A DNA stretch of 64,000 bases from Lepisosteus oculatus (taxonomy: Eukaryota > Chordata > Actinopteri > Semionotiformes > Lepisosteidae), in the NCBI RefSeq assembly GCF_040954835.1, contig NC_090714.1, forward strand, positions 8,792,501 to 8,856,500, read 5' to 3'. The notes beneath the pieces are model-generated. The model did not search any database. It was not told where the DNA came from and was given only the letters and a program-made list of their open reading frames with translations. The position numbers and the translations under genes were made by a program. Each line of letters begins with the position of its first letter. Positions within the stretch are counted from its first letter, which is position 1. Positions 1-64,000 of this stretch are shown in pieces.

Positions 1-240
1 CATTCGTCTTCCAAGCCAGTCCACAATCCGTTCTCTCAATTCTTATTCAGTCCGAGTTCCAAAGGCCATAAAGTACCACAAATCCGCATCATATCCAAAT
101 CACAAACCGTAAACCATTATCCTTTATTTCTTCCGTTAATCCGTTATCCTTCAATCTGTACCAACACCAACCTAATTCCACTATCTCCTCCAAAACGCAT
201 TAACCTACTGTCTCCTGCCCTGGTTCACTGTTTCCAGGGC
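1..240. other. A/C-rich leader with no gene recognised
   Basis: This stretch is rich in A and C on the + strand, with many short ccaa, cca and tcc words. No open frame resembles a known protein. It lies just upstream of a degraded BEL/Pao element and could be its leader or an unrelated older repeat. No LTR boundary could be fixed here. Confidence 0.3.
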
Positions 241-459
241 ATATATATTTTGTTTCCTGTTTTTTGTTTGTTGTTTTTCGGACTAAGCCCTTTCCATTTG
301 CGGGTCAGCTGGTTTCTCTTGGTGGCCATCTTGCTCAGGTCTAAGTCAAGTATATTGAGCAGAACGTTCCTGAAATACCTGTCCTGGATGACCCTTCCCC
401 TTGTTATCTTACATGTGTTACACATCAAGAGAAAGGAAAGACCTGCTGAACCTGTGGAC

Positions 460-3400
460 AATACAGACAAAACAGATGATGATGAAAGGCAGTCATTTAC
501 AAGTGCACTTGTTGGTGCAGACAGAGGATCTTGTGGACACACTGGGGCCGGTGAGAGTGAGTGCATTCTCTCTATAGTTCCCATTCAAGTGAAGACAAAG
601 AAAGGCTGTAAAGTTGTGCAAACCTATGCCTTGCTAGACCCAGGAAGCACAGCAACTTTCTGCAAAGAGGCATTGATGAGGGAGTTGAACATCAGTGGCA
701 AAAGACTACTGCCATATTGTTGCGAACAATGGGCAAGGAAAGATCTGAGAACATACAGGATGTCAGGGCTGGATGTCAGCAGTCTTGTAGATAATGAGTT
801 TATAAGCCTTCCTGATGCATTGTCTCAAAAGGAGATTCCTGTTAGTAGAGAAAACATACCAAGGCAGCAAGACACAGATAAGTTGTCTTACTTGAAACAG
901 GTATATCTGCCAGAAATCTCAGCAGATGTTGGGCTGTTAATCGGAGCAATTGTACCGAGGCAATGGAGCCCTGGCAGATTATTAGCAGCGTCAGAGATGG
1001 TCCCTACGCCGTTAAAACCAAACTAGGATGGATCATTAACGGGCCTCTGAGGGATGATTCGAACACGGTTCAAACACACTTCACAAAAGTGTCGCATGTC
1101 ACTGCAAATCGCAAATCTGTTGTGCAACTGGAGAATTTGTGGAATCAACAGTTCAAGTATCATTTTCCTGAATCTGGAAAGGATGAGCAATGTGAAATTT
1201 CACGGGAAGATCGTCAGTTTATGGCCATGATGTTGCAATCAGCCAAGCTTATAGATGGACATTACAGCATATGCTTACCTTTGAGAAACAGAGACAGCAG
1301 TATGCCAAATAACCACTGTGTTGCTGTGCAACGAGGATTGAACTTGAGGAGACGGTTCAGCAGAAATCCTTCATTCCATACAGATTAGACAGTCTTCATG
1401 GAGGATCTCTTCAACAAGGGCTATGCAGTAAAGGTCCCTATTGATGAGCAGGGTCATACGAATGGTAGGATCTGGTACATACCACACCATGGTGTGTACC
1501 ACCCAGTAAAGCAGAAGATCCGTGTGGTGTTTGACTGTGCAGCATCCTTCCAAGGGATGTCTTTGAATGATCAGCTCCTGGAGGGTCCTGAACAAACCAG
1601 TTCTCTTTTGGGTGTGCTGACCGGGTTCAGAAAGGAATGAGTGGCAGTAATGGCTGATGTGGAAGCCATGTTCCACCAGGATAAAGTGGCTGCAGAAGAC
1701 ACAGACCTGCTCAGATTTCTCTTGTGGCCAAATGGGGACACAAGCCAGGAAATGGAGGAATACAAAATGGTTGTACACCTGTTTGGAGTGACATCATCTC
1801 CCAGTGTGGAAAGCTATGCCCTTAGGAAATGTGCAGAAGATCACAGAGCACAATTCAGGAGCTGTGTTGTGGACACAGTACTGCATAACATTTACGTTGA
1901 AGACTGCCTCAAGTCAGTTAGCAGTGAAGAGGAAGCTAACAGTCGCAAGGTCCTATCTACCATCCTAGGAAGTGAAAGGGCCAAGGAGATCAAGGATCCG
2001 GATTTGGAACATGACTTGCTTCTCATGGAATAGCATATACTTTAATATATTCTATAATATACATAGAATCGGATACACAGAAGGTGGATAAGTTTTTGCA
2101 GAACCAGGTCTGGATCTCAGGACCAAGCTTTCTCAGAAGTTCAGAACAGAACTGGCCTGAAATCCCAGATAATGCTCGAAGGATGGAAACCGAAAAACGC
2201 AGAGGTCTTGTAAAAGGGACTGTAACGGTAAACACTGTGACTGTTAGGAAAAATGATGCAGTTAAGAAATTGATCAATTATTATTCGTGTTGGACAAAGT
2301 TGAAACGTGTGGTGGCGTGGATTCTAAGATTAAGGGACATGCTTCTGAGTCTTAGTAGGTCAAGAAGGAAGTCGGCAGCCATCCCTAATCAGTTGAAGGG
2401 AGAAAACCCACAGAGACAGGTGGAACTAGAAAGAGCAAAGGCCAAACAAAGTCGCCTTTCTGTGGAAGATCTGACAAGATTAGAGCTGGAAATCATCCGC
2501 CACTTTCAAAACAAGACATTCCCTGAGGAAATCTCCACCCTACTCAAGGGACAGTGCATGAAGAGGATTAGTACCATTTACAAGCTCAATCCCTTCCTTC
2601 AGAGTGGAGTTCTAAGAGTATGTGGCGGACTCAGTAGAGTTGCTATGCCAGAAGAATCTAAAAAACCTATTATCCTGTCAAAGGAGCTTCACATTACTAC
2701 TTTGATCCTCCGACACGTACATGAAATGGTTGGGCATGGTGGTGTTAACCATATGCTTTCTAAGCTGTGTGAAAAGTACTGGATACTGGTTGCAAGTTCT
2801 GCAAAAAGAAGGATTCTCTCCAAGTGCGTCATATGTTGGCAGTTGCATGGAACAGCAGGAAAACAGCAAATGGCAGACTACCCTCAGCCAGGGTTTTGCC
2901 AGATGACCCTCCTTTCACCAGAGTAAGTGTGGACTACTTCAGGCCCTTTGAGTTCAAGCACGGTAGGAGCACAATAAAGAGATAAGGGGTAACTTTCACA
3001 TGCTTGGCAATTTGTGCTGTGCATATTGAAGTGGCTTCATCTTTAGGCACTAGCACTTGTATGAATGCCCTGCGCCGATTTATTGCTAGAAGTGGCCAGG
3101 AAAGGGAGTTCTACTCAGATAATGGAACGAATTTCATTGGGGCTGAGCGAGAATTTAGAGAACCCACACAAGAATGGAACAATGCCAAGATCCATGACAC
3201 TCTTCTGCAACATAACATCTCTTGGAAATTCAATCCCCCTACTTGATTGCATCATAGTAGACCTTGGGAGCAATTAATTCGATTTGTAAGGAAAATTCTC
3301 AATTCCACTGTGGACAGTATTGTGCGAAACGGAATCCATAATTAACAGCAGACTGATAACAAAAGTATCCACAGACCCCAATGATTTGGAGGCCTTAACA

Positions 3401-3730
3401 CCAAACCACTTGTTGTTATAGAAGACCAAGCCATTGCTACCTTCTGGATTATTCAGAAGGAAGACCTGTATTTGAGATGAAGATGGAGACAGGTTTAATA
3501 CATTTCAGACCTGTTCTGGCGTTGATGGACGAAGGAGTATCCAACATTGCTTCAAGACACCAAAAATGGTCCCAGCTGAAGCGAAACTTCATTCCTGGGG
3601 ACCTGGTCCTGATGGTGGATGACTCTGCTCCGCGGAATTCCTGGTTAATGGGGAAGATTGTGGAGTGCTTTCCAGATAAAAGGGGACTTGTGAAACAAGT
3701 ACAGATTTAAACAAAGACCAATGTTTTAGA
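460..3730 (+). mobile_element. Degraded BEL/Pao LTR retrotransposon, pol region
   Basis: A chain of broken + strand frames follows BEL/Pao order. There is an aspartic-protease-like segment (LLDPGSTATF near 629) and then the typical GPYAVKTKLGWIINGPL linker near 1000. Reverse transcriptase follows at about 1398-2000, then a zinc-binding H2C2 integrase head at about 2690-2860 and an integrase core with YSDNGTNF near 3112. A C-terminal domain ends near 3708. The frame breaks at 1024-1026, about 1388, 1638-1640 and 2031. The RT catalytic box reads YVED instead of YVDD. The RNase H region is missing between about 2030 and 2080. Several segments change frame. This is an old, inactive copy. Family assignment rests on recalled motif order, not on a database search. 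Confidence 0.75.
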
Positions 3731-3938
3731 TGGACCTATTACCAAAATGTGTCTCCTTCAGGAAGCAGAATAAGAAGGCAGCCATGTGAAAGGATCCGAC
3801 TCTTTTAGACTGACTAAATCAAACTGTGAGAACTTCCTTAAGTTCCTAAGGACATTAATGAGTCCTTTTAATAGCTCCTTTTATTTAGGTTGTAGGTAAT
3901 TGTTCCATTGTAGGTAAAGAACAATTAGAGGCCAGTAA

Positions 3939-4540
3939 TGTAGGAGCCATGTGATGTTTTAATTTGGTTATATTCCTTTAAAAACAATCCTGTAAATATG
4001 TTGATGTTCTATTTGAAAACCACGTTGTTTTGTTTGCGTAAATTGTGCATATGGCTTTAAGACGACCAATCGCCAATGTTCTTTAAGGGAAATTCTAGAA
4101 GGTTTAGTTTTAAAAAACTGTAGGAAATTAGAGCGCAACGGTTCTGATGTGCTTGTGTAGGTGCGGGTTTAGTTTACTTAAGTTTTGTGGAATCGTTTTT
4201 GGTATTGTGGAAAAGTGAACATGTTTAATTTTTAAACCTGGCGAAGTTCATTGTGGAGTCTACACAAGCATAATCAGCCATAAACTCGAATTTCTTACGG
4301 TGGAAGTCGGATGCGTACCGTTTGTATGTGTACCGTGCACATTGCAAATGTTAATACGTGTACAGAAACATACAGTTCCTGTGAATCATGTATGTCTATG
4401 TCTTAATTCTAAAGTGGAATTCTAATATTCCTGCCAGTTACATACAGTATCAAGTTGTCAAGTTGTAATCCTGTCTGTGGCAAGAGAAGTTTGTGTCTTC
4501 AACTTGAACCAAGACAAGAGTGAAAGCTCAGTTTTCCACT
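3939..4540 (+). repeat. Possible 3' LTR of the BEL/Pao element
   Basis: Noncoding sequence directly follows the last pol domain. It starts with a TG at TGTAGGAGCC and is the right size and place for a 3' LTR. No second copy exists in the window to define its ends, since the 5' LTR would lie before position 1 or is lost. The right boundary is a guess. Confidence 0.3.
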
Positions 4541-5960
4541 CGGGCAGCATTTCATGTAGCACAAACTGAAAACGAACATGCAATTTTAATCCAGTACTTA
4601 TTATACTATACATAAATTCTTTATATCGAGAGTGCTACAGTCATTTACGGATATAATCAGATATTTTTCTTAATCACTACCAGGATTAACAAATCTTATG
4701 TCGTTTTCGCGATGTCTATTTTAATCAAGCGCACTCAAACTAAACATTTTTCTGTTTGGGATCGCTGATTTGAACACACGATGAGTCCAAGAACATTTGT
4801 GAAATATTCTGCAGTTTAGCATGAAATGCATCATACAAGTAAGTGTTCACCCTGGAGAGTTCTATTGTTAACGGGTGTTTTAATGTAAAGTTTTTGCTGC
4901 CTTGGCATAGTGAATTTAAGTTCACATGCGCATAGAGACTGTCTTACCTTGGTTGCATGCGACGTCCTGTGTTTTGTAGACACAAAAGATTATTTTTTAA
5001 AAGTTTAAAACAAGTACGTTTGAGATTTAAAACATTTTACAGCTTTGGTTGTAATATGTCTGTTGTAAAAATGTTTGTAGTGCGACATTTAAAGGTGATA
5101 TAAAGGCAATAGCTCTGTTGATTTAAATTTGTTCATAATGCTTAGGTCGTATGTAGTGGGTTGTATCACGTGCCTTTTCTGAGAGATACAATGGGATTCG
5201 ACTTGGTTAGCAATGCTTGTGCGAAAAAACTTACAACTTTCACCTAAAATGATGTGTATATATAATGATACAAATACATTTAGAGCTGAAATACCAAAGT
5301 GAGATCTCGCTTTTGTATGTGTAGTACAGTAAACATTCAGTTTAACGCTGAATAACACTGAACACACACTCAGATAAAGGGGAAATGCATAAATAAATAA
5401 GGTAAAAATAGATACTTAATAGTTTTAAAATTCAGGAATATCGGTTGCTTGAAATGGGTGTCAGTTGTGTTTGGTATGCTTTAGTGCATTTTATACAGTA
5501 TTTACAACAAATGAGTTTGTATATTGTGATAAAAATGACAGGGACAAATTTCATTATGTTCATTGCAATTTTTGTTTAAACAATCAGTTTATATGATTTT
5601 TTGTTCTTAAGTCTTTATATAGTATGTACTTACAGTATATCATTTGGGAGACGTTATCTGTAGTTTAATGGACACCCCTTCAGCCATATTAGTCCTTTTA
5701 ACTGAGGGTTTACTGTAATGGCTTTTGGTGTTCTGTAAAGATGGGGGAATGGGAGTGATTGAGTGATTCATTATTGGCATGTACAGCAAAATAAAAATGA
5801 CTAGTCTCATTTGACATGATAGACTAAAGCTTGTGATTCATTTGTGTATTTTGCTTTTTCTGAAGTTTCTTGTTTCTTCTTAACATTGATACCAAGGAAA
5901 AGGACATTTTAGTTTAGGATTAGCTAGACTACTGATACTGTTTTTCCTCTTCATTTTTTG
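4541..5960. other. KDM8 upstream region, no coding sequence seen
   Basis: AT-rich sequence with no convincing exon. A CATGCGCA word (NRF1-like) and a GACGTC word (CRE-like) lie near 4925-4970 and could belong to the KDM8 promoter, but no first exon could be fixed. The KDM8 start-codon exon is preceded by a pyrimidine-rich tract ending in AG at 5962-5963, so an upstream noncoding exon is likely somewhere here. Confidence 0.3.
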
Positions 5961-5971
5961 AAGAGTACAAA

Positions 5972-8900
5972 ATGGCTTACCTGTGGAGTGAGATAAAGAC
6001 TGCATTACCCCCAAGCAAGGTGGAGTTTGTACAACAGTTCAATGAGAAAATTGACCCCAGTATCATCGCCATGCTACAACAGGCTAAAGAGCTGCTGTAT
6101 GGACAAGCAATGGCATCTCAACTTTTACAGATCAGTCAGATCATCCTGGACTTCTCCTGGGAGAAACTAAACACAGGTACATGGAAAGACGTTGATAAGG
6201 AGTGGAGGCGTGTTTACTCTTATGGCTGCCTCTTCAAAACAGCTGCCTTATGTCAGAGCAAGCCAACTGAAGAAACTGTGCAGGAAGCTATAAAAACATG
6301 TGACATGGGACTGTTGATGGGAGCAGTCATCATGGACAATTTGCTTCAAAAGCTTGTTGGTATCCTGCAGAATAGGGTGAAGAAAAGGAGACTTCACAAT
6401 ACTGACCAAAATGACACCCACTGTTTGAAGGTATGTTAAAGTTTCTCAGTGAAGACTTTATTCACCAAGATCAACTGCCTTCTAACAAATCGTTTTAGAC
6501 TTAAATGGGCATTGTTTTTCCAGGTTTATCGCAACTGCTTTCCCTGAATTGCATGTTAAGGCAGTTAAACTGGTAACACAGAAACATTTTTGTGTGTTAG
6601 AAAATGCTCTGAGCAACAGCGGAGTTGCCAAATGATAACATTTGTACACATTTCGTATTGTTCTAAAATGTCTTCATTTCACTGCAAGATCGTTCCATAT
6701 AGTAAACAGTATTTGTACATTTCCAGTGCTGAACATGTAAGAACATAAGAACATTTTTGCCACTCATTAACACAAAGTACTCTATAATATCAAATTAGAA
6801 TTGGAATAATTAATTAAAAATAAAAAACAGGAAATGATTGAATGCATAAGTATTCACTCCCTTGCTTTGACACACCTAAATTACCTCTGAAGTAACCTCT
6901 GTTCTCCAAGTCACATAATTACTTGGCTGGAGTCCACCTGTGTGCACTTGAGGTGTTCCACATGATTTCAGAATAAGGTACACCTGTGTCTGGGAGCTTC
7001 CCCACTTACTGCATTTCCGAGGAAACACTACACCATGAAGACCAAGGAACATTCCAAGCAGATCTGAGACAAGGTTCTAGAAAAATACCAGTCAGGCCAA
7101 GGATATAAGAAAATTTCCAAGGCATTGAATATACCTCGAAGCACAGTGAAGTCCATCATTAAAAAGGTGAGAAAATATGGAACAACTGTGAATCTGCCCA
7201 GAACTGGCCATTCTCTAAAACTGAATGTCTGGGCAAGAAGAGTAAGGGAGGCCACCAAGAGGACTACAGCACCTCCTTCATGACAGAGATGGGAGAAACT
7301 GTGCATGAGACAACAATAGCATCCACACTTCATAAATCCGGTTTATACGGAAGGGTGGCAAGAAGAAAACCTTTGTTGAAAAAAACTCATATCACATCTC
7401 GGCTGGAGTTTGCCCAAAGGCATGTGAGAGACTCAGCAATTTGGAGGAAGATTCTATGGTCTGATGAGACCAAAATTGAACTTTGTTTGGCGCAAACCTA
7501 ACACAGCACATCACACTGAGAACACCATCTCTACAGTGAAGCATGGTGGTGGCAGCATCATGCTTTGGGGATGCTTCTCTGCGGCAGGGACTAGAAAACG
7601 CATAAAGATAGAAGGAAAAATGGATGGAGCTAAGTTCAGAAAAATCCTGGAGGAAAACGTGCTGCAGTCCGCAAGAGCACAGGGACTTGGAAGACCATTC
7701 ATCTTCCAACAGGACAGTGACCCGAAACATACAGCAAAAGCCACACTGGAGTGGCTTAAAACCAAATAGGTTAATGTCCTAGTGTGGCCCAGTCAAAGCC
7801 CAGACCTCAATCCGATTGAGCATCTGTGGAATGACTTAAAAATTGTTGTTCGAAAATGGTCCCCATCTAATTTGATGGAGCTTGAGCAATTTTGCCAAGA
7901 AGAATGGGCAAAAATTCCAGTGTCAAGATGAGTCTCTTTACCCAAACGGTTCTTACCAAGTATTAATTCTGGGGGGGGTACTTATGCATTAAATTATTTT
8001 CTGTTTTTAATTTTTAATTAATTTAGTAAAATGTCTGGATTTGTTTTTCTGTTTGACATTATAGAGTACTTTTGTTGAGGAGCACAAATTCTCAGTTAAA
8101 TACATCATGTATTTCCATGGTTCCATGCTGAAACATATTAAAATATGAAAATGTCCAAGGGGGGTGAATACTTTTGCAAGGCACTGTAAGTCCTTAATTT
8201 AATTCTACAGTATTAAATTCTCACAATATGCATTTTAGCATATATAGCACAATAGCATACTCCTAACACTATACCTTTAGAATGACAATTCAATTAGTTT
8301 GACCCACATAGATTTGAAGACTCTTGATTCCTCTAACAAAATCCAGAACCCGTATTAATTTTTAATATATATTTAATTTTAAAATATATATATAGCTACA
8401 TCTTTCCAATATCTTCAGAATAGTGTATCTCTTCAGAACAACAACTGGGTCATCCCCTGCCCTAGCAAAGAGTCTCGAATATGGATGCTATAAGTCACTA
8501 ATATCATGGATATCTAGATATGGCAGACTGTTAGAAAGAAGGAGACCGGCTATAAAGGAGCTCAAAGCTTGTGCCTCAATAAACTGTCTGGGAAGCCTGT
8601 TCCAAATGCCTTACAGCTCTTTATGGGAAAAATAGTTTCCTATTCAACATCCAAAATTAATACTTTTTTGTTTTTCAGTTAGGCCACCATCTCCTTGTTT
8701 CATTACTGTATCTAAAGACATTCCCTGGGTTGACCCTATCTCTACTCTTTAGGTTTTTATATATTGGGATCAAATCTCCTCTTGATTGCCTTTAATCTAC
8801 ATTGCTGTGATTTAGTTGCTTTAACCTGTCTGTAAGTGACTCCTGAGACTTAAGAATCATTCTGTGTTAAACCATTTTTGAGTCTTTAGAATTCTGTTTT

Positions 8901-11900
8901 TCATTTATAAATATTCTTCTCATGTTGACTCTGTATCCATCTGTTCCTATCTCACAGTCTGAAACCTAATTTTACATTCTAATTTTTAAGATTGATGCAT
9001 GCACTGTTATAATATTATATGTTATACTTAATTTCCCAATGGTTCAGTCACATCTAATCTCTTTTTTCTTTTCTGATTATTTTAATAGACTTTATCAATG
9101 GAGCATCTTCTATGTGTTGCAGACTCACAAAACATACATATTTTCACAATTGTGTTTTATTACAGAAATTGAAGACAGAATTAATTTCTGTTCCAGAAAT
9201 TAATCCAGCACTGGTGCTTCCTAGGTTACACTGTCCAGCGCTGGAGCGTTTCAGAACAGATTATCTGATCCCACAGAAGCCTGTTATATTAGAAGGCATT
9301 ATAAACCATTGGTCTGCATTCAAGGACCATCAGTGGAGGTAAATATTTTACTTTATTGTTTCACAAATGAAAAACTAGTCTATTTGCTTATATCTTACAG
9401 GTCATCTTAACTGTTTAATGAACTACACAAACAATTTAGATTGAAAAGTTTTTAAGTTATTGCGATGGACTGGTGTCCTGTTCAGGCTGTACCCTGCCTT
9501 GCACATATTGCTTGCCAGGATAGGCTCTGGCTCCCTGTGACTGTGAATTGGATGAAACTTTTAAAATGGATGGAAGTTTTTTAGTTATCTTTTAGTTAAG
9601 TTATATTTAATTTTCTCTTATGTACTGCAGTCATTAAAAAAATGCAACATTTTCTTCTAGAAATGAAGATGTAGCCTTTTGATACAGTATTAACAAAGGG
9701 AGAAAGGATAGCTTGAGCTGAAATGGGACAAGCATTCTTAGTTTCAGTGACTATATTTCTGAGGAGTAAACATGTAAGCATCCTCTCTTTAGCAGACACA
9801 AAATGCTTAACATTTACCCTGCCAGCAAACTGACATTCCTGGACAGACAGATAAAACCTGAATGATCTCCAAGTATGCTACCAGAAAGGAGTAGGTTTTA
9901 TGACTTGTGCTTAAATACTTTTGCAATGAATGTCTGTTAATTATTTTGCTCTTTAACACTTTCTGCCAGTCTTGGATACCTGAGGCAGGTAGCTGGGTGC
10001 CGGACTGTGCCAGTTGAAATTGGATCTAGATACACCGATGATGAATGGTCACAGATTCTGCTCACAGTCAATGAATTCATAGACAACTACATTCTCCAAC
10101 CGGTAGGTCTACGAATTGATATCAGGGTCTCTTTAGCGCTGGTTAGAACTATGAGGTATAACCTACAGTGTCTTTAACAGGAAAGAGGGAATGGTATAGG
10201 ATACCTAGCCCAGCACCAGCTTTTTGATCAGGTGAGAACACGCTTGCACCATACAGCTACTGTCATTCTATTTTAAACAAAAAGTCTGACTGCAATCTTG
10301 TAACAGACTCCGTCTATAAATTAAAAAACTTCTATCTCAAGAGAGAATGTGAGAAATGTAGCTCTTGATTAGAAAGGAAATTGGATCTGTATCTCTGAAT
10401 CTGTCTTTCATAGGTTTTTAGCTCACTCATCATATTATGTTTGTAAGTTGTCTTCAGGAGTTATATTGCAGATTCTTGGACTTAGGATGAACTCAGATTC
10501 ACTAATTCCTTTTCCATCTTGGCCCTGGTGGGTGGAGATTCTGTTGTTTTTCAGATCAGTTCCTAAATCAGCTCATTAATGGCTTACAGAGATATAAGAA
10601 CAATATAAATATAAAAATGCAGCACACAGATACCTAGAAAACCTGCAGACAAACTGACCCTCCAGATCCAGGACTGGGAATTGTTGTAATTAGTTTAAGG
10701 GGTTCTTTAATGCAACATTGAGAGACATTTTAAGACTGAGAAATGCAGTGTCATTGCTGCTTTATTTCCTTGAAATAATAATTGCCATAACAGTATGTCT
10801 TTAGGTAGTCAAGGCTTCAATTTTTCTTTTGTCTAGAGAAGGCTTTCATAAAATAATGGTAAGATTCAGCTATAATGACAAAATATATCCACTTGATTCT
10901 GAAAGAAAATAAGAGTTCTGCAGCATAAACATGTGCATGGAATTATTCTTATGATGTTTCAAATACGCTTTATTTTTTTAATTTAAAACTGACAGATTGA
11001 AAATGTTGTGCCTACCTGTGTGATTTATTTTTAAGGTCCCTGAACTTAAGCAGGACATCAGTATCCCTGACTACTGTTGCCTTGGTGAGGGAGACGAAGA
11101 TGACATCACTATAAATGCCTGGATTGGGCCTGTGGGTACTGTCTCTCCATTACACCAGGATCCGCTGCAGAACTTCCTGGCCCAGGTTATTGTGACAAAA
11201 TACCAAGAATACGTTGAATAAATCTGCACTATGGTTTGCTCTCAGATCAGATATATTCATTTTTCATTATATTTCATTTTTCTATATAACAGGTGGTTGG
11301 AAGAAAATACATTCGTTTGTACTCCCCAGAAGACACTGACAAAGTGTATCCTCACCAGTCTGGGCTGTTACACAACACAAGCCAGGTACAAGCCTTTTAC
11401 TGCATTTTTCCATTCTCCTCTCCTGGGCAGCAAAGGCAGAATTTTGTGGGCTGTTGCCACAATGATACCTATGCCTGTAAACTAGTCCACACTTAGAAAT
11501 TAGTCACTCATGATCAACATTTACTGTCCCCCCATTCACCCGAGTGGGTTTTAAGGAATAATGTGAAAGACACTACTACTCATGTTTGCTACCTTAGTGT
11601 AGCTTTACCACCCTAAGAAATATACAGCGTTTAATTAGAGCAGATCAGTACAGGCAGCTGTACAATTTAAAAAATTACAAATGATTGTGTCTTCATTATA
11701 AAATTGCTGGTGAAATATGGGACCTTGTTGGTCTCTGAATTAAACATGAGAAGGCAGCAAGCATTATTACAGTTCAGTGTTCAAGTGTCCTGGATGAAAG
11801 GAATCTTGGGGCCGAGCGCTACTATATTTCATAATCAAGAGAGAGGGAGCAGGCAGGAGTAGTGTCCAGGGAATTGTGGTCAGTGCTGTGAAACATGGTC

Positions 11901-12501
11901 TGCTGTAGAGACTCGTCTCATTTTGGTAGCAAAGGAGGAGAAAACTTTTAACTTATACGAGTATGAATGTGCAGCACTTCTGTATGGTTCTGATTCCTTT
12001 GTGCTGGGTCACATTCTCACGGACAGCAACAGGGCAGAAGGTGCTACATCACCAGTATCCACCAGAGAGCGATATGTGTACAGGGTTAAAATTGCAAGAA
12101 CACTTGCTGCTGCCGCAGCACCATCTGGTGTGCACTGCTGTTGCCCATGTAATGTTCTCTATTGCCCCAGTTATATGTGGTACCAGCACAACAATACAGG
12201 GAAAACAAAACTGTAATTTCAATACTCAAGGTGTTTAAATGATTTTGTACAAGATTTAATCCGTTTATGTTTATTATTCTAGAGGGGAGACCATTTCTAG
12301 TGAATAACAAACCACAAAAATCCTTTTTTTTCTCAGGTGGAAGTGGAGAATCCAGACCTGGAACACTTCCCAAATTTTGCCAAGGCTCCTTTTCAAGAGT
12401 GTGTTCTGCACCCTGGGGAAGTTCTTTTCATCCCAGCAAAGTACTGGCATTATGTGAGATCTCTTGATGTCAGCTTCTCTGTCAGTTTTTGGTGGTCCTA
12501 A
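5972..12501 (+). CDS. kdm8: KDM8 / JMJD5, JmjC 2-oxoglutarate oxygenase
   Basis: Coding exons are 5972-6430, 9166-9338, 9970-10102, 10181-10231, 11036-11185, 11293-11385 and 12337-12501, giving 407 aa; human is 416. The N-terminal helical part carries the family signature [12 protein letters not shown] in the variant [12 protein letters not shown]. The C-terminal JmjC barrel holds the Fe(II) triad His312, Asp314 (SPLHQDP) and His391 (KYWHYV), plus Lys327 for 2-oxoglutarate. The chain ends in the family's SFWWS. Known family role: Fe(II)/2OG-dependent protein hydroxylase (arginyl C3 hydroxylation has been reported for mammalian JMJD5), nuclear and cytosolic, needed for cell proliferation. All phases agree. 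The 11185 donor (GTTATT) is weak. Intron 1 contains a dead Tc1 element and LINE debris. The gene is convergent with NSMCE1. Confidence 0.95.
6735..6760 (-). repeat. LINE tail octamer remnant
   Basis: The sequence has two copies of an octamer reading taagaaca on the + strand, the reverse of the ATGTTCTT tail seen at 29340-29362. It looks like a 5'-truncated CR1/L2-type LINE tail lying against the Tc1 remnant. Confidence 0.4.
6772..8186 (+). mobile_element. Inactive Tc1-like transposon in KDM8 intron 1
   Basis: Inverted repeats pair about 6772-6860 with about 7968-8090 (shared words AAGTACTCTATAAT and AATGCATAAGTA). The right end finishes in a Tc1-type GGCACTG at 8186, followed by TA. The outer ~95 bp of the right repeat has no partner on the left, so the left end is lost. 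Transposase remnants run from about 7034 to 7930: an N-terminal paired-like domain, WSDET near 7459, QQDSDPKHT near 7710 and NPIEHLW near 7812. In-frame stops and frameshifts break the gene many times. It differs clearly from the intact element at 19 kb. Confidence 0.85.
8430..8850 (-). repeat. LINE-like dispersed repeat fragment
   Basis: Read on the minus strand, this matches the widespread fish repeat that encodes the end of a LINE reverse transcriptase, with the run of words for a 'GNxWNxLP' type tail (GGAACAGGCTTCCCAGACAG). It is decayed, with no usable frame, and sits in KDM8 intron 1. Assigned from memory of the family. Confidence 0.45.
9461..9576 (+). repeat. 3' half of a tRNA-derived fish SINE
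   Basis: The words GATGGACTGGTGTCCTG, GGATAGGCTCTGGCTCCC and the ending ATGGATGGA are the familiar 3' half of a widespread fish SINE. The 5' tRNA head is absent. It lies in KDM8 intron 2. A shorter scrap of the same tail is at about 58838-58890. Confidence 0.6.
11923..12216 (+). other. Unrecognised 97-codon open frame in KDM8 intron
   Basis: An open frame of 97 codons in KDM8's last intron, from ATG to TAA. It has an alanine run and a cysteine cluster (HCCCPC). No family was recognised. The intron position, lack of splice context and overlapping open frames argue for chance or repeat-derived sequence, not a gene. Confidence 0.15.
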
Positions 12502-13099
12502 CTAAAAAAATTAAACTGAAGGTTGTAACTCACATTTCTGAAAGTGTGGATTCTATGGATTGTGATGAAGCAGACTTTTCCCAGAAGCACCCTGCTAAAA
12601 ATTAATGCCAGGTTTATTACAATTTTATTCTGCTTCAGATTCATGATTTAGTATGGCTTGTAGTTGGGGCTTTTCCTTTTTTACCCAATTTTCCTTACTC
12701 TGCAGGGGTTAGAATTAATGTGAATTAAATTGCAATGGCTCACTTTGTAAAAGGAAATATTACACTTGATGCAGTATAATTTGTTTCAAATGTTCACTTT
12801 CAAATATATATTTTATTTATGTTAAAAATACACTTGAATAGTACAGCAAATACAGTGTAAAAGTTTAGTCATATCCGATGACAAACAGTAATGTTGATAT
12901 TTAGTTGTTGTTTAATCTATTTCTCATGTAACAACAATAGTAGAGAAAAATATGCATGCAGTTCATGGAACAAACAAAATGAATAATGAGGACTATCATA
13001 GCAAACTAAAAAAACTTTTAAAAGCTGATAGTTAAATTAAAAGCTATTTATTAAATTAAAAGCTAACTTTATGAAGTGTCACATGACATAACAGTAGCT
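12502..13099. other. Tail-to-tail spacer between KDM8 and NSMCE1
   Basis: AT-rich 3' UTR sequence shared between convergent genes. No canonical AATAAA was seen on the + strand for KDM8, only ATTAAA-type words near 12509 and 12722. On the minus strand AATAAA occurs at 12812-12817, 12624-12629 and 12613-12618, suitable for NSMCE1. The two 3' UTRs may overlap. Confidence 0.5.
12812..12817 (-). terminator. Candidate NSMCE1 polyadenylation signal
   Basis: AATAAA on the minus strand, about 285 bases after the NSMCE1 stop codon. Further copies downstream at 12624 and 12613 could also be used. Confidence 0.35.
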
Positions 13100-16000
13100 T
13101 CACTTCCTTAATCTCTTGGAGCGTGAGGGTGCAGTGTCTTGGGTAGTGTTCTCCTTCGCTGCCATAGCCTGGCCAGGAGAGGGTGCCTGTGGTGAAGGGC
13201 AACTGAGATCTGTCAGAACGGAGAGAGAAAACAGCTTAGCCTCAACAGTGCTTAAAAAGGAAAGCCGATGATGAATGCTTCATTTTAGGTTGTTGAAACC
13301 AACTTCAAAGTCTAAGTACCATAAAATGCTACAGCAGTTATAGCAATATGCAGTAAAATTTGTATTTTTTTCATTTATTCATATTGGATCAAGACTGAAT
13401 TACTCACGCAAGTGAGTATTAATTCACTAGAATTCTTAATACAGTACTTTAGTATTCCTAAAACTACATGGTTTTAGTCACCATGTAGTAAAAAGAATAC
13501 TGAAGTTTTTTATGGCCATTTCTGTACATATCCACTTTGAAAGACAAAACGGAGCATTAAGCATCGAACCTGTAGCTGTTATTGCTTACAATACACTGAA
13601 TTCAGAAGAAATTTAGCAGATGAATAAAATGGATACCTGGAATCTCATGAGGCCAGAATTCATTGCAAGAAGGACAGCGAGGATCGGTACGACCCTTGAA
13701 ATATCTTGCCACGCATGGTATGTGCATTTTGATGCCACACTCTGGGTTTTCACACATCTGACCCTAAAAGACAGGAATTTTAGAGTTTGAGAAATCAGTG
13801 TCGGATTTGTCTCTCACAAAAATCTTCCTGAGCTGCTTCTGTATTCTACCCATCAATCTAAAGTGGTCTTTAAAAGCTACGGAGTACCATTTAACATGAA
13901 ACTTTCAAGACTGTCCACCGTATGTCCTTATTAAGATCATACTTTTAAGTTCTGAATCCTTTAAAGGGTTATTCAAATCAGTATCTGCTTTGTTTTCTGC
14001 ATTTGAAACCCCACCACCAAACCACGTTTTTAAACACAGGAACCATGTGTTCAGTTTCACAAGTGAAAAAAGACTACATTGATGACAGTGAGAGGCGGAG
14101 GATTGTTTATGAACTTACTATTTTACTATTTAAACTTTTATGATATAATGTTCAGTAGTCTTTAAAGAGCTTATCTTCCTCTCAACCCACAACATACTTT
14201 CAATAATAGAGATGGCCCTCGTAATGTTGAAGAGAACCAATCCAGTTTGTGACATTCACAATGCCTCCAGCAACTGCATGACATAATACTACTGGAATTT
14301 GATGTTTCAGAAGAATGTACATTGAGAATAAAAAATTACAAAGATTTTATAATAAATCTGAAAACTGAGTCAGACATTTATCCTAATCCTGAGTGATTTT
14401 CATTTCCTAATGTTATCATAAAGTAAACATATACACTTCATTTAACTTATTCTGCTAAAATCACACAATTCTGTGGATCCAAATGAAGTCTAACAGGTGA
14501 GAGAAATCACTCTCCCTCCTTTGCTGAAATTACCTCTAGACTGGACCACGCATGTCTGGTGTATATTTTTAGAAGAATGACACATACAGGATTAGAGTAC
14601 CACTGTTGTATTTTCTTATTAAAAAACAAAGCCATAAACATTAACTGAGTCATTTAATACGTTTTAAAATCTTTCAAAAATGCCTCTGATACCTTTTTAA
14701 ATGTTAAGCTTTATTTTTAATTAAACTAATCAAATCCAGGACACAGGAATGCTGTGCTAGCAGAAGGTCTGATTGCTGCAGACTGAGTTTCAGGATAATG
14801 TTGATAGAAACCACTCTGCTGTGACAAGTGTATAGGTTCCTGTGTGAAATGGGTTTGGCACTATTCCTAATGTGTGTGCCGCCGCACAATGAAACCACCC
14901 TGCGTGAATGTCAGCCATTACCAAAACAGAAACCTGCTGTGAAGGAGCATAGGAGCTTCAAGACATTTTCACCCTCACACTGAGTGATTTTCATTTTTGA
15001 TTTAAACGGGGTCTTGCTAGATGGCCACACAAAAAAATATCCATAAAATTTATAATGGTGTGGTGCAATCTAAACATAAGAGGTCTGTTATTCCTTTTTA
15101 TGGGCTACATTACATAGAGGCATCTTTACCTGAATAGCAATGTTGCGGCAGATGTTGCAAACCTTTACCAGGTCCTGGTAAATATTCTGGATGTAGGGTT
15201 CCATCTCCATAATGCAGCGAGTGCTTAGAGTATATTCACCATCCTTCTATCAAAAATAAAACAGCATTCACCAAATATCAGAAAACAACAAAGCTATATA
15301 TCCCATAAGAAACAGTAAGATCTCAAGAGTCTTGGTTAGGATCACTGTACTACCACCCAAACCCAGCTCCAGACTATCAGGACAACACAGGACAAGTTAG
15401 CCCAATCCAGCACATTTTCTATTCAGATTTAAAACATTAAGATGTTCTGAAATTCCTAATACTGCATGGGAGCGTAGTATAGTATCTTAACCTCATACAA
15501 CCACTTGTCTTGAACCAGTCTCTGAAGGACTTGTTCTGTTTCTTTCTTTTTCATTTTCTTTGGCTGCAGTCTGTCTGCAAGGTTCAGGATTTCTGTGGAT
15601 GAAGCTGTTCCAGTTTCAGAGTCCACAATCAGGTCCATCTAAAGCAAAGCAAAAGAAAATGTTTTCAGTCAGTGCTGACACTTCTTGTACCAGTGTGTTT
15701 TATTAAAAGAAACCTGCCGTTTGAAAAACTCCTGTGTTATTCTGGAACAAAATCACTCCAAAGGGATTTGACTTTATTTTAAAAACATTCTAATACAGTA
15801 TACCACCCTTTAAAAGACTCAGTCCTCAAATGAACTATTTGTTCATACAGAAAGATTATTTCAGGGCTTCAAGTTTATACAGAAACATTTTGATTAGAGA
15901 ACATCTATATTTATCAACACATGTTTGTTATAAGTGAAGCAGAAAATATGCAAATTTAGTGGATAGAAAATAGCATGAAAAAATGATGTTAATGATATGC

Positions 16001-19000
16001 TATACTCATCTGGGTACAAACAATTTAAAAGCATTTACCCATATCCCAGGTAACATGCTATCTGCAGGCCAGAAATTTATGTGAACATTGCTTGTTAATC
16101 GGAGGACCCCCTTATCAAAGGCTACCCTAAGAATCATTCATTCCTAGGTCTGTAAATACCTTATCTGTCACAACTGAATGTGGTGGACTCATAGTCCTCT
16201 AAAGCAATGGCTCCCAACCACTGTTTCTAGAACCCCCAAAACAAATGGGAACCCCCAAATGTAATACAGTAGTGTGTTAAATCGGTAATCTCATTTGGAA
16301 GATATACTTTAACAGAATTTACATTGGATCGGTTACCCTATAGTTGTGCTTTGCTTTTTTATAACATTATCTGACACAAAAAAACTGATAAAGTGTTCCT
16401 CCTTCACTGGTTTCCTTCTCAGATGGGGTTCTGAAACTGTAGGTGAAAAACTACAGCAGATAAACTTGGGCTCACAACCAAGCTGATTAATTATAAGATA
16501 ACCGCAGTTTTGAGATGATCGTGTTCTCATTCTCAAACTATTTTTAACAAGGTCTGTGAAATTACTCCTAAAAGTAAAACTGTATTTGCAAATAACATTG
16601 AAACTCATGAATCCAATACATAATAAAAAAACACTAGTTTTGATTCGCAAATGTTAACTGACAGACAAGGAAATTGGTGCTAAAATAAACAAGATGGATT
16701 ACTATTTCATCTAGGACCATTAAGTGCATTATGTCCAAATACAGTACAGAATTTAAAACGTTATAAAACTTACTCTATTAGTCTTAATCTATTAGTTACT
16801 CATAACTATAAAATAACATAAAATCGGAGACTAAGAACCATGTACTCACTGCTTTTCTGAACAATTCCAGCTCCGTGTCAGAGTAATCAGAGGCCATTCT
16901 TGTCACATCTGTTTCAGTAATATTCACCTGGCCAGGAAATTTCACAAGTTTACAACTTTCTGTACAGCAGATTCACAGTAAGATTGACTGAGCTTGGATG
17001 GAATATCTTATATTTAGAAAAGCTCTGTCTTAATGTGTAGTGTTTAATATTTTAATTTATCATTGGCATATGAGAAGAATTCTAATTTCCCCAAAAACCA
17101 GGAGAAAATTAACTGCAGTTATGACTTTAATTTGTTCTAATTAGCATCACATAAAATGTGATTTTACTACAGACTCTACCAATATGTTTCCTTCCAGTTT
17201 GTGTAACATTACATTTTTCATTTCAGGCTCATTACAAGTGCACAAACATACAGGTAACTTCACTTTTTAAATAAGAATAGAGCTTGACATTGACACAGGA
17301 GACCTGTGTCAATGAAATTATGAATTACTGGGACTCTTCTTCATGGCTTGGCCAAGGATAGCCCATATGTTCAATGGGGTTATTTTACAGCAATTAGACA
17401 GGTCATGACTGAGGGATGATGGAAAAAAATGAGACCTTGATGAAAGAAAGGGAATTAAATTACAGCTTAGCTCACCAGAGCGTAGTATTGCACACCATCT
17501 TCTTCTGACATCCCCTTTCGGATCTGCATGAACATAGGCTGGAGATGAGTGTTGATCACACGGATAAAGTCATCTAGACCTTCATGGGGATAATGTACTG
17601 TGGTTGGACAACAAGAAGGAGAAACAAGTCAATTGTTTATTAAATCATAGAAAATGTATGGCACTACTACTGTCTCATTCCTGTGGCAGTGGTATAATTT
17701 GAGGTGGTATATAATTTCGGGAATTATTAACCTTGAGTATTAAGATTATACTATATTGAGTCCCTGAAAAAAAAATCCAGCATATCCAAGTTCATATACT
17801 AAGGGTTTCATAGTTTCAAGTAGTGAAACCTGTTTTCAAGTAAATTTCTTAATACTTAAAAATACAGATTATGAACAACTTCTCCTTTACATCTACAGTT
17901 ACAGAATTTAACATGACAGAATATAAACTTAAATACCCCCTACCCATAAACTACTAAGCGTTTCTCCTAATAAGACATTGTCATGAACCTGTTCAAGCAA
18001 TATAAGGCACCTATGGACAATTAATTCTGTAATATCACTGATTTATTTTTAAAAGGCTAAAGCGATTTCAAGATGACTTGCACAGTAACAAGCTGTGCCA
18101 GAGCTGGAGTGAACTACCACAACACAGAATCTTGCATATTAGGTTTAAATTACATTTTAAATTACCCAGCCACTTTTCCAGGAAAAAAAATCACTTCTAT
18201 TTAACAGATACTTTTTTCTGATGGTACTAATAATTACTGAAATTCATCTGGTAACAGGGGTCACTGAAGAGACTTTGATTTAATTAGGAATTTCCATAAA
18301 GCATTACAGTAAATATGACACAAAGCTGTTTTTAAAAATAGTTACAATGTGGATCAGGTACGAACACTGAAGATGAGTAGTCTAAACATAGGGAGTTTTT
18401 GAAGTATTTAAGAACTACCAGACTAAAAAATGGATTGAAGCATGACCTTTAATAGAAGAGCACAGCCTACAGAAAAAAAAACATTGCTCAGGCACAACTG
18501 TGGGTTTTGGTTTTGATCATGTCTTTCCTGCACTCCTGGCTGTGCAATGACATATAACAATGCAATGCCACCTTTATATTAGACCCCATTCCAACCACAT
18601 TATTTCAGACTTGTTTCACTTCTCCCTGCCCCATTGTCCTCAATGTAATAAATGAATCCTTGAGCATTGATGTTGTACCAACGGTCCTCAAAACTGCTGC
18701 CATTACCCCTCTGCCAAAAAAGCCAACCAAGGCTCTGGACAATCTAAAAACTTTTCACCCCATCTATTGATTGCAAATGGTCGGTGTACCAGTTTGTACT
18801 ATGAACAAACTGGGTTAGATCAAAGCATCCCAACAGAGCTAGAAAATCCTTAGCTAAACTGGAAAAAAATCCTTAGCTAAGACCCTGAATCAATATGTAC
18901 ATTAAAGTCCCCACTAATAAGGATCCTCTTAAATCTGAGGCATAAAAATGAAAATAAATCGGCAAAGTCACCTTAAAAGGCTTCATTAGGTATGGGTGGT

Positions 19001-22000
19001 CTATACAGTGCCTTGCGAAAGTATTCGGCCCCCTTGAACTTTTCAACCTTTTGCCACATTTCAGGCTTCAAACATAAAGATATAAATTTTTTATTTTATG
19101 TGAAGAATCACCAACAAGTGGGACACAATTGTGAAGTGGAACGAAATCTATTGGATTTTTGAAACTTTTTTAACTAATAAAAAAATGAAAAGTGGGGCGT
19201 GCAAAATTATTCGGCCCCTTTACTTTCAGTGCAGCAAACTCACTCCAGAAGTTCAGCGAGGATCTCTGAATGATCCAATGTTGTCCTAAATGACTGATGG
19301 TGATAAATAGAATCCACCTGTGTGTAATCAAGTCTCTGTATAAATGCACCTGCTCTGTGATAGTCTCAAGGTTCTGTTGAAAGCACAGAGAGCATCATGA
19401 AGACCAAGGAACACACCAGGCAGGTCCGTAATACTGTTGTGGAGAAGTTTAAAGCCGGATTTGGATACAAAAAGATTTCCCAAGCTTCAAACATCCCAAG
19501 GAGCACTGTGCAAGCGATCATCTTGAAATGGAAGGAGTATCAGACCACTGCAAATCTACCAAGACCTGGCCGTCCCTCTAAACTTTCAGCTCAGACAAGG
19601 AGAAGACTGATCAGAGATGCAGCCAAGAGGCCCATGATCACTCTGGATGAACTGCAGAGAACTACAGCTGAGGTGGGAGAGTCTGTCAATAGGACAACAA
19701 TCAGTCTTACACTGCACAAATCTGGCCTTTATGGAAGAGTGGCAAGAAGAAAGCCATTTCTCAAAGATATCCATAAAAAGTCTCGTCTAAAGTTTGCCAC
19801 AAGCCACCTGGGAGACACCCCAAACATGTGGAAGAAGGTGCTCTGGTCAGATGAAACCAAAATCGAACATTTTGGCCACAATGCAAAACGATATGTTTGG
19901 CGTAAAAGCAACACAGCTCATCACCCTCAACACACCATCCCCACTGTCAAACATGGTGGTGGCAGCATCATGGTTTGGGCCTGCTTTTCTTCAGCAGGGA
20001 CAGGGAAGATGGTTAAAATTGAGGGGAAGATGGATGCAGCCAAATACAGGACCATTCTGGATGAAAACCTGTTGGAGTCTGCAAAAGACCTGAAACTGGG
20101 ACGGAGATTTATCTTCCAACAAGACAATGATCCCAAACATACAGCAAAATCTACAAAGGAATGGTTCACAAATAAACGTATCCAGGTGTTTGAATGGCCA
20201 AGTCAAAGTCCAGACCTGAATCCAATCGAGAATCTGTGGAAAGAGCTGAAAACTGCTGTTCACAAACGCTCTCCATCCAACCTCACTGAGCTCGAGCTGT
20301 TTTGCAAGGAAGAATGGGCAAGAATTTCAGTCTCTCGATGTGCAAAACTGATAGAGACATACCCCAAGCGACTTGCAGCTGTAATCGCAGCAAAAGGTGG
20401 CTCTACAAAGTATTAACGCAAGGGGGCCGAATAATTTTGCACGCCCCACTTTTCATTTTTTTATTAGTTAAAAAAGTTTCAAAAATCCAATAGATTTCGT
20501 TCCACTTCACAATTGTGTCCCACTTGTTGGTGATTCTTCACATAAAATAAAAAAATTATATCTTTATGTTTGAAGCCTGAAATGTGGCAAAAGGTTGAAA
20601 AGTTCAAGGGGGCCGAATACTTTCGCAAGGCACTGTATACCATTGCAATGAAGGTAGAGTGGGGAACAGAGACATTTAAAAGAAGAAAGAAGAGGTGCAG
20701 TAACAGTACTTAAACTGTAAAGAAGATTATAAATACCATTAATGCCCCCACAGGTGGCTCTGTGGCTAAGGATCTGCGCCTGTGGCTGGAAGGTTGCCGG
20801 TTCGTATCCTGCAGCTGGCAGAGGAATCCTACTCCGTTGGGCCCCCAAGCAAGGCCCTTAACCCCAACTGCTCACGGGGTGCCATATAAATGGGTGACCC
20901 TGCGCTCTGACCCCATACTTCTCTCCCTATCTGTGTGTCTCATGGAGAGCATATTGGGGTATGTGAAAAAACAAATTCCTAATGCAAGAAATTGCATATG
21001 GCCAATAAAGTGATCTTATCTTATCTTACCTCTGCCTGAAAGACTACGGAGGTCAAACAACCCATACCCTTGAGGGACTAGAAGATTGAACAGGAGACCA
21101 TCATTCTGTCTGTGCCAGGTTTCGGTTAAGCACAGAAAATCATTTTTTTTTCTGTAATAAGGTCACTAATGAAAAGAGCCTAATTATTCACAGTGCAGGT
21201 GTTTAGTAGTGCTGATATGGCCTATTTTGGGGAGCCAGGGGGCAGCGGAGTGGGTTCCAGCCATGCTAAAGTGAGTAGCTGATAATGGCTTTAAATAAAT
21301 AAAAAATACTACAAACTAGTTCTGAACCACTAAGATGATACAGATTTCCTGAGAAATCTGATTATCTATTGATGCTCTGAGTCATATTATAACTATTATC
21401 ATGTTTTGTTAAATCTACAATAGTCCCTTAAAATACAGGTGCTTCAGTCTCTGAATGTAGAGTGAATATTCTAGTACCATGCTTAACACTGTCACTACTG
21501 TCACTAGTGATTGGATCTTTCAGTTTCACCAGAAGGTATACCACATGCAATGTTACAACATTTTATGAACAATAAACTGCACATAAGAATGCCGCTAGGC
21601 AGCAACTTGAAACAAATGCTGGTATACACATGCATTCTTTTGAAAAAGTATCCTCTCATTGGATACAAATATTTGGAACTCCCAGTCAAATGAATTTTCT
21701 CACTGGCCAGCAATGTGGCTTCAGAAAAATAACCCAGACTTTGTTTACCTTTCCTGGCCAGAACAATCCTTATATCTTAATCCTGTGGAAAGTCAGTAAA
21801 AACAGTATAAAATGCAGTTCAGTGCCACAGACCTTACTTGGTGATCCTGCTAGAACAATGGAATTCGACTGGGTAGCAAATATTTCAAAACTTTGTGAAA
21901 TAAATGACAAGTCAGTCACACTTGAACTATTCTTTCAGCCATGGAAACCTGATATACTGTATTATTCAGTAGGTGCTCCTAATGTATTAGCCAGTAAGAG

Positions 22001-23442
22001 TTAATGTCTACATCACTGTCAATTTTGGACAGTCAGAGTTATTCTGCATCTCTGGTACCTTAAACTAGTGTTTATCAACCTTTTTTGTGCCAGAGATCAG
22101 CTCTTCTTCCTTATTTGTCAACTTCTTAAGATAAAAGCAAAACTATAAAAGAAACAGTCTTAAATTCACTCATTATAACTATGCCTCTATGGCTCAGTTT
22201 GTGAAGTCTCAGTCAGCACTGTTCCAAAGACTGGTGGTGGTCAGTGGGTCCAGAGGTTGAGCAACACAGCCTTAAGCATTTAATAAAAGCTGTTGACCAG
22301 ATCAATGAAGTATGGACAACCTGAAAATGTGCTGGTGTTTGTACTTATTGTGTTTAGTATAATGCCATATAATATACAGATTACTGTACTGCTAATGAAA
22401 TTCTGCACATTTTTATCCCAGCTTCTGGTGTTTATCGCTGTTCAATAAGAAATTGACAGGGAATAAGAGAATGAGACATATTTTATTAATATTTTAATGT
22501 TAAAACAGAAAATAGTGTTTTACTAAATATTTTAGCATGCACATTCTTATATTATCCACACTTGTGATTAGTCAATTTATCTAATAGATCAACTTTCACT
22601 GCTACTTTTAATTAAGCTGTCTGTTTATTCTGTGAACAACATACATTGCTTGTGTGAATAATGAAGGAATGGATTTTTAACAAAAAGAGTAACAATTGTA
22701 AAGAAATCATCAAGTAGCATGCTTTTACACATGATGATACAATAAAGCATGAGATTCAAAAGCAAATGTATTTTTTTTGCAAGCCATGTTCAAGTAGGAA
22801 ACCTTACTGATCTCAAATGAGTTTAGAGAATCAACTCATAACACAGAACAACCAAGAAACATCAGAATAGATCTTGGACTGATGGTTTATAGGTTATTTA
22901 AGCATACATATGTGGCTTTAAAAAATGAAAGAACACCACTTCATTAGGCTTTCGTAGCAAATGATATTAAACATAAAAACAATAGTATGTAAAGGAACAA
23001 CAAATACAACATTTCAGCTGTGGTGCGTGAAGAAGAAGACCCACACCCAAAGAAGGCTCCACAGAGGCTTTTTTTCTCTTTCCAGCATGGAATAAACCTT
23101 TACTTGTTCCTTTGCAACCTAAACATGCTGACGCAGCTACCTACAACAGTATTGTTATTTTTCAACAGCATGTCAATACAAGCATCTTTCTAGTGACATA
23201 ATGCAGTGAATAAGATTTGATATTGGACAAGAAATATTTCAAAACACCACACTGAAAGTGAAGGTGTGAATGTATTTCTTGGTAACAGCTGAAGCAAAGA
23301 GGAATAGGCATCTTCTTGTCTTACCTCTGTGCACCTCGCAGCAGTGCCTGTGCAGGGCCCTGGCTTTGGAGCCCTCTATTATCCCACAGCACATCAGAGA
23401 CTGGAGGAACCTCCGGTGGCTGTCCGTCATGTGCTTGGCCAT
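13100..23442 (-). CDS. nsmce1: NSMCE1, SMC5/6 complex RING-type E3 subunit
   Basis: Coding exons, 5' to 3' on the minus strand: 23442-23325, 17597-17476, 16927-16850, 15638-15492, 15246-15130, 13763-13637 and 13209-13100. The product is 272 aa; human is 266. Start: [17 protein letters not shown] matches the conserved N terminus. The middle part is the NSE1 winged-helix region ([19 protein letters not shown]). The C-terminal variant RING has eight ligands, C185, C188, C198, C203, H208, C211, C224 and C227, and the WPHEIP motif. Known role: with NSMCE3/MAGEG1 it forms the ubiquitin-ligase arm of SMC5/6 in DNA repair, in the nucleus. The second RING cysteine pair is spaced C-x4-C, where human has C-x2-C. 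Intron 1 (17598-23324) carries a complete Tc1 element, a SINE and a MITE. A 5' UTR acceptor is likely at 23468. Confidence 0.95.
19006..20635 (+). mobile_element. Complete Tc1-like transposon with long TIRs
   Basis: The 1630-bp element is flanked by TA duplications (19004-19005 and 20636-20637). Terminal inverted repeats of about 213 bp (19006-19218 and 20423-20635) are almost identical; over the outer ~95 bp I find a single difference. Each repeat carries the binding-site-like word TATTCGGCCCC at its outer end (AAGTATTCGGCCCCC) and a related one at its inner end (AATTATTCGGCCCC): the IR/DR layout known from Sleeping Beauty-type elements. The transposase frame between them is open. It is inserted in NSMCE1 intron 1, on the opposite strand to the gene. 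Near-identical TIRs and an open gene suggest recent insertion. Confidence 0.95.
19397..20416 (+). CDS. Tc1-type DD34E transposase, intact
   Basis: An uninterrupted 339-aa frame, the usual length for Tc1 transposases (about 340). The N terminus is a paired-like helix-turn-helix pair (residues ~1-110) with a GRPSK AT-hook-like linker at 58-62. The DDE domain shows D152 (WSDETK), D243 (QQDNDPKHT) and E278 (NPIENLW), with 34 residues between the last two, plus the glycine-rich box [10 protein letters not shown]. The protein would bind the flanking inverted repeats and cut and paste the element into TA sites. I see no missing catalytic residue. Whether it is expressed cannot be seen. It sits inside a host intron, so it would need its own transcript. 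Confidence 0.93.
   Translation: MKTKEHTRQVRNTVVEKFKAGFGYKKISQASNIPRSTVQAIILKWKEYQTTANLPRPGRPSKLSAQTRRRLIRDAAKRPMITLDELQRTTAEVGESVNRTTISLTLHKSGLYGRVARRKPFLKDIHKKSRLKFATSHLGDTPNMWKKVLWSDETKIEHFGHNAKRYVWRKSNTAHHPQHTIPTVKHGGGSIMVWACFSSAGTGKMVKIEGKMDAAKYRTILDENLLESAKDLKLGRRFIFQQDNDPKHTAKSTKEWFTNKRIQVFEWPSQSPDLNPIENLWKELKTAVHKRSPSNLTELELFCKEEWARISVSRCAKLIETYPKRLAAVIAAKGGSTKY
20753..21028 (+). repeat. tRNA-derived SINE, near full length
   Basis: The 5' part carries RNA polymerase III boxes: an A box-like GTGGCTAAGGATCTG and a B box GGTTCGTATCC. A unique body follows, ending in ATAAAGTGATCTTATCTTATCTTA, a CTTAT-type tail. A 3' fragment of the same family is at 54918-55046. It lies just 118 bp beyond the intact Tc1 element, in NSMCE1 intron 1. 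Confidence 0.8.
22066..22269. mobile_element. Small hAT-like MITE
   Basis: A 204-bp segment flanked by near-identical 8-bp repeats (CCTTAAAC at 22058-22065, CCTTAAGC at 22270-22277). Its ends are inverted repeats, TAGTGTTTATCAACC and the complement of GGTTGAGCAACACAG. TIRs of the CAGNGTTNCTCAACC type plus an 8-bp target duplication are typical of hAT elements. No transposase is present, so it is nonautonomous. Confidence 0.65.
23026..23150 (+). repeat. Decayed copy of the short hammerhead-motif element
   Basis: Shares AAGAAGGCTCCAC, CAGCATGGAATAAACC and TTACTTGTTCCTTTGCA with the element at 44725-45147. It continues into the reverse complement of that element's left end (GCTGACGCAGCTACC). 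The hammerhead-like core is damaged here (CCAAAGA in place of CTGAAGA). Confidence 0.65.
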
Positions 23443-23467
23443 AGCCTAGGTTCTTTTTCCCCAAATC

Positions 23468-24890
23468 CCTAGCAAAAAACAAGAAAGAGCACGCCATCAA
23501 CTGCAGAAAAAAGCCTGCTAATGAACTGAAAACGTATTACACACTACCCAAAATATTGTTAAGATGCCCTTATCTAGTCTGACCTTATGCTTAAATTCAA
23601 TTATATACACTGTATATTAAAAACAGGGAACATATGTGCAGAAACAATGCATACAAATAAATTAATAAAAACACTAAGGCTAGCACAAAACCTGTGAAGA
23701 AACTCTCATGTCAATAAAAAACAAACAATAAGAACTAAAACGGTGTTGGTGCGAAAGCTTTTTTGGAATATTATTATTATTCAGTAAATAAGGTTGACGT
23801 GAATCATAGAGTGTAATTTTTAGACAGGAAGAATAACTCAACATTTTTGTCATTTTAAGAATATGAACTTCATGACTACGATCTCTTGGTTAGGAATAAA
23901 CTATCCCCTGCTGAACAGGAAATCAGCCATAAAATAAAAGCTAGGCAGCTACAGTAAGTGATAACCTAATTTACTTTACACAATGAAATACTGCAGTGTT
24001 ACAAGGCATAATATTCAGCTAAAACAATAATATTCAGTTAGAACCATTTACAAACACTTTTTTATATTATTACAGTCCTTGCAAATAGTAATATAAAATG
24101 TATTTGATAAAATAATAACCTAATAAAGTCTGGATTAAAAGGAAAGCACAAATATTTCAATACCAGTTATAGCGTGTTACTGGGGCCTTGGTATTTTAAT
24201 TACGCATTGCATTTCCTTATATTGGCAATTTATATAGTTTCCTTGTGCTTTTCACACATCTTTTCAATAAAATATTCCACGGTAAAATACAAGTACTGTC
24301 GAAGTTACACGTACGATTATAGCTTTACTATAGTTCAGTTATGTGTTCAAATATGACTTTTTCAGACCGCACCGCAATCCACATTCCTCCGAACTACTAC
24401 TATTGCCACTGGCAAATGTCAAGCAGAGAGAGTCGTGATTGGACAATGCGCACATACATCACATGAGAAACCAGATGAAAATGATTTTCGCTTCCTTAAA
24501 AATAAGTGGTTTAGTCACGTAACCTTTACATAACATGTCTTACCGTTTGCCTACAGACTTTAAAACGACAAAATAAGTAGTTTCAGTCTATCCTCTACAA
24601 CAGACAGTACGCAAATCACTCTCCTCAATAGTAGTTTGTACAAGTCAGTAAAATTACATACTCCAAAGAGCCGAACCGTATCAATGTGACCTGTTCCTGC
24701 AGGTTAAGACGCTCTGGAGATACACTGGAAGAGACCAGTAAACTCAAAAGAGCAATAGCGTGAAGCTAGCTACAATAAACGACTCTGGCTTGGCAGCACC
24801 TTTCAAAATAAAAGTCTCCTAAAACCTGGCTCATATAAAATAATCCTGTACCAGTTAAAGTCACATTTATAGCACAACAACAGTTTGTTC
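23468..24890. other. NSMCE1 5' flank and intron, no coding seen
   Basis: AT-rich sequence without recognisable coding exons. A noncoding first exon of NSMCE1 probably lies within it, because the start-codon exon is preceded on the minus strand by a pyrimidine tract and AG at 23469-23470. Confidence 0.35.
24360..24480 (-). promoter_or_regulatory. Possible NSMCE1 promoter
   Basis: On the minus strand a CCAAT box (TGTCCAATCACG) lies next to a TGTGCGCATT NRF1-like word and a CATGTGAT E-box-like word, in the only locally GC-richer patch upstream of NSMCE1. The transcription start was not fixed. This is inference from motif content and position. Confidence 0.3.
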
Positions 24891-27235
24891 ATCCTCAAAA
24901 CTATGTGAAATGTGATAAATAGACCCACAAATAATATAAAATTGCCATTCTTCATTAATTTTTTGCAATCTTATTGGTGTTTTTATATCACTTCCTCCTT
25001 GCAAATTGACATAGAGCTGTGCACTGCTAGACAGGAAAAAGTATCATTCCTGACAAAAAAAAATGTGCCTCTCCAAAAGTAGTTAAAATCTATTCTACAG
25101 ACCCACAGCTAATAGAAAATCACCATTGTTTTCTCAGATAAGTGTCTCTATCAAAACTGCTGGGGTTTATAGACCACCTCCCATTCCTAGACTGGGCCCA
25201 TGCAGTGATGGGCAGGGAGCGGTCTCACTCCCTTCCTGACCAAACAAACATTTGTGTCTCTCCAAAAATACCTCAAATCTACTCTATAGACCCTCAGCTA
25301 ATAGTGCATAACCATGGATCATGCATAAGTCATTATAAGTGTCTTTGCTAAAGTTGCTGGGGTTTAGAAGACCACCTGCTGTTCCCAGACTGGGATGGTG
25401 CAGTGGTGGACAGGGAGTGGTCTCACTCCCCTCCCAACCAAACCAAAATTTGTGCCTCTTCAAAAGCACCTCAAATCTATTCTACCGACACTCGGCTAAT
25501 AGAAAATCACCATGGTTTTCTCAGATTAGCATTTCTGTCAAAACTGCTGGGGTTTATAGAGCACCTCCCATTCCCAGACTGGGACTGTGTAGCGATGTGC
25601 AACATTTGTGCCTCTCCAAAAGTGACTCAGATCTGTTCTACAGATCCTCAGTTAATAGTACATCACCATGGTTTTGCCAGATGAGCGTCCTTTGCCAATG
25701 TTGCTGGGGTTTATAGGGGCCTTTTAGTGGCCGATACTAGATTTGTTTCGAAGGGCATGTTATCGCAATGTGGGCATTGTTAACACTTCACCAGTGGATC
25801 TTCTTTTCTGGTTTGAAATAAAGTGTCAATTTCACACTTTCTTATTAAAGTGTATCGAAACAGCCAAAATATTGAATAGACCTTCAATGGTGATGTGTCT
25901 TTCCTGGGAAGGTGGCTCTGCCAAAGACATGGCATGGAGCCTTTTTGATTTGATCCGGTAATGTGGAAACGATGGCTCACATGTTGCCCAAGTACCAGTT
26001 GATAATTGATTCCCCCCATGAGTTCCGATAGACTGGGAAGTAAAGATGCATTGCAGGTGTTCTGCATCAAAACACTAGACTTTCTCTTAAATCAGATCAG
26101 CTTTTATTATTTTGAGTGTAGAACTACTCAGACAGCATTCAAACGCTGCTTTAGCTGTATGGCCTATTGTCCTTTGGACATATAAATTCTGCACAGAAAT
26201 TAAAAGTTAAAACCCTCATTTAGCAAGCATCGCACCCCACCTTTGGTTTTTTTTTGGCTGATGGGTAATTTACAGATGCATTATGGTTTTTGCCTTTTCA
26301 AAACACTGCCAGTCATCCACTCTATGTCTAAGAATGGTTACTCCGTGTCACATCTATGGTTTTGGTCACAATACTATGATCTTTAGTGTCAGCATTACTT
26401 TGGTTGGGATCACGGCTGTTGTTTACACTTTTCCCTGTCCAACACTGCACAGTCCCAGTCTGGAAACAGCAAGCGGTCCTATAAACCCCAGCAACTTTAG
26501 CAAATAATTATAATAATAAGAATTGCTTACACTTATATAGCGCTTTTTCTGGACACTCCACTCAAAGCGCTTTACTGTAATGGCTCCACCACCACCAATG
26601 TGCAGCATCCACCTGGTTGATAAGCAAAGACACTTTCTGACAAATCCATGGTTATGTACTATTAGCTGTTAGTCTTTAGAGTAGATCTGAGGTATTTTTG
26701 AAGAGGCACAAATTTTGTTTTGTTCGGGAGGGGAGTGAGACCACTCCCTGTCCATCACTGCACGATCCCAGTCTGGGAACAGCAGGTGGTCTTATCAACC
26801 CCAGCAACATTAGCAAAGACACTTATCTGAAAAAAAAACACAGTTATTTTCTTTTAGCCAAGGGTCTGTAGAATAGATCTGAGGTATTTTTGAAGAGGCA
26901 CAAATTGTTGTTTGGTCGGGAGGAGAGTTAGACCTCTCCCTGCACCATCACTGCATTGTCCAAGTCTGGGAATGGGAGGTGCTCTATAAACCCCAGCAGT
27001 TTTGACACAGACATTTATCTGACAAAAACAAGGTGATTTTCTATTAGCTGAGGGTCTATGCAATAGATTCCATCCACCTTTTGAGAATCACAACTTTTTC
27101 CAGAGGTGATCCACCCAGACCAACAATATTAATAAAGACTTAAAACTGAATGAAGAAGGGTGATTTACTATTGGCTGACTGTCTTAAAACTGTATGTTAC
27201 ACTACTTTTGATGGTGCAAAAAATATGTTTTTGTC
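24890..27235. repeat. Fold-back pair of inverted ~190-bp tandem arrays
   Basis: The left arm (about 24890-25716) holds direct repeats of a ~190-bp unit; the marker TGTGYCTCTYCAAAA starts at 25064, 25253, 25451 and 25607. The right arm (about 26425-27235) holds the same unit in reverse complement, with marker AAGAGGCACAAATT at 26701 and 26893. A ~0.7-kb non-repeated core separates them. The most distant units on both sides (24890-25018 and 27075-27235) are clearly more diverged than those near the core. The units end in TTGCTGGGGTTTATA next to the core. Open frames across the units are repeats of the same sequence and not a protein family I recognise. Nature unknown; a fold-back transposon is one option. 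Confidence 0.8.
26505..26622 (-). repeat. SINE/LINE-tail insertion inside the fold-back right arm
   Basis: A 118-bp piece flanked by direct AGCAAA copies (26499-26504 and 26623-26628) interrupts a repeat unit. On the minus strand it reads ...AAGCGCTTTGAGTGGAGTGTCC...AAGCGCTATATAAGTGTAAGCAATT and then an AT-rich tail. This is the same family as 52950-53460. It dates the array as older than this insertion. Confidence 0.7.
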
Positions 27236-28770
27236 CCTGGTTATAGTTTAAAAAACTGATTGAATTAAAATATAATAAAGGATTTGATTTAATTAGAAAT
27301 TTCAGATACAGCTCCTTTAAAAGCTTCCATCTTAAAACCTTTTGCATTGAACAGACAAAAAACATTTATATGAAAAAATATAGCAATGACAATTTTTACA
27401 GTAGTATAAATGGAAGAAATGTGCTGTAAAATTAATAAAAACTTCCAATAATCTTAGATTTGTCGAATTGGAGATTAGTGGAGGCGATTTAAAATTAAAA
27501 AGGACCCTCTCAAATTTTGGCGGAATGTTCAAGGAATTACATTTAACCACGAAGAAATAACAAAGCAGAAGTTTCAGCTGCTTGTCACTTCGCTTAATGT
27601 TGCTACAGTATACTCCTCATACGCTCCTGTGGTAGCTGAATAACTTTTATTTTGATTGAAATTCGGCTATTTACATACACTTCCGGATCATTCGTGTCGC
27701 TTAGTGTAACTAGCTTCACGCTACTAGCAAGAGCACAGCTCCTTCTCACCCGGACGAAATTACCGGCTGTACCCAAACACGAACATGCGCAGTCCGATTG
27801 GTCCCCAGTTCCGGTTCATTGGTGGCGAAACCGCAGTTCGAGACACTGGGTCGCGGCTTGTGAGTCCTCGCAGGACTGCACACACCGGTTTAGTGTGTCA
27901 GGAAAATAAAAGTGGCATCCCTTGCAGCTCTATTAGCTGTATGTTGCAACTTTCTTTAGGGGAGAGTATTTCACTGCGTATGACCGAACGTATAGTGCGA
28001 CTTTCCTGTTTACAAGAACCTAAAGCGCTGTACAAATAAACAGCATAAAATATCAACACTTGAAAATAGAAAAATAAAACACAACGAAAACAGAATGTAG
28101 TAAACACCAGAAATACAACGATAGGTTGTGAATGCTGGTTTCCCCACTGCCTACATTTCAATAAAGCAAAACTGAAACCTGGACGACTCGCAGTACTGTA
28201 AGGCTCTGTTAAAGCTGTGCAGAACTGTGCTAATGCAACTCATTGTTCCAGTTAAGTTTATGAAGTGCATGATATATCAGGCACAGTATATACTGCACAT
28301 GTACATATGTAATTTGATTAACAGGTTAGTTTAAAAAGCGAATTAGTAGAGAGTTAAAATAAGCTATTTATTTGATGCTTATAACAATATTGTACAACAA
28401 TCAGTGATTGTTTAGCTTTTATTTAAATCAGCCTTCTACTGTATAAGCTTCCAGAGACACTACGAACTGTTTGAGGGGGCATCATACAAGGTGGATATTG
28501 ACTCTTTTTCCGGGGGTGACAAAGCGATTACTATGTTGAAAAAACGGATGAATATTACATTTACATCTGCAATGGCCTTGTTCGACCTATGGGTGTGTTC
28601 TGCTGTTAAAATTGATTACTTTTTAACATTCTTATTGGATGCTCAGTTAAAATCTCGCAAAGAACAAATATATAAGAAGTGCTCATTCACCCGATTCCTT
28701 TAACCTATTGAGGAGCTCCAGTCAAACATACAATACTAGATACTTTAGTATAAAATGATTCTTTATGTGG
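27236..28770. other. Interval with a GC-richer promoter-like patch
   Basis: No exon of a known protein was recognised. The only notable patch is 27650-27900, listed separately. Two overlapping short open frames there (27652-27909 and 27785-28039) do not resemble any family I know. Confidence 0.3.
27650..27900. promoter_or_regulatory. CpG-rich promoter-like patch without an assigned gene
   Basis: CpG dinucleotides cluster here, unlike the surrounding AT-rich DNA. An ETS-like CTTCCGG, an NRF1-like CATGCGCA and two ATTGG (inverted CCAAT) boxes about 22 bp apart lie within it. Such a mix is typical of vertebrate housekeeping promoters. No adjacent coding exon was found; it could start a noncoding RNA or an upstream exon of NSMCE1 or IL4R. 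Confidence 0.35.
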
Positions 28771-28960
28771 ATAGCATGGTGGTGCAGTGGTTAACATTGC
28801 TGCATTGCAGTGCTGGGGCCCTGGGTGCTATCTGTGAGGAGTTTCTATGTTCTCCCAATGTTTGCATGGGTTTCCTCCCACAGTCCAAGGACAGGTTAAG
28901 GATAGGTTAAGTGGCTTCTGTGATAATTGGCCCTAAGTGTTTGCCCTGATGGATGGATAC
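28771..28960 (+). repeat. tRNA-derived fish SINE, decayed
   Basis: Begins with AGCATGGTGGTGCAGTGGTTAA (A box region), continues with TTGCATGGGTTTCCTCCCACAGTCC and ends in GATGGATGGATAC. The B box stretch seems deleted. It belongs to the same broad family as 9461-9576. Confidence 0.65.
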
Positions 28961-29035
28961 TTTATTATGGCATGTTATTATCATCAAAAGAAGATTTTGA
29001 TCCTCTGGATTCAAACCAAAGCAAGTGACAAGGTT

Positions 29036-29362
29036 TTGAACCATTTTAGTTGTGAACAGGAAAGACTATGAGGGGACCTGATTCAAGAATTCAAAATCCT
29101 ACATCAGTGACAAAGTCAAAGTGAACATCTTTTGAATCTGCAATAAAACACATTTCAGACATCACAAGAGAAAACTATGGAGAAGTGCTTTTTAAAACTG
29201 AAAACAGGAAACATTCCTTAACAAAACAGGTGGTAGGGGCCTGGAACAAGCTAAATGAAGCTTTCATTTAAAAAAAGGCTGGATAAGATTCTACAATCAA
29301 ATAGTAACTAGCAACCACAGGAGCTTAATAGCCTCCTCTTATTTATAAATGTTCTTATGTTC
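29036..29362 (+). repeat. LINE 3' end (CR1/L2-like)
   Basis: Contains the recognisable end of a fish LINE reverse-transcriptase gene in decayed form (GGGGACCTGATTCAAGAATTC, GTGGTAGGGGCCTGGAACAAG, TTAATAGCCTCCTCTTATTT). It ends in the octamer tail ATGTTCTTATGTTCTT. Confidence 0.6.
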
Positions 29363-29410
29363 TTTTGTTGTTGGCTTCATTTTGGGCAAAACCTGTTTTT
29401 GGCTACTGAG

Positions 29411-29411
<1 letters not shown>

Positions 29412-29476
<65 letters not shown>
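29412..29476. repeat. (TTA)n microsatellite
   Basis: About 21 uninterrupted TTA units. It follows the LINE tail closely. Confidence 0.97.
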
Positions 29477-29478
<2 letters not shown>

Positions 29479-29479
29479 C

Positions 29480-31710
29480 ACTCACTGTAGTTTGTATTAT
29501 ACGTTAAAACTTTTATTGACATTGTAAATATATGTTGAAATAAGGTTTAATCATACATAACCATCAGTTAACAAAAAATCAGTTAATAAGCAGTGAGTTT
29601 ATAAATACTGTCTAGAACTCGGAAGTAGTGGCTCAATAATATATATGGAAATATAATGATAATAATAATAAAATAATAATTTTTAAATTCACCAAAATGT
29701 AACCAGATTCCTCTGAAAACTTTTTAGTGAAATTTATTCTTCAATTTTAACACAATGAACAACTGACAACCTTGTTGTGTATTAATTATATATTATATAA
29801 TATATTATCTATATTGTGTTATTAATTTGATATTTATATTTTTATTATGAATAATTCATATGTTCATTGCAAACCATGGTCAGCACTGAATGAAGTGCTA
29901 TATTCCTTTATCCTAAAATGATATTTTTTTTATATCCTACCTTCTGATTTATAAAGATACAGTAGTAAGAGTTTTAAAGAAAGCCGAAGAGCTGTACTCT
30001 GAAACAGGTAGATACTGTATAAATCGTGTCATCAGCCTTTATTTTTCAATCTGACCCTTTCTCTATCATCATAACTCCGTCACATTTTTCAGTGATAATG
30101 TGCAAAATTACTGTACTAAGGCATTAAATGTTTAACGCCTTAGTACAGTACCCACCTGAACTATTAATATTTAACGCTGCGCAGTTTTTTTATATACTGT
30201 TATCAATCTCTGACGGCACCAGGTGCACACTAAAACTTAAAATACATTGATGATTGCTGGTTGCTTTTATCTTATTCAATTTCTGTTTAACAAAGTCCTA
30301 ATGAAATTAAGTTTGCTACCGGTACAATAACGTCTTTCACAGGTCGATGTCGGTCAAAAATATAATCTGAAATTATGCAAATATCTATTTGGTATCTATG
30401 GTTATTTGTAGATTGTTTGATCTGGCCACCTGCTTCATATAGCGCTGAAGTGAATATATACTGTACAGTGAGGTCGTAAAGCAAGCTGTATTTGCTATTC
30501 AAATTTACGACAAATACAGTGTATCAGCTGTGTGTGAATAAAGACATTGTCAAAAGAAATAACGCACAAAATTAACAGTACAATGCATTTTGTAATTCGA
30601 AATTATTCATTAATCGAAAACAAACCTAAAAACAAATGTCAAATGGTATGAGAAGCACTCTGGTTTTGTGTAAGAACAAAACAGCAATTCAACCTAAGAT
30701 CACATTTAAACGATTGCATTGTTCAAAGAAAAAGAGAGTGATGGAATTAGGTTTGGTTTACTTTCTAGTTAAGAATACTATTGCCCTAAAAAGATCTGCG
30801 TTTAGTTGTAAATGCAAATTGTAAAAACCAAAACTTTGATCCGTAATCCCCACCTCCAGAATTCTCTCCCGTTGAGTGTCATACTGAAGCGGATATACTG
30901 GAGATCGTTCACTGGTTCCTGGCATTTGGGTGGACCGTAAATGCGTCTTTTTGTGTACTGATTAAGCCAGTTCCTCTTTAGTCACACAGTATATTCTTTG
31001 GTGGCGCTCTCAAAGAGTGAAGGACCTGAAAACCTAAGAAACAGCTGTAATTTTGTAGGAGACGGCTTTGGAGAATGTGACCAATGCTAACTCAGTTATG
31101 AACATTATTTGTGGAAATGCTTATTCATATTCTTAATGTTTTAAGATGTGCCTATTTTCAGAAGATTGCGACTTGAGAAGTTTTACTTTATACTAATCGG
31201 AAGATTTTAACAAGGTAAAGGTCTATTTAAGAGCTCTGGCAATATTACCTTTCAAGTTTAAACCGTACTTTTTTTGTTTATGACACATCGACGGAGACTG
31301 GTCTGTGAAGTACAAGGAAATATTCCAAGAAAAAATGCTTTCGAAAGTATGTGCGTAGTATGGAGTCAGTAATTACATTTGTGTTAAAAAAATTAAAGAA
31401 ACAAAATAATATTTTTCTTCTATTCATATTTTCTTTAATATATATATACAGTATATAGGTTACACAGAGAGAGAATTTTTAATCATATTAGACAACTATC
31501 GAACAATTTTAGACACGTCATATTTAGTTTCGTAATTTCCAAGACTCAGAGGTTCCCACAGAACTGCACTCGTTTAAACTCGGTTAAGCAACATCGAAAA
31601 AAAACATAAAACTGTAGCTCAAAATGAAGACATGTTTATACAGTAGGGGTACATATTATTGGTGGTTCGTTAAATAATTATCCATTTTAACCTGTTTTTT
31701 TATTTTGTAG
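29480..31710. other. IL4R upstream region
   Basis: No coding exon recognised. It holds a near-perfect palindrome at 30109-30150. A possible 5' UTR splice donor AAG|GTAAAG lies near 31213, and a STAT-type TTCCAAGAA at 31323-31331 is consistent with an IL4R promoter or first noncoding exon in about 30850-31350. Confidence 0.3.
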
Positions 31711-31770
31711 ACTTCTGGAAATAACATTTGTGCGGCTTTCCCTTGTGAAATTGTAACCTACTCTGCAAAC

Positions 31771-34700
31771 ATGAATTATATGGTTTTAGCGATTTTGATT
31801 CAGCTCACATACAGCCTGGTTCATGGTAAGAGGATTTAATTTTTAAATAAAGCGTGATGTGTTGACCATGTCATGGTAAGAAACTAGTGGATTCAATGTG
31901 GTAATAGTTTGCTTCATTACCTTTTGTATTTCTTCTAAACTTCGGGAGATTGAGCCTGTTTTGTATGTGTTACGGTTTCAGTTGGTTAATACTTATGTGC
32001 TTAACACTACAACAATGAATCAACAAAGACAATCATCCGTGGACAATTGTACACGGACATGTTGGCTTTCCCCAGAATAATGCATGATTCTGCATGCATT
32101 TTATCTGAGGTGTGGTACATGTTTACTGTACTGCATAGGGTTGTTTTAACCTACAGTATATTAGGATGAGTGTTTGATATGGCAATTTTCTAAAATCTTT
32201 ATGTCTCCAGAAGCAAGTCAACTTTCATTCTATTGAATTACTATATAATGCTAGTAAACACATTTCCTAGAAGAGTGCCAAATCTGTACTTATTAACCAG
32301 CAGATGAGCTAACCATGTTTATGTACACATTAGTTTTTGTCTGTGTTAGGTGTTGTTGTTTTCAATTACTTTGAAATTTGAAAGAAGTGGGGGTACTGTA
32401 CAGTATAAACTGTGTGACTGAAGCCAGTTTTTTTTTTCAATTATGTGTTCACTTAAGAATTCAGAACAAAAATGTAGTGTCCCTATATTTCTATGTTTGG
32501 TTTGATTTAAATGAAACCATTTAATCGTTTGACTAAAATGTGTTATCAAGGATTTACACAGCTGAAAGAAACAATTTAATGTATTTGACTGATTTGCCTG
32601 TAGCACAAGATAAGTGATTATCTAATTTATATGCATCTCTTCATTCATGTGTTGTATTTAACTCCTTAACCTATGATTTACAGAAGACATTTGTTGAATC
32701 TGTGTCTCATATTTTGTTGTCTGTCCTTTTAGCTGAACTGGATACAGAGAGCCTGAAGTGTCACAATGACTATGAGACAACAATGATTTGTGAGATCGAC
32801 GCAGAAGGGCCTGAGGACTGTAACAATAGTTCTGCTTTAGTTTTTTCAGGAACTAATTCTGAAAAGTAAATGAATGTTGTTTTTTAAAGAACTCTTTTTG
32901 TGTCCTTTACTGTTACAAAGTACATGTACATGTATAACTTAATTTTAGGTAATTTTAATTAACTTATTCTAATAAAAGCTCTTAAGTGATATGTGATATG
33001 ATACATGATATTTCTTTAATTCAATGAATAATGTTTAAACTTCTGTTTTCAGAAACTATACATGCACTCTGGTGTATAAAAATGCAGACTTCAGCTCCTT
33101 AAAAACACATTGTTGGTGCAAAACTCAGATGCCACGATTTGTTTATAATGACAATTATACGGTATACCTATTGACTGGGAAAATAAGTTCACACTTGAAG
33201 AATATAATTCCCTGCAACAACAGTAAGTATGAACACAGCCTGAATGGAATTAATGTATTCTTGTAGTTTAAAATATTATTAAAAAATTGCTAGTAGTATA
33301 CATTTGTGAAATAAAAACATATGTTTCTGTTTAGTGTGTAAATGTCTGGTATATTTGGCTATATGAAAGTATCATTTAAATGACAGCAAAATAATTAGTA
33401 TAATAAAATATTTCTTTAATTGTATTAACTTACAGCTTAGTTTCACAGATAAAATGTCTTTATTTGCATAGTGTCAGCAGAAACTGATACATTTTGCACC
33501 TGTTATGACAAGTCTATCACTATCATTTTTAATTCACAATGACAAAAGACATGATAAAGAGCACCTAAAATACCAGTGTAGATTCCAACAAAAACAATGT
33601 GTATACACACTTTAATGAGATAATTAATGGAAGTTGTGTGTAGTATCAAAAGACACAAACTCACTTTACTGATTTATAAGTGTTTATTGTTTTGCTATAT
33701 AACAGAGTGCATATGGGCATTTAAAAAAATACACTTTACAGCATGATTTTCAATTGAGGAAGTTCATGATAGAAATACAATATCAGTAAAGCAGAGGTAT
33801 GTTTATTGAGCTCCAGACCTTAAATATCAACTAAATTAAGACCTGCTTTCTGTTCACTGTAGTCAAACCAAGAGCTCCCCATATACTGAATGTGAAACAT
33901 GGAGAGAATGGAAATTTCCGAGTCACCTGGGAAAATAATTACTCTAATGAAAGCTTCTTATATGATAGCCTGAATTTTCAGCTGAGCTACGGGATAAAAG
34001 AGAAGGGAGATGAAGTAAGTGAGTGCTAAATTATTTTAAAAAACAAGTACTATAGCTTTATTGGACAAAGATAGCATTGTTTTTAGTAGAGGTGCACCAG
34101 GTCTATTAAAGGCAAATAATACTTAATAATTAGGGAATAACAGTAATCAGTACCTAACACGGTGCATGTGAAGTGGCTGCTACTACCTCAGTTTTTGGGT
34201 TTGAGTGCAGGTTTGTGAAGTTTGCACATTCATCCTTTTTGCAGATTTTCAGGTGTTCTGGTTCATTCCCTTCCATGTGTGTTTTGTGATCTCACTCAGG
34301 AAGCAGATCTGTGTTATTCCAATATACTGTAGGCCTGGTCTGTCAATCACTTGGTGGAATTGAGCAGCTTTTTGACAATGGATGTTAACACCTATCAAAG
34401 TTGTATATGATGTCTGTTAATGATTCTTGTACTTATTAATCAAAATACATTATAAAAACATTCATAGTGTGTGGATACTCATAGTAAAAAAGATCAAACA
34501 ATTATTATTCTTCTTCCAAAACAGGTTGCAACAGTATTAAATGTCAGCGATTTCTTCTATGAGATTTTAAAGAGCAGCCTAAACCCTGGGCGTGATTATG
34601 TTGTGAAAGTGAGGTCATACTCAAGCAACTACCAAACACAGTTCAGTGACTGGAGTCAGGAGCTGGAGTGGCACAACTGTGAGTCATATATATAAACTGC

Positions 34701-37700
34701 ATTAAAAAAACCTGTCTGAGAGTCTGCCATTGTAAGCCTGTGTGGTGAAACCAGTTCCTGATTCTTATCCATACAGTTAGCGTAGTTAAAAACAGTTTTA
34801 GAAGGAAAGCCAGAGCATTCTAGCTCTTGAGTACTGGAGTTGTTCCATTTCTTTATTTCAGTATATTTAAAAGTCTAAAAGTTTAAAAGTTTAGATTTCA
34901 GAGACTTTTTCAACCTGTATTAGAAGGTCTTGCTTCTTACGCCTTTACTTATTACTCTTAAAGTAATGCCCCGTACTTCTCCTGAGTTGTCTGAGCTTCA
35001 GGACTTACCTCATTATGTCCAAATTATAATAGAATCCATTGTGTGTCTGGGCAGGGGCAACATTGACATTGACCTGTATTTGGACTAAACATTAAACTCT
35101 CTGCTTACATCTGGTTTTTCCTGTTTACAACTGTTTTTTGTGCAATGTATTTTTATATTTAGAATGTGCAATACAACTTTTTGTGTACTGTTCCGTACTG
35201 TTTTTTGTATATTCTGTACTGTGAGCAACTTTTTTTAAGTGCACTTCTTACTGACTGTACTGATGCTATTGTATGTATTGTATTGTTGTATTATTTCATT
35301 ACATTGTGCTGTGTTGACTGTGCTAAGCTGCTGTTGCACTGCAATTTCCCTCATGGGATCAATAAAGTATCTATCCATCTAGAATAGTACAAGTATGTGT
35401 AGGAGTTTTCTGTATTTTTAAACTTGCTCCTGTCACACCTCTGTAAAACGCATATACTATATAACTGTAAATGTATGAGATAAATCTAGACTAAAATGCT
35501 TATTAACTATAAAAAATAAATTATTCTAGCTATATGTGAAGTAACCTGCCAGTATATAGATTTGTCTCAGAAACTAGAAACTGACACACATAGTTCTAGA
35601 AGTTTTATTTTTCTAAAAGCATTCTACCAACAGGTAATTTTCAAAGCTGCATACTTAAACATTTGGTAGAAATATTACACAGTAAATTAGAAACCACTTT
35701 TCTGATTTCTCTGTTAACTGTTATATAACTTTATTATGTTGTCCAGCTATGACTGTTCCTGACATACTGAAGGTGGGAATCCCAGTTCTTTGTGTATTGC
35801 TTATTATCACCATTGTTTCTTCTTATCGATTCTACACTAGGTAAGTTTGATTTAAGTATCCCCTCATTTAAATAATGCTTCATAATATTAAGAAAACTGT
35901 TGGAAAACTAGAAACGTCTTCCCCTAATTAAATTCTAGAAAATAAAGATCAATGCTACAGTGGGTATAGAAAGTCACCAGTCCTTTTCAAAATGTTCACC
36001 TTTTGTTCCCCTAAAGCCCAAAAGAAGACTTTTTCCGGTTTTATTTACAAATTGTACCTTGCAGCATCCAAGTGAAAAAAGAAAGCAACATTTCTGAAAA
36101 AATAACAATAAAAAAGTAGAATAACTGGGTTGGATAAGAGAACACCTTTTGCTTGAATTACAGCCTTAAGTCTGTTTGGATACATCTCTACCAACTTTGC
36201 ACAACTAGAGGGAGGGATATTTGCCCATTCCTCCTTACAGAATTGTTCAAGCTCAGTCAAACTAAGCACCTTGGGGCAACCTTGTTGTGAAAGGTGCTAT
36301 ATAAAAATACATTGAATTGAATTGAAACTGCATGGTGAAAGTTGTGGGACTGCCCTCTTAAACTCATTTCAAAGATCTTCAATTGAATTTAGGTCGGCAC
36401 TCTGACTAGGCTACTCAAGGACACTCACGTTCCTGTCCTTCAGCCACTGTACGGTTGCTTTGGGGCATTATTATTTTGAAAGGGGAACCATCTTCCCATT
36501 TTCAACTTCCTGGCTGAGGGCTGCAGGTTTTCTTTAACAATTTCCCTGTATTTTGCACCATACATCTTCGCTTCCATCCTGACAAGTGCCCCAGTTCTAG
36601 CTAAAGAGAAACACCCCCACAACATGATAATGCCACCACCGTGCTGTACTGTAGGAATGGAGTTCTTTGGATGGTAAGATGTGTTGGGCTTTCTCCAGAC
36701 TTACCGTTTTGCATTCCGGGCAAAAAAATTTTGGTCTCATCTAACCACAGCACCTTTTGCCACTTGGCCACAGAATCTTTAAGGTGCTTTTTAGCTTAAC
36801 ATAAATGAGACTTGATATGGCTCTTTTCTTGCCACTCTCTCATACAGGCCAGATTTGTGAAGCGCTTGTGATAGTTGTCACATGCACACAATGGCCAGTC
36901 TTTACCTTAAAGGCCTGTAGCTCATTCAAAGTCGATATCGGCCTCTTCGTAGTCTCTCTGATCAGTCTCCTTCTTGCTCAGTCATCCAGTTTGGAGGGAT
37001 GGCCTGATCTAGGCAAGGTCTGGGTGGTGCCATACACCTTCCACTTCTTAATGATGTCTTCACTGTGCTCCATGGGATACTTAAAGCCTTTGAAATCTTT
37101 TTATACCCATTTCAAAGTTCTTTTGAAAGCACCTTTCTGCCCATAGTGGGTTATTTGCTTTGAAATATACTTCCAAGCAGTGGAATCCTTTAGAAACAGC
37201 TGCTTTTATTCTGAACTAATCAAAATCACTCCAGTTGATCACTGGTGGGAACCAATTAGTTTGCTGTGCATCTGTAAGGTGATTGGTTATACCTGAGCAA
37301 GTGTACAAATGCAATTGTAAGGGGGGTGTTCACTTATCCAAATAAGGTATTTTACTGTTGTAATATCAATTAATTTTTAGAATGTTTTAGAACTTTTTTT
37401 ATTTTTTATTTTCACTTGTGTAGTGTAGGTTACTGTGTGTAAATAAAAATGGAAGAAGCCTAATTTAATTTTATATTTTCAGAGTGTCATACAACAAAAG
37501 GTACAAATTGTGAAAGGGGGTGGTGACTTTCTATACCCACTGTTTAAATAATTAACTTTATTTAACATAGCGCCTTTAAAAGTGGGTTCACAAATCGCTT
37601 TAAAGAAGAAACACTAATTAGAGGAGATAGCAGAATTGCACATGTTTGGAATTCTTGTTTGGGGTTTGGAATACAGTAGGAAAGCAAAGGGGCATACACA

Positions 37701-40700
37701 GAATCAGTTAAATGGCCTGTGACCTATAGAGTGTAGACGGGCTTGGTGGACAGACAGGAGATCAGAATTAGTTGAACGAAGGTTGCATGGTTGGCAACAG
37801 GATGATAGTAACTTAGACAGGAACTGAAGTGCCAAGCCATGGCAGAGCCTTATAGATGGGCATGAGAAGTCGACACAAAACATGATAGGAAGCCAATACA
37901 AGGACTCCAGGATAAGAGTAATGTGATTACTTGCAATGGACCTGGTCTGGATTCTGGCTGCCGAATTCTGAACATATTGAAGTTTATTCAGAGTGGATTT
38001 AGGTACCCCAGTGAGTAGGGCATTATAGTAATCAGTTTGAGAGAAATCAAAAGTGTTGAACAGCTTTTCAGCAACAGTTAGTGACAACATAGGAAGTACT
38101 CTGGTAATATTTCTGAGGTGGAAAAATGATGTTTTTACAATATAATATTGTATTATTATAATCCTTGTCTTATTGTCATCGTAATATTTTTTCCTTTTGT
38201 TCCCAGACTGAAAAAGTCATGGTGGGATAAAATCCCCAACCCTGGTAACAGTCGCATAAACCATGTGTACTCTGCAAATACGAAGGTACAGTAATTAAAT
38301 CATTATTCATGTGAAGTATACTTTCCAAAAGAATGTGTCCAGAATGTCATGATAAAAATTCTGGGGTGGTGAGGCCTTTCCTAACTCAAAGAGTAGTTGG
38401 ACAGCAGTTAAGCTGTTAAGTGTAATAAAATCATAAACCTAGAGTGTGAAGTACTGAAGGAAACAAATACTTAAGCATACAAGTATATAGTTTTAAGTCT
38501 ACGCTGCTAATCACAAATCTCAGTCACAAAATCACAAATTGTGAAATGACCAGAGTCAGAGCACCGGCCTGTGTAGCTGGTGCAGATGTAAATAGTATAG
38601 TAAAGCCTGTGGCTTTCCCTGTGGCTGTGGCTTTCCTATTAATTAAAAATGTACAGACCATCACTATATGATATACAGCAAGCAAATCCTGGATGGGGAT
38701 GTGAAAGGTGGTGCACCAATGCTTTAAAATTCTGTGAAAGAAAACTCATATTCAAGGAAAACCTGTCTGACAGGTTTCTCACAGCAGATTTCTAAAATAA
38801 GGCATTGTGTTTTAATTCTTCATTTTAAATTTCACTCTGGCAAAGTTAATTCAGCATTGTTGAACATGCAACAGTATAAAAGCATTTTAACATCTATGTT
38901 CTGTCATCAAGGCTTTGGAATGCTCAATTTAAGAACAAAACCTGAATTAAATCAAAATGTTGTCCCACCTGTTGATTGCAAATTAAGCACTAAATTTACA
39001 GACATCTTAGCTTGTTTCCACTAGGTTGAAGCAAAAGGCTATCAATATTTCTGTTTAACATTAACACATTTGTTTTGGTAAGCTATCAGCTCCTACTCCT
39101 TTAGTACAATGTCCATATAGGCAATCATTAAAAAAAGTGTGATATACGTGGGTGCTAGTAAAACATTAAATTGGTTTTTATTAGCAAAGATAATTATGAT
39201 AATTATTATTCATCACATGTGTTACCATTAGCATAGACAGATGTGTTTAAGTCTGATGTTACTGAGAGCATCCTAGCTATACTCTGTATCAGTTTGCTAC
39301 TGTTTTTAGAATCTTTTTAAAATGTAGTATCATTTATTTTTGTTTTACATTTTCAGTTGGTGCTTTCCCCACTTTATTGCAAACCTATCATCAACAATTT
39401 AACACTTGACATGCAGACATCTGGAATAATTGAAAAGCTATGGTGAGCCCTTTAAAATAAAGATTATACATTCAAAGAGGACTAGGTCGTGTTTTGCTGG
39501 ATTATTGATCACCATATCATATACCTACATCAAGCAACTAAACCTTTCTGTTTTGTATTATATGTAAGAACTATAAAGTCACTTCTCACAGTTCATTTTT
39601 TATAATTACCAGGTTTTTACAGTTTTGCTAGTAGAGCTTTCTTGCATATTTGAACTCATACAGTAGCTGCCTTATATAAATTACATGGAATAATATTGTA
39701 AAGGAATGAAATGTAAATGATTTCTATTTGCAGTCTTATATGTGACATGTGTTGGAAATCTTTGCATGTATTCTTATATAGACTAAACCAATTATAATAT
39801 ATTTCCTGCACAGGCCACCATCACTTGATGGAGATGCCACATTGGAAAAATTTAACTCTGTTATCAGCAAGACTGTTGAAGAAGACCAAAAAGTGGTTGT
39901 GACAGAATCTCCTTATCATGGCTGTTCCAGTTCGTATGAGGCTGACTACCCTGATACAATCACCACCTATTCACTGACTAAAGAGAGGGACACAGCTAAC
40001 TCAGAGATCATCACACAAACTCAGAATGCACTGCGTGCACTGTTTTGCCAGCATGATATATTTCACGGCCACCACCCTAAAGCCTTCATACCCACAAGTG
40101 TGCTACACAATAGCATGGATGTATGCAATGCATATAGTGGCAGTGACAACTGTGCATTAATGAAGAATAGGAATCTTGGATGTGGACAGCTTAATGTTCT
40201 GCCTTTTACTACTGATGGCCAAGCTCATCATTTCCGGAGCTCTGTGAGCTCAACAGGTTCTTCTGAATCAGGGTACAAAAGCATTCCGTACTCTTGGGTA
40301 TCTCTTAAGGAGTATCCTGTTTTCAAAATGGAAAGTTCAAAAGAATTAGTTTTGAGTGAAAGACCACCAATGACTGCTCAGCCAGAGGTGTGGTGTGATC
40401 CTAGCTATCAAGGTCTCTGTCTAAACACATGCCTTAATAATAATGAGAAATGTCCTCTCTCCTCCGTGAACACAGACTCTCTGAAAGGTCCTTTCTTACC
40501 AACACCTGTGCAAACCATCTCAGAGTATCAGTCCTATGATGGCAATGGAACCCTATTAACCAATGGAACAACAGTTTTTCTCTCCTCCAGATCTCTGCTT
40601 TGTGGAGCTGGTAATTTGCTGTCATCTCCAGGAGCTCTTCAATTAGCAGATGGGTATCAGAGCTTAAATGACACTAGAACCAAAAGAAACTCGGACGTAA

Positions 40701-41146
40701 CTAATTTCAGTGTGGCAACTACAGAACAGACCCCTACAGACATTGATTGGGAACTTGAAACAAAGCTTATCTGCAATGTCAACCCTGCCTATGCAGATCT
40801 GAAAATCTCTGCATGTAGTACATCATCTTGTGTAGAAGGCTACCAACCTTTTCAAACTATGGTTGAAAAAATAGCTATTGATAAGCCACCTGTTCAACAT
40901 TTAAAGCACGTTGTATCATCAAAGAGTTTGCAAGATTTACAGTTAAGCTGTTTCTCAGGCTTGAATCTCACAGAGATCCCAAAAGATGGACCCACCATAT
41001 GTGTTTCAGATTACCATGGTCTGCAAAACCCACACACCAGAATTAATCCAGATAAAGACTCTCATCCTGGCTCTGTTATAGCTATTCCAGAGATGACAAT
41101 AATGCCTATAGATTCTACTTATAAAAAACTAAACATTTCCAAATAA
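31771..41146 (+). CDS. il4r: IL4R, interleukin-4 receptor alpha
   Basis: Coding exons 31771-31825, 32733-32865, 33053-33222, 33863-34014, 34525-34678, 35747-35840, 38207-38285, 39357-39442 and 39814-41146 give 751 aa; human is 825. Order: signal peptide (1-18), cysteine-rich cytokine-receptor domain, fibronectin-like domain with a degenerate WSXWS (FSDWS, 210-214), one membrane span (~231-248), box 1 ([11 protein letters not shown], 258-268) and a long tail. Tail tyrosines: Y462 (SGYKSIP), Y589 (DGYQSL), Y634 (NPAYADL, IRS-type), Y651 (EGYQPF, STAT6-type) and Y744 (STYKKL, ITIM-like). Known role: plasma-membrane IL-4/IL-13 receptor signalling through JAKs, STAT6 and IRS proteins. Box 1 and the GYxPF motif favour IL4R over IL21R, as does the position next to NSMCE1. 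A separate 5' UTR acceptor is at 31709-31710. Confidence 0.92.
35080..35385 (+). repeat. LINE 3' untranslated end
   Basis: The ending CAATTTCCCTCATGGGATC followed by AATAAAGTATCTATCCATCT is the well-known 3' end of a fish LINE with a TATC-type tail. It lies in the IL4R intron before the membrane-span exon. Confidence 0.6.
35958..37542 (-). mobile_element. Inactive Tc1-like transposon, second family
   Basis: The ends are CAGTGGGTATAGAAAGTCACCA and its complement; TA precedes the left end, but the right TA is mutated. The transposase lies on the minus strand: a C-terminal segment at 36045-36269 ([16 protein letters not shown]) and a DDE-domain segment at 36440-36625 ([12 protein letters not shown]). 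The second catalytic Asp is lost (QNNNAPK in place of QQDNDPK), and frameshifts occur throughout. A short SINE-like tail (~36265-36330, GTGCTATATAAAAATACATTGAATTG) is inserted in it. It sits in the IL4R intron between the membrane and box 1 exons. Confidence 0.85.
37690..38090 (-). mobile_element. L2-type LINE reverse-transcriptase fragment
   Basis: The minus strand frame encodes the C-terminal part of a LINE-2-like RT, with [26 protein letters not shown] and a decayed LHWLP box (LYWLP). It is truncated at both ends and lies directly beside the Tc1 remnant in the same IL4R intron. Confidence 0.75.
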
Positions 41147-42720
41147 AACAGATAACAAGTAATACATATGAATGCTGTAGATCCTATTAAGATGCATGTT
41201 TTATTGGAATGGTATCAAGTGACATATCGAGAAGGAAAAACTGGGGGCTCCCTGCATTCATAGGCTAACCTCTACAAACTGTGGGTCCATGTCACCAGCT
41301 GACTTTGACCAGGATGCCACATGAGTGGCATAGCAGTGCTGTGGGAATGGCTGAGATTAGTCAGCAGAGTCATTTTTATCTCCCAGTGACAACAGTGACT
41401 TCCCACCTCCACTTCCTGGTGACTGCACACATGCAGTGACATTGCTCTCGGATGCACCACTCAGGCATCCTGCATAAAAGCCTCCAGTACATCACGGACC
41501 TTGTAGTGTGTAGAAAGATAAATGACTTGATAATTAACTTTCTCTTCCTCCTCTCTGGAAGCTGAGACACAAAGACACAATTGGTAATTCCAGATTGGGA
41601 GGGTTTAGAAAAAAATATTTTAAGATTCTACATTTCAGAAAGAAGATAATGAATAAAGACTAAAGAAACATACCTTAATTAAAAATGTAAAAATAATGCT
41701 GAGTTATATTAAAAAAGAGAGATGACTCTTTCTCCCTTCTGGAAGATGAGACACAAAGACACAAATGGTAGAGTGGCAGACGTTGGCAGGTGGGATCCTC
41801 TTTCAAGGTTATCTTTCTTTATGTGGTTGGGAACTACCCCTACACCGGAATTTCAGGCAGAGAAAATGTGCTCACTCCTTGTTTGCTAATTTTAACTTAA
41901 ATCATAGTTTACAAGGCAGAAGGCAATATTGTAAAAGACTTGCCCATAACTATGAAAAAATGTATATTATTTAATTGCAAGAAAGATGTAATGTTAATCT
42001 CTATTTTCTATACTGTAAATAAATTCATTTTTTTGTTTGTTTACTTGCCAGTGGAAAAAAATGTTTAGAAGTCTGCAGCCTTTTTATATTTTTTTTCCTC
42101 TGTGTATGTTAAGTGAAGTCTAATACAAAAAAATAAGGATACACGGTTTATGTGGTCATATCTTTATGAATCATTGTAAATAATTCACAAAAAAATCATG
42201 TCTTTATGAATCATTGTACTTTTATTTGAAACAAAAGATCCTGATAAAGTATGATTTCAAAAGGCTCCTAAAAGATCATGATTTTGTTCAACGCCAAGCA
42301 AGCGAGCTTTTAAAAGAGTTGCTACAAATATGTTTGGTGGACTGTTCCGTACACTATTTTTCACTTAACCATTTGTTTTTAATTAGCTTGGAAGTGCTGT
42401 GTTTGCCGTCAGCTTTAGATATAAACTGTTGGTTTCATTGTGTTTCATTGTCTGTTTTTGAAGATTTTGCATTTACCACCAAAATTGCATTTTTTGTAAT
42501 TTGTTTTATATATGAACCATATCCAATTCATGTCAGTCACTTGTACTATAATTGCAGTGGTTTGGGGTGTTTCTTTAATGTAACTGGTCATTATACAATG
42601 GTTTGAAATGCACAGTTCAGTAAACATTTGCAGCTTTCTCAGTCTGTTGCTGTATTTTTATTTCTGTAATGGTTTGTGGTAATATTATCATGATTCTGAG
42701 AATTTCTGCAGATGAACACA
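41147..42720 (+). other. Probable IL4R 3' UTR
   Basis: Noncoding sequence follows the IL4R stop. AATAAA occurs overlapping the stop (41142-41147, too early to act for this stop), at 41652-41657 and at 42018-42023. Two ~50-bp direct repeats (41538-41590 and 41724-41772; shared TGAGACACAAAGACACAA) lie here. The 130-codon open frame at 42214-42606 resembles nothing known. Confidence 0.4.
42018..42023 (+). terminator. Candidate IL4R polyadenylation signal
   Basis: AATAAA followed by T/G-rich sequence (TTTTTTTGTTTGTTTAC) within 25 bases, about 870 bases after the stop codon. An earlier AATAAA at 41652 is an alternative. Confidence 0.4.
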
Positions 42721-44713
42721 GGTAAACAACACAGAGAGAACACTGTCACAAAGTGTAACTTCTTGATTACAAAACAATTGTTTCTCTTTACCGAACCACA
42801 TTTTGAATTCACAGTAAAAATATTTATTTTCCATGAGACAGGATGTTAACATTCTGTTAAGTGAAACATTACTAACACTGTGCTTCAGATTTATGGTTTA
42901 TGACATTAGGCACAGTCTAACTTTTTTTATGACTTACTGTAGGAGTTAATTCTCAGCTGAGGTAAGAGTGAGCATAATTCCAAGAAACTGCAGTAGTTAA
43001 TAAACATTAACTGACACACTCTTTCAGATTCCAGTAATCTGAAGCAAGGGGAGGGAACAACAGGACCAAACTTGGTCTTGGAATGCATGTTTGCTTAAGC
43101 AAATATAAACATTTTTAAAGCTGTAGGTCATGAATGTTGTAGAAAGACACAATAAAAAATAGAATGAGAACATATTTGAGGTGTGAATATACCAAAATAA
43201 GAGTATGTCTGGAATATTTAAAAACAAAATGCAAAAAAAAGGTTAGAAACAAGAAAAAACAATTTTAACTCGTTGGGTTTCTAGTAGCTAAGTTATCAGA
43301 GAATTTCAGGAATTTCTGACATTAGGGTATTAGCTTCAACAACATGGCTGGGTAGCTTGTTTCATTATACTGTACATAACACTTCAAAGCCATACCATGA
43401 CCATATTCATATCACAGATCTCTAATGGTTCTCTCACTTTTCCTTTCCTTATTTTATCTTGATTATTTGATAGAAATAGACTCCCTCTTTAGGTGCTTTG
43501 AGTAACAAAGCAGTTATAGCCACGTCTATTGATTTTATCTGTTGATGACCCTGATAGGTTTTCCCAATCAACAGAAAATTTAAATAACCCAAGATAACCA
43601 CTTTTTCCTTTAAACATATATTCCTGGATTCACTGTAGTAGACAGCAATACAGTATATTTGATATGAATGTAGTGTTATTTAATATACTCCCAACACTAA
43701 GCCTTTTTACTACTGACTCAATCACATGCTGTGCCAGCTATGTTCTGTTTTAAATTAGCTGAGTTTATGAACAAACTGCTCTTACACAAAATGTTAGAAA
43801 AGAAAACTTTCACAAAACATTTTTTTGTGTTGTGCTACCAAACTGACAGGGCACAACAAAGGCTGAAAGAAAGTATAAGGAAATACAGTAAAGTTTCCAT
43901 TTGATCATAATTGTGAAAGGAGACAGACGTGGGTGTTGAACTATTGACGCAACTTACTTGGAACTTGTCTGATAAATGTCATAGGAAGCTTTTTTTTAAA
44001 AGCAGTGTTGAGCATACTTCAAGATTTGAATGCTTACATCATTATAGGGTCTAAAAGTGGTCTCTTTTTTATGAAAGATCAGAGGAAAAACAAGGAGCTC
44101 CTGTTATCACTTAATCTTCTCCACCTCATGTGGTTTACCATAATGTGATAATCTTATAATACGTTGTATTGTACAGTACCAGATGCATGTGTTTGTTCTT
44201 TGCAGTAGGGTGGAGTGATGTTGAATAAGAATTTACATACTGTTTTTGTGGCTGAAAGGAAGGTTTAGTGAGTTGAGTCACATGGATGTTTCTTTTTATT
44301 TCCTGTCTTCAATGTTTGTAAGGAGTGAATTTAAATACTAAAAATTTAACTTTATTATGCAATACAGTATATAATTAATTAACAGCAATATTAAAATCAG
44401 CAAACATCCTGATTAGTTTACAACTTTATAGAAATCCATGTGATATGCGAGCCTTTGAAAACCTTTAGTCATAATAACCACCAGCATGGATCACAGGCGT
44501 TCCATGGATTCTGGAGATGTTCCCCTACTGTAGTGTAACTAATCTGCATTGAGTCCTGTCATTTTTCATAACATCCGTCCTGTTTATCTCATTTTAACTC
44601 CGTGGATAACTGATTAAGATATATATTTGGAGGACATTCTGCAGTCTCTTGTTGCCTGGATATTTTTAAGTAATCGTGTTACTGTACAATGAAACCATTA
44701 TTTGTAAGTGGAT
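42721..44713. other. Intergenic, no feature seen
   Basis: AT-rich sequence. No exon, RNA gene or clear repeat recognised. Confidence 0.4.
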
Positions 44714-44724
44714 AGTCACATGCA

Positions 44725-45147
44725 ATAGTAGTTCAGGTGGGTAGCTGCGTCAGCATGCGTAGGCTGCAAAGAAACAAGTAATAAGTTTATTCTATACACA
44801 TCCATGGGAAACCAAACCGAAACCAAAATTATTCTTCAGCTAGGATCACACATTCTCCCTTCTCTTAACGACAGACTACTGTTCTTTTAAATTTTCTCAA
44901 TTCATTGGAAGTTTCATTTCACACCTCTCTGCACCCATTCTGACTAAACACCTCTTGATTGGCCTCTCTTTTTGTCCCCTGCTCCCGCCTCTCACTCCTC
45001 CTCCCTCCCAACCTTTGTTCTCCTGCTACTTTACCTTTGTCTACTGCCCTGTCTCTCTCACACCTGAAGAAGGCTCCACGGCCGAAACGTTGTGTTCTCT
45101 TTCTTCTTTATTTCAGCATGGAATAAACCTATTACTTGTTCCTTTGC
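44725..45147 (+). mobile_element. Short retroelement with hammerhead-like motif
   Basis: Flanked by an 11-bp direct repeat AGTCACATGCA (44714-44724 and 45148-45158), a target duplication of the LINE/Penelope kind. The ends are mutually inverted: GCTGCAAAGAAACAAGTAATAAG on the left mirrors CTATTACTTGTTCCTTTGCAG on the right. Near the 3' end CTGAAGA (45064-45070), a GGC...GCC stem and GAAA (45084-45087) form the conserved core of a hammerhead ribozyme; stem III could not be placed. Penelope-like retroelements are known to carry hammerheads. There is no RT gene, so the copy is nonautonomous or 5'-truncated. Related copies lie at 23026-23150 and 63761-63872. Confidence 0.65.
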
Positions 45148-45159
45148 AGTCACATGCAG

Positions 45160-46470
45160 TGGTTTGTTCAGTACAGAAGCTCATTAGCGCCACAGAGAAA
45201 AAAAATATTCAGTTTTTGGAGATAATTATTGCATTTAAGATAGAAAATTATTGCAACACTTTATTACTGCATATTACTATATTACTATTATTGAGATAAT
45301 GTAGCTAACACATACTGTATGTGAAAAAAGGACTACTTCATAACTGCGATTGTACTCTGTTGGCTACGGCAGCATCTAGTGTTACATTCTGCAGCTGTTT
45401 CCTGGATTCTGAGGGTTGCATTCCCTTAAGCGTTTGCCTAAGTACTTTCATTCTTTGTTGCCCATTTCATTATACACTGGTGATTAAGGGTAAAGCCCTT
45501 TTCAAAAACAACACAAAAAATAAGACATTTGTCTCTGCTTGACTCATCTGTCATAAGGTTTATTTTCACTCTCGGTACTTTGCCAAAAGGCTTGGGATTC
45601 CCATAGAACTATGAAAAATACAGTTGCAAATTCAATATTTTTCGTGAAAATCAACGTCTCATGTGAGTTATATAGTGTGTTCTAGAACTCATGTAGCCTG
45701 GTGCATTACACGCAAGATGCAGGTCTAAGCCATTCACTGTGGATTGGATTTGGGTGAAGGTATTCGACTGTACTTAATAGGATGCATGTCATTCCACTCA
45801 TGTCGATATTCAAATTTTTCAATAAGCATAGGCCGAAAGCTTGTGTTTTCATGATTAAATACTGAAATAATGATTACAACAACAAACTGTAAACCAGTAG
45901 TAGGCGAACATCTTACTGTTAAATCTTCCTAATTGCTCAATGTTTAAAAATTAGGCAACAACCTGTCTACAAGTTACTTCTGTTGCACACACAAGGAAAC
46001 CCGTGTCTTTTCTGCTTTACACATAAATTGTGAAAATGATGTGTTAAACCCAGGAATGCTCAATTATAACATTATACTATACCCAAACATCCATTGTTAA
46101 GGAACATGTTCTACAGAACACAACTGAAAATTTAGATTTTAAAGTATAGAAAAATAAGCTTATAAATAAACTGACAAGTGTATACTGTTGTTAGTAATTC
46201 TTCTACTTGCTTGCTTATGCTTTTTTTTTTTGCTGCACTCAACCATTTGTTTTTAGAAACTTCTCATTATAGGTAGTTTTAACAAACTCTTATGTTTAAG
46301 TTAGTCTAGTAATAGTGAGACACTCCCTAGAGTAAGCTAGAATGTTAGAATTTGGCTGACCTGTAAACGGACACATTATAACGGTTTTAGTAAAAGTGAA
46401 GTTAAATTGCTTTTCCTGGTGTTATGTTCAACTGTGTTTAAGTTATATATAAAATAACCCAAAAAACACG
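45160..46470. other. Intergenic; left LTR of the Gypsy element probably at its end
   Basis: No gene seen. The last few hundred bases up to 46473 should be the 5' LTR of the Gypsy element, because a primer-binding-site-like word follows directly, but the LTR start could not be fixed without a second copy. Confidence 0.3.
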
Positions 46471-46473
46471 ACA

Positions 46474-46488
46474 TGGCGTCAGAAGTGG
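46474..46488 (+). other. Gypsy-type primer binding site
   Basis: TGGCGTCAGAAGTGG directly follows a CA dinucleotide, as expected at the LTR/PBS junction of a Ty3/Gypsy element. About 0.9 kb separates it from gag. Confidence 0.55.
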
Positions 46489-47569
46489 TGCCGTTGAAGT
46501 AAATGTGTGGAGGAAATAATTGCTACACACTAATAAAAAAGAAATGTGAGCTAGTGGTGAATAGCTGTCTGTTATGCCTAATCCACTAGATGGCGGTGTC
46601 CCTTAGATCGCGGTGTCTTTTAGTTCCTGCCAGTTAATTTCAGCATTCTGCACATGGGCAGTAGGGACTAGGAAGCAGTGAGTTACAGTTAAAAAAAACT
46701 TTTACACCCTAAATGAGGTATGAAATCAAAAGTATTAACGAGTATAAAGGGGTATTTCATAGGATTATGACAAGATCAGCAAGATGGATATTAGATTTTA
46801 ACGGAGTGGACTGAGGCCGTAGCCAGTTTCTAGACATCTAGTCGGGCTAGGAATATCTGTTTACTCATTTGTAAGTAATGAGTTTCACACGTTCCTTGTA
46901 TTTTATGTTCCTTTATTCTTTACAGAGACTTATGTTTAGTGGTGAAATGGGTATAGCACTATTTGTTAAGTGTATGCAATTGTAAGTATTATACTAATTA
47001 TCGTTGAAAGTAATGTAGTTCTCAGTGAGGGTAGAGCTGAGAGGTGACCTGCGCAGCCTGTGAGCGGATTATTTCTGCACGCGCTGCGTGGTGTGTTGTT
47101 TAAATTTGAACTGTAATGTAATTTTTTTTTCAGTGTAGATGCGATTTTGTAACAGTTAGATTGAATGTTGAAACCGTAAAACTAAAATGTGTTTTTTTAT
47201 GTTTTCCCTCATGGTAGGAAGAGCCACTACTGTATTTGCTGTAGGCAAAAATATCATTATATGTCATTTCTATTGTTTTTTTTTATTATTTTCCAAACTA
47301 ACAAAACAGATCAGACACCATACTTACCTGGAAATAAAGAACCCCAAAAGTATATTTGTGTCCTGTGCTGGTTATTCTTTGTCAGGCTACAGAAAGAAAA
47401 AAGAAAACGCCGGTGAAAATGGAGAAGTTACAGCCACCCACAGTCTCCAGTTCTCAGGTAATCTTGCTGAAAACTGGAAGCGATTTAAACAGCAATTCAA
47501 AGTATATTTATCTGCAATAGGGACGGATGTAAAAAGCGATACAACGAAACCATCTATTTTATTACATAT

Positions 47570-47805
47570 TGTAACGCAACGGAGGCTCAGGCGGGCGCCC
47601 TTGCCGCATCAGGTCGGCCCCTGCACCGTCCGGGGCTCGAACCCGGGACTTCCGCGTCTCTCTGCAGCGACCTAGCCCCGTGAGCCAAAGAGAGATCTCT
47701 CCACAGCCCAGTAGCTGTGGTCCTGCTATCACAGGGAAGGGCGGTGACGTCACCCGCTCTGGTACGCCGGCTCTTACACAGTGCCTGTCGGCCGTAAGCG
47801 TTACA
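47570..47805 (-). mobile_element. GC-rich tRNA-like insert with TIRs, nested in gag
   Basis: A 236-bp insert flanked by ATAT on both sides (47566-47569 and 47806-47809). Its ends are TGTAACGC and GCGTTACA, perfect inverted repeats. Removing it with one ATAT restores the surrounding gag reading frame. On the minus strand it holds Pol III-like boxes: TGGCTCACGGGG (A) and GGTTCGAGCCC (B). The latter lies in a perfect T-arm, CCGGG-loop-CCCGG. GC content is far above the neighbourhood. It could be a SINE-like unit or a TG...CA solo LTR that contains a tRNA-like motif. Confidence 0.75.
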
Positions 47806-50400
47806 ATATAATTGGAGAGGAAGCGCTGGAAATTTATAAGAACTTTCAGTTCGAACCCGGAGAACATGTGAAGTTAGATATTGTCATACTGGATAAATTT
47901 GCAAGATGCTGCATTCCAAAACGAAATGTGACTTATGAAAGACAGATTCTTCAGTTGTACGTGTACACAAACTAGGTGAAATGGTTGATCAATATCTTAC
48001 TGAGTTACAAACACGGAGTAAAACATGAATTTGGAGAGTTAACAGAATCTCTAATAAAAGATAGGATTGTCTGCGGTATTCCAGATAACGCACTCAGGGA
48101 AAGATTGCTAAGAGAGCAAGATTTGGATTTGGAAAAAGCATTAAGTAGCGTGAACTAAAGCTGTACAATATGCAACGCAGGGGAAACCAAAAAAAAAAAA
48201 CGCAAGTAAAAGAGAAAACTGCAATTACTGAGAAAAATAAAAAAATGGAAATAAAAAACAAGCGCATAGCACAAAGCATGCTTTTGGACGCTGTGGATCA
48301 CAGCACGCTCCTAGAGAATGTCCAGCATATGAAAGAATTTGTAAAGAAATGTGGAACGAATATCCAATTTGCACCCTGCTGTAAATTGCAAGGAAAACTA
48401 AGCCAGGTGCATATTGTAGTAGAGGAACCTGAAGTTGAGTAATTTTATGTAGATACACTGACTGAAGTGAAAGAAAGAGTGCATTTTCCTGGTACAAGTG
48501 AACAATACAGTAATTTCATTGAAACTAGATACGAGAGCGCAAGTGAATATCATGCCTGAAAATGAATTTAGAAATACCTTTAAAGTGGAAATACCTTTAA
48601 AAGGGCTAGTGTTCTGTACAAAAAACAGAAAATACCTACTATAATTTGTAGTTGTGCCAAAAGATGTATAGGCAATTTTATGTTTGCATGTGAGAAAATG
48701 AACTTGAATGAGAGAGTGCTTACTATTAATATAGAGAGCAATGCAGAGTACAGTATGAATCACTGCTGCAAAAATATAGTATTCTATTTAAAGGACTCAG
48801 TTGTCTTCCCGGGGAGCAGAAGATAAGAATAGACAAAAATGTAACTCCTGTCATCTACCCCTGCTAAAAGGTTCCTTTCGCCCTAAAGGACAAACTGAAA
48901 GAGGAGCTGAACAAAATGGAAAGCATGAATGTGATCAAGAAAGTTGAGGAACAAACTGAATAGGTGAGCTCTCTGGTTATTGTAGAAAAGAAGAATGGTA
49001 AATTAAGAATATGTTTAGATCCCAGAGACCTGAATCTAGCCATTAAGAGGGAACATTTTAAACTGCTAACAAGGGAAGAAATTATGGCACGGTTTGCAAA
49101 TGCAAAATATTTCAGTAAATTAGATGCATCTTCTGAATTTTGGCAACTAAAATTAGATTAACCTAGTTCCAAGTTGTGCACGTTAATAACCCTTTTGGCA
49201 GATATCGATTTCTGAGATTGCCTTTTGGAATAGCATCAGCCCCAGAGGTCTACAACAAAACAATACATATTATTTTTGAACATCTGGATGGAGTTGACAC
49301 ATCCATAGATGACATCATTGTGTGGGGATCTTCAAAAGAAGAGCATGATGAAAGGCTGAAAAAAAGTTCTGGATGCTTCAAGAGCAGCAAATTTGAAGTT
49401 AAACAAAGAAAAATGTATGATAGGAGTAAAGGAACTGATAGTTTTTCTGAGCAGTGATGGAGTTCGTCTTGATAAAACAAAAGTATCTGCTATTGAAAAT
49501 ATACCAAGGCCACAGTTAATTTTCTTGCAAATTATATTCCTAATCTATCAGAAATATTAGCACCTCTTAGACAACTGACTGAGAAAAATGTTGAATGGAG
49601 TTGGAACCGTGAGCAAGAGATGTTCCTGACCCAGATGATCTACAATCCACATAAACCAATCAAGATTTCATCAGATGCCTCACAATATGGATTAAGAGAT
49701 GTACTATTACAAAAGCATGAAGAAACATGGCAGCCAGTAGCATATACATCTAAAACTCTTACTGGAGCAGAGATAAGATATGTGCAAATAGAAAAAGAGT
49801 TGTTGAGCATCACTTTCACTTGTGTAAGGTTTCATCCGTTTGTATTGGGATAAGCTGTGATGGTTGAAACAGACCACAAACCATTGATAGTTTTGTTTAA
49901 AAAAACTCTCAATGACTGTCCACTATGTATTCAACACATGATGATTAAACTTCAGAGATACACCCTGGACGTACAGTATAGTAACATTCACTCCAGGCAG
50001 ATGGATGTTTACGACGACACGCTGTCAAGGGCAGTAGATAAAAAATCTAGACATCAAGAGAAGATCTCAGAGGCAGTAGAACAATATGTGGACATGCCAG
50101 TCCACATGCCAGTTACAGCAATACCAGTGTCAGACAGCATAACACAGCTTATCTGGAAAGAAGACAAAGCAATGAAAAGGCTGAAAGAAGTAATCCTACA
50201 AGGATGGCCAGAAAACAAGCATGACTGCCACCCACAAGTGACTGAGTACTGGAGCTGTCGGGCAGAACTTACAGTTGTGGATGGAATCATATGCAAAGGT
50301 AGCAGAATTGTGATACCAATGTCATTAAGGAAGCAGATGCTACAGAAAATTCATGAAGGGCATTTGGGAAATGAAAAGTGTAAGAAAATTACACTTTAGT

Positions 50401-52940
50401 GAATTAACTAATTAGCTTTCTTACTTTTTTGGCATCTGGTGTAGAATCTTTATAAACCTTTTTTAACATTTATTCTGTGAACCTCAGACATTTCAAGATT
50501 TCAGACCAGATATCAATCACAAACTCTTGTATGAATTCTTTGTGTGCACGTTCCACAGCAATCTGCCTGATGTTGTTAGCCCAGGGTTATTTTTTACTTG
50601 AATGATTTGCTAGTATTTCTGTGAGCTCAGAGATGTCCACGTTTGTAAAATCTAATATGCAGTTTGGACAATGTCTATCTCAGAAGGAAAAATTAACTTC
50701 AGGAAACAAACAAAATATGAGCTTCCTGAGACTGAATCTTTCCAAACAGCACATGCTGCATGAAAGCTGGTGCAAGTCGAATTGGGAAATACCCATATTG
50801 CTTATAACACACTAAGAAAATTCTTGCCAAGGTTTCCCATTTTAACTTTCCAAAATAATGACACAGATGAAGCGATGAAGCGATGAAACTCCGTGAAGTT
50901 ACCCCCGTTGCTGTTTGTAAGGGGGCCATCTTCACAGAGCTCGCAGGTGAGATAGCTTGTGGGTTTTCCGAAGTGTGCATCTGCTATAAAACTCCTACTA
51001 GAACTCTGCAATGTGTCTTGTCTTGTGAGACTCCATGCTGATCGTTTGCCTCAGGATCCCATTGTACAATACATACAATATAATCAGTACAGTGAGAAGT
51101 GCACTAAGAAGATGTTATCTGTTCTACTGGATCCCTCCTTTCATCTATCAATGTGTGTGGACAGTCAGTTGTCCATGTCTCACAAGAAAGGTGCTCCTGA
51201 TCAGGTGGGTCTCTTCCCTTTTCTGCAGGTTTGTCGGACCAAGTTACAAAATTACTGGATGCATCTTCTGAATCTGAAGATATTTCACATTGATTCTGCA
51301 GGTAACAAGGTAAAACCCCAACATTGGAAGTTTTGTTCATTGATATGTTTGTGCAACACTTTCTCCCATTAAGGGGATTCTTTTGAAAATCAGTAACAAA
51401 AAGTGAATTCATGTTCACATACACAAGCTGATTTTCCATGAGGTAAAAATATTTCCCTACCAGTCTTCAAAATATCTGTATTCTCTGAAAACAGACAATC
51501 TGTTGCAGATGGCGTTAGGAGCACCAGGTTGGACCCTATGCAGCTCTGAGACTCAAGGCGATTGAAACCAATTAACATCTAAATCCCAAAAGGCAAAAGT
51601 TGAAACAAGAGAACTAAGTCGGGTAGCCAAAAGAGTCAGGTCAAGTGAATCCAAATCCAACACAAAAAACGAGGCGAAGTCAAAGTAGGAGTAAACTTGG
51701 TCGGGTAGCCAAAAGTCAGGTCGAGAGTAGTAGCACGCACCAGAGAAAGCCAAGGGTAATTCTCAATAATGAGCGGGGACTGAGTGGAGTAAGAGGGTAT
51801 AGATAGTGAAGGGCGTGAGGAGGAATGACAATTGATATTTAAAAATATTTAGGGAGAAATGGAATACCGGTGTGTATTTTTTTCTTTAAATTACCAATAA
51901 AAGCAATATACATTTTATATAGTATGTATATATTCCTAATTTAATATTGTTTATGGACATGGTGAATTGGAGATTCTCAAAACTTACTTTGTATGATTGG
52001 AAATGAATATGTGATCGGATCAACGGAATGCTGTGGTGTTACTTTTTGTCAATGAAAAAATAAAGTATTTTCGTTTACAAAGAATGTGGACCAGGTTAAT
52101 ACTTTCAGTTTACATCTTTTCCAAGGCCATTCATAATTAATACTATTAGTAATATCTTAGGTAATTTTGATTTTGATGCAAAAAATATTTCTGCATAATT
52201 AAAATATGTATGATAAAGGTGGTAGGTTGTGTACTTTTGTCCAACTGAGCAATCTTGCTTTCATAAAATATACAAAATTTTTAATTTATAATGATTAACA
52301 TGCAGTAATACACAGTTTAAATTTAAAAGTCTAACAAGCATACAACTTAAATTCTTGATTGAATAAAGATTGTCCCTCAACAGTGATCGGGATTTTTGAT
52401 GACAGCTCAAATGCTGAACGAGAGGTTAAGCTTCATTAGCTCCACCTGGCGGTTTCACAAGGTGATTCCGGATACTATTAACATAATCTAATTTGCATTC
52501 AGTAAAATGCTGTAGGACGCAGCATACCCCGCTCTTTTTGAATGGCTGCATCTGTAGTTGTGTGTATTTCCGTACGTTAAAGCCTGGCTGATATGTAAGT
52601 CTCCATTCGCTCCTAGACTGAGCCATTTTGGGAACGTAACATGACCTTTTCCTGATTTTATTTCAGAATTTTTAAAAAATCAGCCTTATCTCAAGGTGTT
52701 ACACCTTGACTATTATTATAAAAACAACATGAAATACTTTGAAAACAATTTTACGTGTAATAGAGTTGTTCAAGTTTTAAAATAAATAAAATATTTTATG
52801 GAGATAAAATGTCTGTGTGAGTACGAGACCATTTTTAATGGTGCAAGCATTTAAAATAACCACTATTACAGTAGAGGAGCTTTTCAACTGAAGCACAACG
52901 AGTATTTATTCTTTAAATGTATTTGAGCCATGACAGGCAA
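50401..52940. other. Unassigned interval with decayed coding-like patches
   Basis: Minus strand frames at about 50802-51011 (with LTCELCEDGPLTNS and NFTEFHRF) and 51104-51439 look less random than average, but no family was recognised and they are broken. They may be remains of another transposon or a retrocopy. The rest (51440-52940) is AT-rich without features seen. Confidence 0.25.
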
Positions 52941-52949
52941 CTAGTGGAA

Positions 52950-53470
52950 GATACTACATCATTGCTGTGGCTCTAGATATGAATGAAAAAGGTGTGAGCC
53001 TGGCCAGTACCTGGATGGTGGTGTTAGTGGGGCCAGTGGACCATCCTGTGGTCTTTGTGGTTTCCAATGCCCCCAGTATAGTGATGGGCACACTATATTG
53101 TAAAAAGGTGCCATCCTTCAGATGAGCTGTAAAACCAAGGTCCTGACTCCCTGTGGTCATTAAAAATTCCAGAGCGTTTCTCAAAAAGTGTACAGGTGTT
53201 ACCCCGGCATCCTCGCCAAAATTTCCCATTGGCCTTTATAAATCATGACCTCCTAATAATCCCCATCTCTGAATTGGCTTTATCACTCTGTTCTCCTTCC
53301 CACCGATAGCTGTTGTGTGGTGAGCGTACTGGTGCACTATGGCTGCCGTAACATCATTGAGATGGGTGCTGCACATTTTTTTGTGGAGGAGGGGAGTCCT
53401 CATTTCTTGTTTCAAGCCCTTTGAGTGGAGTGTCCAGTGCTATGTAAGTGTAAGGAATTATCACTTTGCC
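52950..53470 (+). repeat. Long copy of a dispersed SINE/LINE-tail repeat
   Basis: Contains CCCTGTGGTCATTAAAAATTCC, GTGGTGAGCGTACTGGTGCAC, CTTTGAGTGGAGTGTCCAG and the tail GCTATGTAAGTGTAAGGAATTA. The short insert at 26505-26622 is the same family in reverse. It is common in fish genomes; the minus strand open frame at 52954-53229 is a by-product. Confidence 0.7.
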
Positions 53471-54917
53471 AAATATCATAATTCTTAATTCAGATATATG
53501 ATTTGTTTATGATTTTAATAGAAGTGTTACTGTTCAACCATCTCACCACCAGAGGGCACTCCAACCTCTAGCACCTACTCCAGCTGTGCAGCAGAGGCAC
53601 AGACCAAGCAGATGTCTGTAACCAGTACTTAAGCCTAGTGTCCCTAGCTCTCCATACCTCCCCTCCTCAGGCTTATTTAAACCCTGCTCTCTGACCATAA
53701 TGTGTTTAATATTGTTTACTTCACATTGAGTGAGTGAATTAAAAAAAAAGTTGTTTTTCCTAGTTATAGTAGTTTCCCTCTTGTCTTTATTCCTTTCCTG
53801 GTTACCCTGTTTCTTACTTTTGTTCTTTGGAATTGTTTCCTTTTTGCATATTTTTCCCCCTGTTTGTTGTTCTGTGCTTCTGGTGTTTTGTTTTTCTTCC
53901 TGGATTACTAACCTGGTTTTGGGATTTGGCCTGTTTTTCAACATTGTTTCTTGGTTGTGTTTTATTGTTATCTTTCTGGATCTTCCTGGTTCTGGACTTT
54001 GGCTTGTTTCAAGGGTGTGGGTTGCGCTTTATTTTCCTCATTTTCTTTGTGACAGTTGGAACACACATATGGTCCATTTCTTGATTAGCTGAGCTGTCTG
54101 AGAGCCCTAACAAGAAGTGCACATAATATTCACCCTTTATGAGGTCATTTGTCCCATTTAGCTCAGATGGTTTCTAAGTTGTTAGTTGATTCAAAAATCT
54201 TATATAAATCTCATGAACTAACTTTTGCCACATTAATTTTAGTAGTACCTGATGAAACCAGTTTAAGACTCTAAAAGAGCTTTAAAGAATGGTCATACTA
54301 GATGGATACAGAAGGTATATAAAGGAAAACTAACAGTATGTGGAAGAACTACCCCCTGCTGGGAAATATATATATTCTAGTTAAGGCTCTGGGCTGTACT
54401 TCAGTGTCCAGTGCCTTCAAAACACCAGAAAAACAAAAAAGTTGAATCAAGTTGCAGCCTGGCATTTTGGAAAGATGAAATTAGTACTGTATGTGGCTGC
54501 AGAACTAATATTAACTTCAAACATTTTGGTCATTCTTGAAATGTTTTTTTAAACTTGTTAAGTCTTATTTCTTATATAAATGTATCTTTAAAAACTGAAA
54601 AAAAGTTATTCACCCAAAGGAATTTGTTTTAGCATACACCAGCAAAGGTCAATTAGAACAACTCCAAACAGATGTTCAAAGAATTATGCTATCATCTCCA
54701 TTTGATGTCTGCACAAAAGGAATAACAATTAGATTATCTAATTTATAAAAAGAAAAGATGATCTTGTCAAGTGTGCATATGACAAAAAATAGTGAGAGTA
54801 GCGAAACGTTTCAGATACAGGAAATCAATTGCTTTAGGCACCATCTGGGACTCCTGTGAGAAACGTTATGTACATAAGTATGGAGTATAGTGTTGTGGTA
54901 ATGATTATAAATATAAG
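53471..54917. other. Intergenic, no gene seen
   Basis: A T-rich stretch (53720-54060) gives long but low-complexity open frames. No exon or known repeat was recognised with confidence. Confidence 0.35.
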
Positions 54918-55046
54918 ATGGCTGACCCCGCGCTCTGACCCCAAGCTTCTCTCTCTCTCTGTGTCTGTATCTCATGGAGAGCAAGCTGGGGTATGCAAAA
55001 AGATGAATTCCTAATACAAGAAATTGTATAGGGCTAATAAAGTGAT
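54918..55046 (+). repeat. 3' fragment of the tRNA SINE family
   Basis: Shares CGCGCTCTGACCCCA, CTCATGGAGAGCA, GGGGTATG and AAATTGTATAGGGCTAATAAAGTGAT with the copy at 20753-21028. The tRNA head is missing. Confidence 0.75.
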
Positions 55047-56352
55047 GTTGTTAAACCAGCACAGTGTTTACTAGTCCATACTGTACCTTATAGCCATAAG
55101 ACCTGCATAAAAGACACCAGATATCAAACACAGAAAAGACAGACCAGAGGCTTACTTGATAACTATGTTTAATTAAGAACAACCATGCACACACATTTTG
55201 TCAAGCAGACATCCTAAAAAAATGTTTTCCTTTATTTCATGGGATTTGCACTGAGGCTACATCAGAAAGAAAAGCAGTGTAACCAGCTGATGCTATCAAA
55301 ATGATATTAAAACAGGGAACCTGGGAAGAGAAGCACACGTAAAATGCAGAGTACAATATGCTTTGAGGTGATGTAAGGTTAAAGAAGCTGGAAAGTATAC
55401 AGCTCAGTGCAGCAGTGAAACAACTTAATTCTTAACATTTCTTTCTTAAAATACTTATTATGAATTCATAAATCATAATGTTACTTTAAATATGAGAGAA
55501 TACAAACATCTAATCAGTGTGTGATGGTCCAGCTGTTTCAGACAGATTCTATGCAGGCAGCATAGCTCCTCCTGCAATCCTGCTCATTATACAAACATTT
55601 CATTTAATGTCTGTATTATCCTATTATCCTTTTAATGCACTTAAAATGCTATCCTTCCTTTTAATGCTAACATAATGTCCATGATTGTACGGCAGAGATA
55701 CAGGCAGCATATGCTGTGTTCTTGCATATAATTATGTTTTGTATGCTGTGAGTATTGATAGAAAACAGATACAGAACATGATTACTTGCAGTTTGATCAT
55801 TAATATTACATTTCCACCACTGTATTAATCAAATCACCATGGCATTAGTTTGTATGTCAATACAGAACTTTTTCAGACAAGTTGTACTTGCCTCATCAAG
55901 CCCTGATCTTCTGCGATAACACAAATCTTTAATTGTTCTCAGGTGTGGGCACAGCAATTCTTATTCAATTTGATTAAAGACACTTCATAAGTATAAATAA
56001 AGACATCAGAAGCTACTGTCAAGGATATATCAATAGAAAAACAGCTGCTTCAGCTGAAGTGAGACAAGAGAATGGATTTCCACAACTGCATGTACTTTGT
56101 AGCCAAAGAATAAACAGCAGTCATAAATTGAAAAGTGTCCTGCAGTTCTCCGTTTGCTGTATCACACCATAGACATAAATACTGTACATTGCTTTTCCAA
56201 GTTTCTCTTCCACTTGTCACCTCTGTAAGCACTAAACAAACAGACCTCACTGCACACATTGCAAAACTGTCTTTGCTCACTGAGTGTCACACTTGCACAT
56301 GGTAAGAATTTCCCCCTTCTGAACAGTCCGAATCCAATTTAATAAGCCTCTT
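55047..56352 (-). other. Region downstream of the GGA gene
   Basis: No coding exon seen. On the minus strand AATAAA occurs at 55231-55236, about 1.1 kb after the stop, a possible 3' UTR end. Confidence 0.3.
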
Positions 56353-59300
56353 TCACATGCCTGCCCAGGAGCTCAAGTCAGGAAAGTTCTCTACCTCCCC
56401 CAGCTCACTCATCTTCTGGGTGCCATGAGTAAAGTTGAGCTTGTACCGTAATCGCACTTTACCCTGTAGGGAAAAAAGGCCATTAAAGTTTTGACTGGAG
56501 GACACAACAACAGTAACAGATGTGGTTGACAGGTTTGATTGAGCTCTGTGATGACTGATACAGAGCTACTGTGAACACGTGTTCAAGGTAGCAGAGACAA
56601 GAAACCTTCTTTTTAATCTAAATCCTTCTTACTAAATGTATGGTCTAAGACATTACCCACAGCTGTAGCTGCACTGAGGAAAAATCAAAATTCACTAGGA
56701 CAAAGTGAATTTAAAGGCAAAACCCAAATGTTCAATGATTATAATGTATTTAAATGTGAAATGTATTTATTATAGCTACATAACCACAGTGCAAGGGCTA
56801 CATGAGGTTAACCTTGCAAAACGTAAGACATGACATAATTTTCTTATCTAAAACTTCATTTAAAATGACTAAATTAAGTCACAGTAAAAACCTTCAAGAA
56901 TACACTTCTGTTTATCGTGTTCAATGTTCATCGTGGATCTGGCACTGTATTCTCAAAGTATTTCAGCACATATATATGTTCTGTGTGTATGACCAGAATC
57001 CTGGTATGGATTCAATGCATTCTAATTACAGGTCATTGCCCAGACAAGCAATAGACATATCAAGAGGTCAGTCCTCTGATGCAGGAGATCTGAAGGCTCT
57101 TGGGATCCTGGGAGAGTGACATCATTGCAACAGTCACAAATTTCACAAAGACACATGCAAGTGCATTTAAAAAGCTGATTCTTAAATTATAATATGTGTT
57201 AAATGTTTAAGAAACATATTACAAGATACATGGAATGTTTCAAAACTTATATCTGTGCTTCATCTAATGTAATTCAGATAATGACATTACATTTTTTCTG
57301 ACTTTCCCATTTAATATCTTTTAATATGTCAAAATGTATTGACTATAAATCCTGAGAATACTGTTTAACTTCAATCTGACAGCCTGTAGAAATACATTCT
57401 TATTTAATATGCACAAGAAAATATATAAACTAGATTTACATCATTAACTTTTAATTGGCTCCCTATTTGTTTATGTTGTTATGTTAAACAATATCAAAAT
57501 TGTTTTGATATTGTAAACTACTGTTTTAAACCACCCCTGAATGGTTAATCAATTTATATGCTTTCAGAAGGGGAGAGAGGACTGTTCTGGAGGAGTTTTT
57601 CAGTGTTTCACCTGCAGGCTCATTTTGATTGGGGATCTTCATATCTGGCTCATATCTGCACCCAGAAAAGCTTTTTCTGCTTTTACTTACTTGATAAAAT
57701 AGAGTGTCTCGTTCTGTTTATCAACATTACAAATCCTTTAAAAGGGAAATCTGGTGCTAAACACAAGTCAAACAAACTATTTAAACTGAATACAAAATAT
57801 TGTTACCAACTGAATTGTTGGAAAACCATTTAACTCTGTATGTGTTAAAGTTCAAAGCTGAGAGTTTGTCCTAATGGAAACATCCATTTGGCATCCTTAA
57901 TAACTGTACTGGGAAGACACAGTGTGGTATTAAAGACATGTTTAGGGAACACAATTACTGCATACTGTAATTATCTTATATTTTCTGATGTCCAATTTGG
58001 TGTAGCTTACTCTGCATCCTTGTTTTGCACTGGATTTCTGCTGTAAGAGCAGAATCATTGAAATAAGGCTCTAGTTAAAGGAACAGGAATCCATGCTGAA
58101 TAACGAAGACTATTCAAGACAGCAGGTTGGTAAGGGGGCTCATTATGGCAATTCTAATCTAAGCATGATCATTCTAAATCTTGCCTTTGACGAATTCCAC
58201 AATAATATGAATTCTATTTTGCTCTTGTAATAACCTCTTTGAATAAAGGTGTCAGCCAAATAAATAATAGTAGTGATATTGCAAAACTAACAACCAAAAT
58301 CACAAAAAGGCCTCTTTTTGTCTGTAAACTTTCTTACATATTGATGTTGTAATAATAATTAAAGGATGTCGTCTTTTTTTGTCCTTTGAACTCATCTAAA
58401 AATATTGCTATATTTAAAGATCATATAGGTTAAGAATCACACCTGATCTACATAAGCTTCCAAAGGAAAGCCTACTCTTGTAAAGCAGAGAAATAAGTAA
58501 AGGATGTGTGCATAGTTGATACTCACTCTCTGTGGGTTGGACAGTAGCATGACCTGGGAGATCACAGCTGGGGGCAGAATGGGGTTATAGGCTGGAAGCT
58601 CAGATCCTGTTGCCGATTGCAATTTAACTCTCATTGTCTGAAAGACATGAGGGTGCTTTTAAAGACCAGGATTACCAAACCAAAGTGCAAACTGTATTGG
58701 ACCCCAACTCATCATTTGGCGTCCAATATCATGAGCAAATTTTATATTTAATAAACTGAACTACTGCACTACAGATTTTATAGAACATATATTCTTCATT
58801 TTAAGGCCTTTTTAATTTTGTGGAAAGTAAAGAAAGACTGCATGCTGGGATTGGCTCTGGTTCCCTCACGACCCTGTATTAGATGGATAAAGAAAAATCC
58901 TGAAAGAAAACCTGAAGGCAAGTCTAGCCAACTAGCTATATTTCCAATGTGCTCAATTAATATGCTTATTTATGTACCTGCTATTTAGAAGAATACTTTT
59001 ATGATTAATAGTTAATAATTTCATAATGTATTTATTATAGGTACTGCTAATTAGTGAGCTGGAGGAGTCCAATGTTGAAAAATCTGGTTTAGGGCATGCC
59101 TGGCTATATCAAAAGCCTCTGCCATGGAGGACTGCATTAAGTACATGAACTCCTATTAGTATAAACTCCTTGTGGCACATTTTGAAATGCAAACCTGACT
59201 GTCACCTCATTTTAAAACCTGAACTTCTTTCATGTCTCTAAAGAAAGGTCCCAGACAGAGCCTAAAAGATTTAAACGTATTTCTGGCTAATCTTTTTTTA

Positions 59301-62300
59301 AATGAATTTAAAGTATATGTTTTATTTAAGCTGTAGTGGTCTAGATCTTACTTGGTTTCAAGGCTACATAATGCAACTTCACAATGAGCCCAGAATGAGG
59401 CTATTTTCTCACCTTTGGTACAGCAGCTTGAAATACAATATCTTTCACGGGATAAGGGGAAGTGCTCAGCATGGAGATCAAAATGAGAACAATATCTGGT
59501 CGTCCAACTGGCGTGTTTTTGGCAAAGTGAAGCATCACTCGCAGTCCATTCTTATCGTAGGCAGTAAGTGGTGGAGTACTACCTGTGCAACACAAGTCCC
59601 AACAATATTTTAAAATGCAGAATCAAATCTGATACTGTCACTGCATCCTAAACTGATATGACCCTGAGTGCTTAAATCCAATTTAAAATGCAAACTTCAT
59701 GGCACAGATAATGGATTGACTCTTATTTATACATTTTATATTTTTCACTTATGTAGCACACTACATCTTTCACAAAAAGTTCAAAATTATTTTTTAATAC
59801 TGTTTACATCTCTTAAATAGCTGGAGAGCTCAAGTTATTTAGAAAATGTTGCAGCATCTCCACATTAAGAGTAGAAAAGTATTTAAAAAGAGAAATTTCA
59901 CTGATTATTAATTAAAACCTAATTTTAATTAAGACCACAACTGGAACAAAACCTAGAAGACAATGACGAAGACGTGGGCTCAGAAAAACAAAAATGAAAA
60001 CTAAACAGAATATAAGGGTTATTTAAGATTAATTACCATATTTTTGAATTCTTTCAAATAATAGTCACAACATACAGTAAGTACGGTAGACTTACTTGGC
60101 ATTATAGAATCTAATGAGATAAAGATGTCTGAAAAGCTCATATCCTGAAGCTGGCCTCCAGGACAGGGATGTGAGTTCACAATGGGCTGATTCTCAGGAA
60201 TCCTGGGGTGGAGAACTGACCTTTCATAGAAGGGAACTGTTTTAGTAAACTGCTAAACATGACAGGATTTCATACAGAAAGTAATAACTTGCATTTTTCT
60301 ATGCAAAATAAGGGTTACAATAATCAAACTGTATATTCATTTTTCAGTGGGACATTCTGATTCTGTGATTTTAATGACACATCTCTTTCCCTTTCTGTCC
60401 ATGTGTATTGTATGAAGGTACTGATAAGATAAAAAATACTTTAAAATATCTTACATATGCATCTAAGTTAAAGTTATTTTCTTAGATTTCATTTAACCAG
60501 CTGAGAGATGTTGGCTTGCATCTCATTCTCTTACCAGTTGCTGTGTTGGGCTTCTGAAGTCAAAGATTTGGTTCTGTGGTCTCCCTGTCCCCTGGGGGCA
60601 CTGTCTACATTGCAGCCTCTTGCAGTCAGCATGCTGGCTGGTTTCCTCTTCTCCACCTTGTCATAGAACCTACCACACTGTTCCTGGAAGCTGAAAGCAT
60701 CTTCCTTTAAAGGCTGGAAAAGACCATGAAAAAAAGAAAATGGACCTCTTAAATAAAACTTAGATACCACACAGGACAAAAAAGGACAAAAAAGATGATA
60801 AATGAAAGGGAGAACATTGAGCCCTTTGTGCTTGCTAGGTTACTAGTAGCTATTTGAGCTTATTCTGCTCATTCTTGAAAGATGTTTACACTGCTGAATG
60901 ACCCAAATCGTGTGTACTGCTCAGGTTGTTGGAATAGATCATAAAGTTGAAAAACTATACAAACTAACTGATATCAAATACATTTACAAAAACATATTTT
61001 TTAATAGATAAAATGAAGACCCTACCTTAGCTAACACCGTGCTGTTCGTTGTATGAATCTGTTGGGAAGTCTGTGGTACTGGTGGATCATTCAGCCCTAC
61101 AAATAACAGGATATAGGATGCATAGCAACATTAGAACATCTACAGCAATAATAAACCTGTAAATACCATATCACTTGCTTAACTAAACAGGACAGGCAGA
61201 TGTTAGCACACACTAATAATGTACTCTCCCTTCAAGTCTTCTGTGGGAGAATGTGTCTGACTAAATTTAGCATCACAAAATAATATCAACTACTGGAAAA
61301 CTAGGTAAAGTTCCTTCAGACTAAAAGTAGCTTAGTATCAAACCTAAGGCATACTGAAGTGCAAGTCACAATCATTTAAACTTATTTTACATGCACTGAT
61401 GACATAACAAAAATACCCAAATAAAACACCAACCTAATAACATAAATTCTTCATCCAGAAGTGACAAAGAGCTGCTCTCTTCCTGGCAAGAGCCTTTGTA
61501 TGGAGTGGAGCCAGTCTCCAGACAGTTCAGCTCGTTGAAGTCTATAAGGTGATAACTTTTTATCTCTTTGGGGCTCTGAGGATCTGCACATGCCACAAGA
61601 AGTAGAAAGGAAAAGAATTATGGAGGAATCCTTGTCGTAGAGATCCACTTTAGTTTTAAACCAGTCTGAACCGGAGCTCACAAGTGGCCCAGTCAATAAT
61701 GCTGCAATAAACTCCTATGTACAGCATGTCCCATGGTCTTGATTTCTGGTCCAGATATCCTCAGTTCTTTCTGGCCTATGTCACTAGCTGTGACCAGGAT
61801 TCCTAAGAGGTAGTGCACTGGCTGATGACGATAACAATAACACCCCCATCCACTTACAGGCCAGGCTTACACCTATTAAGCTTCAGTGGTTCGCCTGCTG
61901 TTAATTGCAAGGTGATATAGCTGCTGGCGTACCTCAAATTGTTTAAATGGATGGACTGTGGCCAACAAAGGCATTCTTTTTCTAGGTCCTTCTTAGGTCC
62001 TTGTTTCCAGTTCCTGGGTCACTGGGACTTTAGTGCTGTGACCTTGTGCTTTTGCCAGAGAGAGATGTACCACTCCTCCAATTAGCACAATTACAATTGT
62101 GGACACTATGGCTAATGGCTGTGATACTGTAAGTGTAAGTGTAAGAGAAGTCCTCATTATGTCCAGGCCATGCAGGGAATCAACACTGAAAAATATCTGG
62201 TATAAGAATTTTAAAAAATTGACACACACTATTTCATAAAATTGCTCCTGCAACATCTGTACAACATTGTTGTCAGTCAATGATTCATGTGATTAAAGAA

Positions 62301-63179
62301 GAGGACTGTAAGGTTGCAAAAGACACTTTGGATTATTTTAACTTCATTCAGTGCAGCGTATTTTAAGTTGATTTCTATTTGAGACATTATATATGTATAT
62401 GATTGATTTACTTCAGCAAGCTGGAGCAATTTCAGTTGAACATCGGTTCAGGATTTGGTGAAATCCATTTCAATTTCTTTTAACACAAACCAACTCTTTT
62501 TTCCCCCATACATTCTGAAGAAAAATGCATACTGTACCTTTAACTCTGGAGTACTCACTCAATCTGTTTCCATTTAGTTCTTTTTTTACCACTAGCTCTT
62601 GGTATGAATTTACTGCCAAGGTCAGCTTATCGTTGGCTTGAAGAATCTCCGCTGGGAAAGAGGAAAAAGGAAATTCTAAATAAAACAAAATAAGTAGTAA
62701 ATGCTTTGAATACCCAAAATCCGGTTAAGTTTTACCCACTATTTTCCCAGAGGTAATATGCACCAAATAAAATGAAAATAAAATTGTTTTAAGCAATTGA
62801 TAGTGGTGGCTCGGTACACTCTTACTCTCTTGTTTTCCTAGAATTCAATTTCCTTATCTCCTCCATAGCATCTACTGTAAAAGTATAAATACAGTGAAGA
62901 ATGTAGACCTAACTGGAAAAAATTAACTACATTTTAGGCCAAAAACTTTTGGTTTAGGGTTAGGTTGGGTCTGCTTAGGTTACTTATCACATTTGTCATT
63001 CTATTAATACTTGACAGACCCAAATCTGAAGAGATATATGTAAATATGGAATAATTAGTTACAAGTAAAAAATCCAACTTTTGCCTGACATCTGTACCTA
63101 ATGCTTCATCATTATCAACAGTATCGCTGGCCAGACGAAAGAGGGTGGGTCTCAGTTTTTCACATTTCTCATACAGGTC
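56353..63179 (-). CDS. gga2: GGA-family clathrin adaptor, likely GGA2 (partial)
   Basis: Exons on the minus strand: 63179-63098, 62651-62559, 61583-61434, 61096-61026, 60713-60535, 60202-60096, 59582-59413, 58637-58527 and 56463-56353 (stop 56353-56355). They encode the last 357 aa, and all phases agree. First comes the end of the GAT domain (EKCEKLRPTLFRLASDT; EILQAND), then a hinge with LLDEEFMLLGLNDPP, then the GAE ear (TAYDKNGLRVMLHFAK; PPAVISQVMLLSNPQ; GEVENFPDL). The ear's AVISQ and GEVxxFPDL words favour GGA2 over GGA1/GGA3. Known role: an ARF-dependent monomeric adaptor that sorts cargo such as mannose-6-phosphate receptors at the trans-Golgi and endosomes. The VHS domain and the start lie beyond 64000. 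Confidence 0.92.
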
Positions 63180-64000
63180 CTGGAACAAAGCAGATTCAGA
63201 TGCTTTATCTTCTTTTACAGTGAAACTTTCACATTTGGAAAGCATTCAGATTTTGGGTTCTGGCCTTGTCACTACATGACTGGAGACATTTATTTTATAT
63301 TGACCTTTTGTAACATAACATGAATTTGAATTTAAACAAAGTTAATCAACAAACCTCCAGAACTGTTTGTAATTTGTGACTAGTACATTTTCAGTTAATA
63401 TAGGAACTCTAAACTGTGCATTTTGAAGTAAGCATATATTGGTTCTTATCTCCCTTAGCTCATCAGTTATCAGTTTCTGTTAACAGCAGAAGTTTATGTT
63501 CCAGAGTGAAGTTACAAGGGCGATTGTGAAATTTTACAAAGGCTTTAATATTCTTATGTTTAACTGCAGTTAAGGGCAATATTATAAAAGGTACTGTAAT
63601 CTACTTTCATTCTAAATAGATCACACAGAGGGACAACACCCTCCACACAGGTCTGAGAATAGAGCAACTTATAAAAAAACTAAGAAGAGACTTTAGATAT
63701 CCCAGCTACTGTTCAGTAATTATCAATCCATTAATTAGCAGCCATTAAGATAATCAAGTAGGTAGCTGTAGCTGTGTAGGTAGCTGTGTCAGCATTCATA
63801 AGCTGTAAAGGAACAAGTCAGGTGCCACACCTTCTTCTGTTTTCAGCATGGAATAAACTTTTACTTGTTCCTCATACATTATCATCATCATACATTAAAC
63901 ACCCACGCCTCTGCTGCTATTTCTTTTTTGATCCTCATTCCTCTTGATAATATTCAACAGTTCTGCTACAGTGTTGCTTATTCCTGCAACATGCCTCTCA
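63180..64000 (-). other. GGA intron, continues past the window edge
   Basis: No further GGA exon was recognised between the GAT exon and the window end. The only feature seen is the short hammerhead-family copy at 63761-63872. Confidence 0.4.
63761..63872 (+). repeat. Short deleted copy of the hammerhead-motif element
   Basis: Has both mutually inverted ends (GTGTCAGCATTCATAAGCTG...AAAGGAACAAGT and CAGCATGGAATAAAC...TTACTTGTTCC), but the middle, including the hammerhead core, is deleted. The left end GGTAGCTGT is tandemly repeated. Confidence 0.65.

Follow-up and report, generated by a model that had tools for sequence, protein, structure and literature searches.

Within the 64,000-nucleotide stretch of Lepisosteus oculatus DNA analysed here (referred to as the window), two tandem arrays of one ~190-bp repeat face each other across a short core. 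The question raised by this locus is whether the arrays are the inverted ends of a fold-back DNA transposon or a minisatellite that was duplicated in inverted orientation, both of which had been offered in the preliminary description of the window. The structure very probably belongs to a multicopy family of fold-back DNA transposons, of which it is a dead copy with an internal deletion; the closest kind is Rehavkus/FB (Mutator-like), of which it is a candidate member.

The layout was established by self-comparison of the window, in which arrays of the ~190-bp unit, mutually inverted, flank a core of ~715 bp; opposed arrays around a core of ~0.7 kb, as first described, were thus borne out. Positions 25057-25525 aligned with 27099-26636 in inverted orientation (82% over 470 columns, E 2.6e-121, BLAST self-comparison). 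Inverted symmetry was also evident from a repeat listing of 23500-28500, which contained 16 inverted pairs of at least 40 nt, the top pair being 191 nt at 88%. The periods reported by TRF were 198 and 192. The arrays, delimited by self-comparison, unit splitting and BLAST, are composed as follows.

24871-25716, + strand: left array, units L0-L4
24871-25059, + strand: unit L0, outermost of the left array
25060-25248, + strand: unit L1, left array
25249-25446, + strand: unit L2, left array
25447-25602, + strand: unit L3, left array, shortened
25603-25716, + strand: unit L4, left array, partial
25717-26431, no strand assigned: core (about 715 bp)
26432-27245, - strand: right array, units R3, R2, R1 and R0
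26432-26721, - strand: unit R3, right array, interrupted by an insertion
26510-26622, no strand assigned: 113-bp other repeat inserted in unit R3 (self-comparison; relative at 53353-53476)
26722-26913, - strand: unit R2, right array
26914-27102, - strand: unit R1, right array
27103-27245, - strand: unit R0, outermost of the right array

In the window copy the inner units are 0.73-0.86 identical to each other, compared with 0.64-0.68 for L0 and 0.62-0.68 for R0 against the inner units. L0 and R0 are nevertheless genuine, if distant, relatives of the other units (BLAST E values of 2e-7 for L0 versus L1, 2e-11 for R0 versus the L1 region and 2e-4 for L0 versus R0). The significance of this relationship rests on the BLAST values, because shuffled sequences gave no usable control for the pairwise aligner: free end gaps admitted short overlaps, giving a mean of 0.73 with top percentiles of 1.0 for the window units and, in the between-copy comparison, 12 usable pairs out of 300 with a mean of 0.675. 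A maximum-likelihood tree of the units was weakly supported (38-56) and nothing was drawn from it. Rfam and tRNA searches of the inverted-array structure gave no match, in agreement with the absence of a tRNA or 5S signal noted earlier for the unit. Likewise, no match was obtained in a Pfam search of one array ORF and one core ORF, in a search of viral contigs with one exact unit pattern or by blastn of the structure against phage records, near records possibly being omitted from the last two.

The host genome (1.2 Gb, 813 contigs) was searched for further copies, as had been proposed in the preliminary description. At least 229 pieces matched window positions 25500-26700, a lower bound with 40 of 1658 candidates scored; the matches listed fall at about 33 separate places, counted by eye. 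A sample of 20 loci (L009-L028) was selected for matching, and each of the 20, so selected, carries array sequence together with some or all of the core. The two core segments 25842-26196 and 26203-26430 were matched over at least 60% of their length by 13 and 11 of the 20 loci, respectively. Of the 18 loci with a left array, 11 have its inner edge at unit position 118-122; for the right array the inner edge is at 170-174 in 11 of 14 loci. Left arms contain two to seven units and right arms two to five, partial ones included. Other copies have the core, the array phases and the terminal repeats (see below) in common with the window copy. A second copy (L014, about 8786186-8790250 of C19) lies on the same contig, upstream of the window and ~27 kb from the window copy. 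Three loci on contig C14 (L018, L019 and L020) are composites of a short element and an inverted partial one with the same flanks, and are probably one larger duplicated unit.

The limits of the element were set from the homology limits of other copies and from terminal repeats. Alignments with the other copies break off within 24751-24777 on the left side and within 27708-27739 on the right side, except in L024 (27640) and L025 (27388). In many copies terminal inverted repeats sit at these shared limits, outside the arrays. The extent 24890..27235 given previously is therefore too narrow, and the following features were assigned.

24754-27725, + strand: full extent of the internally deleted transposon copy (2972 bp)
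24754-24783, + strand: left terminal inverted repeat (25 of 28 letters agree between 24756-24783 and 27723-27696)
24784-24870, + strand: left end segment, external to the array (mean best identity of 88% for 24756-24870, 12 loci)
27246-27695, + strand: right end segment outside the array (27246-27725 has a mean best identity of 87%, 11 loci)
27696-27725, - strand: right terminal inverted repeat (pairs with the left terminal repeat, 25/28)

In nearly all the other well-preserved tips, AG stands before the terminal repeat; at the left end of the window copy the two letters are AA. An alternative placing of the ends close to the arrays (a TTATAG direct repeat, hAT-like ends) was dropped, as homology continues further out.

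Flanking sequences were compared for 11 end pairs from ten loci, with the ends set at AG and lengths of 3-12 tested; L019 and L020, which have the same flanks as L018, were left out. In the window the candidate target-site duplication is as follows.

24745-24753, no strand assigned: candidate 9-bp target-site duplication, left copy (matches the right copy in 6 of 9 positions)
27726-27734, no strand assigned: candidate 9-bp target-site duplication, right copy (matches the left copy in 6 of 9 positions)

At length 9, 44 of 99 positions matched, versus 28.6 expected (p 0.0014, flanks re-paired 5000 times; p ~0.014 after correction for ten lengths); the p values at the other lengths ran from 0.008 (length 3) to 0.44. 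An imperfect duplication is present in four of the 11 pairs: L021 (eight matches), L022 (seven), the window copy (six) and L026 (six, from a pair that encloses a rearranged locus of 7.1 kb and might not bound a single element). The remaining seven are without a duplication: L010 has four matches, L011, L014 and the short element of L018 three each, L012 two, and L009 and the L018 composite one each. L010, L011 and L014 have damaged ends, and the flank limits there are guesses. The seven pairs that lack a 9-bp duplication, among them L009 and L012 with their well-preserved ends, count against the 9-bp reading. By these sequence comparisons, the set of copies as a whole supports a 9-bp target duplication.

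The arrays and core are poor in CpG (observed/expected 0.09-0.38, bins 25001 to 27000), while the sequence flanking the element is relatively CpG-rich on either side, with values of 1.14 and 0.74 at 24251-24750 and 0.87 and 1.08 at 27501-28000, as if the element had landed within a promoter-like region. In a Pfam survey of ten window ORFs, a KDM8 domain was found at 5936-6439 and a GAT domain at 62934-63245. The same survey placed HTH_Tnp_Tc3_2, DDE_3 and HTH_SB domains (Tc1/Sleeping Beauty-type) in 350 stop-free codons at 19364-20416 (+ strand), which look like a little-decayed Tc1-like transposase. Retrotransposon remains lie at 2015-2926 and 49497-49853 (integrase zinc-binding domain and RNase H-like domain, Pfam), and a perfect (TTA) repeat of about 21 units was located at 29413-29476 by TRF.

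The core of the window copy is what remains of a longer interior, both edges of which are matched by 25842-26196 and 26203-26430.

26196-26203, no strand assigned: internal-deletion junction (2.2-2.7 kb present here in L012, L010 and L009)

The sequence lying between these two points amounts to 2.7 kb in L009, 2.4 kb in L010 and 2.2 kb in L012. This interior is common to other copies (mostly ~80-94% in BLAST pieces, down to 70% in pieces of L026) and missing from the window copy, which is therefore internally deleted; the fuller copies measure about 4-6 kb. Compared with L010 across core and interior, the copies have identities of 0.86-0.93 (K2P 0.07-0.15). Mismatches between copies, counted in eight L010 pieces against 12 other loci, numbered 392, 367 and 386 at codon positions 1, 2 and 3, so the compared copies show no sign of selection on the frame. 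With such identities and no codon-position bias, the copies behave as would be expected for old, neutral ones. A candidate autonomous copy of 9-10 kb (C8:25253000-25264800) was rejected as rearranged known interior split by ~4.6 kb of other sequence.

Coding relics were sought in the interior with Pfam. PF00628 (PHD finger) was matched by three stop-free interior pieces (E 0.0012-0.0019) and PF00443 (UCH) by three interior pieces (E 0.08-0.10), all below the curated cut-offs. The UCH pieces correspond to profile positions 124-164, 131-164 and 201-239, with 124-164 followed by 201-239 in element order, and the PHD and UCH matches, each weak, occur in order along one element strand. A profile of the PHD region searched against the PDB returned PHD proteins on top (E 0.006-0.012). 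That of the second UCH region returned USP28 chains only, aligned on the histidine-box region (E 0.65-1.3), and that of the first UCH region gave no match. The predicted structure of the USP-like piece had a pLDDT of 37 and was set aside. Other weak Pfam rows (including DUF2483, PfkB, Sublancin and zf-DNA_Pol, E of 0.005 or more) were taken as chance. Judged from these profile matches, a PHD finger is likely to be present on broken pieces, and its link to a transposase is putative; PHD fingers are not specific to Rehavkus, occurring in RAG2, for example. No transposase domain was matched in 20 stop-free interior pieces (Pfam), nor did the assembly give any match to the Mutator-like domain PF10551 at a threshold of E 0.001. 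The latter is weak evidence against Rehavkus membership, because Rehavkus transposases may not match PF10551.

FB/NOF foldback elements have long, internally repetitive inverted ends, and Foldback and Rehavkus together are contained in the RepeatMasker class MULE-NOF. Tandem arrays in inverted ends are a feature of Foldback/Rehavkus that is present here, and the family probably works like Rehavkus/FB elements and is related to them. In the parts of the published accounts that were available, Rehavkus is described from arthropods and annelids as having inverted ends 26-400 bp long, a duplication of 9 bp, a minisatellite close to the 3' end and a PHD finger (PMC6446971), and Rehavkus-1_TC of Tribolium with a 164-bp satellite unit in short arrays, mostly of five and eight monomers, within its inverted ends (PMC10218199). 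Judged by these same parts, the present family resembles Rehavkus in its candidate 9-bp duplication, weak PHD finger match and short arrays in inverted ends. It differs in the length of its fuller copies (the Tribolium element is 9.5 kb), in the absence of a DDE transposase from the 20 pieces scanned together with the presence of a USP-like relic, and in the position of the arrays, which here are enclosed by end segments of non-array sequence.

Tetris, a foldback element of Drosophila virilis, is portrayed in the available portion of its description with ~220-bp tandem units, variable in number, in its inverted ends, duplications of 8-10 bp and a middle without apparent coding capacity, and the Mutator superfamily was suggested for it (PMC4079207). 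Inverted ends built of tandem units (~220 bp there, ~190 bp here) are common to both. According to that portion (PMC4079207), however, the units of Tetris have a likeness of ~94%, occur in long satellite arrays as well and occupy the outer domain of the inverted end, in contrast to the lower likeness of the inner units, short arrays and subterminal position found here. Galileo of Drosophila also has long, internally repetitive inverted ends, but the accessible account places it in the P-element superfamily. MULE-NOF elements are named in the consulted parts of reports on zebrafish (PMC4746887), Orestias pupfish (PMC11184842) and carps (PMC7486454); the likeness to these fish elements is one of group label, the comparison being by name and not by sequence. 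These reports bear on the earlier remark that no named fish element with this layout was known.

It is also conceivable, if rather unlikely, that the element is a DNA transposon of another or undescribed superfamily, in which array-bearing ends evolved independently and which encoded a PHD plus USP-like protein. The lack of a MULE domain match in the assembly would agree with this, as would the two UCH pieces that keep their profile order on the element and the absence of a USP-like domain from the available part of the Rehavkus description in PMC6446971. These points are weakened by the sub-threshold scores of every UCH and PHD match and by the little weight that the missing PF10551 carries, and Rehavkus/FB accords with the arrays, the 9-bp duplication and the PHD finger as far as the accessible descriptions go. 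More doubtful still is a separate vertebrate fold-back lineage with its own protein, a PHD finger joined to a USP-type deubiquitinase, of which the 4-6-kb copies would be decayed relics. If such a protein existed, it could read host chromatin and strip ubiquitin from the element or from host repressors. Among the open-licence papers listed for this combination (15 of 23), no title points to a transposon with a PHD plus a USP or UCH domain, and for foldback or MULE elements in teleosts one open-licence review was listed.

The arms were also considered as a transcribed hairpin locus, a source of dsRNA or siRNA kept for its fold, as their complementarity of 82-88% over long stretches might suggest. 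Identities within and between copies argue otherwise. Left-right identity is 0.827 within a copy and 0.825 between copies for L1-R1, and 0.663 and 0.666, respectively, for L0-R0; units of the two arms thus resemble each other no better inside one copy than across copies, so no homogenisation of the arms is seen since the copies spread. Maintenance of complementarity is not seen either, and a hairpin locus is very improbable.

Comparison of the units between copies also bears on the symmetric decay towards both outer ends that had been claimed for the structure. Between-copy identity at the same position (16 loci, without L018-L020, L026 and L028, units shorter than 110 bp excluded) was 0.903 for L0 (45 pairs), 0.892 for R0 (66), 0.890 for L1 (66), 0.858 for R1 (78), 0.856 for L2 (45) and 0.841 for R2 (66); the lower values at inner positions may in part reflect changes in unit number that shift the count from outside. 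Faster decay would make an outer unit vary more from copy to copy than an inner one, and the opposite was observed. The outer units are indeed less like the inner ones, but as conservation across copies is highest for the outermost units, their divergence was inherited and is not decay of the window copy. By this comparison the outer units are conserved subtypes.

That a minisatellite was locally duplicated in inverted orientation without any mobile element, which the window structure by itself would allow, is refuted to the point of being extremely improbable, because numerous sites on many contigs have the same arrays, core and outer ends, and copies on other contigs share the same core and boundaries.

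The fold-back DNA transposon with arrays in its inverted ends, the first of the two initial proposals, is accordingly supported by copies that share core, phases and terminal repeats and, in some cases, 9-bp duplications. For the family, common ends, common array phases, a common core, many copies, a lost interior and a 9-bp duplication supported for the set were observed. At each end a short terminal inverted repeat lies outside a subterminal array of ~190-bp units, the two arrays being opposed. We propose that a transposase recognised the inverted ends and excised the element, which would then have been inserted with a 9-bp staggered cut. Array length may have been altered by unequal exchange or slippage, and the middle of the window copy could have been lost before or after landing.

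With this family, the satellite-in-inverted-end layout described in insects now extends to a vertebrate-type genome. What looks like outward decay in arrays of this kind can reflect a pattern of inherited subtypes instead of the ageing of a copy, and the PHD and USP-like relic raises the question of what foldback elements encode outside arthropods.
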